Source: Candidatus Scalindua sp.
GTDB lineage: Bacteria; Planctomycetota; Brocadiia; Brocadiales; Scalinduaceae
NCBI GenBank assembly: GCA_018670825.1
Contig: JABHIW010000140.1
Span: 1 to 64,000 of the forward strand
Length of the DNA: 64,000 nucleotides
Direction of reading: 5' to 3'
Part shown: in pieces, positions 1-64,000 of the stretch
How positions within the stretch are numbered: position 1 is the first letter of the stretch
Layout of the letters: each line of letters begins with the position of its first letter
Translations under genes and position numbers: made by a program
Notes under the pieces: generated by a model
The model's input: only the letters and a program-made list of their open reading frames with translations
Databases searched by the model: none
Told to the model about the DNA's origin: nothing

Positions 1-3000
1 CCCGAAAGCATTATTATTAGCACCTGTTGTATTCAGTTGTAACGTCCCATTTCCAACAGCAGTGTTTTGGGTACCTGTTGTGTTGGAACTACCAGCACTC
101 TGGCCGAGAAATGTGTTAGAAGCAATAGCGTCTGTAGTTATGCTGCCGCCCGGCACAGTTAATCCCGTTGCCGTTATTGTACCGGTAACATCCAGCTTTG
201 AGCCAGGTGTGGTTGTTCCAATGCCGACATTTCCCGTAACTGTAGAATGCATATCGGTTCCGTCGATTGTCCAGTCGTTATCGCCAGATCCAGACTGCCA
301 TGTACCAACACCGTTCGCGTCAGATGTCAAGACAAGCCCGGCAGCCTGACTGCCGTCTACCATCTTTATATTACCCTCGACGTGCAATTCACTATCCGGT
401 GCAGTAGTTCCGATACCAACCCGGCCGCTTGCAAAGTCACCGTAGATCAGGGTATTCGTTGAATTATTAGCAATATGTAACTTGTTATCTCCAGTTTCAT
501 TTTTACCTGCTTCGTATCCCAAAAATACGTTACTAGAGCCTGTTGAAGAAAAGCCGGCACTGTTACCAATAGCAGTGTTATGATTGCCTATTATATTAAA
601 AGCTAATGCCGTGCCTCCTATAGCAGTATTATTTGTACCTTCGGTATTTTTGATAAGAGCAGAGCGACCAATTGCAACATTATTATTGCCTGTTGTGTTT
701 GCCTTTAGTGCTGTGGCTCCATTAACTACATTATTAGTACCTGTAGTGTTAGACCACATTGATTCGACTCCTATAGAGTGGTTAGCAGAACCTGTGGTAT
801 TATTCCTTAGCGCCTCTCGTCCAATGGCAATGTTACCTTGCCCCGTAGTATTGCTAAACAATGCAATAGGTCCGAAAGCAACATTATTAGCGCCAGTTGT
901 ATTTTTTTGTAATGCTGAATGTCCAACAGCCGTATTATTTTGACCCGTAGTATTGTTATTTAATGCAACGTATCCCAGGGCGGTGTTACCATCACCTGTA
1001 GTGTTCTCTCTTAAAGCCCCGCCTCCGTATGCAGAATTATAACTACCTGAAACATTTTTCATTAATGACCATGATCCATTTGCAGTATTACTATCACCTG
1101 TGACATTGAATACAAGTGCACTATTTCCAGTAGCCGTGTTATTGCTTGCAGTAGTGTTATTGGCTAGTGCATTAAGCCCAACTGCTACGTTACGTGAGCC
1201 TGTAGTGTTGTTTACAAGTGCATGGTATCCATTAGCAGTATTGTGGTTACCTGTAGTGTTCCTTAATAATGCTAAGGCGCCAGTGGCAGTATTGTTGATG
1301 CCGGTATTAGTCTGTAATGCACCTTGTCCAAAGGCCGTATTCTCTGTACCTGTAGTATTTGATCTTAGTGCTTGAGCACCTATAGCGGTATTACTTGTAC
1401 CAGTTGTATTGGAACTACCTGTACCAACTCCAACAAAAGTATTAGAGGTAACCGCATCCGTTATTATGCTGCCGCCCGGCACGGTCAATCCCGTTGCCGT
1501 AACCGTACCATTAACATCCAGCTTTGTTGCAGGGGCAATTGTACCGACGCCGACGTTGCCGGTAACTGCGGAATAGATATCATTTCCACTGATTGTCCAG
1601 TCGTCATCAGCAGCTGCATCCTGCCATGTACCAACACCGTTCGCATCTGATGTTAAGACCTTGTCTGCGCCCTCTGTTCCATCTTCGATTTTAATGTTAC
1701 CGAAAATATCAAGTTTTGCACCGGGATTAATTGTACCAATACCGACGTTGCCGTTTTTGTCTATCCGCATCTTCTCTGACGGCCCTGAACCATTATTGGT
1801 AAGAAACTCCATGCGTCCGGGAATATTACCGGAAGAAGGTATGCCATCAACCTTCCCTATAATAGATGCACCTTTAACATATGAAGACCCATTCCAGCCA
1901 TCAAAGGATAATTGCCCGATATAGTCATTGTGATTTACAGCGGATTTAAGATTAATTGCCCCTCTCGACTTCCTGAGACGTACCAGAGGACCAGTGTTAT
2001 TATCAACTACCCGCTCCGCTATCAACGGAAATGCATTATCCGTTACTATATGAAGAGACGTCTCCGGGTTAATAGTACCTATACCGACTTTGTTACCATC
2101 ATCAAATATTGTTCCAGTAACAAGTGCTGAACCATCCCATTTAGGCATAAAGTTCGTTGTATTTGGACCAACCTCCGGATCAACTTCACTGTTGTCTAAG
2201 CTGCTGAGATCGGCTGTTATGGTACCACCGGCATCTGTTAACTCCAGAGTTGAACCATTTAAAACTACTGAAGCATTCAACTCGTTAGTTGAATCTGCAT
2301 CTGCATCGTTTACCAGAGTGCTGAGGTCAACTATTTTGTCGCCTCCACCATCGGTAATCTTCAAACTTGTACCGGTTAGAGATGCACCAGTGTTCAACTC
2401 ATTTGTTGGATCAGCGTCCGCATCGTCCGCGAGAGCGCTGAGATCTACGGTGACAGCTCCGCCAGCATCGGTAATAGATAAACTGTTTCCTGCCAGGGAG
2501 GCACCGGTATTTAACTCATTACCAGAATCACTATCACCATCTGCTACATTGATTGTTCCTCCCCCATTAGAAAGAGTAACACTGTTACCAACCTGACTCA
2601 TCGCCTGTATTTCATTCACAGGGTCAGCATCAGCATCATTTACCAGACTGCTGAGATCTACGGTCTTGTCGCCGCCCGCGTCTGATATCTTCAAATCTGT
2701 ACCGGTTAATGATGCTCCGGTATTCAACTCATTTGCAGAATTATTGTCGCCATCAGCAACACTGATAGTTCCTCCACCATTAGAAAGAGTAACATCATCA
2801 CCAACTTGACTCAGTGTCTGTAATTCATTTGTGGGATCTGCATCCGCATCGTCACCCAGTCCGGCCAAATTTACGGATAATGTTCCACCGGCATCGGTAA
2901 TCTCCAGACTGTTACCGCTAAGAGAGAAAGAGGTATTTAACTCATTAGAGGTGTCATTGTCATTGTCGGCAATACTTACCGTACCACCCCCATTCGTCAG

Positions 3001-3849
3001 GGTCAGATCAGTACCGGATACACTTAATGATTGCAGCTCATTAGCGGTATCTGAATCATCATCCGCAACACTTACCGTACCGCCACCATTTGAAAGCGTT
3101 ACATTGTTATCTGTCCGGACCAGCGTCTGAAATTCGTTTGTCGGATCGGAATCGGCATCATTAACATTCAGGTCCTGCCATACGGCAGTACCGTCCGAGT
3201 CAAGCGCCGTAAGCACCCAGCCAACCAAGGGAGCACCGCCTCTTATCCTGATCGCTCCGTTTACGTCCAGCGAAAGGATTGAACTATCTGTACCTACCAA
3301 CACCTTACCTGTAGAGGCAGAACCGTCTCCGCTTGCTCCAGGAAGTAGAAGTATGTTTCCACCGGCTCCTCCGTCAGGACCCCCGTCCTGTGCATCAAGG
3401 ATTATGTCCTTACCGCCTGCAACGCCGTCAGCGCTTCCACCTTCTACATGGAGTGTCCCGGTTGGGCTATCAGTTCCGATACCGATGTTGCCGTCAGTCG
3501 TAACCCGTACTTTTTCCGTATTGTCTGTCTTTATGACAAGGTCTGCATCATCGGTTGTACCCAGGAAATTCTGGCTTGAGTCGATATCTGCATTTCCATC
3601 AGTTAGCCACTGTTTCTTTGGCTTCTTCTTTTTACCGCCGCTGTTGCCGTCACTACTGCCATCGTCATGACTCTTGCCATCGCTGCTTCCGTCATCACTG
3701 CTTCCGTCATCACTGATAGCTGGTCCACCTCCGGTAGTACCATTGTTATCACCGGCATATGACTCACCACTGAACCCTACGGAGTAAATTCCTGAAACAA
3801 GTAATGAAAACATAACCACAAAAAACAGACGATTCAGAATAGACACCAT
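1..3849 (-). CDS. Giant secreted fibre/adhesin-like repeat protein, 3' end outside window
   Basis: One uninterrupted minus-strand frame runs from an ATG at 3849 (AGGAG just upstream) off the left edge, so at least 1283 residues are present and the C-terminus is missing. A signal peptide (hydrophobic FFVVMFSLLVSG, residues 8-20) is followed by a low-complexity Asp/Ser/Gly stretch ending in KKKKPKK (about residues 35-85). Next come a DGNIGIGT-type segment, then repeats of the form SNGGGTVSVADDDSDTANE, then at least 20 copies of an SNTTGxNNTAIGxxAL repeat like those of YadA/Hep_Hag heads and phage-tail-fibre-like proteins. A second copy of the GLTVPGGSI / NTTG module begins near 250, so whole modules are duplicated. 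Such proteins form trimeric beta-helical stalks, often ending in a self-cleaving S74 chaperone domain, which would lie outside the window. Role as surface fibre or adhesin is inference; the repeat architecture is directly visible. Confidence 0.85.
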   Translation of the reverse strand, partial: MVSILNRLFFVVMFSLLVSGIYSVGFSGESYAGDNNGTTGGGPAISDDGSSDDGSSDGKSHDDGSSDGNSGGKKKKPKKQWLTDGNADIDSSQNFLGTTDDADLVIKTDNTEKVRVTTDGNIGIGTDSPTGTLHVEGGSADGVAGGKDIILDAQDGGPDGGAGGNILLLPGASGDGSASTGKVLVGTDSSILSLDVNGAIRIRGGAPLVGWVLTALDSDGTAVWQDLNVNDADSDPTNEFQTLVRTDNNVTLSNGGGTVSVADDDSDTANELQSLSVSGTDLTLTNGGGTVSIADNDNDTSNELNTSFSLSGNSLEITDAGGTLSVNLAGLGDDADADPTNELQTLSQVGDDVTLSNGGGTISVADGDNNSANELNTGASLTGTDLKISDAGGDKTVDLSSLVNDADADPVNEIQAMSQVGNSVTLSNGGGTINVADGDSDSGNELNTGASLAGNSLSITDAGGAVTVDLSALADDADADPTNELNTGASLTGTSLKITDGGGDKIVDLSTLVNDADADSTNELNASVVLNGSTLELTDAGGTITADLSSLDNSEVDPEVGPNTTNFMPKWDGSALVTGTIFDDGNKVGIGTINPETSLHIVTDNAFPLIAERVVDNNTGPLVRLRKSRGAINLKSAVNHNDYIGQLSFDGWNGSSYVKGASIIGKVDGIPSSGNIPGRMEFLTNNGSGPSEKMRIDKNGNVGIGTINPGAKLDIFGNIKIEDGTEGADKVLTSDANGVGTWQDAAADDDWTISGNDIYSAVTGNVGVGTIAPATKLDVNGTVTATGLTVPGGSIITDAVTSNTFVGVGTGSSNTTGTSNTAIGAQALRSNTTGTENTAFGQGALQTNTGINNTATGALALLRNTTGNHNTANGYHALVNNTTGSRNVAVGLNALANNTTASNNTATGNSALVFNVTGDSNTANGSWSLMKNVSGSYNSAYGGGALRENTTGDGNTALGYVALNNNTTGQNNTAVGHSALQKNTTGANNVAFGPIALFSNTTGQGNIAIGREALRNNTTGSANHSIGVESMWSNTTGTNNVVNGATALKANTTGNNNVAIGRSALIKNTEGTNNTAIGGTALAFNIIGNHNTAIGNSAGFSSTGSSNVFLGYEAGKNETGDNKLHIANNSTNTLIYGDFASGRVGIGTTAPDSELHVEGNIKMVDGSQAAGLVLTSDANGVGTWQSGSGDNDWTIDGTDMHSTVTGNVGIGTTTPGSKLDVTGTITATGLTVPGGSITTDAIASNTFLGQSAGSSNTTGTQNTAVGNGTLQLNTTGANNNAFG

Positions 3850-4122
3850 TTTTATTCTCCTCTTCTTGGTTGATAATGAAATATCTCAGTAAACGTGTTA
3901 GTAAATTCACAATAGATTCCCGATCTGTGTTGATAATGATTGTTTATATATATTGTCTTTATACCGTATCCCTACATGACTGCCTGCCCGTCCGTACCAA
4001 ACGTATGTTCAGCTGGGCAGCCGCATCCTTTAGGTTGCGTAACTTACGAGAATCCAAATACCCTGCAGATGATGAAAAGCGCAGGCTAAAGCCTGCGGTT
4101 ACTAAAGTTTAGGAATAATGCC
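3850..4122. other. Upstream region of the fibre gene with one dispersed REP-like repeat copy
   Basis: About 270 bases between the fibre start and the small membrane protein. It holds the fibre gene's AGGAG ribosome binding site at its left edge and a copy of a dispersed palindromic element at 4035-4102 (listed separately). An open frame on the plus strand here includes the repeat and has no other sign of coding. Confidence 0.5.
4035..4102 (+). repeat. Dispersed REP-like palindromic element, copy A
   Basis: Contains GTAACTTACG, then CAAATAC, then a perfect hairpin CGCAGGC-TAAA-GCCTGCG at 4080-4097. The same ordered blocks occur inverted at 17805-17876 upstream of mqnA. Both copies translate to a similar spurious peptide (LRNLRE ... 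RRLKPA), which shows that similarity here is at DNA level and not a protein family. The function is unknown; it looks like a REP or small non-autonomous element. Confidence 0.75.
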
Positions 4123-4239
4123 TTACGTAATCCAGCCCTGGTATTTGCAAAGCCCAACTACTACCCATATCAGGAATCCTGCGCATAACGTTAATCCGGT
4201 TATGGTCCCGTATAGTGTCAGCTTCTCATTCTTGTCCAT
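4123..4239 (-). CDS. Small single-pass membrane protein, 38 aa
   Basis: A short frame starting ATG at 4239 and ending TAA at 4123-4125 encodes a 38-residue protein. It begins MDKNEKLTLYG and has one strong hydrophobic helix (ITGLTLCAGFLIWVVVGLC, about residues 13-31), followed by a short polar tail KYQGWIT. A purine-rich AAAGGGGGA lies about 10-12 bases upstream of the ATG and is a credible ribosome binding site. No family is recognised. It lies on the same strand as the fibre gene, about 270 bases upstream, so they might share a transcript. The coding call rests on the SD, clean start/stop and membrane-helix pattern. Confidence 0.5.
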   Translation of the reverse strand: MDKNEKLTLYGTITGLTLCAGFLIWVVVGLCKYQGWIT

Positions 4240-4911
4240 AATATAGGAATCCCCCTTTCTCTCCTATTTACACCATTCAAAATGTAAATTCTGCACCCAT
4301 AGTCCTTGCTCCAATCTAAGAGCAAAATGGTACTTTCTCATCAAGCCATTTTTGTTTTGCACTCTTAACCCATAAACAAAAAAAGCCCTACTGCAAAGAT
4401 ATAAAACATCTTCGGCAGTAAGGCTGTCTTTGGCAGGGTTGTTTCCCTTCAGGCGACGGAAACATTTATACTCGCCACCACACACCTGTGTATATTTAAA
4501 GACCCTTTACTTTGCGTCCTCTGGTCACCCAGAGTTTGCCCTTATAGAAATTTATTATGAAACTACTGGCACTTTTGCCATATGCGAGGAAATTACGATT
4601 GGGATTATAAACAATTCACTTTACGATAACAATCAGGGAAAACCTGAATATGCCCTTCGAAATCCCTGAATATGCCCTTCGAAATACCTTAGTTACAATG
4701 AGAGACTTTACCCGTTTTTACTCTTTGTGTTCATTGTGACTTTATTGCAAGGAATAATAATTTAAAATCTGTAATTTCCAGTTATGTACAATCGCATTAA
4801 GTGCTTTTTTATAATGTGATACTGTCAGCAGCTGGCTATGCAGAGAGTGACTCAATACAGAGTAAAGTCGAAGCATTAAAACCTCTCATACGATGTAACT
4901 GAAAAAATATT
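4240..4911. other. Gene-poor stretch with a 22-bp tandem duplication
   Basis: About 670 bases with no gene I can support. Open frames on both strands here have no domain signature. A 21-base unit (CCTGAATATGCCCTTCGAAAT) is repeated exactly at 4643-4663 and 4665-4685. The stretch ends at a truncated receiver fragment, so the region looks like decaying sequence. Confidence 0.5.
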
Positions 4912-5217
4912 ATGTCTACGCCTCCTTCCTTGACTGCATCCAACGGAGTACAGGCCCTTGATGCTATCCGGAGAGAAAAGCCTGAGCTTGTACTTCTTGA
5001 TGTTATGATGCCGGAAATGAGTGGATTAGAACTATGCAATACGGTAAAGAATATACTTGGAGTAAAGGATATTTATATCTTGATCCTTACGGCAAAGGGA
5101 CAGGGATTTGACAAGCATATTTGGGAAAGCATTGGTGCGGATGCCTATCTAGCAAAGCCTTTTAACTCAGACGAGCTTCTGGAAAAAGCTGTTAACGTTC
5201 TTGGTGTAGAAATGTAG
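4912..5217 (+). pseudogene. N-terminally truncated response-regulator receiver domain
   Basis: The 101-residue frame matches the C-terminal two thirds of a CheY-like receiver. It has SNGVQALDAIR of helix 1/2, the phospho-acceptor region LVLLDVMMPEMSG, ILTAK with the conserved Thr, and LAKPF with the conserved Lys. The first beta strand and the Asp/Glu pair that binds Mg2+ are missing, and an in-frame stop (TGA) lies a few codons before the ATG. A receiver without the acidic pair is not expected to be phosphorylated normally. I therefore read this as a remnant of a former two-component gene; a translated fragment with another function cannot be excluded. No kinase or output domain lies next to it. 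Confidence 0.65.
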
Positions 5218-5259
5218 AAAGTGAGCAAAAGAGACATATCTTTATCAGATATTTTACCG

Positions 5260-6201
5260 TTAGTCTTTCTCAGACAGGCCAGGAAATTGCTCCATAAGGG
5301 GATTGTTGTCCATATTGATGTGTGTCTGTTCTTTCAGTGCCTTCCTTACATATTTTGGAACGTTAAAGAGTGCCTGGTGGGTAATACCGTCATAGTACCT
5401 CAATTCTCTCGTGACCCTTTCAGAAATCCTGCGATCTATCTCTTCACTGCTTATCTGAGCTGGATCTATATCATTTGTCGCCAGACAGAATCCCCAGAGC
5501 ATGGCAAAAAAAGGAATATGTGCTACAGAAGGGAATACATTGTTAAATACCTCACTGAGTGTTCTGCTAATGACGGAATACGTGGTTAGAGCTGTATGAG
5601 AAACAGTACTTGCCTGGACTGATAGTAATCCCTGTGGTGTAAGTTTCCGTTTTACAAGATCATAGAATTCTTTGGTAAACAGCTTGTAAGCGGGACCTGC
5701 TTCCAGAGGGCATGTAATATCAATAATTATCACATCAAATGTGACATCAGTCTCCTCCAAGAACTTTCGGCCATCTTCAAACAAGACCGTAGCTCTTTCA
5801 TCAGAGAAGCTGCCATCATGAAAGGTTGGCAGAAATTCTTTCGCACACTCCACCACCTTTTCATCTAAATCCACCATCACTGCCATCTCAACCGTCTTGT
5901 GACTAAGGACCTCTCTTATTGCAGCGCCCTCACCACCACCAATGATGGCTACTTTTTTTGGATCATGATGTAAGATCATAGCCGGCTGAACCATGGCTTC
6001 GTGATAGATAAACTCATCCCGCTCAGCCGATTGAAATTCATTATCAAGTATCAGGCATCTACCAAAACATTCAGTTTCAGCAATCATAATCTCCTGATAT
6101 TCTGAATGCCCATGATACAGTGTCTGCTTTAGAGCGTGTTTGTGGACTTCATACGGACTGAAGTAATCGTAAATCCAGCGTGAAGGAATGTCTTTTTTCA
6201 G
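5260..6201 (-). CDS. speE: Spermidine synthase (polyamine aminopropyltransferase), probable CTG start
   Basis: Transfers the aminopropyl group of decarboxylated SAM to a diamine. The core shows FGRCLILD, ERDEFIYHE, the SAM-binding GGGEGA (about residues 88-93) and the catalytic Asp in IDITCP (about residue 161). The first ATG in frame (6087) would remove conserved N-terminal sequence: reading upstream gives RWIYDYFSPYEVHKHAL and YHGHSEYQEI, typical of the SpeE N-terminal beta domain. The frame has no ATG, GTG or TTG upstream before a stop, but a CTG at 6201 lies 8 bases after an AGGG ribosome binding site, giving 313 aa. The usual DxTDP motif reads DITCP, losing the second Asp that contacts the amine substrate, so the substrate may differ from putrescine. 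speD lies immediately upstream with about 10 bases between them, an obvious operon. Confidence 0.88.
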   Translation of the reverse strand: MKKDIPSRWIYDYFSPYEVHKHALKQTLYHGHSEYQEIMIAETECFGRCLILDNEFQSAERDEFIYHEAMVQPAMILHHDPKKVAIIGGGEGAAIREVLSHKTVEMAVMVDLDEKVVECAKEFLPTFHDGSFSDERATVLFEDGRKFLEETDVTFDVIIIDITCPLEAGPAYKLFTKEFYDLVKRKLTPQGLLSVQASTVSHTALTTYSVISRTLSEVFNNVFPSVAHIPFFAMLWGFCLATNDIDPAQISSEEIDRRISERVTRELRYYDGITHQALFNVPKYVRKALKEQTHINMDNNPLMEQFPGLSEKD

Positions 6202-6211
6202 TTTATTTTCC

Positions 6212-6601
6212 CTAAGTTACAGAAGAGACTTTAGACAGCATCGTCTCTTTAATATATGGAGAGCCCCTCTTAATCTCCACGGAAGTATGCTCTTTGGGTT
6301 CAAAACCCTCCAGTAAGCTCTTGATAGCCAGCTGAGGATCAGCTACTGTTCCACAAGTAAACACGTCAACAGCTACATATCCTTCTATAGGCCATGTATG
6401 TACTGAAATATGTGACTCTGATAAGATAGCTACAGCAGTTATTCCCGGAGGATCAAATTCGTGGTATATCGATTTGACTACGGTCGCGCCAGCATCATTT
6501 GCGGCATCGCACATAATTTGCGTGATCTTTTCAGGATCATTAAGGATATACCTGTTACAATCCCACATCTCAAGTAAAAGATGTCTTCCGAATGCTTCCA
6601 T
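6212..6601 (-). CDS. speD: S-adenosylmethionine decarboxylase proenzyme
   Basis: Makes decarboxylated SAM, the aminopropyl donor for the next gene, SpeE. The 129-residue length fits the small prokaryotic class. The self-cleavage site is visible as SESHISVHTWP: cleavage between Glu62 and Ser63 would turn Ser63 into the pyruvoyl cofactor. His68 and Cys83 (in FTCG) are the expected processing/proton-donor residues. An AGGGGGG ribosome binding site precedes the ATG. It ends about 10 bases before the proposed CTG start of speE, so the pair is co-transcribed and probably translationally coupled. Confidence 0.95.
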   Translation of the reverse strand: MEAFGRHLLLEMWDCNRYILNDPEKITQIMCDAANDAGATVVKSIYHEFDPPGITAVAILSESHISVHTWPIEGYVAVDVFTCGTVADPQLAIKSLLEGFEPKEHTSVEIKRGSPYIKETMLSKVSSVT

Positions 6602-6814
6602 TCTCTACCCCCCCTTTCTTAAGTAGAAAGATAAAGAATAATTTGTGGCGATTGTTTACTTCCAGCCTTAATTAAAAGGTACGGACAATCAGGTGCCTTG
6701 ACCTTAACATTGCCTTAAATTACTCTAACAACTCTATAATTCTGACGGATCTCTACCTCTAAAAAACAGAGATCCATTTATATATATATGTATTAATTTG
6801 TCAAGAAAGATTTT

Positions 6815-7573
6815 TTAAAATCGGTTCAATAATGGCCTGATAAACCGGCCTTTTGGAAGTACTTCAACAATCCCAATGGCCGTTCTTACAATGTTTGTCA
6901 GCTTGCGAGAAAGCCTTAGCGTTATCAGTCCTTTTTCAAATGACAGCTTATCCATTGAAATCAGATCCCAGTATCTGACATTCACCACATTTTTGCTAAA
7001 CAATTCTCTTAACTCCGAGATCTTATTAAGGTCTATAGTATGTGTGCCGTCAGGGTTAACCGTAAGTGAATCCTGACTGAAGATACTATTTTTTATACCG
7101 TCTCCTTTGTCGTAAAATATGCTGATTACTGATAAACTAAACCAGAATAATATCTTTGAATAATAGTTGTTTACTTTGTCTATTTTTTTTTCACCGAATT
7201 TAAACGTCACTGTCCTTTCGTCCTTATTGAAAACAAAATGTTCAACGGTAAACGGCATCTTTATTATGCCATCAAAAAGGAGTTTTTTAAATTCTATTGA
7301 AAATGAAGCGTTTCCGTCTTCACAGGAAACTTTGATTGACCGTAAACCCTTATCCTCAATGGATACTTCACTCAGGTAATTGTTGACAAATCCCTCTCTT
7401 ATCTTCAAGACCCCATTGTCAACATCAAGTGATATATTTTTCCCCAGCCTGGCAAGCGTTTTTAACAGCTCAATATAAGCAGGTAATCTCTCCCTGATCT
7501 CTTCAGAAGCACTCTTAGCCCCCCTGCCTAACTTCTCTGCTATATTTTTAATAGAGCGCCTGTTATCCTTCAT
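6815..7573 (-). CDS. Conserved-looking hypothetical protein, 252 aa
   Basis: I do not recognise the family. The N-terminal third is helical and charged (KNIAEKLGRGAKSASEEIRE), followed by alternating beta-like stretches such as VSIEDKGLRSIKVSCEDG and TVTFKFGEKKIDK. A moderately hydrophobic segment ILFWFSLSVISIFYD lies at about residues 140-155, and the C-terminus is basic. There is no signal peptide or known catalytic motif. It starts 40 bases after the purD stop on the same strand, so the two are likely co-transcribed. The layered amphipathic strands suggest a lipid- or membrane-associated protein, but that is only a guess. Confidence 0.7.
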   Translation of the reverse strand: MKDNRRSIKNIAEKLGRGAKSASEEIRERLPAYIELLKTLARLGKNISLDVDNGVLKIREGFVNNYLSEVSIEDKGLRSIKVSCEDGNASFSIEFKKLLFDGIIKMPFTVEHFVFNKDERTVTFKFGEKKIDKVNNYYSKILFWFSLSVISIFYDKGDGIKNSIFSQDSLTVNPDGTHTIDLNKISELRELFSKNVVNVRYWDLISMDKLSFEKGLITLRLSRKLTNIVRTAIGIVEVLPKGRFIRPLLNRF

Positions 7574-7613
7574 TTTTACTTATGCGTACTGGAGGGTCTC
7601 CTTCGTTTCCATT

Positions 7614-8903
7614 TTAAGTGGTAGAAACGGGAGGTTTGGTTATGGACTTATCAGCGATGTCCCTGCGATAATGCGCACCGTCAAATGATATTTTACTCAC
7701 CGCTTCATACACTTTTTTCTGTGCGGCCTCTATATCTTCACCACAAGCAACAATATTTAAAACACGACCTCCATTTGTTATGATCTTCCCGTCTGCTGAT
7801 TTCGTACCGGCATGAAAGACAGATATATCCTTTTGATTCTTTAATGAATCCAATCCGGTAATTTGTTTTCCATTGTCGTAACTACCAGGATAGCCACCCG
7901 AAGCCATTACAACACAAACCGATGCCTGTGAATACCAATCTAAATCAACCTTGTCCAACTCTCCGGTAATTGTGGCCAGCATAATTGGAACAATATCGCT
8001 TTTCATTCGAGTAAGTATTACCTGGGCTTCCGGGTCTCCAAAACGCACATTAAATTCCAGTACCATGGGGCCAGAAGACGTTATCATCAGACCGATATAA
8101 ATAACACCTTTGTAAGGTCTTTCTTCTCTATTCATAGCATGAACGGTTGGCACAAGTATCTCTTTCTCTATCTGGAGATACAACTTATCCGTCATTATAG
8201 GAACAGGTGAGTACGCACCCATGCCTCCTGTATTTGGACCCTGATCTCCGTCAAAAATAGTCTTATGGTCCTGGGAACTTTCCATGGCAACAATATTTCT
8301 CCCATCGGTAAAGGCCAGCAGCGAAATCTCTTCTCCTATCAGGCACTCTTCTATCACTACCTGGCTTCCCGCATTACCAAACACTTTATCCTTCATGATA
8401 GAGTCTATTGCCTTCAGAGCTTCATCATTAGTTTTACAGACAAAAACTCCTTTGCCCTTACTCAACCCATCAGCCTTTACTACTATTGGCGCCACTTTTG
8501 ATGAAACATACTGTTTAGCATGTTGATAATTATCGAAACACTTAAAGTCAGCGGTTGGTATACCATGTTTTCTCAAAAGGCGTTTTGAAAAAACCTTGCT
8601 GTCCTCTAAAATTGCCGCTTTTTTATCAGGCCCAAAAACCTTTAATTTATATTTACTGAAAATATCTACAATCCCATCTACTAACGGGGCCTCAGGCCCT
8701 ACAACCGTAAGGTCTATATTCTCTTTAACAGCAAATTTACAAAGCAGGTTCGTTTGATCAGCAGTTATATTTATGCATTCGGCAAGTTCTGAAATACCCG
8801 GATTCCCGGGCGCACAAAATATCTTACTTACCAACGGAGACTGTGCTATCTTCCAGACAAGGCTATGTTCCCGTCCACCACTTCCAATTACCAACACCTT
8901 CAT
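7614..8903 (-). CDS. purD: Phosphoribosylamine-glycine ligase (GAR synthetase)
   Basis: Second step of de novo purine synthesis: ATP-dependent joining of glycine to phosphoribosylamine. The 429-residue protein has the N-terminal MKVLVIGSGGREHSLVWK, the TVVGPEAPLVDGIVD segment, the ATP-grasp loop VKADGLSKGKGVFVC, and the signature DHKTIFDGDQGPNTGGMGAYSP and LEFNVRFGDPEAQ motifs. Length and motif order are those of a complete bacterial PurD. It is followed by an unknown gene on the same strand. Confidence 0.97.
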   Translation of the reverse strand: MKVLVIGSGGREHSLVWKIAQSPLVSKIFCAPGNPGISELAECINITADQTNLLCKFAVKENIDLTVVGPEAPLVDGIVDIFSKYKLKVFGPDKKAAILEDSKVFSKRLLRKHGIPTADFKCFDNYQHAKQYVSSKVAPIVVKADGLSKGKGVFVCKTNDEALKAIDSIMKDKVFGNAGSQVVIEECLIGEEISLLAFTDGRNIVAMESSQDHKTIFDGDQGPNTGGMGAYSPVPIMTDKLYLQIEKEILVPTVHAMNREERPYKGVIYIGLMITSSGPMVLEFNVRFGDPEAQVILTRMKSDIVPIMLATITGELDKVDLDWYSQASVCVVMASGGYPGSYDNGKQITGLDSLKNQKDISVFHAGTKSADGKIITNGGRVLNIVACGEDIEAAQKKVYEAVSKISFDGAHYRRDIADKSITKPPVSTT

Positions 8904-9281
8904 CGTAAATTAGCTCCTAATGGCCCGTCAGGGCAGGTTGTAAAATTTATCCTATACCTCAGTTAAGAGATTTCATATTTATGTTTAAATTTCCGCCTGA
9001 ACTTTCAGGAAAGACTTAATATTGGCTATTCTATGAATGTTAAATAATTTGAGCAAGCAAATTGTTAAAAGTATTAAATATCAGCAATGCTTCTGTTTGC
9101 TCAATACTACCTTACTCCATAACAAAGGGTTTTTCCAGAGGTGACTGTTAAAGGGTTTAGAGCAATCAGATTTAAATTTTTTATTGGAGAAATCCAGCTC
9201 TCAATGTTATATTTGGTAAGCTTTTATTTGTATTTTGGCAGAAAGTCAATCTTACCGTTTTTACGATCTAAACAATATTTA

Positions 9282-10307
9282 ATGAGTACCAAAAAGATTC
9301 TACTTACGATCGGAATAGCTTTTTCTATATTCTTAATCACCCTCCCACTAATAAGTTACAAGTTTCTTAAAACTGCAGTTAAATCCGCAGCTTTTAATCA
9401 CTTAGTCACCGTCAGAGGGTTGTTAAAACATCAGATAGAAAATTATTTTCAGGAGAGATTTGGAGACATAAATGTTCTCTCTAGAAATCCTGTAATTGGA
9501 CAAGCTTTTTCCCGATTAGAGAAGGCTTTTCACTCTTCAGGACTGGAGGGTGACCAATACATTAAGATATCTGAGCTTTATCAGCCTTTGATGGAGTATT
9601 ATTTAACTGACTATGGTTATGTGAACTTATATTTTGTTGATAATGAGGGAGATGTAATGTACTCAGCCATTAGAGAGGAGTTTACAGGAACTAATCTGGT
9701 TACCGGCAGATATAAGCAATTTAGTATCGGCGAGGTCTATGCAAATGGTTTAGACGGAGTAGCGTTTGAGGACTATACATGGCAGGAAGAATTGGCCGAG
9801 TTTACTTCATACTTTTCCGCACCTGTTTACGACGGACAAATGCTGTTGGGCGTTTTGGTAATCGAAATCCCTTTCTCTCATCTAGATGCTATTATGACAA
9901 AGAGAGAAGGTTTAGGAGAGACAGGAGAAATGTACCTTGTAGGCGACGATAGCTATATGAGGTCAAACTCCCGGTTTGTTGAAGAACCTACCGTACTTCA
10001 GAAAGAAGTAGATACAATAGCAACAAGAGAGGCGTTAGACGGAATAGAAGGAGAAAAAATAATAAAAGACTATCGAAGAGTTCCGGTATTAAGTGCGTAT
10101 ACACCGTTAGATCTTAAATTTGTCAATTGGGCACTACTGGTTGAAATTGATGAAGGAGAGGCGTTTGCGGCGGTTAATACTGTAGAAAAAAGAGTGACAA
10201 TACTTGGATCATTAATTGCAACCATAACCTTCCTGTTCATTTATCTAGTGAATAGAAGGAAGAAAATAGCTATGGTTGCAGAATCTTTAGAAGGCACTAA
10301 AACCTGA
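9282..10307 (+). CDS. Orphan Cache-domain membrane sensor without output domain
   Basis: The protein starts with a TM helix (ILLTIGIAFSIFLITLPLIS) and ends with another (VTILGSLIATITFLFIYLV) followed by only about 20 residues. The roughly 270 residues between them look like a periplasmic double Cache sensor: a long first helix, YLTDYGYVNLYFVDNEGDVMYS, then YFSAPVYDGQMLLGVLVIEIP and a second GETGEMYLVGDD module. Such domains usually feed HAMP-kinase, GGDEF or chemoreceptor modules, but here the frame stops right after the second TM. An in-frame GTG at 9141 would add 47 poorly conserved-looking residues; the ATG at 9282 gives a normal sensor N-terminus, though without a clear ribosome binding site. 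It may be a truncated receptor or partner an unlinked cytoplasmic protein. Confidence 0.8.
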   Translation: MSTKKILLTIGIAFSIFLITLPLISYKFLKTAVKSAAFNHLVTVRGLLKHQIENYFQERFGDINVLSRNPVIGQAFSRLEKAFHSSGLEGDQYIKISELYQPLMEYYLTDYGYVNLYFVDNEGDVMYSAIREEFTGTNLVTGRYKQFSIGEVYANGLDGVAFEDYTWQEELAEFTSYFSAPVYDGQMLLGVLVIEIPFSHLDAIMTKREGLGETGEMYLVGDDSYMRSNSRFVEEPTVLQKEVDTIATREALDGIEGEKIIKDYRRVPVLSAYTPLDLKFVNWALLVEIDEGEAFAAVNTVEKRVTILGSLIATITFLFIYLVNRRKKIAMVAESLEGTKT

Positions 10308-10493
10308 TTAATTCCGGAAGGATAGTTAGCTCTAAACTAAAAAGAGCATTATTGTTCTATTCTCCGCATGGAAAATAACCTGCTTCAAGAATATAGACAC
10401 CCAATACTAACACCTCACGTATACAAAACGTCACACAACTCATTACCCTGAACCTTTAATGCATAATGCTGTTAAAAACTTTTCCCATTTTGA

Positions 10494-11300
10494 TTACTCT
10501 TTTACCTTCTTAGCTCTATTCTGTGAATATGCATCCTGAACCGCTATATAAGGATCTATCGCATCTTCTACCAAGCCCTCATAAGTATCTCCTTTGTCTA
10601 TGGAAATATCATTGATGGCAATGTAAGTTCTAGCAGCGGTAGAGGCATATGGAGCAACAAACGTCAGAAGCGTTACCGGATCAAGCGCTATGTCTACTAC
10701 CAGTCCACAGGCATCGCGTACGTTGGATGGGCCAAAAAAAGGTAATTCAAGATGTGATCCTGCTCCCATGTCATAACGTCCAAGAGTCTGTCCAAAGTCT
10801 TCATCTTGTTGTTCCAGATGAAAGTATTTCTTTGCCGGATCAGTAAATCCAGCTCCACCGATAGTAGAATTAATAAGAAGTCGCGTTAATTCCGTACCAG
10901 CACCCTTAAATTTACCTTGAAAGAGGCAGTTGAAAAAACGACCGGGCATCCTAACATTTGTAAAGAAATTTCTAACACCTAGTCGTGCAAATTCAGGTAC
11001 AACAGTCTTGTAGCCTTTTGATACAGGCCTGAAAAAGCCATAGTATAATTTGTCATTGAAGGTAAAGATCGCTCTATTATAAGACGGGAATGAATCTTTA
11101 ACGAATGTTGCATCCATCGAAATATCTACATAATCTACATCCTCGTCTGTATCGCTGGTATCTATAACAGGACTAACATCATCACTCTTGTTTACAGCAG
11201 GCTGCTCCCTCGATGCAGTTGAATCTTCTGCAAATAAGGAGATATTAAACGTGTACATTGTTAAAACAAAAAAACACACCAATAAAACTAGTTTCCTCAT
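10494..11300 (-). CDS. mlaA: MlaA/VacJ-type outer-membrane lipid asymmetry protein
   Basis: MlaA family proteins remove phospholipid from the outer leaflet of the outer membrane and hand it to periplasmic MlaC. After a signal peptide and an acidic linker (DTSDTDEDVDYVD), the conserved body is plain: YNRAIFTFNDKLYY, FFRPVSKGYKTVVPEFARLGVRNFF, RLLINSTIGGAGFTDPA, DFGQTLGRYDMGAGSHLELPF, and LDPVTLL. There is no convincing lipobox Cys in the signal peptide, unlike E. coli MlaA. It lies downstream of an RND transporter and an MlaC-like gene on the same strand, though with a 400-base gap. Confidence 0.92.
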   Translation of the reverse strand: MRKLVLLVCFFVLTMYTFNISLFAEDSTASREQPAVNKSDDVSPVIDTSDTDEDVDYVDISMDATFVKDSFPSYNRAIFTFNDKLYYGFFRPVSKGYKTVVPEFARLGVRNFFTNVRMPGRFFNCLFQGKFKGAGTELTRLLINSTIGGAGFTDPAKKYFHLEQQDEDFGQTLGRYDMGAGSHLELPFFGPSNVRDACGLVVDIALDPVTLLTFVAPYASTAARTYIAINDISIDKGDTYEGLVEDAIDPYIAVQDAYSQNRAKKVKE

Positions 11301-11702
11301 CTGTTAACTCCCGTATTTATAGCTAGTATTAAAAATAATTTATTTCTTATATTTGTAGATTCTTCAACTTGCGTCATTATTTAAAAACTTAATCGCTCAG
11401 ATTCTAGCAAAATACATCTAAGTTGGCTACGATAATTTTTTGCCAAATCTACGAGAAAGTATCCTAACACTTTCGCAATAATAATACCAATCTTTCACTT
11501 TCATATACAAAAGTTTAATGAATCACATAAACTACTATTATACAAACGATTACAGTATTTATTAGAGAAAGAGAAGTAATAGACCAGAGTGATTAACGGT
11601 GAATAAAGCCGTAATTATTGCGGGCGCACACAAGCGCCAACTAGCAACTGCGCAATTAATGCGCATGCCCAGGTTGATTAATCAGGTTTTTACAACATAA
11701 AC
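11301..11702. other. Intergenic region between RND transporter and mlaA
   Basis: About 400 bases with no open frame worth reporting. A small GCGC-rich self-complementary patch (TGCGCAATTAATGCGCA near 11647-11663) lies just after the RND stop on the minus strand; it lacks a clear T-tract. No promoter for mlaA was identified with confidence. Confidence 0.4.
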
Positions 11703-14300
11703 CTATTTCCCAAAGGGCTTAAACACTATTATCAATCGCGGCAATAATGTTAATGCAGTAATTAGCGCAATAAACATTGCAAGACTGGTAAGAAGGCCGA
11801 AAAGAATCGTGGGAATAAAATATGATAAAACCAGGATAGAGAAACCTGCAATAATGGTAAGAGATGTATAGTACATCGCATTTCCTATACTTCCATGGCA
11901 ACGATGCATTGCATTAATATAATTCTGGTCAACTTCGTATTCTTCCTTGAATCGGTGAATATAATGAATAGTATCATCAACGGCAATACCGATACTTATT
12001 GCCGCTATAGTAATAGTTATGAAATCCAGCGGAAGTCCTGCCAACCCCATCACACCAAGTACTGCAATAGCAGAAATCACATTAGGTAGAATTGCAATCA
12101 GGGCTATCTTTATAGAACGAAATAAGACCGTAAACATAATCATTAAAGCAAGCACAACGAACCCTATAGTTAATATCTGAGAACTGAAAAGGCTTTGGAG
12201 CATATTATTATAAAGAACCATCATTCCGGCTAAGTGATATTGATTCTCTTGTAAATCAAGTTTATCCCCCATATCAAATATTATCTGTTTGAGTAAGTCG
12301 TCCCTTTTTAACCCCTTCAACGAATCTTTTATCCGTACGGTCAGACGGGCTTGATTGTCCGGAATTGATATGTAAGGAGAAAGGGCCATATCTTTAAAAT
12401 TATCAGGCAACTGAGTATAAAGAAGTGCAAGTTGGAAATCGTCAAGAGGCTTTCCTTCAGTAAATTGCTCAGCGATCTTCAACATCGTCCCTAGAGATAA
12501 AACCTTACCAATTTCAGGTAAACTATCAAGATAATCATGGACTTTCATAATTTTGGCCATCTTATCAGCAGTAAACCAATATTTGTCTGAATTATCCTCC
12601 TCTTCAAATTCGTCAAACTCGCTAAATTCGTCATCAAAGTCTGCATCAGACTCTGCAATAGTCTCTTTATTTGACAATGGAACATCCTCTATCTTCTGGG
12701 CATCTACAATAACATCAAGAGGTGTTGTACTTACTGTATCCTGGACAATAACCTCAGTATCTTGATTTGATAACAGGACATCCTTTTTCTCATCAAAACT
12801 CAAGATAATATCCAGAGGTGTTGTTCCTCCCAGATTCTGATCAATCACCTTCAGGCCTTGATAAATCTCAGTTGACTTCCGAAAATAGTCGATAAAACTA
12901 TTTTCTACCGTCAGCCTTGAAACACCTACACCTATCATAACTATGAGAAGACCTGTTACAATAAATACCGTTTTTGCATAATTCTGGGTAATATTCGCCA
13001 GTATACGAGTGAACCCGCTACAAAATTGTCGCTCCTCACCAGTTTTATTTTTTGGAAGCAGACACAAAATAGCAGGAAAAAGAAAAAAAGTAACAATGAG
13101 AGATACTACCAGCCCAACACTCATCATCAAACCAAAGTTTATGACAGGTAGAATATCACAAATCAGCAAAGAACCAAAGCCGGCAACTGTTGTTAAAGTG
13201 GTATAGAGACAAGGAACAAATTTTGAAAAAACCGTCTCTTTAACCAGTTCCATTTGAGACCACTCAGGATTTTCTACCTCCAATTCTCTATACCTGACAA
13301 TCAGGTGAATAGTCAATGCCATGGTAATAATAAGCTGCAGGGAGATAAAGTTTGATGATATTACCGTTACTTCCCATCCAAATATACCGAGTATCCCTAT
13401 CATAGAAAGCACGGAGAGTGTACAGCAGAGAACCGGCAAAACTACCCAGCGGATTTTTCTAAAAATAAACCCGAGTGCTACAATCAGAAAAATGACAATA
13501 CCAATTCCGAACACCTTAAGATCCTTTTTAACAAATGTGATCAGATCATCCGTAATCATTGATATTCCACCGAGAAACAGCTCAGCATCCTGTCTATAGC
13601 CGTCCATTATAGTACGAACAGCAGCTATATCGCTGTGCCTCTCTTTATCCATGCGGATTTTACATTCTCTATAGGCGCTCTTAAGCTGTGCAAGTTCAGT
13701 ACGCTCTGCCGGTGTGATTGTATTAACAGACAGCTTCTGCCTTAGGTCACCTCTTCTGGAAACAACTCTCTCATACTCCGCATCTTCAGTAAAATGGACC
13801 ATAAGCGCAGTCATCTTCATATCAGCACTAACCAGAAGTTCCTGATAAATCGGGCTGCTTTCTATCTCGGTCCGTGCAAGGTGTATATCAACGTCCGGAT
13901 GCTCCAGGTTCTTGATATTTGGTATCAACTCCTTGATAGGAACTGGAGGATTTCTTAGAAGTGGAACGTCAAGGATTGTAAGAACAGTGGAAACACGCTT
14001 TATTTTTTTTAATTCATCCCGCAATGAACCAAGTTTACTAAGCGTTTCAGGGGAAAAAATATCCCCCTTTGGTTTATATGTTATAAACATATAACTATGT
14101 GAACCATATGTTTTGCTTATTTTACGGTAATATTTATAATCTTTGTCATTCTCCAGTATCAGAGAATCTGCTGAGGCGTCTATCCTGAAGTGCTTAGCAT
14201 TAAAGCCAAGATACGCAAACACTCCCAACAACACAATAATGACAATAATGGGTCTGTTTAATATATACCTGGTGTAGAAATTTAGAAGAGATGATTGCAT
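11703..14300 (-). CDS. RND-superfamily (MMPL/HpnN-like) lipid exporter
   Basis: A 865-residue inner-membrane protein with the two-repeat RND layout: an N-terminal TM, a large periplasmic loop starting FRIDASADSLILEND, a cluster of TMs near residues 255-420, a second periplasmic loop, and a final TM cluster containing ISIGIAVDDTIHYIHRFKEE. This layout and the IDASADSLI segment fit HpnN-like/MMPL transporters, which move hopanoids or other lipids. The second loop carries an unusually acidic insert (DDEFSEFDEFEEEDNSD, about residues 555-575). Its neighbours, MlaC-like upstream and MlaA downstream, support lipid transport between membranes. The substrate is not visible from sequence; hopanoids are one possibility. 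Confidence 0.88.
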   Translation of the reverse strand: MQSSLLNFYTRYILNRPIIVIIVLLGVFAYLGFNAKHFRIDASADSLILENDKDYKYYRKISKTYGSHSYMFITYKPKGDIFSPETLSKLGSLRDELKKIKRVSTVLTILDVPLLRNPPVPIKELIPNIKNLEHPDVDIHLARTEIESSPIYQELLVSADMKMTALMVHFTEDAEYERVVSRRGDLRQKLSVNTITPAERTELAQLKSAYRECKIRMDKERHSDIAAVRTIMDGYRQDAELFLGGISMITDDLITFVKKDLKVFGIGIVIFLIVALGFIFRKIRWVVLPVLCCTLSVLSMIGILGIFGWEVTVISSNFISLQLIITMALTIHLIVRYRELEVENPEWSQMELVKETVFSKFVPCLYTTLTTVAGFGSLLICDILPVINFGLMMSVGLVVSLIVTFFLFPAILCLLPKNKTGEERQFCSGFTRILANITQNYAKTVFIVTGLLIVMIGVGVSRLTVENSFIDYFRKSTEIYQGLKVIDQNLGGTTPLDIILSFDEKKDVLLSNQDTEVIVQDTVSTTPLDVIVDAQKIEDVPLSNKETIAESDADFDDEFSEFDEFEEEDNSDKYWFTADKMAKIMKVHDYLDSLPEIGKVLSLGTMLKIAEQFTEGKPLDDFQLALLYTQLPDNFKDMALSPYISIPDNQARLTVRIKDSLKGLKRDDLLKQIIFDMGDKLDLQENQYHLAGMMVLYNNMLQSLFSSQILTIGFVVLALMIMFTVLFRSIKIALIAILPNVISAIAVLGVMGLAGLPLDFITITIAAISIGIAVDDTIHYIHRFKEEYEVDQNYINAMHRCHGSIGNAMYYTSLTIIAGFSILVLSYFIPTILFGLLTSLAMFIALITALTLLPRLIIVFKPFGK

Positions 14301-14349
14301 AAGATAAGTAGCTACAAGTATGGTGAGATGCTATAAACGAAAACCGCTT

Positions 14350-14955
14350 TTATAATTCTTTATTTCCTTCTTTTTCTTCTTTCATCTCTCTCATTTTTAC
14401 CAGCAAATCTTCAACCTTACCGCTTGCGAGGATATGATTGTACTGAGACCGGTATGTATGAATCAGGCTTACGCCTTCAATAGTAATATCATAAATTCTC
14501 CATCCGGTTTTACCGTTGGACATTTTATATAATATTGAATACTTCTTACCATTTGACAGCAACATTGTTGGTATCTGAACTTTCTTTCCCTTTACTACCG
14601 TAGCTGGTTTAAAAACGACTTCCTCATTGCTGAATAAATCTAACTTGTCAACGTAAAAGCGCCGAAAAGCATCAGTAAAAAGTTTTGTAAACTCGGCCCT
14701 CTGCTCGGTATTAAATTCAGACCAATGTTTTTTACCTATAGACAATTTCGCCATTAGTGGATAACCGAAAACTGTATCGGTAATCTCGATGACTTTGATC
14801 TTCTTCTGATCCAATGTCATCTCTTTATCTAACATCACGGTAAACACCTTATCGACAGACGACTTTAATATTTTTTCGGCCTCAGTTTCAACATCTGCAG
14901 CTACAACCGAAGACAAGAAGAGAAAAAATAATAAAAAGCAAGAAATCATTTTCAT
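14350..14955 (-). CDS. mlaC: MlaC/Ttg2D-family periplasmic lipid-binding protein
   Basis: A 201-residue secreted protein: signal peptide MKMISCFLLFFLFLSSVVAA, then the MlaC pattern VFTVMLDKEMTLDQKKIKVIEI, FGYPLMAKLSIGKKHWSEF, LFTDAFRRFYVDKLDLFS and a C-terminal GWRIYDITIEGVSLIHTYRSQ. These are the characteristic helices and the WRIYD-IEGVSL strand of the Ttg2/MlaC fold that carries one phospholipid across the periplasm. It starts the mlaC-RND-mlaA series; the RND gene follows 49 bases later. Use of an RND protein in place of the MlaFEDB ABC complex resembles HpnN/HpnM pairs. Confidence 0.9.
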   Translation of the reverse strand: MKMISCFLLFFLFLSSVVAADVETEAEKILKSSVDKVFTVMLDKEMTLDQKKIKVIEITDTVFGYPLMAKLSIGKKHWSEFNTEQRAEFTKLFTDAFRRFYVDKLDLFSNEEVVFKPATVVKGKKVQIPTMLLSNGKKYSILYKMSNGKTGWRIYDITIEGVSLIHTYRSQYNHILASGKVEDLLVKMREMKEEKEGNKEL

Positions 14956-15253
14956 GGTTTACCCCTTTACCCTTTTTTTAGTTTTTGTGTAGTATGTGTC
15001 TCTTATTTCGCAATAACAAGTGTACGCAAATATTGCGGCATCATTCTTGTCAAGCGTAACACTTTCCAATGCACAAGAGACTCACAATCTTATTTTTTTA
15101 TGAATTTGCAATGAATCCAATTAAATCATCTATAATGATTGTTGTCAAGAAAGGAAAACAGGGATTTCTTGAAAAGGTATCTAAACGCTTATAAAAAAAG
15201 CAATAATATCCGGCTGTAAAATAGCTGAAATTAAATAAAGACAAGCTTAGGTT

Positions 15254-15934
15254 TTATCGCCACCATATCCTTGAGCGCAAATATTCTATCCATTTGAATA
15301 CTTCACGTTCAACCTTAATAGCTTCACTTATCAGTATGTTAATGTCTCTTTCAGGAAATGTTGATTTTGCCCTTACTATTTCCAGCATGTAGACACATAT
15401 CTTCGCATTTTTTAACGAACGCTTGCAATTTGCTATATTACCACATAGCATATCTCTTTCGTATCCCATACCATGTCCTCCTGCTATTTTGGCAGGAATT
15501 ATAGAGGATGCAGAAATAGCATCTAAAATATCCTCATCTGTACCCACTCCTTCACGGTTTTTAAAATATTTGCTCAGTTTAATATAAAATTCGTAACTTT
15601 TCTTATAGGCAACTATATTTTTAACATCTTCGACTTCACCTTCTATTGTTTCCTCATATTCAGTAGAATTATCAAAAATCTGGTTTATCTCATATATTCG
15701 ACATTCGCCTCTTTTCTCACAACTGTCACACGACTCATTATCATTATAGACGCACCCTTCATATTTATGAATCCACCCCATCTCTTTAGCTATAAGGGTA
15801 TCACAATCCGGGTGATTATGTAACGTTTCAAACAACTCAAGGTATTTTGCAGTGCGAACATCCGCTTTTTGCAAGAACCTTTCCCAGTCTTCTTCGTCCC
15901 AATCATCGTCTTCATAATAATCATTATCTTTCAT
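15254..15934 (-). CDS. Hypothetical acidic protein with Cys cluster
   Basis: I do not recognise the family. The chosen ATG at 15934 has AGAGGAAG 6 bases upstream and lies just past the mqnC stop; an upstream in-frame start would overlap mqnC. The protein (226 aa) begins with an extremely acidic stretch DNDYYEDDDWDEEDWE, then has a C-x7-C-x2-C-x5-C cluster (CVYNDNESCDSCEKRGEC) that could bind Zn or an Fe-S cluster, an acidic linker, and a mainly helical C-terminal half with GGHGMGYERDMLCGN. It is the third gene of an mqnA-mqnC operon by strand and spacing. A role in menaquinone synthesis is not shown by the sequence. Confidence 0.75.
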   Translation of the reverse strand: MKDNDYYEDDDWDEEDWERFLQKADVRTAKYLELFETLHNHPDCDTLIAKEMGWIHKYEGCVYNDNESCDSCEKRGECRIYEINQIFDNSTEYEETIEGEVEDVKNIVAYKKSYEFYIKLSKYFKNREGVGTDEDILDAISASSIIPAKIAGGHGMGYERDMLCGNIANCKRSLKNAKICVYMLEIVRAKSTFPERDINILISEAIKVEREVFKWIEYLRSRIWWR

Positions 15935-15936
15935 GT

Positions 15937-17016
15937 TTACTTCCTCTTGAGAATGTTGTAATAACAATCCCTCTGCATCGCCTCAAAGCCGAGATCTTCT
16001 ATTAACAATATCATTTCCTCTTTATTCAAACGATAATTCACCCCGGCAGCTCTCACCACATTTTCTTCAATCATAGTGCTTCCCAAATCATTTGCTCCAA
16101 ACTTTAATGCAAGTTGTGCAATTTTTGAACCCTGTGTTACCCATGATGCCTGGATATTGGGAACATTGTCCAGAAACAAACGGGAAACTGCAAGTGTCTT
16201 GAGATAATCAAAACCGCCAATTGTATATCCTGTTATCTTCTCTACAGACGAGGACAAGGCTGTATTCTTTGGTTGGAATGTCCACGGAATAAATGCAGTA
16301 AACCCCCCTGTCTCATCCTGTAGTTGCCTGATTTTTTCAAGATGTACAATTCTCTCTTCCAATGTTTCAACGTGTCCAAACATCATTGTTGCCGTACTCT
16401 TTATTCCTGACATGTGTGCTTCTCTCATTACCTGTAACCATTCATCGGCAGAACATTTATGTGGGCTTAGTATACCCCTGCATCTGTCAGTAAGTATTTC
16501 AGCCCCACCACCGGGAATAGTATCAAGCCCCGCGTTCTTTAATAACACCAAGACCTCCTTTGATGGCAGATCGTTCAGTGCCGAAAGATGCATTATTTCC
16601 GGAGGAGAAAAAGAGTGAATATGAATATCAAACTTCTCTTTAATTGACTTCAAGAGATCAACATAATAATCTATCTTTAAATCCGGATGCAAACCTCCCT
16701 GCATTAATATTTGTGTGCCACCGAGTGATATTGTCTCTTCAATTTTCTTAAAGATTTCATCTTTAGACAGCACGTAACCATCTCTGTGGTCAGTATCTTT
16801 ATAAAAAGCACAAAACGTACAACCGGAAGTACAGACGTTCGTATAATTTATATTACGGTCTACTATGTATGTCCTGTATTGTTCGGGGTGAAGTTCCTGG
16901 CATAATCTGTCTGCCGCTGTTCCCAGGCCTATCAAATCGTGTGACCCGATGAGGTTAACACCGTTCTCGAAAGACAATCTTTTTTGGGAACAGATACTTT
17001 CAATTACACTATTCAT
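15937..17016 (-). CDS. mqnC: Cyclic dehypoxanthinyl futalosine synthase (radical SAM)
   Basis: Radical SAM enzyme of the futalosine route to menaquinone. The CTSGCTFCAF motif gives the CxxxCxxC cluster ligands, followed by GGTQILMQGGLHPDL, SFSPPEI, LKNAGLDTIPGGGAEIL, GIKSTATMMFGHVET and the C-terminal LGSTMIEENVVRAAG, all hallmarks of MqnC. The start used is the ATG at 17016, which overlaps the mqnA stop by 8 bases (coupled translation); a TTG four codons upstream is an alternative. The partner chorismate dehydratase mqnA lies directly upstream. mqnB and mqnD are not in the window. Confidence 0.95.
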   Translation of the reverse strand: MNSVIESICSQKRLSFENGVNLIGSHDLIGLGTAADRLCQELHPEQYRTYIVDRNINYTNVCTSGCTFCAFYKDTDHRDGYVLSKDEIFKKIEETISLGGTQILMQGGLHPDLKIDYYVDLLKSIKEKFDIHIHSFSPPEIMHLSALNDLPSKEVLVLLKNAGLDTIPGGGAEILTDRCRGILSPHKCSADEWLQVMREAHMSGIKSTATMMFGHVETLEERIVHLEKIRQLQDETGGFTAFIPWTFQPKNTALSSSVEKITGYTIGGFDYLKTLAVSRLFLDNVPNIQASWVTQGSKIAQLALKFGANDLGSTMIEENVVRAAGVNYRLNKEEMILLIEDLGFEAMQRDCYYNILKRK

Positions 17017-17803
17017 TGTAGAATTCAATCTTTACCCCATCCTTAACTTCTCCCATTTCCAGGGCGTAATCATAAAAAGATTTAAGGCCTCGAACTTCCT
17101 GCTCACCCAAATTATATTTAATCGACTCTTTGAGATACCGGAAGCAACGCTCTTTTTCCATTCCCAGTCTAGCTGCTTCAACATCTGCGATTTCGTCTAA
17201 AGACTTCATTCCACACTCTTTTGCATCAATTAACAGTTTGCTGAGCCCCGGTAATTTAGACCCGGATTTTGTTACCCAGACTGCATAAACAAAAGGCAAC
17301 CCCGTCAACTCATTCCACTCCTCCCCTAAATCCAGTACGATAAAGCCCTCTTCCCGTACTTTCATTGCATCGTCTCCAATGACGAGAAAAGCATCCGCGT
17401 ATTCATTATAAATCTTCCGTTTGTCATCAAGCACAATATATTCCGGGTTCAAAGAGTACTTTTTCCGGAGAATAATTTTTGTGAGAACACACGACGTCAA
17501 GGAATCTTTATCGAGAGCAACAGTCCTGATCTTGTCCATTGAAGGCACTTTAATAAAGAGCTTCACGCTCTCCACCAGACCATTTGAGGCGATAGCGCTT
17601 CCCGGAATAATTTCATAACCGGTACTTCTGAAATAGCCCGCGGATGGCATTGAGATTACGTCCAATTCATCATTTTCAAGCATCTCCGGTAATACCGATG
17701 GAACGCCATACACAATATCTATTTTGTCCGCTTTTTCCTGCAAACCATATATCAACGGTTTTGCATTCATATAGGGAACAACACCAATCTTTAATTTATC
17801 CAT
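17009..17803 (-). CDS. mqnA: Chorismate dehydratase
   Basis: First step of the futalosine menaquinone pathway. The 264-residue protein starts MDKLKIGVVPYMNAKPLIYGL, the standard MqnA N-terminus, with DVISMPSAGYFRS, GSAIASNGLVESVKLF and GLPFVYAVWV typical of this periplasmic-binding-protein-like fold. The frame stays open 26 codons further upstream (to 17881), but that extension is encoded by a dispersed REP-like repeat and is not conserved protein, so ATG 17803 is chosen. The repeat hairpin ends 7 bases before the ATG, exactly where a ribosome binding site would lie, and no SD is visible. The gene overlaps mqnC at its end. Confidence 0.93.
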   Translation of the reverse strand: MDKLKIGVVPYMNAKPLIYGLQEKADKIDIVYGVPSVLPEMLENDELDVISMPSAGYFRSTGYEIIPGSAIASNGLVESVKLFIKVPSMDKIRTVALDKDSLTSCVLTKIILRKKYSLNPEYIVLDDKRKIYNEYADAFLVIGDDAMKVREEGFIVLDLGEEWNELTGLPFVYAVWVTKSGSKLPGLSKLLIDAKECGMKSLDEIADVEAARLGMEKERCFRYLKESIKYNLGEQEVRGLKSFYDYALEMGEVKDGVKIEFYNE

Positions 17804-17804
17804 T

Positions 17805-17876
17805 GTAGCCGCAGGCTTTAGCCTGCGTTTCTCCTTATCTGATGTGTATTTGAAAATCTCACGTAAGTTACGTAAC
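17805..17876 (-). repeat. Dispersed REP-like palindromic element, copy B, abutting mqnA start
   Basis: Inverted copy of the element at 4035-4102. Shared blocks are GTAACTTACG, CAAATAC and the perfect hairpin CGCAGGC-TTTA-GCCTGCG (plus-strand reading, 17810-17827). It lies directly against the mqnA start codon and extends the open frame upstream of it. Confidence 0.78.
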
Positions 17877-18170
17877 CACAAAAACCGCTCAATAGTAGCT
17901 GCAAATTAAAACTAAGTAGTATATCTGTAAAGAGATACAGAAGCAACGAGAAAGTGGAAATCTAAAAAGTCTCTAAAAACAGACCCTAACATAATGAGAA
18001 TGATTATATTTTCTCTATTTATTCCATTATAGATGTCATTCCCGCCCGCCTATACCTAATTTGGGCAGGCATGCTTTCAGCGGGAATCCAGGATGAACAG
18101 TCCTTTAGATACCCGATAAGCTTGTCCTCGTGCCCACCCGGATAAATCCGTTCGCCAGCCCGACGTGCAT

Positions 18171-18301
18171 GAGGCTGTGTCACAATTACAAAAACACACT
18201 TATTGTCATTCTGAACGAAGTGAAGAATCTAATGTCTACAATAGGTTACAAATCAAGATTCTTCGGCTATCACCTTAGAATGACATTATGACACAGTCTG
18301 C
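18171..18301. repeat. MITE-like inverted-repeat element
   Basis: Imperfect terminal inverted repeats: the left end begins GGCTGTGTCACAAT and the right end, read on the other strand, GACTGTGTCATAAT. Both arms then contain a GTCATTCT ... GAAGAATCT block facing each other around an AT-rich centre. The same GTCATTCTGA/GAAGAATCT words occur at 22925-23003 and, as one half, at 46368-46410. No coding capacity, so it would depend on a transposase elsewhere. Confidence 0.7.
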
Positions 18302-18617
18302 ATTCTGGCGGGAACGGAAAAACGGGGAGGTGCTCTGGTATGACAAAAGGCGCGCACGCAAAAACCTGACCGAACACCACGGGGTTATAGCAACCGTTAT
18401 AACAATGTAACATGTTTGTATTAAGAGTCTTAACAAATTAAGGACAAACGAAAGAACCCAATGTGGTAGATTTGCCTTGACATTAATATGTGCTTTTGAT
18501 AGATACGCTAAAACTACACAATTATTGTAATATAAAAGTGTTATAGCTTGCAGAGTTGTGTTCCTGATGTAAACGTGAAAAACATACCTATGTCAATACA
18601 AATACTCAAGCACAGGA

Positions 18618-18645
18618 AGAGACTTAAATGAATTTAAGTCTCTTC
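18618..18645. promoter_or_regulatory. Strong hairpin upstream of collagen-like gene
   Basis: AAGAGACTTAAAT and ATTTAAGTCTCTT are near-perfect complements and form a long stem with almost no loop. No T-run follows on either strand. It sits about 85 bases upstream of the start codon at 18731 and could be an operator, an mRNA-stabilising stem or part of a mobile repeat. Confidence 0.45.
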
Positions 18646-18730
18646 GAATGATTATATTATTATCTTATGTATGGTAAGCAGGAAAGTGAGCTATACAGGA
18701 AATTTATGCGAAAGTAGGAGGTCGTATAAG

Positions 18731-19864
18731 ATGAGAAATTTCAGAATATTGGCAGGCTTTATGGTGGTTTTTCTTGTTGCTTTTATGAGTTTGAGCGCGG
18801 CAGCACATGCAAAAGATGATGATGACAGCGGTAGTGGTAAAAAGAAGGGAAAGAAATTGCCAAAACATGCCCGGGTACTCCAGGCACAGATTAACGATAA
18901 CAAGGCATTGATAGAGAATATTGAATTAACACCGGGGCCGCAGGGACTCAAAGGTGACCCGGGTGCAGATAGCACTGTAGAAGGTCCGCAGGGACCCAAA
19001 GGTGACCCGGGTACTGATGGTGTAGACGGACAATCAATACAGGGTCCGCAAGGTGAACCGGGAACAAGTAGTTGGTTTGATGGATTTGAGACCGTTACGA
19101 CAACCGGCAGTGTTCAGGTCGGAAATGATACCGCAGACTGTACCTCTGCCAATGAGGGGACTATCCGGTTCAACACGGCAGCAAAAACACTTGAAGTATG
19201 TGACGGAACTGTATGGGCATATTTAAATGCTACAGAAGTACCGGAAAAAGTAGACGCCGATAACGATGGTTACTACACAGATATTTACTACTCTGAAATT
19301 GACTGCGATGATAATGACTATAATGTTAATCCGGGTGCTACTGAGATTAGAAATGATGGATTAGATAACGATTGTAATCCTAATACATCTGATGGAGACT
19401 ATTATCAAATCGGTGATACTGGTCCCGCGGGAGGTATCGTGTTTTATATCACCGACGGAGGACAACACGGCCTGGAAGTAGCGTCGGCAGACCAGTCCAG
19501 TGCTGTGGAATGGGGATGTAGCGGCCATAAGTCAGATGCTGAAGGCACAGCACTGGGCACAGGCGCATCAAACACGGTAACTATTGTAGAAGAGTGCCAA
19601 TACACAGCTGCTAGCATAGCTTATAATCATACGGAGGGAGGATTTTCTGATTGGTACCTGCCTTCAAAAGACGAGTTAAATTTGTTGTGGTACGAGGAAA
19701 CAGTAGCAGTGCAAGCGAATATGGATGATGAGCCCTATTGGACTTCATCGCAAAGAACCAACAGAACAGCGTGGATACAGAGCTTCGATCCCTTCGATGG
19801 AGGCAGGGACGAATATGAGAACAAGAGCATCTCCCTCAGGGTGCGTGCTGTTCGGGCTTTTTAA
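18731..19864 (+). CDS. Secreted collagen-like / MopE-like protein with C-terminal Lcl-type domain
   Basis: ATG 18731 is chosen because AGGAGG lies about 12 bases upstream; an upstream ATG at 18671 lacks one. The 377-residue protein has a signal peptide (ILAGFMVVFLVAFMSLSAAAHA), a short DDDDSGSGKKKGKK stretch, a helical linker, then about a dozen collagen-like G-x-y triplets (GPQGLKGDPGAD, GPQGPKGDPGTDG). Next comes an Asp/Asn-rich segment (DADNDGYYTD, IDCDDNDYNVNPGATE, DGLDNDCNPNTSDGD) like MopE-type metal-binding repeats. The last 150 residues (GPAGGIVFYITDGGQHGLEVA ... GFSDWYLPSKDELNLLW) match the DUF1566/Lcl C-terminal type, which in Legionella Lcl is an adhesin domain. Likely surface exposed or extracellular; the Asp-rich part probably binds Ca2+. 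Confidence 0.85.
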   Translation: MRNFRILAGFMVVFLVAFMSLSAAAHAKDDDDSGSGKKKGKKLPKHARVLQAQINDNKALIENIELTPGPQGLKGDPGADSTVEGPQGPKGDPGTDGVDGQSIQGPQGEPGTSSWFDGFETVTTTGSVQVGNDTADCTSANEGTIRFNTAAKTLEVCDGTVWAYLNATEVPEKVDADNDGYYTDIYYSEIDCDDNDYNVNPGATEIRNDGLDNDCNPNTSDGDYYQIGDTGPAGGIVFYITDGGQHGLEVASADQSSAVEWGCSGHKSDAEGTALGTGASNTVTIVEECQYTAASIAYNHTEGGFSDWYLPSKDELNLLWYEETVAVQANMDDEPYWTSSQRTNRTAWIQSFDPFDGGRDEYENKSISLRVRAVRAF

Positions 19865-20317
19865 CTATTTATCCATTTAATAATTACCGCGAAGCGGTCG
19901 GGATAAGATGGGACAGGCACTATTTATCAAAATTTTGTCTGTCCCTGTTATTCCCGCCAAACAGCACGTCTCCTGCCCGGATGAATCCCTGCCCGACGAA
20001 CGGCAGGCGGGCGTTCGGACGGGGGCAGGCCCGCCCTAACCCACTTCACCCAATGCTTCACGTATCCCCCGATACGGAAAGAATCCACAGGAAAAACAGA
20101 GAAGGTTTTGGACACAGATAAATACAGATAAGGACAGATGAAAGAAACAAAACAATTCTCACGTACCCGCCAAACAGCGTGTCTGGCAGGAAGGCAGCAA
20201 GAACACAGAGGTAGAAGGAAATCTCAGACAGCGCTACGAAGATCACTGCGTAAGGCTACAGCTGAAAAGAAAAACAATTTGTTACCTTGAAAGTAGAAGC
20301 TCATTAGCAAAAAGCAT
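19865..20317. other. Intergenic region with several inverted-repeat fragments
   Basis: About 450 bases without a supported gene. A short ACCGCGAAGCGGT hairpin follows the preceding stop (about 19887). GGGACAG (19910-19916) and CTGTCCC (about 19940-19946) form an inverted repeat around an AT-rich centre, of a type often linked to RAYT transposases. A further GC-rich patch (CCTGCCCG ... CGGCAGGCGGGCG, about 19991-20013) is typical extragenic repeat material. Minus-strand open frames here are artefacts. Confidence 0.5.
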
Positions 20318-20362
20318 TTGATATATATACCATGTAGTGGTATAGTCTGTACGTGGTATAAT
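20318..20362 (+). promoter_or_regulatory. higBA promoter with palindromic operator
   Basis: A -35 box TTGATA (20318-20323), a 17-base spacer and a -10 box TATAGT (20341-20346) form a good sigma-70 promoter about 80 bases before higB. Overlapping the spacer and -10 is a perfect palindrome TATACCA-TGTAG-TGGTATA (20326-20344), and a further half-site TGGTATA follows at 20354-20360. This is what one expects for autorepression by the HigA antitoxin. Confidence 0.7.
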
Positions 20363-20426
20363 TTGTTTGCCAAGGTACCAGGATTTGATATGAACGTCAG
20401 TAAGATAAAAGTAAAATGACTTTCTC

Positions 20427-20723
20427 ATGGGAATAAGAAATTTTAAGAACAAGGAGGCGATGGATGTTAACTATGGGAAAAGAACGAAAGACGCTTTAAG
20501 ACTTCTCCCTGAGAATCTTCACAGAAAGGCCCAGGTGAAACTGGCACGATTAGGCGCTGCAACTTCAATCAGGGATTTACAGGAGATACGTGGAAATCGA
20601 TTTGAAGTATTAAAAGGTAATCGAAAAGGGCAATATAGTATTAGAATTAACGATCAATATCGCATTTGTTTTAAATGGAAAAATGAGGATGCGGTGGAAG
20701 TTGAAATTACGGACTATCATTAA
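20427..20723 (+). CDS. higB: HigB-type RelE-superfamily toxin
   Basis: Predicted mRNA-cleaving, ribosome-dependent toxin. The 98-residue protein follows the HigB pattern: IRNFKNKEAMDV at the start, LARLGAATSIRDLQEI, then NRFEVLKGNRKGQYSIRIND and YRICFKWKNEDAVEVEITDYH. The Arg/Lys-rich GNRKGQ and YRICF segments carry the basic catalytic residues of the family. The toxin gene precedes the antitoxin, the order typical of higBA. It is 21 bases before higA and behind an operator-bearing promoter. I see no frame damage, so the module looks intact. Confidence 0.93.
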   Translation: MGIRNFKNKEAMDVNYGKRTKDALRLLPENLHRKAQVKLARLGAATSIRDLQEIRGNRFEVLKGNRKGQYSIRINDQYRICFKWKNEDAVEVEITDYH

Positions 20724-20744
20724 TCAGTACAAAGGAGAGGTAAT

Positions 20745-21029
20745 ATGGAAGAAAAACATATAACACCAGTTCATCCCGGGGAAGTACTAAAGGATGAATT
20801 GGAAGAAATTAACCTTAAACAGAGTGCACTTGCCAGACATATTGGTGTATTGCCAAAAACCGTTAATGAAATTTGTCGTGGCAAGAGAGGTATAAGCGCG
20901 GAGATGGCTGTCAAGCTCTCAAAGGCGCTGGGAGGTAGTCCTCAATTCTGGCTCAATCTGCAGAATAACTGGGAGCTTAGCCAGTTAAATTATTCTCATT
21001 TCAAGAACATTGATCCAATAGCCGCCTGA
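20745..21029 (+). CDS. higA: HigA-type antitoxin, XRE/HTH protein
   Basis: The 94-residue protein is the antitoxin and autorepressor of the HigBA pair. It begins near PVHPGEVLKDELEE, continues with NLKQSALARHIGVLPKTVNEICRGKRGIS (a helix-turn-helix of XRE type), and ends with MAVKLSKALGGSPQFWLNLQNNWEL, the standard HigA signature. AAAGGAGAGG precedes the ATG. It likely binds the TATACCA/TGGTATA palindrome at 20326-20344. Confidence 0.95.
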   Translation: MEEKHITPVHPGEVLKDELEEINLKQSALARHIGVLPKTVNEICRGKRGISAEMAVKLSKALGGSPQFWLNLQNNWELSQLNYSHFKNIDPIAA

Positions 21030-21167
21030 TAATAAGAGAGACATATAACGATAATAACAGTATTGGTACGACGTAACCGTTATCTTGTCTATACACTTCA
21101 ATTTTCCTTTTTCCCCCTTAATAAGCGTCAAATTGACAAGTAGATTACATTTTAGTACTATTCCACA

Positions 21168-22706
21168 ATGAAAATAATCTTTGCCGGTCTAACTGCATTA
21201 TTGCTATCATTTTTTTCAATAACAATCCATGCCCAACAGGCATACACCCTTAAGGGCAAAGCGGTTCATATGGCAGGCAGGAAGGTTGAGCTGCTGGATT
21301 TTTATGGCGACAAGAACCGGGTTGTCTCTTCAACAACAATTGACAAGAATGGACTTTTTCAGTTCCCGTTTACGGATGACTCTCCGGTTGGCATGTACCG
21401 GCTGAGACTTGCAAAGGGCAGGCACATGGATGTTATTTACAACCGCAACAATATAGAGCTTTCAATAGCCAGACCGAATGTGCAGGCGGGAAAGTACTCC
21501 CTTACTGATGGTATAGATGTACTGTCATCAGGTGATAATAGAATCTATTACGGTTTCCTGCGAACCCTGGACTTGCGAAGAAAGCGAACGGTACTTTTAA
21601 ATCAACTGAAGCTCTTGTATCCGCATTCTAAAGATAATGAAAAGGTGTCTGAGAACAATACTGCGAGTCATCCGGAGAATGAAACAGAGCTGTTTCGTGG
21701 CCAGATAGAGGGTGAGATGCGAAATCTTCATAAGGGGTTTGAAGGGTATATACAACAGCTCATTGATAATAATCCGGACTCCTATGCCGCAAAGATCATA
21801 AAGACGATGAAGACCCCGGTATTGAAAGTTGAAGTATCGGGAAACGGACGAAAAGAATGGCTGAAGGAGCATTTCTGGGACAACGTGGACCTCTCCGATG
21901 CGACCCTGCTGCACAGTCCGGTAATACCGTCAAAGATTTTCGAATATCTATCTCTATATAATGATAAAAGACTGAGCAGAGAGGAACAGGAGATGGCCAT
22001 AATTGAGGCGATGGATGATATCCTCTTCAGGGCTCAGGCGGATGATACGGTTTTCGGTGTTGTGCTGGACATTGTAACCCGGAGGTTTGAGAAATCTGAG
22101 TATGAACTGGTATTAACGTATATAACAGAGAATTATATCCTGTCCGATTCCGGCTGTGAAGATAGTGAAAAGTCAGTCTCGGCAGACAGGGCAGCTGAAT
22201 TGAGAGATAAAGTAGAGACTATTAAAAGAATGGCCGTAGGGAATCTGGCCCCGGAGATAGATATGCCTCAACAGTGGCTTTTTGATGTAAAGATTGCGGA
22301 GGGCACGGTAATCCCCGCCAGTAGCTCACAGATGATGCTGTCGAATATCAATGCGGAGTACACTCTGGTTCTGTTCTGGGCAAGCTGGTGTCCGCATTGC
22401 CCGTCATTGCTATCTGAGATAAAGGAGATTTACGAGAAGTTCAGAGGTAAGGGCCTTGAGGTATTGGCTATATCAATAGACAAAGAACGTACCGCATGGC
22501 AGGAAGCCATTTCAAAGAGGCAATACCGATGGATCAACTATTCTGAGCTGACAGGATGGGAAGGCAAGGCGGCAAAGGAGTATGGCGTATGGTCAACCCC
22601 AAGGATGTATCTGCTTGACAGAAACAAAAGGATAATTGCGAAGCCGGCATCAGTGAAAGAGCTGAAAAAATCTATAGCTCCATTAAAGTTTGTCAAAACA
22701 GAATAG
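21168..22706 (+). CDS. TlpA-like thioredoxin-fold protein with N-terminal DUF4369-like domain
   Basis: A 512-residue exported protein: signal peptide (AGLTALLLSFFSITIHAQ), an N-terminal beta-rich domain (YTLKGKAVHMAGRKVELLDFYG ... IDKNGLFQFPF) resembling DUF4369 found on Bacteroidetes thiol-disulphide proteins, a long helical middle, and a C-terminal thioredoxin domain with FWASWCPHC (Cys408 and Cys411), LEVLAISIDKE and the cis-Pro loop YGVWSTPRMYLLD. It should act as a periplasmic disulphide reductase or cytochrome-maturation type thioredoxin. The architecture is most common in Bacteroidetes, so transfer is possible. It stands alone between the TA module and a repeat. Confidence 0.88.
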   Translation: MKIIFAGLTALLLSFFSITIHAQQAYTLKGKAVHMAGRKVELLDFYGDKNRVVSSTTIDKNGLFQFPFTDDSPVGMYRLRLAKGRHMDVIYNRNNIELSIARPNVQAGKYSLTDGIDVLSSGDNRIYYGFLRTLDLRRKRTVLLNQLKLLYPHSKDNEKVSENNTASHPENETELFRGQIEGEMRNLHKGFEGYIQQLIDNNPDSYAAKIIKTMKTPVLKVEVSGNGRKEWLKEHFWDNVDLSDATLLHSPVIPSKIFEYLSLYNDKRLSREEQEMAIIEAMDDILFRAQADDTVFGVVLDIVTRRFEKSEYELVLTYITENYILSDSGCEDSEKSVSADRAAELRDKVETIKRMAVGNLAPEIDMPQQWLFDVKIAEGTVIPASSSQMMLSNINAEYTLVLFWASWCPHCPSLLSEIKEIYEKFRGKGLEVLAISIDKERTAWQEAISKRQYRWINYSELTGWEGKAAKEYGVWSTPRMYLLDRNKRIIAKPASVKELKKSIAPLKFVKTE

Positions 22707-23038
22707 GTGGAGTGAGTGAAAATCGGAGTCTAAAGAAAGTGGTATTAAAACAATAGACAGGTACCGACGACTTAATGAAATGGTATTCTTTTTGTTATGT
22801 GTCAGTCTTGTTTTGTGCAATTGGGACCGAATTGGTAGGTAATGCCCACCCTACCGCAAAAAACCTGTAACACATTTGTTGTCAAATACTTAAATCACAA
22901 ACCCCTATACATTAGATTAAGGTTAGATTCTTCATTCTGCTCCGCTACATTCAGAATGACATTTTCTGCGTGTCATTCTGAGGGAAGAACGACCGAAGAA
23001 TCTCAACGTCTCCGACTTTGAATTCCCTAAACATTAAA
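22707..23038. other. Intergenic region holding an inverted repeat element
   Basis: About 330 bases with no gene. The main content is the 22925-23003 inverted repeat listed separately. A short GGTAGGTAATGCCCACCCTACC patch (about 22833-22854) could form a small stem. Confidence 0.5.
22925..23003. repeat. Inverted repeat of the GTCATTCTGA/GAAGAATCT family
   Basis: Starts AGATTCTTCATTCTG and ends CCGAAGAATCT, with internal ATTCAGAATGACA facing TGTCATTCTGA. The words are shared with the MITE-like element at 18171-18301 and with the half copy at 46368-46410. Confidence 0.7.
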
Positions 23039-23623
23039 TTAAGTCTCAATCAAAACAACTTTTTTTGAGGTCAAGCGAGCAATGTTCTCTGCGTATGAGA
23101 GAATCACCTCTTTTTTAGGGTTTCTGTCAAAGTATAATTTGCCCAGATCTTTACCGTTCAAACTCATTAGCCAATATCCTGCTCGAATCCCTTTTCCCGT
23201 GCCTTTTGCCGCTTCCCTCTGCATGGCAACAGTCTTACTATTACAAACATTTTCTACGATAATTTCGTCAATTTTATCAAATTTGATTCTCTTCGTCCAG
23301 ATTTGGAAGAAGAATTTAAACCTGATGCGAATTTCCTCTAATCCTTTATCCACAACTATCTTTTTGTCATAAAAGAGTAAAAAGAAGCCAAGAAGGGGGA
23401 TAAGTATAAGTGTAATAATAATAGCAAAGAAGAGGGCTTTATCTATAAAAGAGCTTGAATAGTAAAGAAGCCATAAGTATATTGACGCAGCCCTGTACAT
23501 AATAAAAAAAACCAGACCTAAAGCCAGCATCATCCCCCCCATCGCTTTGGGGAATCGGGAACGAGCCATCAGCGTTTTGTTTTCGTCTGTTTCCGTAATT
23601 TGTAATGTTACAACTAATCCCAT
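23039..23623 (-). CDS. Membrane protein with two TM helices and a PH-like C-terminal domain
   Basis: A 194-residue protein with a short cytosolic N-terminus, two TM helices (MMLALGLVFFIMYRAASIYLW and ALFFAIIITLILIPLLGFFLL), and a C-terminal beta domain of about 95 residues starting YDKKIVVDKGLEEIRIRFKFF. The TM-TM-beta sandwich layout is like bacterial PH-domain membrane proteins (YdbS/YdbT-like), but I see no diagnostic motif. It is transcribed toward the repeat at 22925 and divergently from alr. Confidence 0.7.
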   Translation of the reverse strand: MGLVVTLQITETDENKTLMARSRFPKAMGGMMLALGLVFFIMYRAASIYLWLLYYSSSFIDKALFFAIIITLILIPLLGFFLLFYDKKIVVDKGLEEIRIRFKFFFQIWTKRIKFDKIDEIIVENVCNSKTVAMQREAAKGTGKGIRAGYWLMSLNGKDLGKLYFDRNPKKEVILSYAENIARLTSKKVVLIET

Positions 23624-23780
23624 AATAGTTTCCTTTTCTTATATCCGAGTAGATTTTATCCTGTATCTAAAATGCGTCAACTAATTTTTAAAAAACATTG
23701 TTTTTTTATATAGGAGAATTAGAATTACCACATACTAAGTTTACAAAAGCAGTTCTATCAATTGTAAGGAGCTAAAGCTA

Positions 23781-24920
23781 ATGAGTGAGATTACATGGAT
23801 TGAAGTAGATCTCAATGCGATTGAGCAAAATTTAAAGGCCATTAAGAGCGTGGTGGGCTCTGATACAAAAATCCTCGCTATTGTCAAGGCTGATGCGTAT
23901 GGGCACGGCGCTGTCAAGGTCAGTCAGTCCCTGGAACAAAATGGCATAGATATGCTTGGAGTAGCGTTTCCGGGGGAGGGCATAGAGCTAAGGAAAAATA
24001 ACACAAACATTCCCATACTCATCTTAAACCCTGTTTTGTCAGAACAGATAGAAGATGTTGTAAAACATTCACTTAGAGTAACCGTAAACAGCCTTGATAT
24101 AGCTAATGAAATATCAATAACTGCAAAAAGGTATCACCATACTGTCCGGATTCATGTCGAAATAGACACTGGTATGGGAGGAGCAGGTGTTTGTCTGGAC
24201 AAAGCCCTACCTTTTATTAAAGCACTGTTGTTAATTGAAAATTTAGAAATTGAAGGAGTGTTTACTCATTTCAATTCATCTGATGAAAAGGACAAATCAT
24301 TTACCTATGAACAAAACAGAAAATTTAAAGAAGTTATCAAACAGCTTGAAAATGAAAAAATCTCTATTCCTTTAATACATGCCGCTAACAGTGCCGCAAT
24401 ATTAGATATACCTGATTCTTATTTTAATATGGTAAGGCCGGGGTTAATACTTTACGGGATTTTCCCCTCGCAATATGTTTCAAGGGATATTGATTTAAAA
24501 CAAGCTATGAGCTTCAAGACAAAAATTATAAACCTTAAACAACTCGATCCGGGAAACGTGATTGGTTATGGCAGGACATTTGAGATACTGGAGCAAACAA
24601 CCGTGGCAACAATACCTGTTGGCTACAAGGATGGTTTCAACAGGGGTTTTTCAAGTTTGGGCGAAGTACTTGTTAACGAGAAACGCGTCCCAATTATTGG
24701 TCGGGTATGTATGGACAGGTGTTTCATTGATGTAACCAATCTTCCTAACGTTGAAATTGGAAGCGAAGTTATATTGATTGGAAACCAGGGCAACGAAACA
24801 ATTTCGATTGAATCGGCAGCGGAATTAATAGGGACTATCCCTTATGAAGTTGTATGCAATATAGGAACAAAAACGCTGAAAAAGATGTATAAACGCTATA
24901 GAGAAACCAATAAAGAATAA
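23781..24920 (+). CDS. alr: Alanine racemase
   Basis: PLP enzyme that makes D-alanine for peptidoglycan. It begins TWIEVDLNAIEQNLKAIK, with the PLP lysine in ILAIVKADAYGHGA (Lys36), the EIDTGMGGAG segment, VFTHFNSSDE, HAANSAAILD, MVRPGLILYGI and the second catalytic tyrosine in IPVGYKDGFNRGFS; IIGRVCMDRCFIDVT closes the C-terminal domain. At 379 residues it is full length. TAAGGAGC sits about 10 bases before the ATG. Its presence indicates a peptidoglycan precursor pathway. Confidence 0.97.
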   Translation: MSEITWIEVDLNAIEQNLKAIKSVVGSDTKILAIVKADAYGHGAVKVSQSLEQNGIDMLGVAFPGEGIELRKNNTNIPILILNPVLSEQIEDVVKHSLRVTVNSLDIANEISITAKRYHHTVRIHVEIDTGMGGAGVCLDKALPFIKALLLIENLEIEGVFTHFNSSDEKDKSFTYEQNRKFKEVIKQLENEKISIPLIHAANSAAILDIPDSYFNMVRPGLILYGIFPSQYVSRDIDLKQAMSFKTKIINLKQLDPGNVIGYGRTFEILEQTTVATIPVGYKDGFNRGFSSLGEVLVNEKRVPIIGRVCMDRCFIDVTNLPNVEIGSEVILIGNQGNETISIESAAELIGTIPYEVVCNIGTKTLKKMYKRYRETNKE

Positions 24921-25051
24921 ATTATAGTCTTAAGCATTTGCGTTCCTACAATCCACGATCATAATAACATATCACAGATATACTTAAGAAAGTCTTGACT
25001 TTTAGTCATAATATGGTAATTTTAATGAATTTTGATCAATCCGTGTAGCTT

Positions 25052-26863
25052 ATGGCTTCTTTTATTCCACCAGAAAAGATATCTGAGATCCAAAGATCCA
25101 TAAATATAATAGATATAGTATCTGATTACATTGCTCTTAAGCAGTCAGGAAAAAACTTTCTAGGGTTGTGTCCTTTTCATCATGAGAAAACTCCGTCCTT
25201 TACCGTTAACGAAGAGAAACAAATATATAAGTGTTTTGGATGCGGAGAGGGTGGAACTGTCTTTAACTTTCTGATGAAACAAGAGTCTTTGACTTTTCCG
25301 GAAGCAATTAATGTACTTGCAGAAAAGACGAATATCAGGATTGATCTATCTGGTAAAAAGGATACGCGTCAAGGAACAAACAATTTTTTTAAGGTTAACG
25401 AACAGGCAACCCGATTGTTTATTGATACGTTCTTGAAAACACAAGAAGGTAAACGATCAAGGGATTATGTTTCAAGCAGATTAATAAATGATAATTCAAT
25501 AAGGAAGTTCAGGCTGGGATATGCTCCTAACCGTTGGGATTCGATAGTAAATAAGTCAAAAGAATGGGGTGTGGATACACCGTTACTTGAAAGGGCCGGG
25601 CTGATTATAAGAAAGCAGGATAAGTGTTACGACCGTTTTCGCAACCGGTTAATGTTTCCCATTTTTGATTCTCAAAACAGGCCTGTAGGTTTTGGAGCAA
25701 GAGCGCTAGACAACTCCTTACCAAAATATCTTAACTCTCCGGAAACGGCAATCTTTAGTAAAAGCAAGACGCTTTACGGAGTTAATCTAGCCAAAGAATC
25801 TATGAAAAAGAACCGGAAGGTTTTGATCATGGAGGGCTATACCGATGTAATAATGGCTCATCAGCATGGAATAGATTGGTCAGTTGCTGTACTTGGCACA
25901 GCATTAACACGGGAACATGTAAGGATGTTAAGGCGCTATAGTGATAAAGCCATTCTTGTCTTTGATGCAGATACTGCAGGGCAAAAATCTTCTGAAAGAA
26001 ATTTGGATATCTTTATAGAAGAAGATTTTGATGTAAATATTGTTCTTTTACCTAAAGGTTATGACCCATATGACTTTATTATTAAAAAGGGCAAAGAGCG
26101 GTTCTTGGAACAAGTGGAAAAAGCGTACGATTTTTTCAGCTTTAAAGTAAAACTTTCTGAGAGAAAGTGGGATATGTCTACCGTGTCCGGAAGGTCTTCT
26201 GCCATAGACGACATTTTGTTAACGGCAATAAAAATCCCTGATGTTTTAAAACGTGACTTAACCATTAAGAGGGTTGCAGAGGAGATGTCTTTAGATGAAC
26301 AGCTCATTCGCAACCACTTAACTAAGTTTAATGGTTTAAAAAAAGGACAAATTGGGATTAAAAAATCTCATGATAAAATTTCAAGTAAAACAACCAATAC
26401 TAAAACAGCTGACTATCAGGTAGAAATGACCATTCTCGGTTTAATGATTAACAGGAATGATTTAATAAAAAAAGTGGAGAGAGAGATAGGTTTTGATAAT
26501 TTCATAAATAACGAAATCCTGAGTATTGCGAAAGGAATATCTGAAATATATTCTCAAAAAGGGCAGGTTATATTAAGCGATATCTTCCCTATGTTAGATT
26601 CACCTGAGATGAGCAGAGATATGGTTGATACGATTTCTCAACAGGAATCTATGGAAGAGAGCCTTATGGCTGGACACGCTGATGCAGGTGAGAAAATGCT
26701 TAAAGATTGTATTCATTATATCAGAAAGAAGAAAAACAAGCAGGCCAGAAAGAAAATGTCGGACTTATATAAATCAAAAGGAAGTGAACAAGAAGTTGAC
26801 CAAATACTTTCCGGGTTTCACAAGAAGAGCATGACTTTTCATTCTGTAAAAAAATCTGGATAA
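25052..26863 (+). CDS. dnaG: DNA primase
   Basis: Makes RNA primers for replication. The 603-residue protein has the N-terminal zinc-binding CPFHHEKTPSF ... CFGCGEGG (Cys40, His43, Cys61, Cys64), the RNA polymerase core with MFPIFDSQNRPVGFGARAL, the Toprim glutamate in MEGYTDVIMAHQ (about residue 261), VAVLGTALTREH, and the metal-binding FDADTAGQ. The C-terminal helicase-binding part is divergent, as usual. It is followed after 39 bases by rpoD, the macromolecular-synthesis order (without rpsU). Confidence 0.97.
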   Translation: MASFIPPEKISEIQRSINIIDIVSDYIALKQSGKNFLGLCPFHHEKTPSFTVNEEKQIYKCFGCGEGGTVFNFLMKQESLTFPEAINVLAEKTNIRIDLSGKKDTRQGTNNFFKVNEQATRLFIDTFLKTQEGKRSRDYVSSRLINDNSIRKFRLGYAPNRWDSIVNKSKEWGVDTPLLERAGLIIRKQDKCYDRFRNRLMFPIFDSQNRPVGFGARALDNSLPKYLNSPETAIFSKSKTLYGVNLAKESMKKNRKVLIMEGYTDVIMAHQHGIDWSVAVLGTALTREHVRMLRRYSDKAILVFDADTAGQKSSERNLDIFIEEDFDVNIVLLPKGYDPYDFIIKKGKERFLEQVEKAYDFFSFKVKLSERKWDMSTVSGRSSAIDDILLTAIKIPDVLKRDLTIKRVAEEMSLDEQLIRNHLTKFNGLKKGQIGIKKSHDKISSKTTNTKTADYQVEMTILGLMINRNDLIKKVEREIGFDNFINNEILSIAKGISEIYSQKGQVILSDIFPMLDSPEMSRDMVDTISQQESMEESLMAGHADAGEKMLKDCIHYIRKKKNKQARKKMSDLYKSKGSEQEVDQILSGFHKKSMTFHSVKKSG

Positions 26864-26902
26864 AAAAACTTTTAGTTCTTATTTAAATAGGAGACTCCTT
26901 TA

Positions 26903-28558
26903 ATGGACAAAACGAGTCAAAAGATTAAAACACTTGTAGCAAAGGGTAAGGAAAAAGGATATTTAACTTACGAAGAATTAAACGACATCCTACCGGATGA
27001 CACTTTAATTCAACCTGGCAAGATTGATGAAACATTGATAATGCTGGATGAGTTGGGTATCGATCTTATCGAAGAATCTGAAGTAGAGGCCCGTGATGCG
27101 GCAGATGATGAAGATGATGACGAATTAAAAGATGACGCAAAAACAAAAGCTGTCGTAGCAGGTGCTTCAGAAAAAATTGATGACCCCATAAGGATGTATT
27201 TAACGCAAATGGGAGTTATCCCTCTATTATCGCGGAGTGAAGAGATCGCATTAGCCAAGAAAATAGAGATTACGAGAAAAGGCTATCATAGGAAAATACT
27301 TAAATCTGACTTTTCACAGGAAATCAGTGTGAAGATACTGGAGGACATCGCTAATGGCGATTTGCCTTTTGATCGTACTTTAGCAATTAATATTGAATTC
27401 GATAATCAAAAGGAAAAACTTCTTAAACAGTTCCCGGTACATACAAAAGCATTAAGAACAATCTTAAAGAAAAACAGAGAGGATCATGGGCAAATAAAAC
27501 TTAAAAGAACATCTGCAAAAGACAGGTACAGGCTTCTTAAAAATGTTAGAAACCGTCAGAGAAAAGGTTCTGCAATTATTGAAGAACTAAGCATACGTAC
27601 TAAAAAACTACAGCCAATAATGAAGCGATTGCAGGAAATTTCTGCCGGAATGAATAGTGTAAAGAAGCAGATTGTATTATGTGAAAAACGTGACAAAATG
27701 AAGGGAAAATTACGAGACTTAAAATCCGAGCTAAGTGAATATGAGGATTTGGTACTTGAAACCCCTGAACGGTTAAGCGAACGAGTTGAATCCATTGAAA
27801 AGATTTATAAAGAACACGAAATTGCGAAGAGAAACCTTTCCAGTGCAAATTTAAGATTGGTAGTAAGCATTGCAAAGAAATACAGAAATCGGGGTCTTAG
27901 TTTTCTGGATCTCATACAGGAAGGAAATACTGGATTAATGAGAGCTGTTGATAAGTATGAATATAGAAGAGGTTACAAGTTTAGCACTTACGCCACCTGG
28001 TGGATTAGACAGGCTATAACTCGCTCGATTGCGGATCAAGCAAGAACGATCCGAATACCGGTACATATGATTGAGACAATGAGCAAAATAAGAAATGTTT
28101 CAAAGAAGTTGTTGCAAGAGAACGGTAGAGAACCTAGCATCGAAGAGATGGCAAAAGAAATAAAAATTTCTGTGTCTGAGGCTAGAAGGGTGTTAAAAAT
28201 TTCAAGACATCAAATTTCACTTGATAGAACAGTGGGAGAAAGCGCTGATAGTGCTTTTGGTGATTTTATAGAAGATGATAAGGCAGAATCTCCTGTTTCT
28301 GCCGCCGCTCAGGAAATGCTTAAAGAAAAGATAGAAAGTGTACTGGAAACACTTACTTACCGTGAACGGGAAATAATTAAGCTTCGCTACGGCATTGGAG
28401 ATGGTTACACATATACACTTGAAGAGGTTGGTAAAAGATTCATGGTAACTCGCGAAAGGGTAAGGCAAATTGAAGCAAAGGCGGTGAGGAAACTGCAACA
28501 TCCTATCAGAAGTAGAAAACTCGAAGGTTTTTTGGATAGTGTTGGAGATGGTAAGTAA
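26903..28558 (+). CDS. rpoD: Primary sigma factor (sigma-70)
   Basis: Housekeeping sigma factor. The 551-residue protein has a region 1.1 ([20 protein letters not shown]), an acidic linker ([14 protein letters not shown]), region 1.2 ([19 protein letters not shown]), a lysine-rich non-conserved segment, region 2 ([20 protein letters not shown] ... [19 protein letters not shown]), region 3 ([11 protein letters not shown]) and region 4 ([18 protein letters not shown] ... [17 protein letters not shown]). A GGAGAC ribosome binding site precedes the ATG. Same-strand neighbours are dnaG upstream and a zinc-ribbon gene 31 bases downstream. Confidence 0.97.
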
Positions 28559-28589
28559 ATAACATATTTCATGGATACGGGAAGAGGTA

Positions 28590-29297
28590 ATGATTGAAAA
28601 ATTTGAAGTACTAAAAAGATTACAGTCGCTGAAAAACAAGATAAATGGATTAGAAGCATCGCAAGAACGCAGGAAACAGGATGTCCAAAAGAAGAAAGTC
28701 CAGATAGAAAACGAAAAAGCTCTTGCTGAGAAAAAACACGAAGCAAAAATAGCGGTACAGAAGGAGATTGACAGAAAAGAACTGAACCTGAAGACTAATG
28801 AAGGAGAAATAACTAAGTATAACGTTCAGTTGAATTCTATCAAATCAAATAAAGAGTATTCTATTTTGGTTTCAGAAATAGGCAGTAAGAAAGCAGATAT
28901 ATCGGTATTGGAAGATGAGATTCTGGACACAATGTCAAGATTGGAAATAGCTAACCAGGAACATGTAAAAGCAACGGAAGTTTTAAGGAATGAAGAGGAA
29001 AGTCTTAAAGATCTCATAGAAAGTGTGGATGCAGAGGTAAAAGGGGTTGATGATGAGATTGAAAAGATAAAGAATGAACAAAAGAAGTACGTGGACTTAT
29101 TAGATGAATACTCCTTAAAGCATTATAACCGGTTATCAAATATAAAGGGCGGAAAGGCAGTCGTTCCAGTAATTGGTAATGTCTGCGGTGGCTGTTCTAT
29201 GAATATCAGGGCACAAACATTAAACGCTCTTATGGGCGGTAAAGATTTGGTTTTCTGTCAAAGTTGCAGTCGAATACTCTATCTCGATGATAAATAG
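28590..29297 (+). CDS. Coiled-coil protein with C4 zinc ribbon
   Basis: A 235-residue protein made of long charged coiled coils (residues 1-175, rich in K/E/Q heptads) and a C-terminal zinc ribbon with CGGCSMNIRAQ and CQSCSRILYL, giving the C-x2-C...C-x2-C ligands. It belongs to the widespread zf-RING_7/DUF164-type family (chlamydial CT398-like). Proteins of this family have been linked to sigma-54 and secretion in Chlamydia, but the bacterial function is not settled. It follows rpoD by 31 bases and ends only about 7 bases before RNase P RNA. Confidence 0.88.
   Translation: MIEKFEVLKRLQSLKNKINGLEASQERRKQDVQKKKVQIENEKALAEKKHEAKIAVQKEIDRKELNLKTNEGEITKYNVQLNSIKSNKEYSILVSEIGSKKADISVLEDEILDTMSRLEIANQEHVKATEVLRNEEESLKDLIESVDAEVKGVDDEIEKIKNEQKKYVDLLDEYSLKHYNRLSNIKGGKAVVPVIGNVCGGCSMNIRAQTLNALMGGKDLVFCQSCSRILYLDDK
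29264..29293 (+). promoter_or_regulatory. Possible rnpB promoter inside the zinc-ribbon gene
   Basis: TTGCAG (29264-29269) and TGATAA (29288-29293) are 18 bases apart, and a start about 10 bases on would coincide with the mature 5' end of RNase P RNA. Both boxes are weak matches, so read-through from rpoD plus processing is equally possible. Confidence 0.3.
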
Positions 29298-29304
29298 CGT
29301 TTTA

Positions 29305-29685
29305 GAAGCAGGCAGGATGGCCGCTTCAGAAATTATTCACATGTATAATCTTTGAAGAGGAAAGTCCGAGCTCCATAGGATACAGTGCTCTGTAACGCAG
29401 AGTGGGAGTGATCCCAAGGAAAGTGCCACAGAAAATATACCGCCTTACGAGATTATCTCGCAAGGTAAGGGTGAAAAGGTGGGGCCAGAAATAGTGGCTT
29501 AATGTAAGAGCCCACCGCTCTCTAAGTGATTAGAGGGGCATGGTAAACCCCACTGGGAGAAAGGCTAAATAGAGAGGAATAGAGTGATCCGCTTTCAACC
29601 TCCGGGTAAGCCGCTTGATTCCGATGGTAACATCGGAACTAGATTAATGGTCATCAAAAACAGAACTCGGCTTATGGCCTGCTTC
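29305..29685 (+). ncRNA. rnpB: RNase P RNA, bacterial class A
   Basis: Catalytic RNA that cuts the 5' leader from pre-tRNA. The conserved blocks appear in order: GAGGAAAGTCCGAGCTCC, AACGCAGAG, AGGGTGAAAAGGTG, AAGAGCCCACCG, GGTAAACCCC, and the terminal AGAACTCGGCTTATGG. The P1 helix is visible as GAAGCAGGC at 29305-29313 pairing with GCCTGCTTC at 29677-29685, which sets both ends. It is complete, about 381 nt. A Rho-independent terminator follows at once. Confidence 0.96.
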
Positions 29686-29693
29686 AATTCTTA

Positions 29694-29744
29694 AGAATAT
29701 GTCAAATAAAAGACGAATCAAGTCATTATTTGGCATATTCTTTT
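29694..29744 (+). terminator. Rho-independent terminator after rnpB
   Basis: A 16-base stem (AGAATATGTCAAATAA with TTATTTGGCATATTCT, one G-U pair) encloses a 16-base loop and is followed by a T-run. It ends the dnaG-rpoD-zinc-ribbon-rnpB block. Confidence 0.8.
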
Positions 29745-29999
29745 CATCAACGATACTACAAGTCCCGCTTTTGGAGAAACACCAATTCCGATGTTTATTT
29801 TAAATAACTTTGCATCTCAAGACAAGTTACTTATTCCTTAAGGATGCAGCTTGTATCTTTCAGTCACAGAAACATATTAGTACCAGGAGTCATGCATAAA
29901 TTGAAGTTGACACTAACGTACTCCTGTGTTATTTTCGAAACATATTTTTTTTAGCCATTTTTTAAATTTTCTGGCTTTTTTTGAGGGACCCTTAGTGAT

Positions 30000-30923
30000 A
30001 TGAAAAACATAGCTTTTATATTTGGTGCAGCACTTGTTACACTCAGCATGATTAGTAGCAATGTCGTTTTCGGTTCGGATGTTAAGTTAGATAATAATGA
30101 TGTAGCGGTAGTAAATGGAGAAGAGATAAGCCGTGATACACTTGCCAACGTACTTATAAATATATACGGAGGAGAGGGTCTGGAGCGTATAATAAGAAGG
30201 ACCCTTGTAAAACAGGAAGCGAGAAAACACAATACTACAGTAACAGAAGAAGAAATTTCAAAAAGGATTGAATTACATATTAATGGCCAAATCCAACAAC
30301 AAATGCAACAAGGCGGATTAAAGGATGAGCAAGATCTTAAACGTGAACTCGAAAAAGCGGGTATGACTTTGGAGCAGTATAGAAAAAATATAGCTAAGAT
30401 GTTTAAACTTACGAATGGTCAAGTAGAGGCGGAATTATTAGCTGAGAAAATCATAAAGAAAACAGTAAAAATTACTGACGAAGAGCTACATGAAGTTTTT
30501 GAAGAGCAGCTTGGAGAAAAAATCCTTGCCAGACAGATTGTATTTCGCACTATCAGAGATGCGGAAAGAAACCTGGAAAGAATTAAATCCGGAGCTAATT
30601 TCGAGGCGCTAGCAAAGAAGGAGTCTATCGATAGAAATTCTGCTGCACGTGAAGGTAGAATGCGTCCGTTTGGGCCACAGGGAGTTATGGGAAAAGCAGT
30701 TGCAAGTTTAAAAAATGGAGAAATTAGTGAAATTGTAAAAACTGACAGCGGATACCATATCCTTAAGCTTGAGAAGCGGATACCAAGAAGTACTAAAAAA
30801 TTTAGTGAAGTTAAAGACGAACTTGAAAAATTTGTCACTGCTCAAAAAGTGCAAAATAGGTTAAATCCATGGCTTATAAACCTTGCAGAAAGTGCAGAAA
30901 TAACAAGAAACTTACCTGATTAA
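30000..30923 (+). CDS. Exported parvulin-type peptidyl-prolyl isomerase (PpiC/SurA/PrsA-like)
   Basis: A 307-residue exported folding factor. The signal peptide (IAFIFGAALVTLSMISSNVVFG) precedes a SurA-N-like chaperone region (VAVVNGEEISRDTLANVL ... RIIRRTLVKQEARKHNTTVTEEEI) and a parvulin domain (about residues 175-270) with ILARQIVF, ANFEALAKKESID, GRMRPFGPQGVMGKAVASLKNG and SGYHILKLEKR. A GAGGGA ribosome binding site lies about 10 bases upstream. It should act in the periplasm on outer-membrane or secreted proteins. It is not clearly in an operon; the next gene converges. Confidence 0.93.
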   Translation: MKNIAFIFGAALVTLSMISSNVVFGSDVKLDNNDVAVVNGEEISRDTLANVLINIYGGEGLERIIRRTLVKQEARKHNTTVTEEEISKRIELHINGQIQQQMQQGGLKDEQDLKRELEKAGMTLEQYRKNIAKMFKLTNGQVEAELLAEKIIKKTVKITDEELHEVFEEQLGEKILARQIVFRTIRDAERNLERIKSGANFEALAKKESIDRNSAAREGRMRPFGPQGVMGKAVASLKNGEISEIVKTDSGYHILKLEKRIPRSTKKFSEVKDELEKFVTAQKVQNRLNPWLINLAESAEITRNLPD

Positions 30924-30964
30924 GAATCTGGGTTTACCATTACATTCAAACACTATTAAAATTA

Positions 30965-31222
30965 CTACGAAGAAATTTTTACGTTATTTACATGGCCTTT
31001 TACGTAATCATTTAGCGCTTCCAAAGCAATTAAATTTGCTATGCGTTTGTTCGTGCAAACCTTCTCTGCTTCATCCGTAAAAATAGCCACCAAATCCATT
31101 ATCGTAAAATATATGTTGTAATCATTTTCGAAAACTTTTTTTAACCTGTTGGGTCCGACCGGACTTGTCTTATTGGCAACATCGGTACCATTACTCAATT
31201 CGTAGTGTAATTTTTCTAACAT
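30965..31222 (-). CDS. Small hypothetical protein, 85 aa
   Basis: No family recognised. The 85-residue protein is soluble and mainly helical, with one cysteine (KVCTNKRIANLIALEALNDYV). A very strong ribosome binding site (AGGAGGGG) stands about 10 bases before the ATG, which supports real translation. It converges on the parvulin gene with 41 bases between the stops, and an AT-rich intergenic region lies upstream. Confidence 0.65.
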   Translation of the reverse strand: MLEKLHYELSNGTDVANKTSPVGPNRLKKVFENDYNIYFTIMDLVAIFTDEAEKVCTNKRIANLIALEALNDYVKGHVNNVKISS

Positions 31223-31626
31223 AGCCTTGTTCCCCTCCTTTTAGATTATTTTGAATTCCTCGTTTTATTATAATCGCAATTAATATGCCTATTGTGAACA
31301 AAATCATTTTATTGCATTATGGTATTTATAAGTCACGAAGTACACGTAACTTGGAAATTAACAAAAAAATCTGTATTGATTTAAGAAAAAAATTTATAAA
31401 TCTTTGTTGAAAATTTATACTCCTTCTACTTATATATTGTACAATCGGTAATAAATACTGTAAATTTTGGATTTATAGGGAAAACAGTTTTAGATACTAA
31501 GTTCACAAAATATGATTTTTTAAGTCTTTGAAAATTAAGGATTTAGCCTGTTATTTTAATTGACTGTATACCCTTTATGGTTATAATGTGCTTTTTAGAA
31601 AAGAATACAGATAATCTTAAATAAAT
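31223..31626. other. AT-rich intergenic region
   Basis: About 400 bases of very AT-rich sequence between two divergent genes. It must carry promoters for both, but I see no hexamer pair or hairpin good enough to name. Confidence 0.4.
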
Positions 31627-32427
31627 ATGCCAAAGACTGCAGCCGTTATTCCTGCAAGATATGCATCAACCAGACTTCCAGGTAAATTAATTAAAAGTAA
31701 AGCCAGAGAACAGACAGGTAAGTATCTTATAGAACATGTATATAGAAAAGTAATGGATGCTAAGAATGTTCATGAGGTTATTATCGCTACGGACGATGAA
31801 CGCATAGCTGAAGTGGTAAAGGATTTTGGCGGATGTGTTAAAATGACGTCTATGAATCACTCCTCGGGAACAGACAGGATCGCAGAAATAGCATCCGACC
31901 TGGATGTAGATTTTGTAGTCAATATCCAGGGAGATGAACCAGACATAAAAGGAAGCATGATAGATGATTTGATTGACGCCATGTACGCTGAAAAGGAAGC
32001 GGTAGTTTGTACATTTGCAAATGAGATAACGACAGTAGATGAATTTATCGACCCTAATGTGGTAAAGGTCGTTATAGACAAAGATGATTATGCAATGTAT
32101 TTTTCCAGGGCATCAATTCCGTTTGTTAGAGATGGAAATATTCATTCAAACTTTTCCATGATTAAAAAAACTTTGAGTAAAATTAGTACCGGAAAAAATA
32201 CATCATTTCCTTTTTTGAAACATCTTGGTATATATATGTACCGTAAAGACTTTTTACTGAGATTCTCAAGCTTACCGGTACCAAAAGTGGAAGAGTTAGA
32301 AAAGCTGGAGCAACTTAGAGTACTTTCAAATGGATATAAAATTAAAGTCGTTGTCACTCCCTATGCTTGTGAGGGCGTAGACACGCAAGAAGATTTTGAA
32401 CGTTTTTTGGATAAATATCGTATATGA
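31627..32427 (+). CDS. kdsB: 3-deoxy-manno-octulosonate cytidylyltransferase (CMP-KDO synthetase)
   Basis: Activates KDO with CTP for lipopolysaccharide core synthesis. The 266-residue protein has [16 protein letters not shown], the nucleotide-binding [38 protein letters not shown] and [14 protein letters not shown], the normal KdsB series. Its last four bases overlap the start of pyrG (ATGA), so KdsB and its CTP-making neighbour are translationally coupled. Presence of KDO synthesis supports an LPS-type outer membrane. Confidence 0.96.
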
Positions 32428-34049
32428 CAAAACATATATTTGTTACTGGTGGTGTTGTTTCTTCTCTTGGGAAAGGCTTAAATGCTGCGTCGATTGGCTT
32501 GCTTTTGGAGGGCCATGGCCACAAAATAAGCTTGCAGAAATTTGACCCTTACGTCAATGTAGACCCTGGTACGATGGGCCCTTTTGAACATGGAGAGATT
32601 TACGTTACAGAAGATGGCGCAGAAACCGATCTTGATTTGGGTCACTATGAAAGGTTTACAAATGCCGTTACAAACAGGGATTGTAATTGTACTACAGGTT
32701 CAATATATTACTCCGTGATAACAAAGGAACGCCAGGGAAAGTATCTGGGAAAGACCATACAGGTAATACCTCACATAACGAATGAGATAAAAGATTGTAT
32801 TCGCAAACTGGCCACGCCTGAAACCGATATAGTAATCTCTGAGATAGGCGGTATTGTAGGAGATATCGAGAGTCAGCCGTTTGTTGAAGCAATTAGACAA
32901 TTAGGTCGTGAATTAGGTAGAGAAAATGTTCTGTATATACATTTGACACTGATACCCTATCTCAGAGCGGCAGATGAAATAAAGACAAAACCAACACAGC
33001 ACAGTGTTGGTATGTTACGACAGGCAGGAATTGAACCAGACATTCTAATATGCAGAACGGAAAAAGCACTTTCCGATGAAATAAAAGAAAAAATTTCTCT
33101 TTTCTGTAACGTAGATAAAGAATCAATCATCGAAGAACAGGACGTAAAGCCCTATATATATGAAATACCTTTACTACTCGTCAGAGAAGGACTCGACAAA
33201 ATAATTTTAAAGAAGCTTCATCTACATTCAAACGGAAGCCGTCTTGATAAATGGCTCAATATGCTGGAGATACTGAAGAATTCAAAGACTATAATTGAAA
33301 TTGCTCTCGTTGGTAAGTATATTGAGCACCAATCTGCTTACGAATCTATTTACGAGTCATTAATACATGGAGGCATCAGCAATGCAACTAAGGTAAATGT
33401 AAAAAGAGTAGAATCCGGAGATATTGAGAAGGAAGGTGCGGAAAAGCACCTTCAAGGATGTCATGGAATCTTAATTCCGGGAGGATTTGGGGAAAGAGGA
33501 ATCGAGGGAAAAGTAGAAGCGGTAAAATATGCAAGAGAAAATAAGGTCCCATATTTTGGATTATGTTTAGGAATGCATTGTGCGGCCATAGAGTTTGCTC
33601 GAAATGTATGTAACTTGAAAGATGCAAACAGCACAGAGTTTAACGCTAGCACACCAGAGCCGGTTATATGTTTATTAGAAGAGCAGAAAGATATTGAAAA
33701 AATGGGAGGTACTATGAGATTGGGTGCGCAACCATGCAAACTTGAATCAAATACCATTGCCCGCAAATGTTATGGTCAGGAAATTATTTCAGAGAGACAC
33801 AGACACAGGTATGAATTCAATAATAAATATAGAGATATTTTTGCATCGAAAGGAATGATTTGCAGTGGTCTTACTATAGACAATGAATTGGTAGAGATAA
33901 TAGAGTTGAAAGATCATCCATGGTTTGTAGCAGTACAATTTCACCCTGAGTTTAAATCTAAACCAACAAGTCCACATCCTCTCTTTAGCGCATTTATTAA
34001 AGCTTCAATAAATACAGATAGTAATATATCACAAAAAAATTCAATATAA
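32424..34049 (+). CDS. pyrG: CTP synthase
   Basis: Makes CTP from UTP using glutamine. The 541-residue protein has the synthetase domain ([53 protein letters not shown]) and a C-terminal class I glutamine amidotransferase ([16 protein letters not shown], catalytic Cys in [14 protein letters not shown], final His/Glu in [13 protein letters not shown]). It overlaps kdsB by 4 bases; the pairing is logical because KdsB consumes CTP. Confidence 0.97.
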
Positions 34050-34067
34050 TTTAATGGAGGCCTAATA

Positions 34068-34406
34068 ATGGATGGTAGTGGAAATTTGAAACAGTCAGGT
34101 TCTGATTTAGACAAAGAACTCAATGGTACGGAAAAATCTACACAAAAAGGCCCATTGAAAATCCCCGAAGCAAGTTTTTCCTTATTTATCTCAAGTCTTG
34201 TTACTCAGGCATTAATTAGTTTAGGGGAAGTGACCAATCCTTTTAGTAAAACGAAGGAACAGAATTTTGATCAGGCGAAGTTTACGATCGACACATTACA
34301 GATAATCAAAGACAAGACTATCGGGAACCTTGCCGATGATGAAACAAAGTTATTGGAGACTGCTCTCTATGATTTAAGAATGGGGTATATTGAAAGGTCC
34401 AAGTAG
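34068..34406 (+). CDS. DUF1844 protein
   Basis: A 112-residue protein whose core (ASFSLFISSLVTQALISLGEV ... AKFTIDTLQIIKDKTIGNL ... ETKLLETALYDLRMGYIE) is the DUF1844 pattern, common in Planctomycetes, Deltaproteobacteria and Acidobacteria. Function is unknown. It has a charged 30-residue N-terminal tail. GGAGGCC stands before the ATG. It lies 18 bases after pyrG and is probably in the same operon. Confidence 0.85.
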   Translation: MDGSGNLKQSGSDLDKELNGTEKSTQKGPLKIPEASFSLFISSLVTQALISLGEVTNPFSKTKEQNFDQAKFTIDTLQIIKDKTIGNLADDETKLLETALYDLRMGYIERSK

Positions 34407-34411
34407 GATCA

Positions 34412-34615
34412 TTATTCTTTGATTAGTTCTTTAAGCTGTTTTGCAAGCTCGATATGCCCTTTCTCTTCTTTACTTATAGAGCTTAATACTTTGATAATGT
34501 CCTCATCTATAAGTTTGTCAATACAGCCGTCATATAATCCTTTTACGTCTTCTTCAAACTGTAGGACTTTCTGGAAAACGTCGGCCAAGTCTTCTCTAGA
34601 ATACATTTCTCTCAC
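34412..34615 (-). CDS. Mini ferritin-like two-helix protein, 67 aa
   Basis: A 67-residue all-helical protein. Helix 1 has LQFEEDVKGLYDGCIDKL and helix 2 has ISKEEKGHIELAKQLKEL, so an E...Y pair and an EExxH motif appear as in half of a ferritin/rubrerythrin four-helix bundle. Two-helix ferritin-like proteins such as encapsulated ferritins dimerise to build the diiron site. It overlaps the next upstream gene (34596-34838) by 20 bases. Metal binding is inferred, not shown. Confidence 0.65.
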   Translation of the reverse strand: MREMYSREDLADVFQKVLQFEEDVKGLYDGCIDKLIDEDIIKVLSSISKEEKGHIELAKQLKELIKE

Positions 34616-34838
34616 TCTCTTCTACGTATTGTATTAAATTTTCTACCATGCTCTTGTGTCTTTGAGAATCGCCACCTAATTTCTTCATTATATTCTCTAT
34701 CCTTTCTCTTTCTTCTTCCGTCAACCACTTGTAATATTTAAGAGATTTGATTGTATAAGAATAAAAGTGGGTATTTGCCTCTTCCTCACTATCTAGAGCG
34801 TCATATAATATTTTTGTTAGATCTTTTTTCTTGATCAT
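34596..34838 (-). CDS. Mini ferritin-like two-helix protein, paralogue A, 80 aa
   Basis: An 80-residue helical protein beginning MIKKKDLTKILYDALDSEEE. Helix 1 carries DSEEEANTHFYSYTIKSL and the second half has GDSQRHKSMVENLIQY. It is about half identical, residue for residue without gaps, to the 80-residue product of 34983-35225. The conserved E18/E19, Y26, Y28, H61 and E66 would be candidate metal ligands. Its end overlaps the 67-residue gene, so these two are coupled. Confidence 0.7.
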   Translation of the reverse strand: MIKKKDLTKILYDALDSEEEANTHFYSYTIKSLKYYKWLTEEERERIENIMKKLGGDSQRHKSMVENLIQYVEESERNVF

Positions 34839-34982
34839 AAGGTAATAATTTTACAAATTATAGTAGTAGAATACAAGTTTAAAAAACGCTGAGTTAACGG
34901 TTATTTACTAAAGGATTTCTTTATTATTTTTTTCCCTGATTAAATTGTAAAATTTCCTACAAAACTTTCAGAAAATAATTCC

Positions 34983-35225
34983 CTAGAATACTTTTTTGTT
35001 ACTCTCTTTTATTTGATTTATTAGATTTTCTATCATTTTTGTGTGTCTTTGTGTATCATCTCTTAGTCTCGATAGTATAGCCTTTACTTTTTCTTTTTTA
35101 TCTGTACTCATCCATTCGTAATATTTTAGTGAATTGATGGTATAAATATAGAATTGCTCATTTGCATCTTCTTCGATATCTAAGGCCTTATTTAACACAT
35201 CTATAAGATATTTCTTTTTTATCAT
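34983..35225 (-). CDS. Mini ferritin-like two-helix protein, paralogue B, 80 aa
   Basis: Same length as the downstream paralogue; by eye 41 of 80 positions are identical, including EE at 18-19, FY at 25-26, SLKYY at 32-36, QRH at 59-61 and ENLI at 66-69. A tandem duplication explains the pair. It lies 144 bases upstream of paralogue A and is transcribed divergently from the permease at 35276. The function is unknown; a diiron or haem-related role is possible by analogy. Confidence 0.7.
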   Translation of the reverse strand: MIKKKYLIDVLNKALDIEEDANEQFYIYTINSLKYYEWMSTDKKEKVKAILSRLRDDTQRHTKMIENLINQIKESNKKVF

Positions 35226-35275
35226 GGCACTTCAAATATAACTGACAACGATTATAGAAAGCAAGCTTAAAAACT

Positions 35276-36823
35276 ATGGATTTACCATTATTTATCAAAA
35301 AAGATATAGATGGATTTTTTGGACTTGCCATTGACAATCTTGTACAGCTGATACTAATAGTAGGTCTCTGCAAGATATTGTGTGGTATGCCTGATGAACT
35401 TATCTTTGGAGTGATACTTCCCGGTGCGGCTATTTCAATACTATTAGGTAATCTTTTTTATTCATGGCAGGCAAGAAGACTTGCAATCAATACCCAAAGA
35501 GATGATGTGACAGCATTACCTTATGGAATCAATACGGTTAGTCTTTTTGCCTTTATCTTTTTTATCATGGCTCCGGTTTATGAGGATACGAAGGACCCAT
35601 ACCTGGTGTGGAAAATTGGCATGATTGCATGTTTCCTAAGTGGAATAATAGAGATGTTGGGAGCTCTAATTGGAGACTGGCTGAGACGTATCACTCCAAG
35701 GGCTGCACTGCTCTCCACGCTTGCAGGAATTGCGATTACTTTTATCTCAATGGATTTTGCATTTAAGATTTTCGAAAAACCAATTATAGCTTTTTTCCCA
35801 CTTGCATTTATTCTTGTCCAGTATTTTGCGAAAGTAAGATTTCCTTTGGGGCTGCCTGGAGGCCTGATTGCCGTTGGAGTTGGAACTGGATTGGCATGGA
35901 CAATGGGTTATATGGATAGTGGAAACATTGTGAATAATGATGGATTATTCCAATTTTCACCACCTCTTTTTTGTGGTGGAGATATGATTGACTTGATTAA
36001 AAGTAAATATGTACTTCAATATATTTCTATCATTGTACCAATGGGAGTATTTAACGTTGTAGGTTCATTACAGAACCTTGAAAGTGCCGAAGCTGCTGGA
36101 GACAAGTACGAAACGTTTCCATCACTGCTAACTAACGGAATTGGCTCTGTCATAGCTTCACTATTTGGCAGTTGTTTCCCTACGACAATTTACATAGGAC
36201 ATCCGGGTTGGAAGGCAATTGGTGCCAGGACCGGATATTCAATCTTAAACGGTATCTTTGTCGCTATCATCTGCTTAAGCGGATTTATAACCGTTATCCT
36301 GAAAGTAGTTCCTCTTGAAGCAGGAATAGGAATTCTGCTGTGGATCGGAATAGTAATTGTTGCTCAGGCATTTCAGGAGACACCAAAGCACCATGCCATG
36401 GCAGTCGCTATGGGACTCTTCCCTGCTATTGCCGCATGGGGATTGTTAATGGTTGAAAGCACTCTCAGATCAGCGGGGACCACTCTATTCATAATCGGCA
36501 AAGATGCATTTACCAATAATCTGGCAATTCATGGAATGATATCACTTGAAAGGGGTTTTATCTTTACGTCTATGATACTGGCTTCCATTTCCGTCTTTTT
36601 AATTGAAAAGAAATTTTTAATGGCGTGTATCTGGTCACTGGGGGCGGCACTACTTTCTTTTGTAGGTATTATACATGCATATGAGCTTACACCTAATGGA
36701 GTTGTCAGTGTATTCGGATGTGGTGCAGCAAGTGATTTCGCTATAGGTTATTGTTTCTTTGCCATATTGTTTATTGCCATGCATTTTTATATACATGGCA
36801 ATGTTGGTAAACTAAATCGTTAA
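35276..36823 (+). CDS. NCS2-type (xanthine/uracil/AzgA-like) permease
   Basis: A 515-residue inner-membrane protein with about 12-14 TM helices. It starts IKKDIDGFFGLAIDNLVQLI, has the early motif DDVTALPYGINTVSLFAF, the central FPLGLPGGLIAVGVGTGLAW, NVVGSLQNLESAEAAGDKYE and GSCFPTTIYIGHPGWKAIGAR. The layout and the loop acidic residues (NLESAEAAGD) fit the AzgA branch of the nucleobase-cation symporter 2 family. The transported compound cannot be told from sequence. It stands alone on the plus strand, divergent from the mini ferritins. Confidence 0.85.
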   Translation: MDLPLFIKKDIDGFFGLAIDNLVQLILIVGLCKILCGMPDELIFGVILPGAAISILLGNLFYSWQARRLAINTQRDDVTALPYGINTVSLFAFIFFIMAPVYEDTKDPYLVWKIGMIACFLSGIIEMLGALIGDWLRRITPRAALLSTLAGIAITFISMDFAFKIFEKPIIAFFPLAFILVQYFAKVRFPLGLPGGLIAVGVGTGLAWTMGYMDSGNIVNNDGLFQFSPPLFCGGDMIDLIKSKYVLQYISIIVPMGVFNVVGSLQNLESAEAAGDKYETFPSLLTNGIGSVIASLFGSCFPTTIYIGHPGWKAIGARTGYSILNGIFVAIICLSGFITVILKVVPLEAGIGILLWIGIVIVAQAFQETPKHHAMAVAMGLFPAIAAWGLLMVESTLRSAGTTLFIIGKDAFTNNLAIHGMISLERGFIFTSMILASISVFLIEKKFLMACIWSLGAALLSFVGIIHAYELTPNGVVSVFGCGAASDFAIGYCFFAILFIAMHFYIHGNVGKLNR

Positions 36824-36895
36824 AAACATTCAAACTTCTGTCTTTTTATCTAACCTTCCTAAGTGATTGCTGACCCAGATCAATACCAAACTCAA

Positions 36896-38377
36896 CTATT
36901 TTACCGGTATTATTTCGGCCCTTCGGTTCAAAGCGCGTCCTTCAGGTGTATCGTTATCCGCAATTGGTTGTGCATACCCAAGCCCTGTAGTAGTGATTCG
37001 TGAAGAATCTATGCCTTTATCAACCAAATAATCCATAATTGCCTGGGCTCTTTTACCGGAAAGGCCTATATTGTATTTCATTGACCCTATATCGTCAGTA
37101 TGCCCCTCTATTCTGACTCTCAATCCAGGGTTCTTCTTCAAAATATTTTCTATATTATCCAAGTTTGAATTAAACTGTGGTTTGACATCCCATTTTTTAT
37201 AATCAAATTGTACACCTTTTACAACCCAGCATCCCCTCTCATCAACAATAGCACCTGCCGGCGTACCAGGGCACTCATCACTATTGTCATAAACACCGTC
37301 GCCGTCACTGTCTATCTGGCTTATTTTTGGACATCCAAATCTATCTACTTCAACTCCAAAAGGAGTATCAGGACATCTATCATCACTATCCAAAACGCCA
37401 TCGCCATCACTGTCCTTCTCTATGACTGGACACCCAAAGCTATCTACCTCAACTCCAATTGGAGTGCCAGGACAATTATCACTATCATCGTATACCCCAT
37501 CTCTATCACTGTCCATCCGTTTAACTTTAGGACATCCAAACCTATCCACTTCAACTCCAAAAGGAGTATCAGGACATCTATCATCACTATCCAAAACGCC
37601 ATCGCCATCACTGTCTATATCTATGTTGCTTTCACGTCCTGTATCAGTTGTAAGAAATACTTGTTTTACAAAACCTACCATCTCTTCTCCGTCCATAGTT
37701 TCATCTGCGGATACAGAAAAACCGCATTGGGATTGACTGGCAATTTCCTCCATAAATACTTTGCCTTTAGGGTCGTTCCCTATCCAAACCGTGTAAAAGC
37801 ATGTCCTCTCTCCATAGCGGTCTTCAAGGATCCTGACCCTTCCCCGAGGATCATCTTCCAGGTGTTCACCATCACTTATTAAAATTACAGCATTATCACC
37901 TTTAACAGCCCCTATAGATCTATTGACAGCTCTAATGGCACTCCCGGCAGGGCTGTTACCTTCGGCAGGAAAACTCAGGTCGTTTAAGCTCTGTTCCATA
38001 CCTGATCTGGAATGAAGAGTTGGCCCATACACAGTCTCTGTCTGTCTTATTGGTGTCTTGATTCCTCGACCAAATGTCAGTAGAGATCCGTTGATATTCA
38101 TTTGAGGCATAGTATTATTCATACGTTTTATAAAGTCTTTAGCAACGTTAAATTTGGAATCTTCCCCCTCATTTTTATAAGACACACTCATAGATGTTGA
38201 AGCGTCAAGTATGATAAAGAAGTTGTCAACCTTCGGCACATATCTCCCCATTTGAAACTCTTTATCAAGATTTTCAGTACGTTGATTCAACAAAAGCCTT
38301 GGCTGAAATTGAAAACAGCCAGCCAGCAACGAAACTGAAACTATTAAGGAAAAGGCAAATAAACGTTTTCTATTCAT
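36896..38377 (-). CDS. VWA / thrombospondin-type-3 / OmpA lipoprotein
   Basis: Start ATG 38377 is preceded by GAGG at 8 bases; an upstream TTG is less likely. The 493-residue protein has a lipoprotein signal with SLLAGC (Cys21), a von Willebrand A domain with the MIDAS motif LDASTSMS (about residues 58-65) and ILISDGEHLED, then four Asp-rich calcium-binding TSP3 repeats (DSDGDGVLDSDDRCPDTPFG, each ending in GCP), and an OmpA C-terminal domain (IEGHTDDIGSMKYN ... GYAQPIADNDTPEGR) that binds peptidoglycan. It should anchor the outer membrane to the cell wall and hold a Ca2+-dependent binding face. Repeats 1 and 3 are nearly identical at DNA level. Confidence 0.93.
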   Translation of the reverse strand: MNRKRLFAFSLIVSVSLLAGCFQFQPRLLLNQRTENLDKEFQMGRYVPKVDNFFIILDASTSMSVSYKNEGEDSKFNVAKDFIKRMNNTMPQMNINGSLLTFGRGIKTPIRQTETVYGPTLHSRSGMEQSLNDLSFPAEGNSPAGSAIRAVNRSIGAVKGDNAVILISDGEHLEDDPRGRVRILEDRYGERTCFYTVWIGNDPKGKVFMEEIASQSQCGFSVSADETMDGEEMVGFVKQVFLTTDTGRESNIDIDSDGDGVLDSDDRCPDTPFGVEVDRFGCPKVKRMDSDRDGVYDDSDNCPGTPIGVEVDSFGCPVIEKDSDGDGVLDSDDRCPDTPFGVEVDRFGCPKISQIDSDGDGVYDNSDECPGTPAGAIVDERGCWVVKGVQFDYKKWDVKPQFNSNLDNIENILKKNPGLRVRIEGHTDDIGSMKYNIGLSGKRAQAIMDYLVDKGIDSSRITTTGLGYAQPIADNDTPEGRALNRRAEIIPVK

Positions 38378-38504
38378 AGTAGACCTCAAAAAATATTATT
38401 CCTGAATCTTCCAGATAATAAAATATAGGGGAAACTTAACGAGTATCTTTCCCATAAAACTCGATACTACACCATATCCCTTAATATCAAAGGAGATGTC
38501 CAAA

Positions 38505-38645
38505 ATGACTAAGAGGAAAGATAACCCAAGAAACAGGAAAAATCAAGTTAAAACAACAGATGTTCATTTCATCACAGACATCAATTGTTTTACCGATCTT
38601 TTACTGGCGGAGTTGTCCTGTGCCGCGGATGATGTATTTGTATGA
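38505..38645 (+). CDS. Possible small basic protein antisense to the proA end
   Basis: A 46-residue frame beginning MTKRKDNPRNRKNQVK, preceded by a good AAAGGAG ribosome binding site about 10 bases upstream. It overlaps the last 45 bases of proA on the opposite strand. There is no family match and no other support, so the call is tentative. Confidence 0.3.
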   Translation: MTKRKDNPRNRKNQVKTTDVHFITDINCFTDLLLAELSCAADDVFV

Positions 38646-39857
38646 TGTGAGTTCTTTAAGACCCATTGGGCCGCGGGCGTGAAGTTTGTCGGTACTAATG
38701 CCAATTTCCGCACCCATTCCGAATTCAAACCCGTCAGTAAAACGTGTAGAGGCATTGACGTAAACCGCAGCAGAATCAACCTCATTGGTAAATTTCTTAG
38801 CATTAGATTTGTCTTCTGTTATTATGGCTTCTGAATGAGAAGAACCATAGGCTGAAATATGTTCAATCGCATCATCGATGGAAGAAACAACTTTTACGGA
38901 AAGTATCTTTTCTAAATACTCTTCTGACCAGTCCTCTTCAGTTGCCGGTTCTATCTCAGAAACAATCTTACGGCTTTTTTCACAACCACGCAATTCTACG
39001 CCGGCATCCGACATTCCCTTGTAAATATCAGGAAGGAATGATCCTGATATTTTCTCGTGCACCAACATGGTCTCCATCGCATTGCAAGTACCCGGCCTCT
39101 GGAGCTTTGAATTCAGACAGACTCCTCTAGCCATATCAGGATCAGCAAATTCATCCACATAAACATGGCAAACACCCTTATAATGTTTTATGACCGGGAT
39201 AGTAGAGTTTTCAACAACGTTTCGTATCAACCCCTCTCCACCTCTGGGAATGACCAGATCAGCATATTCGTCAGCCTTGAGAAGATATCCAACAGCTTCA
39301 CGGTCAACAGTTTCAATGACCTGAATAGCATTTTTATCAAAGCCAACTTCTTCGAGAGCTGAGCTTATTTGCCTGTAGATGGCAATATTTGAATGTATCG
39401 ACTCTTTACCACCGCGAAGTATTGTCGCATTGCCTGTTTTCAAACAAAGCGATGCTGCGTCAGCGGTAACATTTGGTCGAGATTCATAAATAATGATTAT
39501 AACACCTATGGGGACTCTGATCTTTTGAATACCAAGGCCATTTGGGCGGGTAATCTCTTCCATTATCTCACCGACAGGATCACTGAGATTTATGACCTCT
39601 CTTATGCCTTCAGCCATAGCGTCTATACGAGGCCCTGTCAATTTCAATCTGTCTATCATGGCAGAAGACAAGCCGTTTTCTTCCGCTGCTTTTATGTCTT
39701 TTTCGTTTTCTGCCATCAGCATCTCTTTACTATTAATGAGATTGAGCGCCATTTGTTCCAGTGCGGCATTCTTTGCTGACGTATCGGCAATGGCAGTCTT
39801 GCGCGATGCTTTTTTTGCGCCTCTAACAATTTTATCTACATAAGCTTTAACGTTCAT
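38601..39857 (-). CDS. proA: Gamma-glutamyl phosphate reductase
   Basis: NADPH-dependent second step of proline synthesis. The 418-residue protein has SDPVGEIMEEITRPNGLGIQ, RVPIGVIIIIYESRPNVTADA, LRGGKESIHSN, the catalytic-loop region QRPGTCNAMETMLVHE with the active Cys, and FGMGAEIGISTDKLHARGPMG. These are the complete ProA signatures. Its start overlaps the end of an FtsB-like gene by 11 bases. The glutamate kinase proB is not next to it. Confidence 0.97.
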   Translation of the reverse strand: MNVKAYVDKIVRGAKKASRKTAIADTSAKNAALEQMALNLINSKEMLMAENEKDIKAAEENGLSSAMIDRLKLTGPRIDAMAEGIREVINLSDPVGEIMEEITRPNGLGIQKIRVPIGVIIIIYESRPNVTADAASLCLKTGNATILRGGKESIHSNIAIYRQISSALEEVGFDKNAIQVIETVDREAVGYLLKADEYADLVIPRGGEGLIRNVVENSTIPVIKHYKGVCHVYVDEFADPDMARGVCLNSKLQRPGTCNAMETMLVHEKISGSFLPDIYKGMSDAGVELRGCEKSRKIVSEIEPATEEDWSEEYLEKILSVKVVSSIDDAIEHISAYGSSHSEAIITEDKSNAKKFTNEVDSAAVYVNASTRFTDGFEFGMGAEIGISTDKLHARGPMGLKELTSYKYIIRGTGQLRQ

Positions 39858-40278
39858 ATTTATAAGTGAGCAGTAAAAACAGTGTGGCGATCACTATCAT
39901 GCCTAAAGGCACTTGCCACGGAAAAGGACCTTCGAATAGGAATGCTTCCAGACCTCCAGACTCCGTCGGCCTCTCGGCCTTGTCATTCTCTGGTTCTGAA
40001 ATATTAAATTTATATTTTTTGTAAGTGATCTCTCCTTCTTTAGTATATCCATAATTATCCCTGGCTTCTCTCTCGACTTGTATCGGATCGCTTACGAGTG
40101 CTTTATTTTCTTTTTTGAGTCTATCGTTTATTCCCCTTAAAGAATCAACTTTTTCTGTAAGCACCCTTTGCTTTACTTCGAGGGCCATCCTCTCCTCTCT
40201 TTTTTGAGTAACGATAACAGAAAAAACAATTATTATCGAGATTACTACAGAGAAAGTAAAAAGGAAACGCCTTAGCAT
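39847..40278 (-). CDS. FtsB/DivIC-like septum formation initiator protein
   Basis: A 143-residue protein with an N-terminal TM (FLFTFSVVISIIIVFSVIV), a coiled coil (RVLTEKVDSLRGINDRLKKEN), and the DPIQVEREARDNYGYTKEGE motif that marks the FtsB/DivIC family of divisome linkers. An unusual extra TM (VPLGMIVIATLFLLLTY) closes the C-terminus, so both ends are in the membrane; standard FtsB has only the first. It lies between eno and proA on the same strand, and enolase-FtsB adjacency is common in bacteria. Confidence 0.85.
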   Translation of the reverse strand: MLRRFLFTFSVVISIIIVFSVIVTQKREERMALEVKQRVLTEKVDSLRGINDRLKKENKALVSDPIQVEREARDNYGYTKEGEITYKKYKFNISEPENDKAERPTESGGLEAFLFEGPFPWQVPLGMIVIATLFLLLTYKYER

Positions 40279-40347
40279 AATTCTTTAATTTCAACAGATA
40301 ATAGGAGGCAAATATCTAACAATTATTCAAACGGAAAGGTAAGTAAG

Positions 40348-42100
<1,753 letters not shown>

Positions 42101-42310
42101 ATGCTCATACTAACAAGAAGGTTAGGTGAAAGCATCATAATTGAAGATAATATCAAGATAACTGTTATAGATATTAATAAACAGCAAATCAAATTGGGGA
42201 TTGATGCGCCAAAGCACATCACTATTAACAGAGAAGAAATCGCCAAAAAAGTTATTGATGGAAATCAATTATTGCCTGCTTCAACGACAGTCAAAACTAC
42301 AAAAAAATAA
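42101..42310 (+). CDS. csrA: Carbon storage regulator CsrA
   Basis: RNA-binding post-transcriptional regulator that masks ribosome binding sites with GGA motifs. The 69-residue protein begins MLILTRRLGESIIIEDNIKI and continues VTVID-like ITVIDINKQQIKLGIDAPKH and the Arg-containing ITINREEIAKKV segment; the beta strands and the RNA-binding Leu4/Arg region are intact. CsrA is well known to repress glycogen genes in proteobacteria, and a large glycogen island lies 5 kb away. A regulatory link in this organism is an inference. Confidence 0.95.
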   Translation: MLILTRRLGESIIIEDNIKITVIDINKQQIKLGIDAPKHITINREEIAKKVIDGNQLLPASTTVKTTKK

Positions 42311-42451
42311 TATTATTTACTACTAATAATTGATCGGTTTGTGCGTGTACACGCTGGACTCTCAGCCTGAATGACATATCTGGTTCGTTAGAACTGACTC
42401 GCCCGGGAAGGGGAAGGAACAGAAAACCTGCAACTACGGCAAAATACACCT

Positions 42452-43642
42452 CTACTGCAATCTTTCTACACCTAAAAGGATCGCCATTTTCAAGAAGGCC
42501 CTGCCAAGAAACGAACGCTTCATCTCAATCGCCTTGTAATTGCAAACCTCGTCGCAACAAAAGCAGCCAATACATTTATCCTCATCGACTATTACTTTAC
42601 CATCTGGAGCCGACATTGCTTTCGCCGGACAATTCCTGATACACTCGTAACATCTCGTACAATTTGGTTCATACACGGTAGAAACACAGGAGCAGCTATT
42701 ATCAAACATTTTTGCAAGCAGAAAGTCTGGAATATAGTTAGACGCAAAATCCTGTGCAGAGCTGGAAGGTTTTTTAAAATCAGCGACAGTTACCTTGCTG
42801 ATCTCCTCACCTGAAACATCAATCTCACTCATGTCCGCAGTTCCCAGCTTTCTATCATGTGCATACTTAATGATAGGTACTTTCATAGGTTCAAAACCGA
42901 TTACGGAACTGGCCACAGCATCCAACGCGACACCATCATAACCGGCAATTATTAACCCTACCTTTCTCGGATCTCCGGCGTTAGGACCGTTACCTTCCAT
43001 TCCAATTACTGCATCCATTACCGTAATATGTGGTTGCACCATCTCAAAAACATCAACTAATGCCTGGGCCATTGATCTATTCTTTGGCGCCAGCAAATGT
43101 ACATTTTTCTTTCCATTTGCCGGTATGGAGCCAAACATATTCTTAATTGCTCCTGTATATCTTGTCAGACCGTGTGTTTTCAGTTTTGGAACATTCACTA
43201 CAATATCTACTGATTTAACGGTCTTTGCGATCTTGAAATTTTTTAAGATCACTGCATTATTATTTGTTATGTCAAGGGCGTCATCTTTATCAAAGTTTAC
43301 AATTATTGCGCCAGTATCTTCCGCTATCTTGTCTATCTGTGTAACCCTGAATGCTTTGTCCGTTGAACCAGTCCTTAAGCTGCCACAAGAATCTCCAATA
43401 TAGACCTCGCAACCATAATCTCCCTTAAATATGTCAACAAGCGCCCTGATAACGACAGGATGTGTATTAACCGCCCTCTCCGGCCCTAGTGAGGCTGAAA
43501 GAAGGTTTAGTTTTAACAACACCTTCATCCCCGGCCTTACAATGGTTTCAATATTACCTATCAGACTTAAACATTTTTTCACTGCTGTGCTGACTTTTTC
43601 TAATTCGTAGTTATCACAACGTGAAATTGCAACTGTTGTCAT
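42452..43642 (-). CDS. DUF362 protein with two [4Fe-4S] ferredoxin motifs
   Basis: A 396-residue protein: N-terminal DUF362 domain (VLLKLNLLSASLGPERAVNTHP, VVNVPKLKTHGLTRYTGAIKNMFG, MDAVIGMEGNGPNAGDPRKVG) and a C-terminal dicluster ferredoxin (CTRCYECIRNCPAKAM and CIGCFCCDEVCNYKAIEM), giving two sets of CxxCxxCxxxC ligands. Proteins of this type are widespread in anaerobes, and their substrate is unknown. It stands alone on the minus strand. The presence suits an anaerobic metabolism. Confidence 0.9.
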   Translation of the reverse strand: MTTVAISRCDNYELEKVSTAVKKCLSLIGNIETIVRPGMKVLLKLNLLSASLGPERAVNTHPVVIRALVDIFKGDYGCEVYIGDSCGSLRTGSTDKAFRVTQIDKIAEDTGAIIVNFDKDDALDITNNNAVILKNFKIAKTVKSVDIVVNVPKLKTHGLTRYTGAIKNMFGSIPANGKKNVHLLAPKNRSMAQALVDVFEMVQPHITVMDAVIGMEGNGPNAGDPRKVGLIIAGYDGVALDAVASSVIGFEPMKVPIIKYAHDRKLGTADMSEIDVSGEEISKVTVADFKKPSSSAQDFASNYIPDFLLAKMFDNSCSCVSTVYEPNCTRCYECIRNCPAKAMSAPDGKVIVDEDKCIGCFCCDEVCNYKAIEMKRSFLGRAFLKMAILLGVERLQ

Positions 43643-43819
43643 TATTTACACCTTAAGAAGTTATTAGTGTTTTTATTAAATGTTAAAACCTTCATTCCGG
43701 TTGCCTCTTCGATCCTCTATAGCTACTCAAATGAGGAACTTGGATGATGTCAGGAAATTCACATATTTTTCCACTGAAGCGTGGATCCGTATCTGGTATG
43801 GATAATTACCGTACATTCA

Positions 43820-44323
43820 CTAGATTTCTTTTACCATTTCTTCAAGTGGTTTTCGAAATGTTGGTTCCGGAATAACCTCCGGATAACCCAGGGGTGTTAA
43901 GATCAAGGGCTCCAAATTATCAGGTATGTTTAATGCATCTCTTACTACCTCTGGCTTAAAAGCTGCTATCCAACAGGTACCAAGTCCTTCAGCAGAAGCG
44001 GCAAGTATCAAATGGTCCATTGCTATTGCCACATCAACATCAACGTAGGCCTTCCCATCATTTCGCTTCCATGCAGTGCCAGGTGATGCACACGCACATA
44101 TAATTACCGGTGCTGTATAAAACCATTCCTGTGAATAAGCATCTTTTAATTTGTATTTAACCTGTTCATTTTTAACTACGATAAGCGAAAATGGCTGCCT
44201 ATTGGCAGCCGTTGGTGCAAGCCGTGCAGCGTTAAGAATTCTATCAAGTTTATCGTTTTCCACCGGATCCTTTTTATACGCCCTTATGCTTCTTCTTAAA
44301 TTTATGGTTTCATAAAAGTCCAT
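43820..44323 (-). CDS. Nitroreductase-family flavoprotein
   Basis: A 167-residue FMN-dependent oxidoreductase. It begins FYETINLRRSIRAYKKDPVE (the FMN-phosphate-binding RRSIR), then LNAARLAPTAANRQPFSLIVVK, VDVAIAMDHLILAASAEGLGTCWIAAF and LTPLGYPEVIPEP. This is the short single-domain nitroreductase type. The physiological substrate cannot be read from the sequence. Confidence 0.92.
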   Translation of the reverse strand: MDFYETINLRRSIRAYKKDPVENDKLDRILNAARLAPTAANRQPFSLIVVKNEQVKYKLKDAYSQEWFYTAPVIICACASPGTAWKRNDGKAYVDVDVAIAMDHLILAASAEGLGTCWIAAFKPEVVRDALNIPDNLEPLILTPLGYPEVIPEPTFRKPLEEMVKEI

Positions 44324-44610
44324 TTTTGATATTCCTTATATTTTATTGTCAATTTCTTGAAAATATCAGCTTTGCCGTTATTGTATACACGACCACCTCA
44401 ACCTCAACGGTGACAATCAAATTCTCACTGCTAAATACTTGATGTCAGGACAATTCTATCAAATCTGAATTTCTTTGACAAGAAAATTGCATGTTGATAA
44501 AATCACTTTCATGGTAACGTGGTTAAGGTGGGTAAGGTCTGCCAGAGCATACAGTTTGGCATGAACTGCCAGACAATCACTCAATTATATAAACAAAAAA
44601 TAGATAAAAA

Positions 44611-46356
44611 ATGCGAGTTATAGTAGCGAAAAAAGCTGGCTTTTGTATGGGTGTACGTAAGGCAATGGACAACGCATTGGATGCCGCTAATAAAGTTGGA
44701 AGCGATGATAGCACTGTCTATACAGAAGGACCGTTGATACATAATCCCCAGGTACTGGAAAAGCTGGAAAAGCAGGGAATCAGAGCTCTCAAGGAAGACA
44801 CGGATTTGTCAAATAGCACGGTAGTCATCAGGGCTCATGGTATTACACCCAAGAGAAGACAGGAGCTAGAAGCATCAGGCGCTGAGATCAGTGATGCAAC
44901 TTGTCCTCGCGTTAAACGGGTACAATCAATTATCGAAGAAAACACAAAGGAAGGATATTCTACCATAATAGTGGGTGATGAAGGGCATGCTGAAGTAGTT
45001 GGATTACTTGGGTATACTGATGGAAATGGATATGTAATCTCTTCTCCTGAGGAAGTATCAGAATTGCCTGATATGGAAAAAATTTGTATTGTTGCCCAGA
45101 CTACTCAGGACATGAATACTTTTGCAGCAATAGCAGAGAAACTAAAACAGAGATATGAAAATCACAGGGTATTTGACACAATATGCAGCTCTACATCAAG
45201 GCGACAGGAGGAGGTAATCAGCCTAAGCGAAGAGGTTGATGCAATAGTTGTGGTTGGTGGAAGAGGCAGTGCAAATACAAACAGACTTGTTCAAATTTCT
45301 GAAAAGAGAGGTATGCCAACATTCCTCGTAGAGACTGAACAGGAACTGAATTTAAAGAAGCTTGCAGATTATGGTGTAATTGGTGTAACAGCCGGCGCTT
45401 CAACCCCTAACTGGCTACTCCAGAGGGTTGTCGACAAAGTACAGAATTATCAAGGTAAAAAAATCAAAAAGATGCAATTGTTTACTGAAAAAGCGATTAC
45501 AATCTTAATAGGCAGTTTCATGTATATTGGAATTGGAGCAGCAAGTTTCAGCTACTCAAGCTCCGTCCTACTTGGTATAAATCCCAGGATTAAATTCTGT
45601 ACAATTGCAACACTATTTTTGTTTTCAATGTATGTTTTAAACTATTTTGCCAATAAAGAGGCTGCAGCCTTGAGTGAACCATCCAGAGCAAAATTATACG
45701 AAAGACATCAAGGTGTTTTCAAAATTCTCGGCATTGTAGCAGCTATCTTATCTTCAGTTTTGGCGTATACGGTTAACATAGATGCATTTTTCTGTGTATT
45801 TTTTGCATCCTTATTCGGAATAGCGTACCGGGTCTATATAATTCCAAAGAAGCTTACCAGCATTATCAGGTATCGAAGTTTAGCACAAATCCCTGGTTCG
45901 AAAGAGGTGTTTATAAGTATAGCCTGGGCTGTTAGTACAGGTTTAATTCCGTTCTTAGGATCACCGGAATCATCTTTGCCATCGCTTCCTGTTGTACTGG
46001 CGTTTACTTTCAGTATGGTTTTTGTAAGGACAGTATTGCTTGATGTAAGGGACGTTCAAGGTGACCGAATAGTTGGTAAGGAAACAATACCGATAGCAAT
46101 AGGAAAAACCAATACTAAGGCAATGCTCGTTGTGATATCAATATTACTGACAATACTATTAATTGCCAGCCCTAAAATTGGCTGGACTTCCGGATTTTCC
46201 TATTATCTCCTTCCATGTGTTGCGTACGCATGCGGGTATTTGTATCTCTATCACAAGCGCCTTATACCCAGTGATCTAGCCTGTGAAATTATTACCGATT
46301 TTAATTTTATTCTTGCAGGTATAATGGTAGCGATCTGGCACCTTTTTTTAATTTGA
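44611..46356 (+). CDS. ispH: IspH-UbiA fusion: HMBPP reductase joined to a UbiA-like membrane protein
   Basis: A 581-residue fusion. Residues 1-282 are a complete IspH (4-hydroxy-3-methylbut-2-enyl diphosphate reductase): cluster ligands Cys12 (AGFCMGVRKA), Cys98 (DATCPRVKRVQ) and Cys192 (TICSSTSRRQ), and substrate residues in LIHNPQV, RAHGI, EGHAEVVG, QTTQD and AGASTPNWL. Residues 290-581 form about eight TM helices with the second Asp motif of UbiA prenyltransferases, DVRDVQGD (Asp478, Asp481, Asp485) followed by KETIPIAIG. The first motif, normally NDxxDxxxD, reads NYFANKEAA (344-352), so its Asps are missing. No stop or frameshift separates the halves. The first half should make IPP/DMAPP; the second half may be a divergent or inactive prenyltransferase. 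Confidence 0.88.
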   Translation: MRVIVAKKAGFCMGVRKAMDNALDAANKVGSDDSTVYTEGPLIHNPQVLEKLEKQGIRALKEDTDLSNSTVVIRAHGITPKRRQELEASGAEISDATCPRVKRVQSIIEENTKEGYSTIIVGDEGHAEVVGLLGYTDGNGYVISSPEEVSELPDMEKICIVAQTTQDMNTFAAIAEKLKQRYENHRVFDTICSSTSRRQEEVISLSEEVDAIVVVGGRGSANTNRLVQISEKRGMPTFLVETEQELNLKKLADYGVIGVTAGASTPNWLLQRVVDKVQNYQGKKIKKMQLFTEKAITILIGSFMYIGIGAASFSYSSSVLLGINPRIKFCTIATLFLFSMYVLNYFANKEAAALSEPSRAKLYERHQGVFKILGIVAAILSSVLAYTVNIDAFFCVFFASLFGIAYRVYIIPKKLTSIIRYRSLAQIPGSKEVFISIAWAVSTGLIPFLGSPESSLPSLPVVLAFTFSMVFVRTVLLDVRDVQGDRIVGKETIPIAIGKTNTKAMLVVISILLTILLIASPKIGWTSGFSYYLLPCVAYACGYLYLYHKRLIPSDLACEIITDFNFILAGIMVAIWHLFLI

Positions 46357-46367
46357 TTTATCAAGCT

Positions 46368-46410
46368 AGATTCTTCATTCCGCTTCGCTATATCCAGAAC
46401 GACATTCCCG
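46368..46410. repeat. Half copy of the AGATTCTTC/GTCATTCT repeat family
   Basis: AGATTCTTCATTCCGCTTCGC followed by CAGAACGACATTC matches one arm of the elements at 18171-18301 and 22925-23003. The inverted second arm is missing. Confidence 0.5.
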
Positions 46411-46479
46411 TTCGGCAAGCGGGGAGGAAATATCTTAACTTTGAATTTCCTCGCCAAACTATTTTAAGGTTATCTATTT

Positions 46480-47175
46480 ATGAAATCAAAAATGAAGTCA
46501 GGAAAGCTTTACACTGTTGGTTTTAAGAAGAGCACCAGAAGGAAAATGATTGCAGGCCTCCTTGTTGTTTTGCCAATCTTTGTTACATTTTTTGTAATAA
46601 AATTCTTATTTACCATGATTGGAGGAATCCTCTCTCCTGTAGTGGTTAGAGCCGTCGGTTCTTTCGGGTTTTCTCCAAATAGCAAGATTGATGAGTTTAT
46701 CATAACTGCAGTAGCGTTTATACTCACATTTGTAGCGCTTTATTTTATAGGTGTGGTAGCTACAAACTTTCTTGGAAAGTTTATCATACGTTTTTATGAA
46801 TCGATATTGCACAATGTCCCTGTTATAAAGAATGTATACACATCGTCAAAAAAACTGCTTGAAATTATAAGTCTTCCAACTACACAATCTTTTAAACGTG
46901 TAGTTATAGTTGAATATCCAAGAGTTGGAATGAAGGCATTCGCATTTGTCACAGGTGGCTTAAAGACAAAAGACGGAGCAGTACTATCCAGTATATTTAT
47001 CCCAACAACACCTAATCCCACTTCAGGTTTCTTGATTTATCTTCCTGAGCAAGATATAGAAGAAACTGACCTGAGTATTGAAGAGGGAATGAAACTAATT
47101 GTTTCAGGTGGGATATTAGTACCGGACAGAATGGATCTAACTACTGACACACAAACAAGTGAAGCACATGAGTAG
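46480..47175 (+). CDS. DUF502 membrane protein
   Basis: A 231-residue inner-membrane protein: a basic N-terminus, TM1 (MIAGLLVVLPIFVTFFVIKFLF), TM2 (FIITAVAFILTFVALYFIGVV), and a soluble C-terminal part with YESILHNVPVIKNVYTSSKKL, VVIVEYPRVGMKAFAFVTG, VFIPTTPNPTSGFLIYLP-like sequence and MKLIVSGGILVPD. These are the DUF502 hallmarks. The function of the family is unknown. It follows the IspH-UbiA gene on the same strand, separated by a repeat half-element. Confidence 0.9.
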   Translation: MKSKMKSGKLYTVGFKKSTRRKMIAGLLVVLPIFVTFFVIKFLFTMIGGILSPVVVRAVGSFGFSPNSKIDEFIITAVAFILTFVALYFIGVVATNFLGKFIIRFYESILHNVPVIKNVYTSSKKLLEIISLPTTQSFKRVVIVEYPRVGMKAFAFVTGGLKTKDGAVLSSIFIPTTPNPTSGFLIYLPEQDIEETDLSIEEGMKLIVSGGILVPDRMDLTTDTQTSEAHE

Positions 47176-47479
47176 TTGACACGCTAAATGTGTAAGTTTT
47201 GAATTCTACAACTTCCACAAATACTATTTTTTTATCTGCATCATATTGTTGCACAATAGCATTACGGGTTGTTTAGAGAAAATTAATGTCCGGGGAGTAT
47301 ATGGATGAGTTAGCGGATCGTGATGAGTTTGAACATATATCTCCCGCTGGAGAGACTGTCCTAGATCCTTCCGATAGCCTCCCAGTTTTCAACATGTTGG
47401 ATCCATCGAATTAAGCATTCTCACTCATTGGTTCCAGCGCTAGAATATACTTTTATTACAAAGCACTTCCTAGGCTTTT
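47176..47479. other. Convergent intergenic region with one possible small frame
   Basis: About 300 bases between the DUF502 stop and the glgC stop. No terminator hairpin stands out. It contains a possible 42-residue frame (listed separately). Confidence 0.4.
47286..47414 (+). CDS. Possible small acidic protein, 42 aa
   Basis: ATG 47286 to TAA 47414 encodes MSGEYMDELADRDEFEHISP and a further 22 residues, acidic and without TM. The ribosome binding site is weak. No family recognised; it may be a remnant or chance frame. Confidence 0.25.
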   Translation: MSGEYMDELADRDEFEHISPAGETVLDPSDSLPVFNMLDPSN

Positions 47480-48721
47480 CTAAATTAGATGCATTTCCTT
47501 GCGTACAACCACTATACCGCTATCAGTTACCGTAAAATGTTTAGAGTCTTCTTCCCTGTCGTAACCAATACTCATGTTGTCTGGAATGTTTACTGATTTA
47601 TCTATTATGGCTTTTCTAATTTTTACATTTCTACCTATCCTGACATTTTCCATTATGATTGAATCATAAATTTCAGAATGAGGATCTACTCTGATGTCAG
47701 GTGACAAAATACATCCCTCTACCTTTGCACCGCTTATTATGCATCCTCCGGAAACAATAGAATTTATAATCATATCTGTCCGTTCATCTGGCAAATCCTT
47801 TTGATACACTGTTTTTGCCGGTGGATATTGTGCCTTATAAGTGCGGATTGGCCAATCTTTATCGTAAATATTAAACGCTGGTGACTCTTGGACGAGGTCC
47901 ATATTCGCCTTCCAATAAGCGTCCAGAGTACCGATATCACGCCAGTAGCTTAAATCATTGTTATTTTTATCGGTAAAAGGGTATGCGTATACCCTTTTAG
48001 AATGTATCATTTCAGGTATTATGTTCTTCCCAAAATCATGGTTTGTATTTTGCTTAGCATCTCCTATTATCGCTTTAACCAGAGTCCTGGTATTAAATAA
48101 ATATATTCCCATAGAGGCGAATGTCACCTCCGGATTATTTGGAGAAGGGATTGGTGCAGAAGGTTTCTCATGAAATCCAATAATCCTATTGTCTTCATTT
48201 GTTTGTATGATACCAAATCTTTTCCCTTCATCTAGCGGAACATCCATACATGCTATTGTAAGATCGGCTTTCTTTTCCCGATGGAAGAGGGCCATCTTCC
48301 TATAATCCATCTTGTAAATATGGTCTCCGGAAAGTATCAAAACCATTTCTGGCTGTTCTTTCTCAAGTGTATATATGTTCTGGTAAACTGCATCTGCAGT
48401 CCCCTGATACCACTGATCACTGATCCTCTGCTGAGGAGGTATCTGTTCAATATATTCATTTAATTCATTATTAAAAACATTCCATCCAAGCCTCAAATGC
48501 CTATCTAAAGAAAAGGATTTGTATTGCGTTAAAACTACTATTTTGCGTAATCCTGAATTCAGACAATTACTTAACGTAAAGTCTATTATTCTGTATATGC
48601 CTCCAAAAGGTACCGCTGGCTTTGCCCTGTCTTTCGTCAGCGGATACAGCCTCTCTCCCTGACCACCTGCCAGAATTATAGTAAGTATTTTGTCGTATGT
48701 TTGTATATTACTTAAAGACAT
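47480..48721 (-). CDS. glgC: Glucose-1-phosphate adenylyltransferase
   Basis: Makes ADP-glucose, the donor for glycogen synthase. The 413-residue protein has the nucleotide-binding TIILAGGQGERLYPLTKDRAK, KPAVPFGGIYRIIDFTLSNC, WYQGTADAVYQN, VLILSGDHIYKMDY, GFHEKPS, SMGIYLFN, YWRDIGTLDAYWKAN and a C-terminal left-handed beta helix with ISGAKVEGCILSP and SIIMENVRIGRNVKI. It is the last gene of the leftward galT-HK-RR-glgC series, 89 bases after the response regulator. Its partners glgA and glgB are in the rightward arm. Confidence 0.97.
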   Translation of the reverse strand: MSLSNIQTYDKILTIILAGGQGERLYPLTKDRAKPAVPFGGIYRIIDFTLSNCLNSGLRKIVVLTQYKSFSLDRHLRLGWNVFNNELNEYIEQIPPQQRISDQWYQGTADAVYQNIYTLEKEQPEMVLILSGDHIYKMDYRKMALFHREKKADLTIACMDVPLDEGKRFGIIQTNEDNRIIGFHEKPSAPIPSPNNPEVTFASMGIYLFNTRTLVKAIIGDAKQNTNHDFGKNIIPEMIHSKRVYAYPFTDKNNNDLSYWRDIGTLDAYWKANMDLVQESPAFNIYDKDWPIRTYKAQYPPAKTVYQKDLPDERTDMIINSIVSGGCIISGAKVEGCILSPDIRVDPHSEIYDSIIMENVRIGRNVKIRKAIIDKSVNIPDNMSIGYDREEDSKHFTVTDSGIVVVRKEMHLI

Positions 48722-48810
48722 GTTTTTAACTCTAATATTAAATTTTATTAATTTAGATTATAGATTTAAACCTTGAATATTCTCTATAATGAGAACCTAT
48801 TTTCTTTACC

Positions 48811-49179
48811 CTATGAGTCCTTGGCTTTATTTGCCAATACTTCTTTGATTTTACCTTTTAATTCTGACAGCTCTGAAGATTTGACTACATAGGCATCTGC
48901 CACCCATGACATAAAACTGTCTTTATAATTTGTATAAGCGGTGTTAATAATAACAGGAATAGCCTTGTTTTTACTTAAAATCCTGCCCATTGCCTCAATA
49001 CCATCCATCTTAGGCATGTTTATATCCATTATAACAATATCCGGTAGTTGTTTCTGAACTTTTTCAAGAGCTTCTTTACCATCAGATGCCGTTACAACGT
49101 CATAGCCGTCATGTTTTAATTCTTGTTCATAGAGTAAGCGTTGATTCTTGTCATCTTCAACGAGAAGGATAGTCGTCAT
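48811..49179 (-). CDS. Receiver-only response regulator in the glycogen island
   Basis: A 122-residue CheY-like protein: LLVEDDKNQRLLYEQ with the acidic pair (Asp9, Asp10), DIVIMDINMPKMDGIEAM with the phospho-acceptor Asp52, INTAYTNYK with the conserved Thr, and VVKSSEL with the conserved Lys. There is no DNA-binding or enzymatic output domain. Its first 23 bases overlap the end of the kinase gene upstream, so the two form a coupled pair. It must act by protein contact or phosphorelay. Confidence 0.93.
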   Translation of the reverse strand: MTTILLVEDDKNQRLLYEQELKHDGYDVVTASDGKEALEKVQKQLPDIVIMDINMPKMDGIEAMGRILSKNKAIPVIINTAYTNYKDSFMSWVADAYVVKSSELSELKGKIKEVLANKAKDS

Positions 49180-51109
49180 TACTACAAACTCCTTTCCTCG
49201 ATATAACCGGTAGTGTCATTGTCATAGTTGTCCCCTCACCCGATATGCTTTTGACATCAATGTTGCCACCATGGTCTTCGATAATTTTCAGACTTATAGA
49301 CAGGCCCACACCCGTGCCGTTAGGTTTTGTTGTAAAGAAGGGATCGAAAATATTTTGTAATACTTCCTTTGGTATACTCTTACCATTATCAACTATGTCT
49401 ATTTCAATTGATGTCATTGCACGTCTTATTTTTATATCCAGATCACCACCATCAGGCATCGCCTCTACAGCATTCATCAGCATATTAAGAAAAACTTGTT
49501 TTATTTGTGTAGGATCACCAGAGATATCGGGTACATCTGCTTCAAATTCTTTACGTACATTTATGTTCTTTTCCTGGAAGTAGTTTTCCATTAATATGCA
49601 TGTATTTACCATAATTTCGCATACTTGTGTATCAACCTTTTCCGGCTTAGAAGGTTTACCAAAATCGGTAATGTTATTTAGTATTTTTTCTAAACGCTTT
49701 ACTTCTTCGATGATAATGTTAATGTTAGCTTCGATTTTTGAATCTGTAAAGGTAAAACGGGAGAGTGCTTTGGCAAACCCGCCGATAGTTACCAGTGGGT
49801 TTCTTATCTCATGGGCTACATATGATGACATAGAACCGATAGCAGCCAGTCTTTCTGAACTTATAAGTCTCCGCTGTGCTTCTGTAAGTTGATTAATTTT
49901 GTCTTCCAGCCTTTTGTATGTTTCTGCATTTTCAATTGCCAATGCAGCCTGATTGACAAACATTGTTAATATGCTGACACGGTCGTCAGATATTGGTTCT
50001 CCTGTATAGATGTTATCTGCGACAATAACACCAATAGTTTCATTCTTTGCGATAAGAGGCACGCAAACAAATTCATTAACTCCCAGAGCCTTTCTGAATT
50101 CCTGTGTTACCCGTGGATCATTAACGGCATCTTTAATGATTATGGGTTTCTTTTCTTTTGCGCAGAATATGACAACTTCCCTCGTATCTGACAATGAATA
50201 CACCATAAGTTTTGCCATAGTATTAAAAGGAGTGTCTATATTATGGCTGAAATCTAATTCTTTAAATATATCTTTTAGAGAGCTATGTTTACTTGACAAC
50301 TCCTTCCAGGTTTGGTTTGCTTCTTCAAGAGAAGATGGCCCTACCGCCAATTTACCATTCAAGACATTGTGTTTTTTATTAACCAAAAAGAGCATAGCAC
50401 GATTAAACCCAAATGCGTAACCGGAAGTCACGCATGTCAAAATCAAGTGAAGTAGTTTGTCAAGATGCAGAGTCCCCTGCATTGCTTCACCAAGCTTCTG
50501 CAATAACAAAAGCTTATGTACGGTCTTTTCACTCTCAGTAGAATCTATGGTAAGTATCAAAACACTATTAATATTTCCATCTCTATTGTGGATAGGTATG
50601 GCCACATGTTGCACACACATTTTTTTCATACTTCCAGATTCAATCCAGGTCTCAATTATACCACCCGCTTTTCCATTGAAGACACTTGCTGCCGGACAAC
50701 TATCAGTCCCGATTTCATCACAATGATATACATCGTGGCAGTATTTACCTAAAGGTGAATCCTTCAAATTCAACCAATCGTAGAAGGTCTTGTTGGCCCA
50801 TGTAATTTTCAGCTCTTTATTAAGCAAGCATAAGCCGACACCAATAACGTCAATTATCTTATCCTTATTTCTTCTCTCTAATTTCCTCCGTTCCTTTAAA
50901 CCGCTTGACACCTTAGGGAGTTCAACACCTCCGAGATCCTCTGTAATTTCAGCATCTTGCTGAGCGGAATCTACTCTTAAATCAAGACATACCTCCTCAA
51001 TCTTTTTTGAGAGGTTTTCATCCAGGGGCATTCCTCTGTACTCGCGGAGAATATTTCTTATCCTGGTTATTGTTGTCTCGGAATTATTTCTTGATGGATC
51101 GTTATTCAT
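49157..51109 (-). CDS. Soluble PAS-GAF sensor histidine kinase
   Basis: A 650-residue kinase without TM helices. Residues 1-80 are a helical leader, about 83-195 a PAS domain (VIGVGLCLLNKELKITWANK) that includes cysteines in CHDVYHC and SCPA, 205-400 a GAF domain (GTLHLDKLLHLILTCVT ... LGVNEFVCVPLIAKNETIGVIV), then HisKA with the phospho-acceptor in SYVAHEIRNPLV (His433) and a HATPase with NAVEAMPDGG, DIVDNGKSIP and GTGVGLSISLKIIEDHGG. All catalytic boxes are present. It overlaps the receiver gene and starts 2 bases after galT. The signal is unknown; the PAS Cys residues could bind metal or sense redox. Confidence 0.93.
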   Translation of the reverse strand: MNNDPSRNNSETTITRIRNILREYRGMPLDENLSKKIEEVCLDLRVDSAQQDAEITEDLGGVELPKVSSGLKERRKLERRNKDKIIDVIGVGLCLLNKELKITWANKTFYDWLNLKDSPLGKYCHDVYHCDEIGTDSCPAASVFNGKAGGIIETWIESGSMKKMCVQHVAIPIHNRDGNINSVLILTIDSTESEKTVHKLLLLQKLGEAMQGTLHLDKLLHLILTCVTSGYAFGFNRAMLFLVNKKHNVLNGKLAVGPSSLEEANQTWKELSSKHSSLKDIFKELDFSHNIDTPFNTMAKLMVYSLSDTREVVIFCAKEKKPIIIKDAVNDPRVTQEFRKALGVNEFVCVPLIAKNETIGVIVADNIYTGEPISDDRVSILTMFVNQAALAIENAETYKRLEDKINQLTEAQRRLISSERLAAIGSMSSYVAHEIRNPLVTIGGFAKALSRFTFTDSKIEANINIIIEEVKRLEKILNNITDFGKPSKPEKVDTQVCEIMVNTCILMENYFQEKNINVRKEFEADVPDISGDPTQIKQVFLNMLMNAVEAMPDGGDLDIKIRRAMTSIEIDIVDNGKSIPKEVLQNIFDPFFTTKPNGTGVGLSISLKIIEDHGGNIDVKSISGEGTTMTMTLPVISRKGVCSNDDYPSR

Positions 51110-51111
51110 GG

Positions 51112-52110
51112 TTATGGGATTGCATTTCTCAAGGTTTCAGCAGCCTGTTCAGGAGGCATTGGGTTAATATAAAACCCTGTGCCCCATTCAAAACCTGCTA
51201 TATTTGTAAGCCTGGGTATTATTTCTATGTGCCAATGGAAACTATCTGATCCGTTTATATTAAATGGAGCGCTATGGATGATATAATTGTATGGAGGAAG
51301 GTCTAAAGCGGTTTCTAATCTGGTAAGCGCATCCTTTAAGACTTTCGCCAGTTCATCTAACTCGAATTTCTGTAAGTTTTCAAAATGGCTTTCGTGTTTT
51401 TTGGGAAGAATCCAGATCTCAAAAGGAAATCTGGAAGCAAAAGGAGCAAAGGCAACAAAATTATCTGTTGAGATAACGAGTCTACTGTTTGTGTCTATTT
51501 CCTGCTGTATCATGTCACAAAAGAGACATCTTTCTCTCTGTTGATAAAATGTCTTGGCATTTGCCATCTCATTTGCTACCAGTTGCGGGACAATCGGTGT
51601 CACAATCAGTTGTGAATGAGTGTGATCAAGTGAAGCACCTGCAGAAGCACCGACATTTTTAAATAACAATCCATAAACAAACCTTTTGTCATTCTTTAAA
51701 TCAATTAGTCGATCTCTGTAGCACAATAAGACCTCTTCGACATTTCCATTATCAAGTGATGTTAGGGACTGAATATGCCTGGGGCTTTCTATGATGACTT
51801 CATGAGCACCAATACCACTCATCATATCGTAGATACCTTCTCCTCGCTTATTTTGATCACCTTCTATCTGTAACGCAGGAAACTTATTAGGGACAACCCT
51901 TACCCTCCAACCACTGGTGTTTGGCATTGCACCATTATCTCTATACGCTAGAATTTCAGGTGGTGTCTTGTCTTCGTTACCTTCGCAGAAAGGGCAGAAA
52001 CTGCTTTTTATTATTTGTGGGTTGGTCTTGAAATCAGTAGGCCTTGTAGCTCTTTCAGTAGCTACAATTACCCAACGGCCGGAAATAGGCTCCCTTCTTA
52101 ATTCTGGCAT
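51112..52110 (-). CDS. galT: Galactose-1-phosphate uridylyltransferase family enzyme
   Basis: A 332-residue HIT-superfamily nucleotidyltransferase: ELRREPISGRWVIVATERATR, zinc ligands CPFCEGNE and CLFCDM, VRVVPNKFPAL, GAHEVIIESPRH, HTHSQLIVTP, FPFEIWILPKKHESHF and the catalytic His-x-His in SFHWHIEIIPRL. It is full length. In a glycogen cluster without gal genes, it may act on other sugar phosphates (for example as an ADP-glucose phosphorylase); this is inference. It is the first gene of the leftward operon. Confidence 0.9.
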   Translation of the reverse strand: MPELRREPISGRWVIVATERATRPTDFKTNPQIIKSSFCPFCEGNEDKTPPEILAYRDNGAMPNTSGWRVRVVPNKFPALQIEGDQNKRGEGIYDMMSGIGAHEVIIESPRHIQSLTSLDNGNVEEVLLCYRDRLIDLKNDKRFVYGLLFKNVGASAGASLDHTHSQLIVTPIVPQLVANEMANAKTFYQQRERCLFCDMIQQEIDTNSRLVISTDNFVAFAPFASRFPFEIWILPKKHESHFENLQKFELDELAKVLKDALTRLETALDLPPYNYIIHSAPFNINGSDSFHWHIEIIPRLTNIAGFEWGTGFYINPMPPEQAAETLRNAIP

Positions 52111-52219
52111 TTATTTCTCCGAAACTGATGAAAATTCTATTCTCAACAAATCAATGTATTTTGTCTGAATGTATCTCAATTATTAACATACACATTTTTA
52201 TTTGACATCTTCTATAGAT

Positions 52220-52250
52220 AAGTCAAAAGATTTTGACTTGGTAGTATAAT
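52220..52250 (+). promoter_or_regulatory. Candidate operator and promoter between galT and glgB
   Basis: AAGTCAAAA-GA-TTTTGACTT is a perfect palindrome with 9-base arms (52220-52239). TATAAT follows at 52245-52250. A regulator binding here could control glgB to the right, galT to the left, or both. No gene for a DNA-binding regulator is adjacent. Confidence 0.5.
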
Positions 52251-52426
52251 GCATTTCAAGTGGATTTCAAAGCGACAATTGTTTTCCAGATTTTAATATC
52301 CAAGAATTCCCGTATTTATGTATAATGTGCGCATTACTAAATATATTAAAATCGGCTTGGTTCCTGGCTTTTTAAAAAACCAAATCTTGGTTGCCTGCCC
52401 GACATGTCGCTCAGGCGGGCAGTTAT

Positions 52427-52480
52427 CCCCGGACAGAAAACGCCGAGGACTTTCCCCGGACAAAAGGTGCCGAGGTAATT
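52427..52480 (+). repeat. 27-base imperfect tandem repeat pair
   Basis: Two adjacent copies beginning CCCCGGACAGAAAACGCCGA (52427) and CCCCGGACAAAAGGTGCCGA (52454). Much more G+C rich than surroundings, so likely part of a dispersed extragenic repeat. Confidence 0.65.
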
Positions 52481-52535
52481 ACTCGGGCAAAATAGTTTTA
52501 TAAAAATCAAGATTTTTACATTATGTCATTAAGAA

Positions 52536-54473
52536 ATGAAAGATAGAGAAAACCGAACAGAAAGCGTAATCCACGATATTAACTTTATTACGGATCATGA
52601 TATATATCTTTTCAAGGAAGGAAACCACCACAGGCTATATGACAAGCTTGGTGTGCACATCATAACCAATAATGATAAGAGCGGAGCTGTTTTTGTTTTG
52701 TGGGCACCCAATGCAGAAAGAGTCTCCGTAACAGGAGATTTTAATACATGGGACCGAGAGTCTCACCCGTTAAAGGTAAGATGCGACGGCTCCGGGGTAT
52801 GGGAGGGATTCATACCCGGTATTAAAAATGGAGACATATATAAATACCACATACATTCCAGATGTAACAACTATAAAGTTGACAAAGGTGACCCATTTGC
52901 GTTTTATTGGGAGCAATCTCCTAAAACCGCCTCTCTCGTATGGGAACTTCATTATCAATGGAATGATAGCGAATGGATAGCAAACAGGAATAAATATAAT
53001 TCTCTCAATGTTCCTTTCTCCATTTATGAAGTGCATCTAGGGTCATGGAAACGAGCAATCGAAAAAGAAAGTGAATTTCTTACCTATAGAGAAATAGCAC
53101 ATGAACTTGCAGATTACGTAAAGGAGATGGGGTTTACTCATGTAGAACTGTTGCCAATTACGGAACATCCCTTTTACGGTTCATGGGGCTACCAGACCGT
53201 AGGATATTTTGCTCCTACAAGCAGGTATGGGACCCCTCAGGATTTCATGTACCTGATTGATTATCTCCACCAACACGAGATTGGAGTTATCCTGGATTGG
53301 GTACCATCACACTTTCCCTCTGATGAACACGGTCTTGCCTATTTTGACGGCACCCATCTCTATGAACATGCTGATCCGAAGAAAGGATTTCATCCTGAAT
53401 GGAAAAGTTATATTTTCAACTATAGCAGAAATGAGGTGCGTGCTTTCCTTATAAGCAGTGCAATCTTCTGGCTTGAAAAATACCATATTGATGCGATAAG
53501 GGTAGATGCAGTGGCTTCCATGCTTTACCTTGACTATTCAAGAAAGGAAGGAGAGTGGATACCAAACAAATACGGAGGTAATGAGGACCTGGATGCCGTA
53601 AACTTTATAAAAGAATTAAATGAAGCTGTTTACGTCTCTTGTCCCGATGTTCAGACCATAGCAGAAGAATCAACAGCGTGGCCTAAGGTATCAAGGCCAA
53701 CATCTGCAGGAGGTCTTGGATTTGGTATGAAATGGAATATGGGATGGATGCATGATACGCTTAAGTACTTTTCAAAGGATCCTGTTTACAGGAAATCTCA
53801 TCATGATGAAATTACTTTCAGTATATGGTATGGATTCACAGAAAATTTCCTTCTTCCCCTATCCCATGACGAAGTTGTCCATGGCAAAGGTTCTCTTATA
53901 GGAAAAATGCCGGGTGATGAATGGCAGAAATATGCTAATCTTAGAATTCTATTTGGATATATGTATGGCCACCCGGGAAAAAAACTTCTATTCATGGGAT
54001 GTGAATTTGCACAAGGGAAGGAATGGAATCACGATGAAGGTTTAGAATGGTTCGTTTTACAATATCCTCTTCATAAGGGTATACAAAACTGGGTAAAAGA
54101 CCTGAATCATTTTTACAAGAAGGAACCGGCGTTGTATGAGTCAGATTTTTCAGTAGACGGATTTGAATGGATAGACGTCCATGATTGGGAACAAAGTATT
54201 ATAAGCTTTATCAGAAAATGTAAGAACACTGATGATGTAGTCCTTATCGTTTGTAATGCTACCCCTGTACCAAGACACAACTACAATGTAGGTGTTCCAC
54301 GGGGAGGTTTTTGGAAGGAAGCTTTAAACAGCGATGCGGAAATATACGGCGGAAGTGGTTGTGGTAATTCGGGAGGAGTTAAAGCCGTCGCAGTACCTAT
54401 ACATGGAAGAACACATTTACTTAACCTGACATTACCACCTTTGGGTATTTTATTCTTTAAACACACAAACTGA
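52536..54473 (+). CDS. glgB: 1,4-alpha-glucan branching enzyme
   Basis: Introduces alpha-1,6 branches into glycogen. The 645-residue GH13 protein has an N-terminal CBM48 ([21 protein letters not shown]), then the barrel motifs [47 protein letters not shown], the nucleophile region [18 protein letters not shown], the acid/base IAEESTAWP and [15 protein letters not shown]. It starts the rightward arm, 2 bases before the GH57 gene. Confidence 0.97.
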
Positions 54474-54475
54474 AC

Positions 54476-56893
54476 ATGAATAAATATATTTGTATACATG
54501 GGCACTTTTACCAACCACCGAGAGAAAATCCCTGGCTTGAAGAGATCGAGGTTCAGGATTCAGCATATCCCTATCATGATTGGAATGAAAAGATTACAGC
54601 AGAGTGTTATGCCCCGAATACAGCCTCACGTATTCTTGACTCAGAGAACAGAATAATAGGAATAACGAATACATACGCTAAAATCAGTTTTGACTTTGGC
54701 CCAACACTATTGTCATGGATGGAAAGGCACAAGCCGGATGTTTATCAGGCTATTCTTGATGCTGATAAGCTAAGCATGGAAAACTTCTCCGGACACGGTT
54801 CTGCAATAGCCCAGGCATATAACCATATGATAATGCCCCTTGCAAATAAAAGGGACAAGTATACGCAGGTAATATGGGGAATAAAGGATTTTGAAAAAAG
54901 GTTTAACAGATACCCCGAAGGAATGTGGCTTCCGGAAACTGCCGTGGATTTAGAGACCCTTGAAGTGCTGGTAAGTCTGGGGATTAAGTTTACCGTCATT
55001 GCCCAGAGACAGGCAGGAAGAGTAAAGAGAATAGGTGAGACAGGAAATTGGGTTGATGCAACCGATGAAAAAATTGATTCCACGATGAATTATCTTTGCC
55101 ATCTACCATCAGGACAATCCATCAATATCTTCTTCTATAATGGTAAAATCGCACAGGAAGTATCTTTTGGTGGATTGCTGAGTGACGGAGAAGGATTTGC
55201 CAAAACATTACTTTCTGCGTTCAATGACGTTAATGATCATCCACAAATTGTTCATATTGCGACAGACGGGGAGACGTTTGGACACCACCACAGGTTTGGC
55301 GAAATGGCGCTTTCTTATTGCCTGTATCATATTGAATCCGGCAATCTTGCAAAGATCACTAACTACGGTGAGTACCTTGACAAACACTCTCCAACACACA
55401 TAGTTGAAATTATTGACAACTCATCATGGAGCTGTGTACATGGTGTTGAGAGATGGAGAGACAATTGTGGTTGTAGCACAGGATCAAATCCGGGATGGGA
55501 TCAAGCCTGGAGAAAACCATTAAGAGTGGCTATGGACTGGCTGAGAGACAGGATTATTCCTGTTTTCAGAAGTGAAGCATCAAAATATTTTGAAGATCCC
55601 TGGAATGTAAGGGATGAATATATTGAGGTTATACTTGACCGGTCTCGTAATAATGTTGAATCCTTCCTGAAAAAACATGCTGCAAGGGAGCTCTCAAGGA
55701 GTGAAATGGTAAGAGCATTAAAACTTCTTGAGATGCAGAGAAACGCCATGTTGATGTATACCAGTTGTGGCTGGTTCTTTGATGATATTTCCGGAATTGA
55801 ACCCATACAAATAATGAAATATGCATTAAAAACTATTCAATATGCAGAAGAGTTGCAGGAATTGTCACTTAATCAGGAATATTTGAAATTTCTCAGTAAG
55901 GCACAAAGCAATACACCAGAAAGCACCATGGAAATTTTCAGCACGTTTGTAGAAACAGCCAGAAGTAATCTCCTGAGGGTAGGGACTCATTATTGTATAT
56001 CCTCTGTTTTCAAAGAATACCCTGAAGACTCGAAGATATTCTGTTATACCGCAAAGAGTGAGAAGTATAACAGAATGGAGGCAGGCAAACTAAGGTTGGT
56101 TACAGGCAAAGCAGAGATCATCTCAGATATTACTCTGGAAGAAAAAACTATCTGTTTTGCTGTATTATATCTTGGAGACCACGATATCAATGGAGGTGCA
56201 AGGGAATTTGCAGGAGAGAATGAATTTACAATAATGCAGGATGAGATAAAAGAGGCATTTAACAACGGTATTACAGAAACTATAAGGTGTATGGATACAC
56301 ATTTTAAAGGAAATATCTATTCAATATGGCATCTTTTCAAAGATGAGCAGAGAAAGATTCTGAACCAATTATCCGGATTGACATATGATGAAATTGCCAA
56401 CTCTTATCGCCAGATATATAAAAATAATTATGCGATAATGAATACTTTTCATGGCTTACATATAAAACTTCCAAAGCCTTTTTTTGTAGCGACTGAATAT
56501 ATTCTGAACGAGGACATGCAGCAATTATTTAGAGAAGATACTCTCGATGTTGATAGCCTTGGAAGGCTAATTGATGAAGCAGAGAAGTGGAACATTCAGA
56601 TTGATACAACCACGCTTAGTTATGTGATGAGTTCATGGTTAAACACAATAATGGATAAAATCCAAAAACAGTCAGAAGATTCGCAACTGTTTGAAATGAT
56701 AGACAAAACCTTAGAGATAGTAAAACCCTTATCTTTATCACTTGATCTCTGGCAAGCCCAGAATAAGTACTTTTCTCTATGGAATGAAGCTTACCGTACG
56801 ATGGAAGATAAGGCGGAGAAAGGTGACAGCATTGCCGGGAGTTGGGTTGAAAACTTTCTCAAACTGGGATATTATTTGAATGTAAAGATTTAA
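54476..56893 (+). CDS. GH57-family glycosidase with DUF3536
   Basis: An 805-residue protein. The N-terminal part is a GH57-type polysaccharide hydrolase barrel: ICIHGHFYQPPRENPWLEE, ISFDFGPTLLSWMERHKPD, RYPEGMWLPETAVD (with the likely catalytic Glu), IATDGETFGHHHRFGEMAL and CSTGSNPGWDQAWRKPLR. The C-terminal half is the DUF3536 type. GH57 enzymes act on alpha-glucans such as amylopectin or branch points. It begins 2 bases after glgB, so the two are co-transcribed. The precise activity is not visible. Confidence 0.9.
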   Translation: MNKYICIHGHFYQPPRENPWLEEIEVQDSAYPYHDWNEKITAECYAPNTASRILDSENRIIGITNTYAKISFDFGPTLLSWMERHKPDVYQAILDADKLSMENFSGHGSAIAQAYNHMIMPLANKRDKYTQVIWGIKDFEKRFNRYPEGMWLPETAVDLETLEVLVSLGIKFTVIAQRQAGRVKRIGETGNWVDATDEKIDSTMNYLCHLPSGQSINIFFYNGKIAQEVSFGGLLSDGEGFAKTLLSAFNDVNDHPQIVHIATDGETFGHHHRFGEMALSYCLYHIESGNLAKITNYGEYLDKHSPTHIVEIIDNSSWSCVHGVERWRDNCGCSTGSNPGWDQAWRKPLRVAMDWLRDRIIPVFRSEASKYFEDPWNVRDEYIEVILDRSRNNVESFLKKHAARELSRSEMVRALKLLEMQRNAMLMYTSCGWFFDDISGIEPIQIMKYALKTIQYAEELQELSLNQEYLKFLSKAQSNTPESTMEIFSTFVETARSNLLRVGTHYCISSVFKEYPEDSKIFCYTAKSEKYNRMEAGKLRLVTGKAEIISDITLEEKTICFAVLYLGDHDINGGAREFAGENEFTIMQDEIKEAFNNGITETIRCMDTHFKGNIYSIWHLFKDEQRKILNQLSGLTYDEIANSYRQIYKNNYAIMNTFHGLHIKLPKPFFVATEYILNEDMQQLFREDTLDVDSLGRLIDEAEKWNIQIDTTTLSYVMSSWLNTIMDKIQKQSEDSQLFEMIDKTLEIVKPLSLSLDLWQAQNKYFSLWNEAYRTMEDKAEKGDSIAGSWVENFLKLGYYLNVKI

Positions 56894-56962
56894 TATAAGT
56901 ACTCAATAAGTGGAGGAATGGCTTCTCCTGCTTATTAAGTACTTATACATTAAGGAGAAAAC

Positions 56963-58462
56963 GTGGGAAGAAGAGGGAACGGAATACTTCTCCATATTAC
57001 ATCCCTGCCATCACCTTATGGCATTGGGGATTTTGGAAAAGAGGCTTACTGGTTTGTAGATATCCTTGCAGAAAACTATCAAAGTTTCTGGCAGATACTT
57101 CCGTTAAATCAAACATGTGCTGTCTATGGCAACTCTCCTTACAGCAGTTTTTCAGCATATGCAGGGAATACTATCCTGATAAGTCCGGATCTAATGGTAG
57201 AAGATGGGGTTCTCTTGAAATCTGATATAGAAGGCCATCCTTCATTTTCCCGGGAGAGTGTTGATTATAATGCTGTTACAAAGTATAAAGAAGAACTTTT
57301 CAGGAAAGCTTTTGAAAAAAACAAAGACAGCCTTACAGAACATCATGAATTTAATAGGTTTTGTAATGAAAATCTCTATTGGCTTGAAGACTATAGTCTG
57401 TTTGTCTCCATAAAAAAACATTTTAACAATGTTGATTGGAGCAAGTGGCCTGAATACCTCAGGGACAGAAAAGATGAAGAGCTTAAAGAGTGGAAAGAAA
57501 AATTACAGGAAAATATATTGAAAGAACATTTTCTTCAATATATTTTCTTTAAACAGTGGCACTCTCTTAAAGATTATTGCGACCATAAAGGTGTGCACAT
57601 AATTGGCGATTTGCCTATCTACGTTAATTATGACAGTGCTGATGTATGGGCAAACCCGGAAATCTTCAAGTTAACTGACGAGAAAAAACCTGTTTTTGTT
57701 GCCGGTGTTCCACCGGATTATTTCAGCTCTACAGGTCAGTTGTGGGGACATCCTGTTTATGACTGGGCTGTTCTTAAAGAAACAGGGTACTTATGGTGGA
57801 TAAAACGTATAGAACATAACCTCAGGTTCTTTCATATGTTTCGACTTGATCACTTTAGAGGATTTGTCGGATACTGGGAAATTCATGCAGGTGAAGAGTT
57901 TGCAACTAACGGACATTGGGCAGAAGCACCTGCCAGAGATTTTTTTAATACTATTGTAAATCATTTTGACCATCTTCCTATAATTGCTGAAGACCTTGGA
58001 GTGATTACTCCGGACGTAAGAGAGGTTATGGAACTATATGGGTTTCCCGGGATGAAAGTATTACTTTTTGCCTTTGGAGAAGATCTGCCATCAAACCCTT
58101 ATACACCACACAATTATACGAGAAACGGTGTTGCTTACACCGGAACACATGATAATAATACTGCCAGGGGTTGGTTCAATAATGAAACCAGCGCTGAAGA
58201 CAGAAAAAGAATTTTTGATTATATTGGACACGAGGTTTCAGAAGATCAAATACACTGGGAACTTATAAAACTTGTTATGAGTTCTGTCGCAGATATGGTT
58301 ATAATACCGATGCAAGATCTTCTTGGTCTGGAAGAGGACTCAAGGACGAACCTTCCTGCTAGTTCTAATGGTAATTGGGAATGGAGACTTGCACCAGAAA
58401 GATTATCTCCTGCAATAACAAAAAAACTGTCTGAAATGACAAAAATTTATGGAAGAGGATAA
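56963..58462 (+). CDS. malQ: 4-alpha-glucanotransferase
   Basis: Disproportionates malto-oligosaccharides. The 499-residue GH77 protein starts at GTG 56963 after AAGGAGAAAAC. It shows GILLHITSLPSPYGIGDFG, WQILPLNQT, IIGDLPIYVNYDSADVWANP, nucleophile Asp in MFRLDHFRGF, acid/base Glu in IIAEDLGVIT, and the third Asp in YTGTHDNNTARGW. All catalytic residues are present. It sits between the GH57 gene and glgP. Confidence 0.97.
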   Translation: MGRRGNGILLHITSLPSPYGIGDFGKEAYWFVDILAENYQSFWQILPLNQTCAVYGNSPYSSFSAYAGNTILISPDLMVEDGVLLKSDIEGHPSFSRESVDYNAVTKYKEELFRKAFEKNKDSLTEHHEFNRFCNENLYWLEDYSLFVSIKKHFNNVDWSKWPEYLRDRKDEELKEWKEKLQENILKEHFLQYIFFKQWHSLKDYCDHKGVHIIGDLPIYVNYDSADVWANPEIFKLTDEKKPVFVAGVPPDYFSSTGQLWGHPVYDWAVLKETGYLWWIKRIEHNLRFFHMFRLDHFRGFVGYWEIHAGEEFATNGHWAEAPARDFFNTIVNHFDHLPIIAEDLGVITPDVREVMELYGFPGMKVLLFAFGEDLPSNPYTPHNYTRNGVAYTGTHDNNTARGWFNNETSAEDRKRIFDYIGHEVSEDQIHWELIKLVMSSVADMVIIPMQDLLGLEEDSRTNLPASSNGNWEWRLAPERLSPAITKKLSEMTKIYGRG

Positions 58463-58608
58463 TTTTACATACAGATATAAACAGACAAACATTGCACCGC
58501 ACAGAGGCTGTCAGGAACAGTTTTTTACCGTTAGCACTGAATTAAAAGATTAGAAGTTAACAGCATGGTTGCTGCATACAGGCGGGCGCACAATGAAGGG
58601 ATAATTAC

Positions 58609-60321
58609 ATGTCAATAACAGAAAAACAGACGAATGGATCTAAGATTGCCTATTTCTCTATGGAAATTGGGCTTAGGGATGATATACCAACATTCAGTGG
58701 TGGATTGGGTATACTTGCCGGAGACACTATTAAATCAGGTGCTGATTTAAATCTTCCTCTTGTTGCAGTAACATTAATCTACCATAAAGGATACTTTAAA
58801 CAGGATATGGATGATCAGGGCCGACAGATAGAGTTACCCGTAATATGGAAACCTTCAGATACCATGACTACTGTACCTAAAAAGGTAAATGTCATAATTG
58901 AAGGCAGGACCGTACATATCCAGGCGTGGGTTTATTTTGTTAAAAGCCCCAAAGGTGGTGAAGTTCCTGTAATATTTCTTGATACTAATTTACCAGAAAA
59001 CAGCGAAGAAGACAGAATGTTAACAGACCATCTCTATGGAGGCGAAGACAGTTACAGGATAAAGCAGGAGGTGGTCCTCGGGATTGGTGGAGTTAAGATG
59101 TTAAAGATGCTTGGGTTTCAAATAAAGAAGTATCATATGAATGAAGGGCATGCGGCATTCTTAACACTTGAGCTTTTACATCAATTGAAAAACGATTTAA
59201 AGGATGTGTGGGATGAGTCATTTATGTGGGACTTTGAAGCCGTTAAAGAGTTGTGTGTGTTTACAACACACACGCCGGTTGAAGCAGGACATGATAAGTT
59301 TTCTTATGAACTGTACAGGAACGTAATTGGCGACTATTTTCCGGAGAAGGTTATACGTGACCTTGCCGGGGAAGATCATCTTAATATGACACTTCTTGCT
59401 TTAAATCTGAGTAATGATGTAAATGGAGTTGCCAAAAAGCACGGAGAGGTATCACAGAATATGTTTCCGGGTTATAAAATTAATTCAATTACAAATGGCG
59501 TACACTCTTATACATGGACATGTGACAGCTTTAAAAAACTGTTTGATAAATATATACCTGGCTGGGCAAACGAACCGGAGTTATTTGTAAGAACTGATAT
59601 GGTCCCCCACAAGGAACTCTGGAATGCACATTCAGAGGCAAAGAAAATTCTCATTGATTATGTAAATTCTGTCCATGACTTGAGTATGGACTATGAGACA
59701 CTGACAATAGGGTTTGCAAGAAGATTTGCCACATATAAGAGAGCCTCCCTTTTATTTAATGACATTGAAAGGCTTGAGAGAATTGCATCCGGTAAAATCC
59801 AGGTGATTTTTTCAGGAAAAGCACATCCAAAAGATGAAGGAGGCAAAAAGCTTATAGAAGATATATTTTCATATTCAGACAAACTAAAAGGAAAGATAAA
59901 AATTGTCTTTGTAAATAACTATAACATGGAAACCGCCCTGAAGATAGTTTCAGGCGTGGATGTCTGGCTGAACAACCCTATCAGACCTCTTGAGGCATCT
60001 GGAACAAGCGGTATGAAGGCGGCACATAATGGGGTCCTGAACTTCAGTGTTCTTGACGGATGGTGGATTGAAGGACATATAGAAGGAGATACCGGTTGGT
60101 CTATCGGTCCTGAATCAACAGAGATTGTGCCTGATGATAATGCAAATGAGATAGACACAAACGATCTATATAACAAACTCGAAAAAGTTATTATCCCAAC
60201 CTTTTACCAGGACAGAGACAAATGGATCAGTATGATGAAAAGTGCGATTGGTAAAAATGCCTACTTTTTCAACACTCATAGAATGATGCTGAGATATGTT
60301 ACTGAAGCGTATATAAAATGA
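58609..60321 (+). CDS. glgP: Alpha-glucan phosphorylase
   Basis: Releases glucose 1-phosphate from glycogen. This is the short 570-residue GT35 type: IAYFSMEIGLRDDIPTFSGG, LGILAGDTIKSGADLNLPLV, VCVFTTHTPVEAGHDKF, TNGVHSYTW, RRFATYKRASLL, VIFSGKAHPKDEGGK, and the PLP-lysine region LEASGTSGMKAAHNGVLNFS. It lacks the long regulatory N-terminus of E. coli GlgP, as usual for this subtype. A RAYT element separates it from glgA downstream. Confidence 0.95.
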   Translation: MSITEKQTNGSKIAYFSMEIGLRDDIPTFSGGLGILAGDTIKSGADLNLPLVAVTLIYHKGYFKQDMDDQGRQIELPVIWKPSDTMTTVPKKVNVIIEGRTVHIQAWVYFVKSPKGGEVPVIFLDTNLPENSEEDRMLTDHLYGGEDSYRIKQEVVLGIGGVKMLKMLGFQIKKYHMNEGHAAFLTLELLHQLKNDLKDVWDESFMWDFEAVKELCVFTTHTPVEAGHDKFSYELYRNVIGDYFPEKVIRDLAGEDHLNMTLLALNLSNDVNGVAKKHGEVSQNMFPGYKINSITNGVHSYTWTCDSFKKLFDKYIPGWANEPELFVRTDMVPHKELWNAHSEAKKILIDYVNSVHDLSMDYETLTIGFARRFATYKRASLLFNDIERLERIASGKIQVIFSGKAHPKDEGGKKLIEDIFSYSDKLKGKIKIVFVNNYNMETALKIVSGVDVWLNNPIRPLEASGTSGMKAAHNGVLNFSVLDGWWIEGHIEGDTGWSIGPESTEIVPDDNANEIDTNDLYNKLEKVIIPTFYQDRDKWISMMKSAIGKNAYFFNTHRMMLRYVTEAYIK

Positions 60322-60337
60322 TTATCCCTTGATTTCT

Positions 60338-60363
60338 CGTTCCCAAGCTCCAGCTTGGGAACG
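60338..60363. repeat. REP hairpin left of RAYT
   Basis: CGTTCCCAAGC-TCCA-GCTTGGGAACG, a perfect 11-base stem with a 4-base loop, preceded by TTTCT. It lies 17 bases after the glgP stop and forms an inverted pair with the hairpin at 60963-60987. Confidence 0.85.
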
Positions 60364-60395
60364 TCAATGTGACAAAGCTTTGCTTTGAGAAAAAC

Positions 60396-60935
60396 ATGAG
60401 AACCCGTTATCAAATATTAGACAGTAATAGCAATAGTGTGTATTTTATCACATCTACCATTGTCGAATGGATACCGGTTTTTACAAAGCAAGAATATTTT
60501 GAAATAATTATTAATTCACTGAGTTATTGCAGAGAGAATAAAGGATTAAAATTATATGCATATGTAATACTTGATAATCATGTTCATCTTATCTGTTCCG
60601 CTGACAACTTAACTCAAATAATAAAAGACTTTAAAAGCCATACCGCTCGCGAAATAATAAAGGCTGCAGAAGTTGACAGAAAAAAGTGGCTTTTGAATCA
60701 ACTTGAATTTTACAAAAAGAAATACAAGAAAGACAGTAAGCACCAAGTATGGCAAGAAGGGTATCATCCCCAGATTATAACAGAAGAAGATATTTTTAAA
60801 CAGAAAGTTGAGTACATCCATAATAATCCGGTGAAAAAAGGATTAGTCGAAGATGTAGAACATTGGATCTATTCAAGTGCAAAAAATTATCTTTGTGGTG
60901 AAGGGCGTATAGAAATTGATTTAATTGAGACTTAA
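60396..60935 (+). mobile_element. REP-associated tyrosine transposase (RAYT, IS200/IS605-like Y1)
   Basis: A 179-residue protein from ATG 60396 (a GTG at 60369 would add 9 residues). It has the HUH motif in DNHVHLICS, where two His bind the metal, and the C-terminal VEYIHNNPVKKGLVEDVEHW segment with the candidate catalytic Tyr, followed by YSSAKNYL. These are the hallmarks of RAYT/Transposase_17 proteins, which nick REP hairpins. Inverted REP hairpins bracket it at 60338-60363 and 60963-60987, so the whole unit (about 650 bases) is a REP-RAYT locus placed between glgP and glgA on the same strand. The reading frame is intact, so it may be active or domesticated. Confidence 0.92.
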
Positions 60936-60962
60936 GCAAAGTAAAACTTTTAATCAAATATA

Positions 60963-60987
60963 CGTTCCCAAGCAGAGCTTAGGAACG
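60963..60987. repeat. REP hairpin right of RAYT
   Basis: CGTTCCCAAGC-AGA-GCTTAGGAACG, an 11-base stem with one mismatch, followed by GAGA. Read on the other strand it starts TCTCGTTCC like the left copy, so the two REP units face each other. Confidence 0.85.
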
Positions 60988-61013
60988 AGAATCTCTCTCT
61001 TTTCTGGGGGGGA

Positions 61014-62507
61014 ATGAGAGATTATACGAATCCCAAATACAAAATGAGAATAGCAGAAGTATCTTCGGAAATAATCCCCTACGCTAAAACCGGCGGCCTT
61101 GCAGACGTTACGGGAACACTGCCCTTATACCTTGAGAAGGCCGGACATGAAGTATCAATGTTCATGCCGCTTTATAAGTCGGTAAAAGAATCCAGTATAG
61201 ATACCAGGCTTTCAGATATTACTTTTGATATTCCAATTGGCGATAGAGAATACACCGTAAATCTTTGGAAAAGCACTCACCATGGCTCGAAAAACATTGC
61301 AATCTATTTCATACAACGTGATGAATATTACGACAGAGATGCGCTTTACGGAACAGAATCCGGTGATTACCAGGACAACTCAGAGCGTTTCATTTTCTTC
61401 TCCAGAGCGGTAATAGAGGCGATTAAAAGACTGGGATTATCAATAGACATTATTCATTGTCATGACTGGCAGACGGCATTAATACCTATTTACCTGAAGA
61501 CATTGTTTACGCACGACAAAAAGCTCTCCTCTATAAAAACAGTGCTGACCATTCACAACCTTGCATATCAGGGGATGTTCCGGCAGGAAGAGATGAAACT
61601 TACCGGTTTAGACATGTCGCTGTTTAACTGGAAAAATCTTGAACACTGGGGAAACGTAAACTTCCTAAAGGGTGGAATCGTTTTTGCCGATTTTGTGACA
61701 ACCGTTTCTAAAAAATATGCAGAGGAAATAAGAACCGTTGAGTTTGGATGTGGCCTGGAAGATGTCATCAAAGAATACGAAAGCAAACTTTACGGAATAA
61801 TCAATGGCGTTGATTACTCTGAGTGGTCACCGGAAATTGACAATCTTATACCTTCCAAATACAGTGTTGATGACTCAAGTGGAAAGGCATTATGTAAAAA
61901 GCACTTACAGAAAATACTAAATCTTCCACAAACTGAAGCACCACTTCTCGGTATGATCAGCCGCCTTGCGGAACAAAAGGGTGTCGACCTTTTGATCGTC
62001 ATTATGGATGAACTGATGGAAAGAGATCTTCAACTCGTAATACTGGGTATAGGTGATGAAAAATACCATCAAATGCTTAAGGACGCTGTGCCCAAATACA
62101 ACAGCAAGCTTTCAGTAAACATCATGTTTGATAACAAACTGGCCCATGAAATAGAAGCAGGCTCTGATATTTTCCTGATGCCTTCAAAATATGAACCTTG
62201 CGGCTTAAATCAGCTGTACAGTTTGAGATATGGGACCATTCCTGTAGTACGTGAAACCGGAGGTCTGGCAGATACAATAATTGATGCAAATGATGAAAAT
62301 CTCAAAAATGGAGTTGCCACGGGATACACTATGAAAGGTTTTTTCGCTACGGAATTTCTCTTTGCTATCGACAGGGCTCTGGAAATGTATAAATCAAAGA
62401 CACAATGGAACGCGCTAATAAAAAATGCCATGATACAGGATTGGTCATGGGAAAAAAGTGCGAATAAATATGTAGCATTATTTAAATCTGTACTGGGAGA
62501 AAAATAA
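61014..62507 (+). CDS. glgA: Glycogen synthase (ADP-glucose dependent)
   Basis: Elongates glycogen from ADP-glucose. The GT5 protein has MRIAEVSSEIIPYAKTGGLA (the KTGGLADV loop that binds ADP-glucose), IDIIHCHDWQTALIP, TIHNLAYQGMF, TVSKKYAEEI, GIINGVDYSEWSP, ISRLAEQKGVDLL, and PSKYEPCGLNQLYSLRYGTIPVVRETGGLADTI. At 61014 the ATG is preceded by a G-run only one base away, too close for a normal ribosome binding site; ATG 61044 gives the usual family N-terminus but has no SD at all. Either start leaves all motifs intact. The adjacent RAYT element has replaced the natural upstream region. Confidence 0.95.
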   Translation: MRDYTNPKYKMRIAEVSSEIIPYAKTGGLADVTGTLPLYLEKAGHEVSMFMPLYKSVKESSIDTRLSDITFDIPIGDREYTVNLWKSTHHGSKNIAIYFIQRDEYYDRDALYGTESGDYQDNSERFIFFSRAVIEAIKRLGLSIDIIHCHDWQTALIPIYLKTLFTHDKKLSSIKTVLTIHNLAYQGMFRQEEMKLTGLDMSLFNWKNLEHWGNVNFLKGGIVFADFVTTVSKKYAEEIRTVEFGCGLEDVIKEYESKLYGIINGVDYSEWSPEIDNLIPSKYSVDDSSGKALCKKHLQKILNLPQTEAPLLGMISRLAEQKGVDLLIVIMDELMERDLQLVILGIGDEKYHQMLKDAVPKYNSKLSVNIMFDNKLAHEIEAGSDIFLMPSKYEPCGLNQLYSLRYGTIPVVRETGGLADTIIDANDENLKNGVATGYTMKGFFATEFLFAIDRALEMYKSKTQWNALIKNAMIQDWSWEKSANKYVALFKSVLGEK

Positions 62508-62573
62508 ATTGGAAACAAATTATATCGCACCTGAATACTATTAACGTTCGGCAAGTGAATTGATTTCCATTTC

Positions 62574-63992
62574 TCATTTCTCTTCTGCCGGATGCTTGAT
62601 CTTTTGCCAGTATTCCTCAAATTCAAAATGCGGGCTGTGTTCATCATTGTGACAGATTTCACAGTTCTCGATACCTACCTTACCGTAATCTTTTGATAAT
62701 GTCTCTTTGTGATCACTTCCGGGTCCATGGCAACTTTCACAGCCGACTCCCTTCAGTGCCGGTGTTGATTCTATAGTTTCAAAACCGGTGAAGTAATTTA
62801 AACCAATAACGTGACACTCTACACATTCAGGGTCGTACTCATGCTCAGCCTTCACTAACGTCTCATAAGCTGAAGCGTGACCTGTCTCTTCCCAGTGTTT
62901 AAAGATTTTGTTGTGACAGGCAGCACAATCATCATTACCGATATAGGTCAGGTTCGAAGGTGGATCACTCTTAAAAACCTGTGCCAGTAACTCCTCATCC
63001 TTGAGTCTCTCCTGATAGATTTCTAATAGCATTGTGATTTCAGATGAATCTTCAAATTTTCCATCTAAAGGCGTTGTCTCGATAGCAGGTGAAGAACTAT
63101 TAACATGCTCATCTTCACCTGATTCTTTCCGGCGTGTCGATAGCGTAATCTTTCCAACATATTTACCCTTTTCTCCTACGGGAATTACGTATGTATTATC
63201 CACTTTTTTAAGATAGAGATCTGGCCTGTCAACCAGGTGTCCTGAGATTATTAAGTCAAGTTCAGGATAGACTTCTGCGATCTTTATCGACTCCTCCATT
63301 TCCGCATGAGAAAGCAATATCAAGATGTCTGTTTTATCGTACAGATCACTTAACAAAGGTTTAAGTGCTAAAACGGGATCCACAACCGTTACGTCCAGAT
63401 AAGCGCTTTCAATAAGCTCTGGAGAAACTATGCCTAATATACCAACCTTTAAAATAGATTCTTCCGTTTTTATCTCTTTTATAATGTAAGGTTTTATATT
63501 GAAAGCCGATGTATCAAGATCAACAATATTGCTTGATACAAAATCTACATTACTTATTTGGGAAAGATAGCCTAGTAAATCAATTCCCATATTAAGGTCC
63601 TTTTCGCCTATGTTATGCGCGACATAACCCATCCTGCCTAATGCGTCAAGTGCTGTCTCCATCTTGATTTCGTCTTGTCTGCCGACTTTACCGGGAAGAT
63701 CACCTAAGCTTAAGAGGATCCAGTTTTCATCTTTTCCCCTTAGATGGTTGATTAATGTATGTCGTTTTGGGAAGCCACCAAGCTGTACTTCCGAACATCC
63801 ACAAGGTTCCAGATAACCATTTTCTTCGCCGGTAAAGACAACGTGTATGGTTGGTGATGGTGATGCTTTATTCAGACTGTCTCCGGGTTCTTTTCCACTT
63901 TGGCTATTGCAGCCCTGATTAGACAGAATCAGTAACAGGGAAACAAAAACAAAAGCTTTAACAACGGAAATTTTACTGTTAATCCTGGTCAT
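62574..63992 (-). CDS. Tetrahaem cytochrome c with 5'-nucleotidase-like N-terminal domain
   Basis: A 472-residue exported protein with a signal peptide (VVKAFVFVSLLLILSNQGC, possibly lipidated at Cys28). Residues 47-290 resemble the UshA/5'-nucleotidase metallophosphoesterase fold (GYLEPCGCSEVQLGGFPKRH, LLSLGDLPG, VAHNIGEKDLN, DILILLSHAE, LDLIISGHLVD), but the first DxH metal motif is absent. The C-terminal 120 residues hold four CxxCH haem sites: CAACH (356), CVECH (390), CESCH (418) and CEICH (444), similar to cytochrome c554 types. It should be a periplasmic electron carrier or oxidoreductase. It converges with glgA, 66 bases apart. The fusion occurs in bacteria with rich multihaem respiratory chains. 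Confidence 0.9.
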   Translation of the reverse strand: MTRINSKISVVKAFVFVSLLLILSNQGCNSQSGKEPGDSLNKASPSPTIHVVFTGEENGYLEPCGCSEVQLGGFPKRHTLINHLRGKDENWILLSLGDLPGKVGRQDEIKMETALDALGRMGYVAHNIGEKDLNMGIDLLGYLSQISNVDFVSSNIVDLDTSAFNIKPYIIKEIKTEESILKVGILGIVSPELIESAYLDVTVVDPVLALKPLLSDLYDKTDILILLSHAEMEESIKIAEVYPELDLIISGHLVDRPDLYLKKVDNTYVIPVGEKGKYVGKITLSTRRKESGEDEHVNSSSPAIETTPLDGKFEDSSEITMLLEIYQERLKDEELLAQVFKSDPPSNLTYIGNDDCAACHNKIFKHWEETGHASAYETLVKAEHEYDPECVECHVIGLNYFTGFETIESTPALKGVGCESCHGPGSDHKETLSKDYGKVGIENCEICHNDEHSPHFEFEEYWQKIKHPAEEK

Positions 63993-64000
63993 CTTAATAT

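Follow-up and report, generated by a model that had tools for sequence, protein, structure and literature searches.

MlaC, a periplasmic lipid carrier, and MlaA are encoded together with an RND/MMPL pump on a contig of Candidatus Scalindua, an anammox bacterium. Judged from sequence, this cluster probably represents a proton-driven variant of the Mla system in which the pump and MlaA carry equivalent putative baits for MlaC; we assign this reading a probability of approximately 0.6. The cluster is conserved, an acid-aromatic motif that is absent from paralogous pumps recurs in the arm of the pump and in the linker of MlaA, and the two regions resemble each other within a genome. The functional link between MlaC, MlaA, and the RND pump, as put forward in the original prediction, is supported by the conserved gene order.

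The stretch of DNA analyzed (hereafter, the window) comprises 64,000 nucleotides, and the features of the cluster are listed in Table 1. The predicted mlaC-RND-mlaA series on one strand was confirmed, as the three open reading frames lie on the minus strand and all exceed their Pfam cut-offs (26 bits for MlaC, 20.5 for MMPL, and 25 for MlaA). The mlaC and pump genes are 49 nt apart. Neither an Rfam match nor a terminator-like site was detected in the gap between the pump and MlaA genes. The neighbors of the cluster encode MqnC, an MqnA-type protein, a Cache-domain protein, and two proteins without a Pfam match; a further neighbor is likely PurD, assigned by eye without a profile scan. Elsewhere in the window, a c-di-GMP-I riboswitch aptamer (4411-4550, minus strand; 60.6 bits, gathering threshold 35) and a bacterial RNase P class A RNA (29305-29689, plus strand; 298.3 bits) were detected. 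The sequence at 18671-19864 on the plus strand, read directly, encodes a protein in which collagen-like Gly-Pro-Gln repeats precede a region rich in Asp and Asn.

Table 1. Features of the mlaC-pump-mlaA cluster in the window.
Feature	Position	Strand	Evidence
MlaC, periplasmic lipid carrier, 201 aa	14350..14955	-	Pfam PF05494, 131.9 bits
RND/MMPL pump, 865 aa	11703..14300	-	Pfam MMPL, 95.9 bits; AlphaFold model with RND fold
Acid-aromatic motif and YWF, pump residues 554-576, at the end of the disordered arm in the second periplasmic domain; proposed MlaC bait (inner-membrane side)	12573..12641	-	Motif counts; AlphaFold pLDDT
Gap between pump and MlaA genes, 402 nt	11301..11702	.	Rfam and terminator search
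MlaA, 268 aa; no lipobox cysteine, no C-terminal tail of the E. coli type	10494..11300	-	Pfam PF04333, 209.1 bits
N-terminal linker of MlaA (residues 50-66), acidic; putative MlaC bait in degenerate form, on the outer-membrane side	11103..11153	-	Sequence

The MMPL profile matched the pump above the Pfam cut-off in two stretches, which gives it twin MMPL repeats. The AlphaFold model of the pump (11 sequences; mean pLDDT 76.0) has the RND fold, with MmpL4/5, MmpL3, HpnN, and NPC1-type proteins among its PDB fold matches. The pump had been described as HpnN-like; membership of this hopanoid pump family was rejected, since the scores of 98.3 bits for TIGR03480 (cut-off 751.85) and 89.3 bits for NF052374 (cut-off 1100) are both far too low. 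HAE3 was the best NCBIfam match (162.3 bits), and it did not reach its cut-off of 351.9 either. The pump gene lies outside any hopanoid biosynthesis cluster, and two other MMPL pumps of the genome (on contigs C72 and C82) are not HpnN by the NCBIfam cut-offs. The first Asp of the pair in TM10 is present in 95 of 96 family pumps and the second in 78; this pair suggests that the pump is driven by the proton-motive force. The acidic residue of TM4 is absent in nearly all family pumps. Its absence was considered as a special trait of the family and rejected, because the paralogues also lack it.

The pump family was searched for with a profile built from eleven pumps. Matches were found in 134 of 249 Campylobacterota genomes, in 32 of the 52 from the SAR324 group, and in 18 of the 395 from the phylum to which genome G394 belongs. 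Among 392 Planctomycetota genomes, there were 8 strong members, for which the scores of the pieces add up to at least about 1090 bits; at E 1e-60, 44 genomes matched, weaker paralogues included. Within the window's genus, the pump family is present in five of six genomes, and one further genome of the same order (G354) also has it. The profile search gave no pump-family match in the sixth genome of the genus (G362), and none was listed for 17 same-order genomes and 2 genomes from other genera of the same taxonomic family. With the pump itself as the query, MlaC and MlaA adjoined the pump in 10 of the 10 loci found, the MlaA of L019 being cut by the contig end. The nearest named records of the pump belong to Candidatus Scalindua (L017, L018, and L020; best-segment identity 82-84%).

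Loci were picked by hand to spread the scores and were read with their flanks. The 96 loci come from four groups that were treated as phyla, namely Planctomycetota, Campylobacterota, SAR324, and the G394 phylum. They include 58 Campylobacterota loci (from the 134 genomes with matches; two are the named records L025 and L026), 13 from SAR324 (32 genomes), and 15 from the G394 phylum (18 genomes). L019 and L020 were omitted, as their contigs are equal in length to those of L065 and L064. The pump lies near MlaC in 87 of the 96 loci and near both MlaC and MlaA in 85. MlaA-MlaC-pump is the commonest order (73 loci), and the order of the window, MlaC-pump-MlaA, occurs in 9. The remaining orders are pump-MlaC-MlaA with MlaA reversed (3 loci), MlaC-pump near a contig end (1 locus), and pump-MlaC (1 locus, in G904), where MlaA lies about 0.6 kb beyond the stretch read. 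The pump stands alone in 9 loci. MlaA is encoded elsewhere in 8 of these 9 genomes, adjoined by MlaC in all 8; in the ninth, G1076, it was not found elsewhere in the genome. Outside Scalindua, the gaps are all 30 nt or shorter, or the genes overlap, in 74 of 80 loci with a neighbor. Because the series is conserved, the cluster is not a chance neighborhood. For 20 of the 115 Campylobacterota genomes without the pump, MlaA was looked for, and it is absent in 18 of these 20; the MlaA linker of the other two reads EQFKANY, with no acids between the aromatics. The tree was rooted on one paralogue, as the paralogues are not monophyletic. The Scalindua pumps group with the Planctomycetota loci L067 and L070 (support 1.0), and this group stands weakly (0.45) beside three sequences of the G394 phylum.

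Residues 505-572 of the pump have a pLDDT below 50 in the AlphaFold model and are predicted to form a disordered arm, whose motif in the window reads EFDEFEEE...YWF. Arms were extracted by alignment from the 96 family pumps and from 22 paralogues. The latter are Planctomycetota pumps without MlaC or MlaA in their 1.5-kb flanks; three are partial, one of them cut within the region. The insert that separates the GGTTPLD strand from the YWF turn has a median length of 35.5 residues and a mean net charge of -9.5 in the family, versus 8 residues and -0.6 in the paralogues. The motif was defined, after inspection of the sequences and hence post hoc, as two aromatic residues separated by 2-4 residues, of which two or more are acidic and none is Lys or Arg. 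By this rule, it is present in 88 of the 96 family pumps (1000 residue shuffles: mean 16.8, maximum 30) and in 0 of the 22 paralogues. The acidic loop insert of the original prediction, which lies at pump residues 554-576, thus proved to be specific to the family. The motif occurs in 9 of 10 Planctomycetota arms, 11 of 15 from the G394 phylum, 13 of 13 from SAR324, and 55 of 58 from Campylobacterota, and YWF directly follows the arm in 85 of the 96 pumps. In the Planctomycetota locus L070 (genome G203), the pump arm extends to about 150 residues with many DEFDEF-type repeats, and the MlaA linker is similarly expanded.

E. coli MlaA, a protein of 251 aa, has a C-terminal segment that recruits MlaC. 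An acidic tail of this type is absent from the linked MlaAs, that of the window included: a median of 7 residues follows the domain, and 15 or more follow it in 1 of 85. The PF04333 match of the window MlaA runs to residue 264 of 268, leaving 4 residues, and its match to a solved MlaA stops at chain residue 205 of 236. The only cysteine in its first 30 residues is residue 9, which lies inside the hydrophobic stretch, so no lipobox is present; by eye, the MlaAs of L022, L023, L024, and L026 appear to have one. The AlphaFold model of MlaA (mean pLDDT 44.5) was left unused.

The acid-aromatic motif was found in the N-terminal linker of 65 of the 85 linked MlaAs (shuffles: mean 16.2, maximum 26), two empty linkers (L173 and L214) being counted as misses. 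The groups contribute 11 of 13 (SAR324), 49 of 55 (Campylobacterota), 2 of 8 (G394 phylum), and 3 of 9 (Planctomycetota). The six Scalindua linkers, including that of the window, are acidic, though none passes the motif rule; the window MlaA carries only a degenerate form of the proposed bait. In pump genomes, the MlaAs lying apart from the pump have the motif in 7 of 9 cases, and the second MlaA of G962 lacks it. The controls were 27 MlaAs from G394-phylum genomes in which the pump profile had no match. Longer flanks were examined for 20 of them and placed 14 next to MlaEFD. The control MlaAs are mostly short-tailed (median 7) and have acidic linkers, with the motif in 8 of 27 (shuffles 2.2) and in 5 of the 14 shown to adjoin MlaEFD; none of the 14 MlaDs encoded at these loci has it. 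Because the motif occurs in MlaAs without a pump, the MlaA bait is not exclusive to pump systems. Most simply, the MlaA linker would act in these lineages as a bait for MlaC regardless of which system works at the inner membrane, and the pump would have gained a copy of this bait.

The likeness of arm and linker within a genome was evaluated by local alignment of every MlaA linker with every pump arm, followed by 5000 shuffles within phyla. For 92 pairs, from which the two empty linkers were excluded, the mean score of own pairs was 38.9 versus 34.4 for the shuffles (0/5000); for the 60 pairs below 70% pump identity, it was 39.7 versus 33.8 (0/5000). By group, the result was 0/5000 in Campylobacterota (37 pairs), 76/5000 in SAR324 (8 pairs), and 70/5000 in the G394 phylum (12 pairs); the three Planctomycetota pairs were too few for a group test. 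With composition removed, the excess persisted at 70% identity (0/5000) and was 115/5000 at 55% (25 pairs). The match thus weakens where pairs are few, as in SAR324, the G394 phylum, and the 55% set. A DDPFA variant occurs in both the pump and the MlaA of G1002 and G962 (close relatives) and of G920, the genes lying apart there. Shared ancestry alone does not make unrelated proteins alike, but it reduces the effective number of observations.

The window MlaC belongs to the MlaC family and has a hydrophobic N-terminus, read from the sequence, as in a signal peptide. Its best NCBIfam match is HpnM (72.1 bits), and the MlaC equivalog scores 30.2 bits; both are below the cut-offs. The genome encodes three MlaCs, and the copy on contig C15 is a close paralogue of the window MlaC (248 bits). 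This copy (L027:8886-9479) stands alone: neither MlaA nor the pump was found in the 18 kb read, and no MlaEFD-like frame was recognized nearby. A clean conserved counterpart to the acidic arms was not found in MlaC, the E. coli contact positions being only partly kept. Of 87 MlaCs, 45 have a basic residue where E. coli has R90, and 68 and 72 have one at the sites of A75 and Q80, respectively (12 and 11 of 14 in MlaEFD-linked MlaCs). The published K84 of E. coli MlaC corresponds to S84 when the K-12 record is translated; K is at 83 there. The bulk charge of MlaC was rejected as the counterpart, since the isoelectric points of 11 linked MlaCs range from 5.7 to 9.9 without a rule.

No MlaFEDB frames were recognized around the cluster, so the claim that the pump stands in place of the MlaFEDB complex holds for the cluster. 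It fails for the genome (93.5% complete), in which the sole MlaA match is that of the cluster and two MlaD genes lie on other contigs. These belong to two MlaEFD operons (L029 on C112 and L030 on C17), each composed of an STAS-MlaE fusion, MlaF, a long MlaD, and a short gene. The short gene of the C112 operon encodes a PqiC-family protein (PF03886, 50.9 bits; cut-off 26), and that of the C17 operon has no Pfam match. MlaC and MlaA profiles gave no match in the 12-14 kb stretches around either operon. Therefore, rather than a complete mlaFEDB with its own mlaC and mlaA beside an unconserved cluster, the genome holds operons without MlaC or MlaA and a conserved cluster. The operons resemble the Mpc (Mla-Pqi chimera) of Brucella, which includes a PqiC-like lipoprotein and for which no MlaC is reported in the accessible text (PMC12436622). 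Among 12 pump-bearing genomes, 8 have an MlaD match and 4, for which completeness is not given, have none. In the Campylobacter locus L076 (LR291e), MlaE, MlaF, and a long MlaD precede a protein of 197 aa that matches the PqiC family at 22.6 bits, short of the cut-off of 26. The Campylobacter MlaEFD may be Mpc-like too.

RND pumps with this fold usually handle lipids at the outer face of the inner membrane. In the proposed mechanism, MlaC would shuttle lipid, presumably phospholipid, through the periplasm between MlaA in the outer membrane and the RND pump in the inner membrane. Flexible acidic arms, bearing acid-aromatic motifs of one type, would project from the pump and from MlaA. MlaC is the likely receptor of both motifs: one site on it may bind either arm, so that MlaC would be drawn to the lipid portal of whichever protein carries that arm. 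Distinct from E. coli, which uses the C-terminal tail of MlaA, the bait would here lie at the MlaA N-terminus, with a second copy placed on the pump. The flow is somewhat more likely to be retrograde, from the outer to the inner membrane. The vesicle overproduction of Campylobacter jejuni mlaA mutants (PMC6549495) fits this direction, but mlaEFD mutants also overproduce vesicles (PMC8794745). Given the like phenotypes, MlaA and MlaEFD of C. jejuni may share a pathway.

These phenotypes also bear on a reading with two inner-membrane ports, in which the same MlaC feeds the RND pump as an accessory exporter and a separate MlaEFD as the importer. We regard it as doubtful. It accords with the similar vesicle phenotypes, the two MlaEFD operons and two further MlaCs of the Scalindua genome, and the MlaD matches in most of the 12 pump-bearing genomes. 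It accords poorly with the four lacking an MlaD match and with the Scalindua operons themselves, which are without MlaC and MlaA in the stretches read and resemble a bridging Mpc, a system described without MlaC. It is unlikely that the arms bind something else (divalent cations, peptidoglycan, or a porin) or are mere low-complexity spacers, so that their likeness is one of composition. In favor of this reading are the acidity of both regions, the predicted disorder of the pump arm, the post hoc definition of the motif, and the occurrence of acidic MlaA linkers without the pump; however, the motif counts are far above those of residue shuffles of the same regions, the within-genome excess persists with composition removed, and YWF directly follows most arms.

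It is very unlikely that the cluster encodes an exporter dedicated to hopanoids or ladderanes, as with HpnM/HpnN. The search for hopanoid genes did return a squalene-hopene cyclase, encoded on another contig of the genome; HpnM is the best, if sub-threshold, NCBIfam match of MlaC, and HpnN is among the fold matches of the pump. The pump nevertheless scores far below the HpnN cut-offs, and its family is not general to the order, as the 19 genomes listed without a match indicate. Moreover, because the family is common in Campylobacterota, which are not known for hopanoids or ladderanes, a hopanoid-specific role is improbable.

If the proton-driven Mla variant is correct, it suggests that an RND pump could power Mla lipid traffic without MlaFEDB, and it bears on the debated direction of Mla transport. 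We see an even chance that a second, ABC-independent Mla pathway exists in at least four phyla, in which the RND pump would mimic the outer-membrane bait as an address label for MlaC. The MlaA and MlaC of Campylobacterota would then belong to the pump, and not to MlaEFD as has been assumed. One motif with two addresses would explain how a lipid carrier in the periplasm locates each of the two membranes. For Scalindua, the cluster offers a possible route for moving some of its lipids.

Several known systems share parts of this arrangement. NPC2 passes sterol to NPC1, and NPC1-type proteins are among the fold matches of the pump; in both cases, a soluble lipid carrier would hand its cargo to an RND-fold protein. 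The NPC2-NPC1 pair is eukaryotic, carries sterol, and docks through a folded domain. The HpnM-HpnN pair of hopanoid clusters likewise joins an MlaC-family protein with an RND pump. The window cluster differs from it in that its proteins score below both cut-offs, MlaA is part of the cluster, and the pump has a disordered acid-aromatic arm. The titles and abstracts searched, with most subscription papers outside the search, included none that joins MlaA or MlaC and an RND/MMPL pump as one system. Brucella Mpc, as described, is a different system from the window cluster, without MlaC or MlaA. In C. jejuni, Cj1371-Cj1372 are mlaA-mlaC in one cluster, as in the window; the published partner is an MlaEFD encoded elsewhere, and the term RND is absent from the main text of the study (PMC6549495). 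Cj1373 is termed a membrane protein gene in another report (PMC11955535). As the Campylobacter record L026 has the order MlaA-MlaC-pump, Cj1373 is probably this pump. A further parallel is the E. coli Mla system (MlaA-OmpC, MlaC, and MlaFEDB). There, the acidic MlaA tail contacts basic MlaC residues and acts as a bait (PMC10719372), the isolated tail binds MlaC with a KD of 57 μM, and the beta6-beta7 loop of MlaD reaches the same MlaC cleft (PMC10245069). The window cluster shares the MlaA and MlaC families and an acidic flexible MlaA segment, for which a bait role is proposed here. Its inner-membrane partner is an RND pump, and in place of a C-terminal tail, the putative bait lies in the N-terminal part of MlaA, with a second one on the pump.

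Follow-up and report, generated by a model that had tools for sequence, protein, structure and literature searches.

The window analysed here, a 64,000-nucleotide stretch of DNA from Candidatus Scalindua sp., contains a gene in which an HMBPP reductase (IspH) and a UbiA-like membrane domain are encoded as one chain. In the window's own genome the frame is found again at G000:C175. Its features, together with two other genes of the window, are:

44611 to 46356, forward strand: ispH-ubiA fusion gene, 581 amino acids, one frame with an ATG start and no internal stop
44617 to 45441, forward strand: IspH (LytB) domain, residues 3-277 (Pfam PF02401, E 8e-92; PDB 3dnf, E 5e-61)
45463 to 46353, forward strand: predicted UbiA-fold membrane domain, residues 285-581, nine transmembrane (TM) helices (PF01040, AlphaFold2, Foldseek)
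45640 to 45687, forward strand: degenerate motif 1, N344-YFA-N348-KEA-A352-ALS-E356-P-S-R359, with the Asn and EPxR kept and all three Asp lost
45901 to 45903, forward strand: K431 (in PGSK, at the start of TM5), invariant in 111 of 111 sequences
46027 to 46029, forward strand: R473 (end of TM6), invariant
46042 to 46065, forward strand: second Asp motif, D478xxD481xxxD485 (DVRDVQGD, residues 478-485), intact
46081 to 46083, forward strand: E491 (in GKETIP), present in 110 of 111 sequences of the fused family
46285 to 46299, forward strand: E559 and D563 in TM9, with D or E at 563 in all 111 sequences
46480 to 47175, forward strand: DUF502 membrane protein, the next gene downstream, linked to the fusion only within Brocadiales
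about 17063 to 17794, reverse strand: PF02621 (MqnA/MqnD-type) gene of the futalosine pathway, by PF02621 match

The IspH part of the protein is complete (residues 1-280). PDB structures of IspH match residues 1-283, and the protein scores 284 bits against the NCBIfam ispH model TIGR00216, for which the cut-off is 188. The three cysteines of the IspH cluster (C12, C98 and C192) are all present, as are the active-site residues H44, H76, H126, E128, T164, S220, N222 and S264. This catalytic set is conserved over 111 distinct sequences, in an alignment whose partial rows contain gaps; the exception is T164, with one T-to-S change per non-Brocadiales group. Judged by these residues, the HMBPP reductase half carries its full catalytic set, and IspG, the enzyme that precedes IspH, is also encoded in the window's genome.

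The C-terminal half gave a Pfam UbiA match at residues 371-548 (E 1.5e-12), above the curated cut-off. AlphaFold2 modelled this half, using 61 sequences, as nine long helices (pLDDT 92.0, pTM 0.90), and the full-length fusion was modelled with a pLDDT of 89.4 and a pTM of 0.82. The best solved matches found by Foldseek are the UbiA homologs 4tq3, 4od4 and 4od5 of Archaeoglobus (GPP- and DMAPP-bound) and Aeropyrum, with TM-scores up to 0.73. In these models the C-terminal half is a nine-TM UbiA fold, one helix more than the eight counted in the earlier note on this DNA. That note's basic reading of the locus, a full IspH joined in one frame to a UbiA-like domain, is borne out by the open reading frame, by Pfam and by fused frames in relatives.

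The fusion is widespread. Searching for the C-terminal domain in 98 relatives recovered fused frames of about 580-630 amino acids from almost all genomes of the same genus, family and order, and from a majority of those of the class. A scan of named genomes returned 258 relatives, and the 80 that were kept come from Planctomycetota, Nitrospinota, Nitrospirota/Thermodesulfovibrionia, Zixibacteria, Glassbacteria, Erginobacter and Desulfobacterota. Overall, 130 of the 131 loci that bear the domain are fused, the one exception being cut by a contig end. In wider samples, matches occurred in 113 of 392 Planctomycetota genomes and in 108 of the 247 genomes sampled from the Desulfonema phylum; strong matches were almost always in frames of at least 565 amino acids, weak ones include standalone UbiA relatives, and the E-values from these candidate scans are relative. 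Pairwise distances of the IspH and UbiA halves correlate at r = 0.90 (59 sequences), against a maximum of 0.15 in 2000 permutations, which indicates that the two halves have travelled together. An assembly or annotation error that joined two genes, which the earlier note had named as a way in which its reading could fail, is ruled out for practical purposes by this survey: the same frame occurs in more than 100 genomes, among them complete chromosomes such as that of Ca. Brocadia pituitae (AP021856.1), and we found no point in its favour. Within this sample the fusion is obligate.

Some members of the wider set depart from this layout. Standalone UbiA-like proteins of Planctomycetota (L169:4906-6000, L170, L171, L173 and L178) are distant relatives of the fused domain that share the Lys of TM5 and, in several cases, the Asp of TM9, and lack a canonical motif 1. 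At L174:2070-5648, a frame of 1193 amino acids has about 620 residues ahead of IspH-UbiA that have no Pfam match and may be a fortuitous open frame.

Within Brocadiales the fusion is also the only IspH found. The earlier note had asked whether a separate canonical ispH exists and the fusion lacks conservation; neither holds: a search of the window's genome and of other Brocadiales turned up no second full-length IspH, and the fusion is conserved in relatives. Two Brocadiales genomes (G011, 94% complete, and G041, 99% complete) encode IspG and gave no IspH match at all, probably because of a missing contig. Outside the order, the genome of locus L130 (G429) encodes a 282-residue standalone IspH in addition to a fused IspH-UbiA, possibly a paralogue or contamination. 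The coupling of IspH to the membrane suggested in the earlier note is supported in that a genuine and conserved fusion, which is also the sole IspH, would place this enzyme at the membrane.

The two Asp motifs of the UbiA half have had different fates. The register was set by aligning the family profile to chlorophyll a synthase with HMMER, together with the shared N and EPxR anchors: N-D-x-x-D-x-x-x-D-A-I-N-E-P-Y-R of the synthase faces N344-Y-F-A-N-K-E-A-A-A-L-S-E-P-S-R of the window protein; the fused-domain profile aligned weakly to the local MqnP-like set alone. Positions 2, 5 and 9 of the canonical NDxxDxxxD are therefore Y, N and A here, and the first motif is not matched. As the earlier note had it, only DVRDVQGD is kept, and in this register the loss of all motif-1 Asp extends to nearly the whole order. 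Asp is found at position 2 in none of the 111 distinct sequences, and 47 of 50 Brocadiales sequences are without an acid at both positions 5 and 9, D5 being present in three Scalindua-type sequences. Other phyla keep D5 alone, E5 with D9, or D9 alone, both Asp being rare, and one further Planctomycetota lineage has neither D5 nor D9. In the second motif, D485 is present in 111 of 111 sequences and D478 in 89% overall. Aligned in this way, motif 1 is degenerate family-wide and wholly lost in two lineages. When the motif columns are left out of the tree, three changes are required to explain where any motif-1 acid is present or absent; the simplest set is a loss in the ancestor of Brocadiales, another in the second Planctomycetota lineage and the reappearance of D5 in the window's genus, where the N-to-D change in motif 1 does occur; the tree behind this putative history is a quick one with long branches near the root.

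Apart from motif 1, the domain is strongly constrained. K431, R473, D485 and G498 are invariant and E491 and E559 nearly so, and conservation by segment peaks in the helix of loop 6-7, TM5, loop 4-5 and TM2/loop 2-3. These top-conserved segments include the cap region that covers the active site in UbiA proteins (described in PMC9314443). Because this cytoplasmic cap is strictly conserved, a purely structural role for the domain is less favoured.

A conserved isoprenoid gene neighbourhood across phyla was not found around the fusion, nor was an acceptor-making gene linked to it. The DUF502 gene lies downstream on the same strand at 34 of 34 Brocadiales loci in view and at 0 of 50 loci outside the order. 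An isoprenoid operon was considered and rejected, as the neighbours vary across phyla and only DUF502 is constant, within Brocadiales. In Brocadiaceae a polyprenyl synthase gene lies four to five genes from the fusion, on the opposite strand; the window's genome has two polyprenyl synthase copies, both on other contigs and not adjoining the fusion. The earlier note had also pointed to a futalosine pathway in this organism and a conceivable link of the fusion to quinone. The pathway genes are there, with PF02621 matches on contig C15 and in the window, but a specific quinone link is unsupported because the genome encodes a separate UbiA/MqnP-like prenyltransferase (contig C158) that passes the TIGR01475 cut-off. 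Another UbiA-family match in this genome (G000:C64:18424-18864, 98 bits) contains an internal TGA and is possibly a broken gene.

The IspH-UbiA architecture itself has been known since 2015, when Rao et al. (Chem Sci, PMC4746011) described 47 such fusions, primarily from Desulfobacterales, with a UbiA part of the PT_UbiA_5 type. They placed all IspH-UbiA proteins in sulfate-reducing anaerobes and reported two DXXXD repeats; as to function, they put forward a local supply of IPP/DMAPP or membrane localisation, and they obtained no intact IspH-UbiA protein (PMC4746011). The literature searched held no later experimental work on IspH-UbiA, only a citation. Our survey recovered homologous fused proteins in Desulfobacterales, and in those aligned here the first DXXXD stands at positions 9-13 (for example NADYYND in L151), four residues downstream of the canonical D5-x3-D9. 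The protein studied here resembles the published fusions in having IspH at the N-terminus and a UbiA-like domain at the C-terminus of one chain, in genomes with a separate UbiA/MenA-type enzyme, but it is order-wide in Brocadiales, has no Asp in motif 1 and retains only the second DXXXD repeat. What is new is this occurrence across the anammox order and the degeneration of motif 1 family-wide, with full loss in two lineages.

Other known systems share parts of this design. With the UbiA superfamily (AfUbiA 4TQ3, ApUbiA 4OD4/4OD5, DGGGPS 6M31 and ChlG 9SAU), the fused protein has in common the nine-helix fold, the DxxDxxxD motif and the Asn of motif 1, and with ChlG the EPxR that follows motif 1; unlike them, it lacks the motif-1 Asp, and features peculiar to the fused family are an invariant K431 in TM5, E491 and an acidic pair in TM9. 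IspH-RPS1 fusions of Clostridia and other anaerobes (PMC4746011) likewise carry a C-terminal partner on IspH, though there the partner is ribosomal protein S1 and not a membrane domain. UBIAD1, which acts as a GGPP sensor and binds HMG-CoA reductase (PMC9314443), is likewise a UbiA-fold protein physically coupled to an enzyme of isoprenoid supply. That system, however, consists of two proteins in the mevalonate pathway of a eukaryote, and UBIAD1 retains D5 and works as an enzyme; the analogy is one of function only.

The account that we favour, tentatively and at somewhat short of even chances, is that IspH is held at the membrane by a UbiA-fold domain that binds prenyl diphosphate and, in Brocadiales, does so without the usual two-metal transfer, for docking and/or sensing. 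The domain would hold the cell's sole IspH at the cytoplasmic face of the membrane, where its cap and cavity may still bind prenyl diphosphate through D478, D481 and D485 together with K431 and R473. In Brocadiales ordinary two-metal prenyl transfer would be impaired, and the purpose of prenyl-diphosphate binding would be to position IspH next to enzymes that act later in isoprenoid synthesis, to gauge how much prenyl diphosphate is present and adjust IspH accordingly, or both. Where D5 or D9 is retained, the UbiA domain may still work as an enzyme. Diphosphate binding without motif 1 is plausible given that mutation of motif 1 in DGGGPS, an enzyme of the UbiA family, costs it its activity while GGPP binding is negligibly affected (reviewed in PMC9385802), and the partnership of UBIAD1 with HMG-CoA reductase provides a precedent for the sensing or docking step. 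A narrower version, in which the Brocadiales domain senses prenyl diphosphate without catalysis and exerts feedback on the final MEP step as a covalent bacterial counterpart of UBIAD1, is an analogy-based proposal that we consider improbable as it stands.

Two other explanations bear on the same evidence. The domain could be a working prenyltransferase whose site is relaxed and possibly holds one metal. IspH would supply it with IPP/DMAPP locally, and its product would be a prenylated lipid; this is the Rosetta-stone proposal of Rao et al. (PMC4746011), and we regard it as a real possibility at roughly one chance in three. It accounts for the intact second Asp motif, the strictly conserved cap and the D5 or E5/D9 kept in several lineages. 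Of the three motif-1 Asp, UBIAD1 has D5 alone (in N102TYYDFSKG) and yet is an enzyme (PMC9314443), so that decay of motif 1 alone is no proof of lost catalysis and a relaxed-site enzyme remains nearly as likely as the binding role that we prefer. Against it stand the lack of both D5 and D9 in Brocadiales and in one other Planctomycetota lineage, the dependence of DGGGPS activity on D66, D70 and the motif-3 Asp (PMC9385802), the separate UbiA/MqnP-like enzyme that covers quinone prenylation, and the absence of an acceptor-making gene among linked neighbours. A passive membrane anchor for IspH, and nothing more, would fit the loss of motif 1 in Brocadiales and the fact that the fusion itself would put IspH on the membrane, but an anchor needs none of K431, R473, D485, E491, E559 or D/E563, all of which show little or no variation over several phyla, and a nine-helix fold is a costly way to anchor a protein. 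The retention of these polar residues makes a pure anchor less likely, and we rate it as rather unlikely.

These observations bear on an architecture that has gone unexplained since 2015 and that is now found as the sole IspH in the anammox order and is present in several phyla. The pattern of a strictly kept cap with a decaying motif 1 points, as far as sequence conservation can indicate, to prenyl-diphosphate binding without ordinary catalysis, and it singles out K431, R473, D485 and E491 as conserved residues. If the domain senses product, the fusion would give the MEP pathway a direct means of feedback control.
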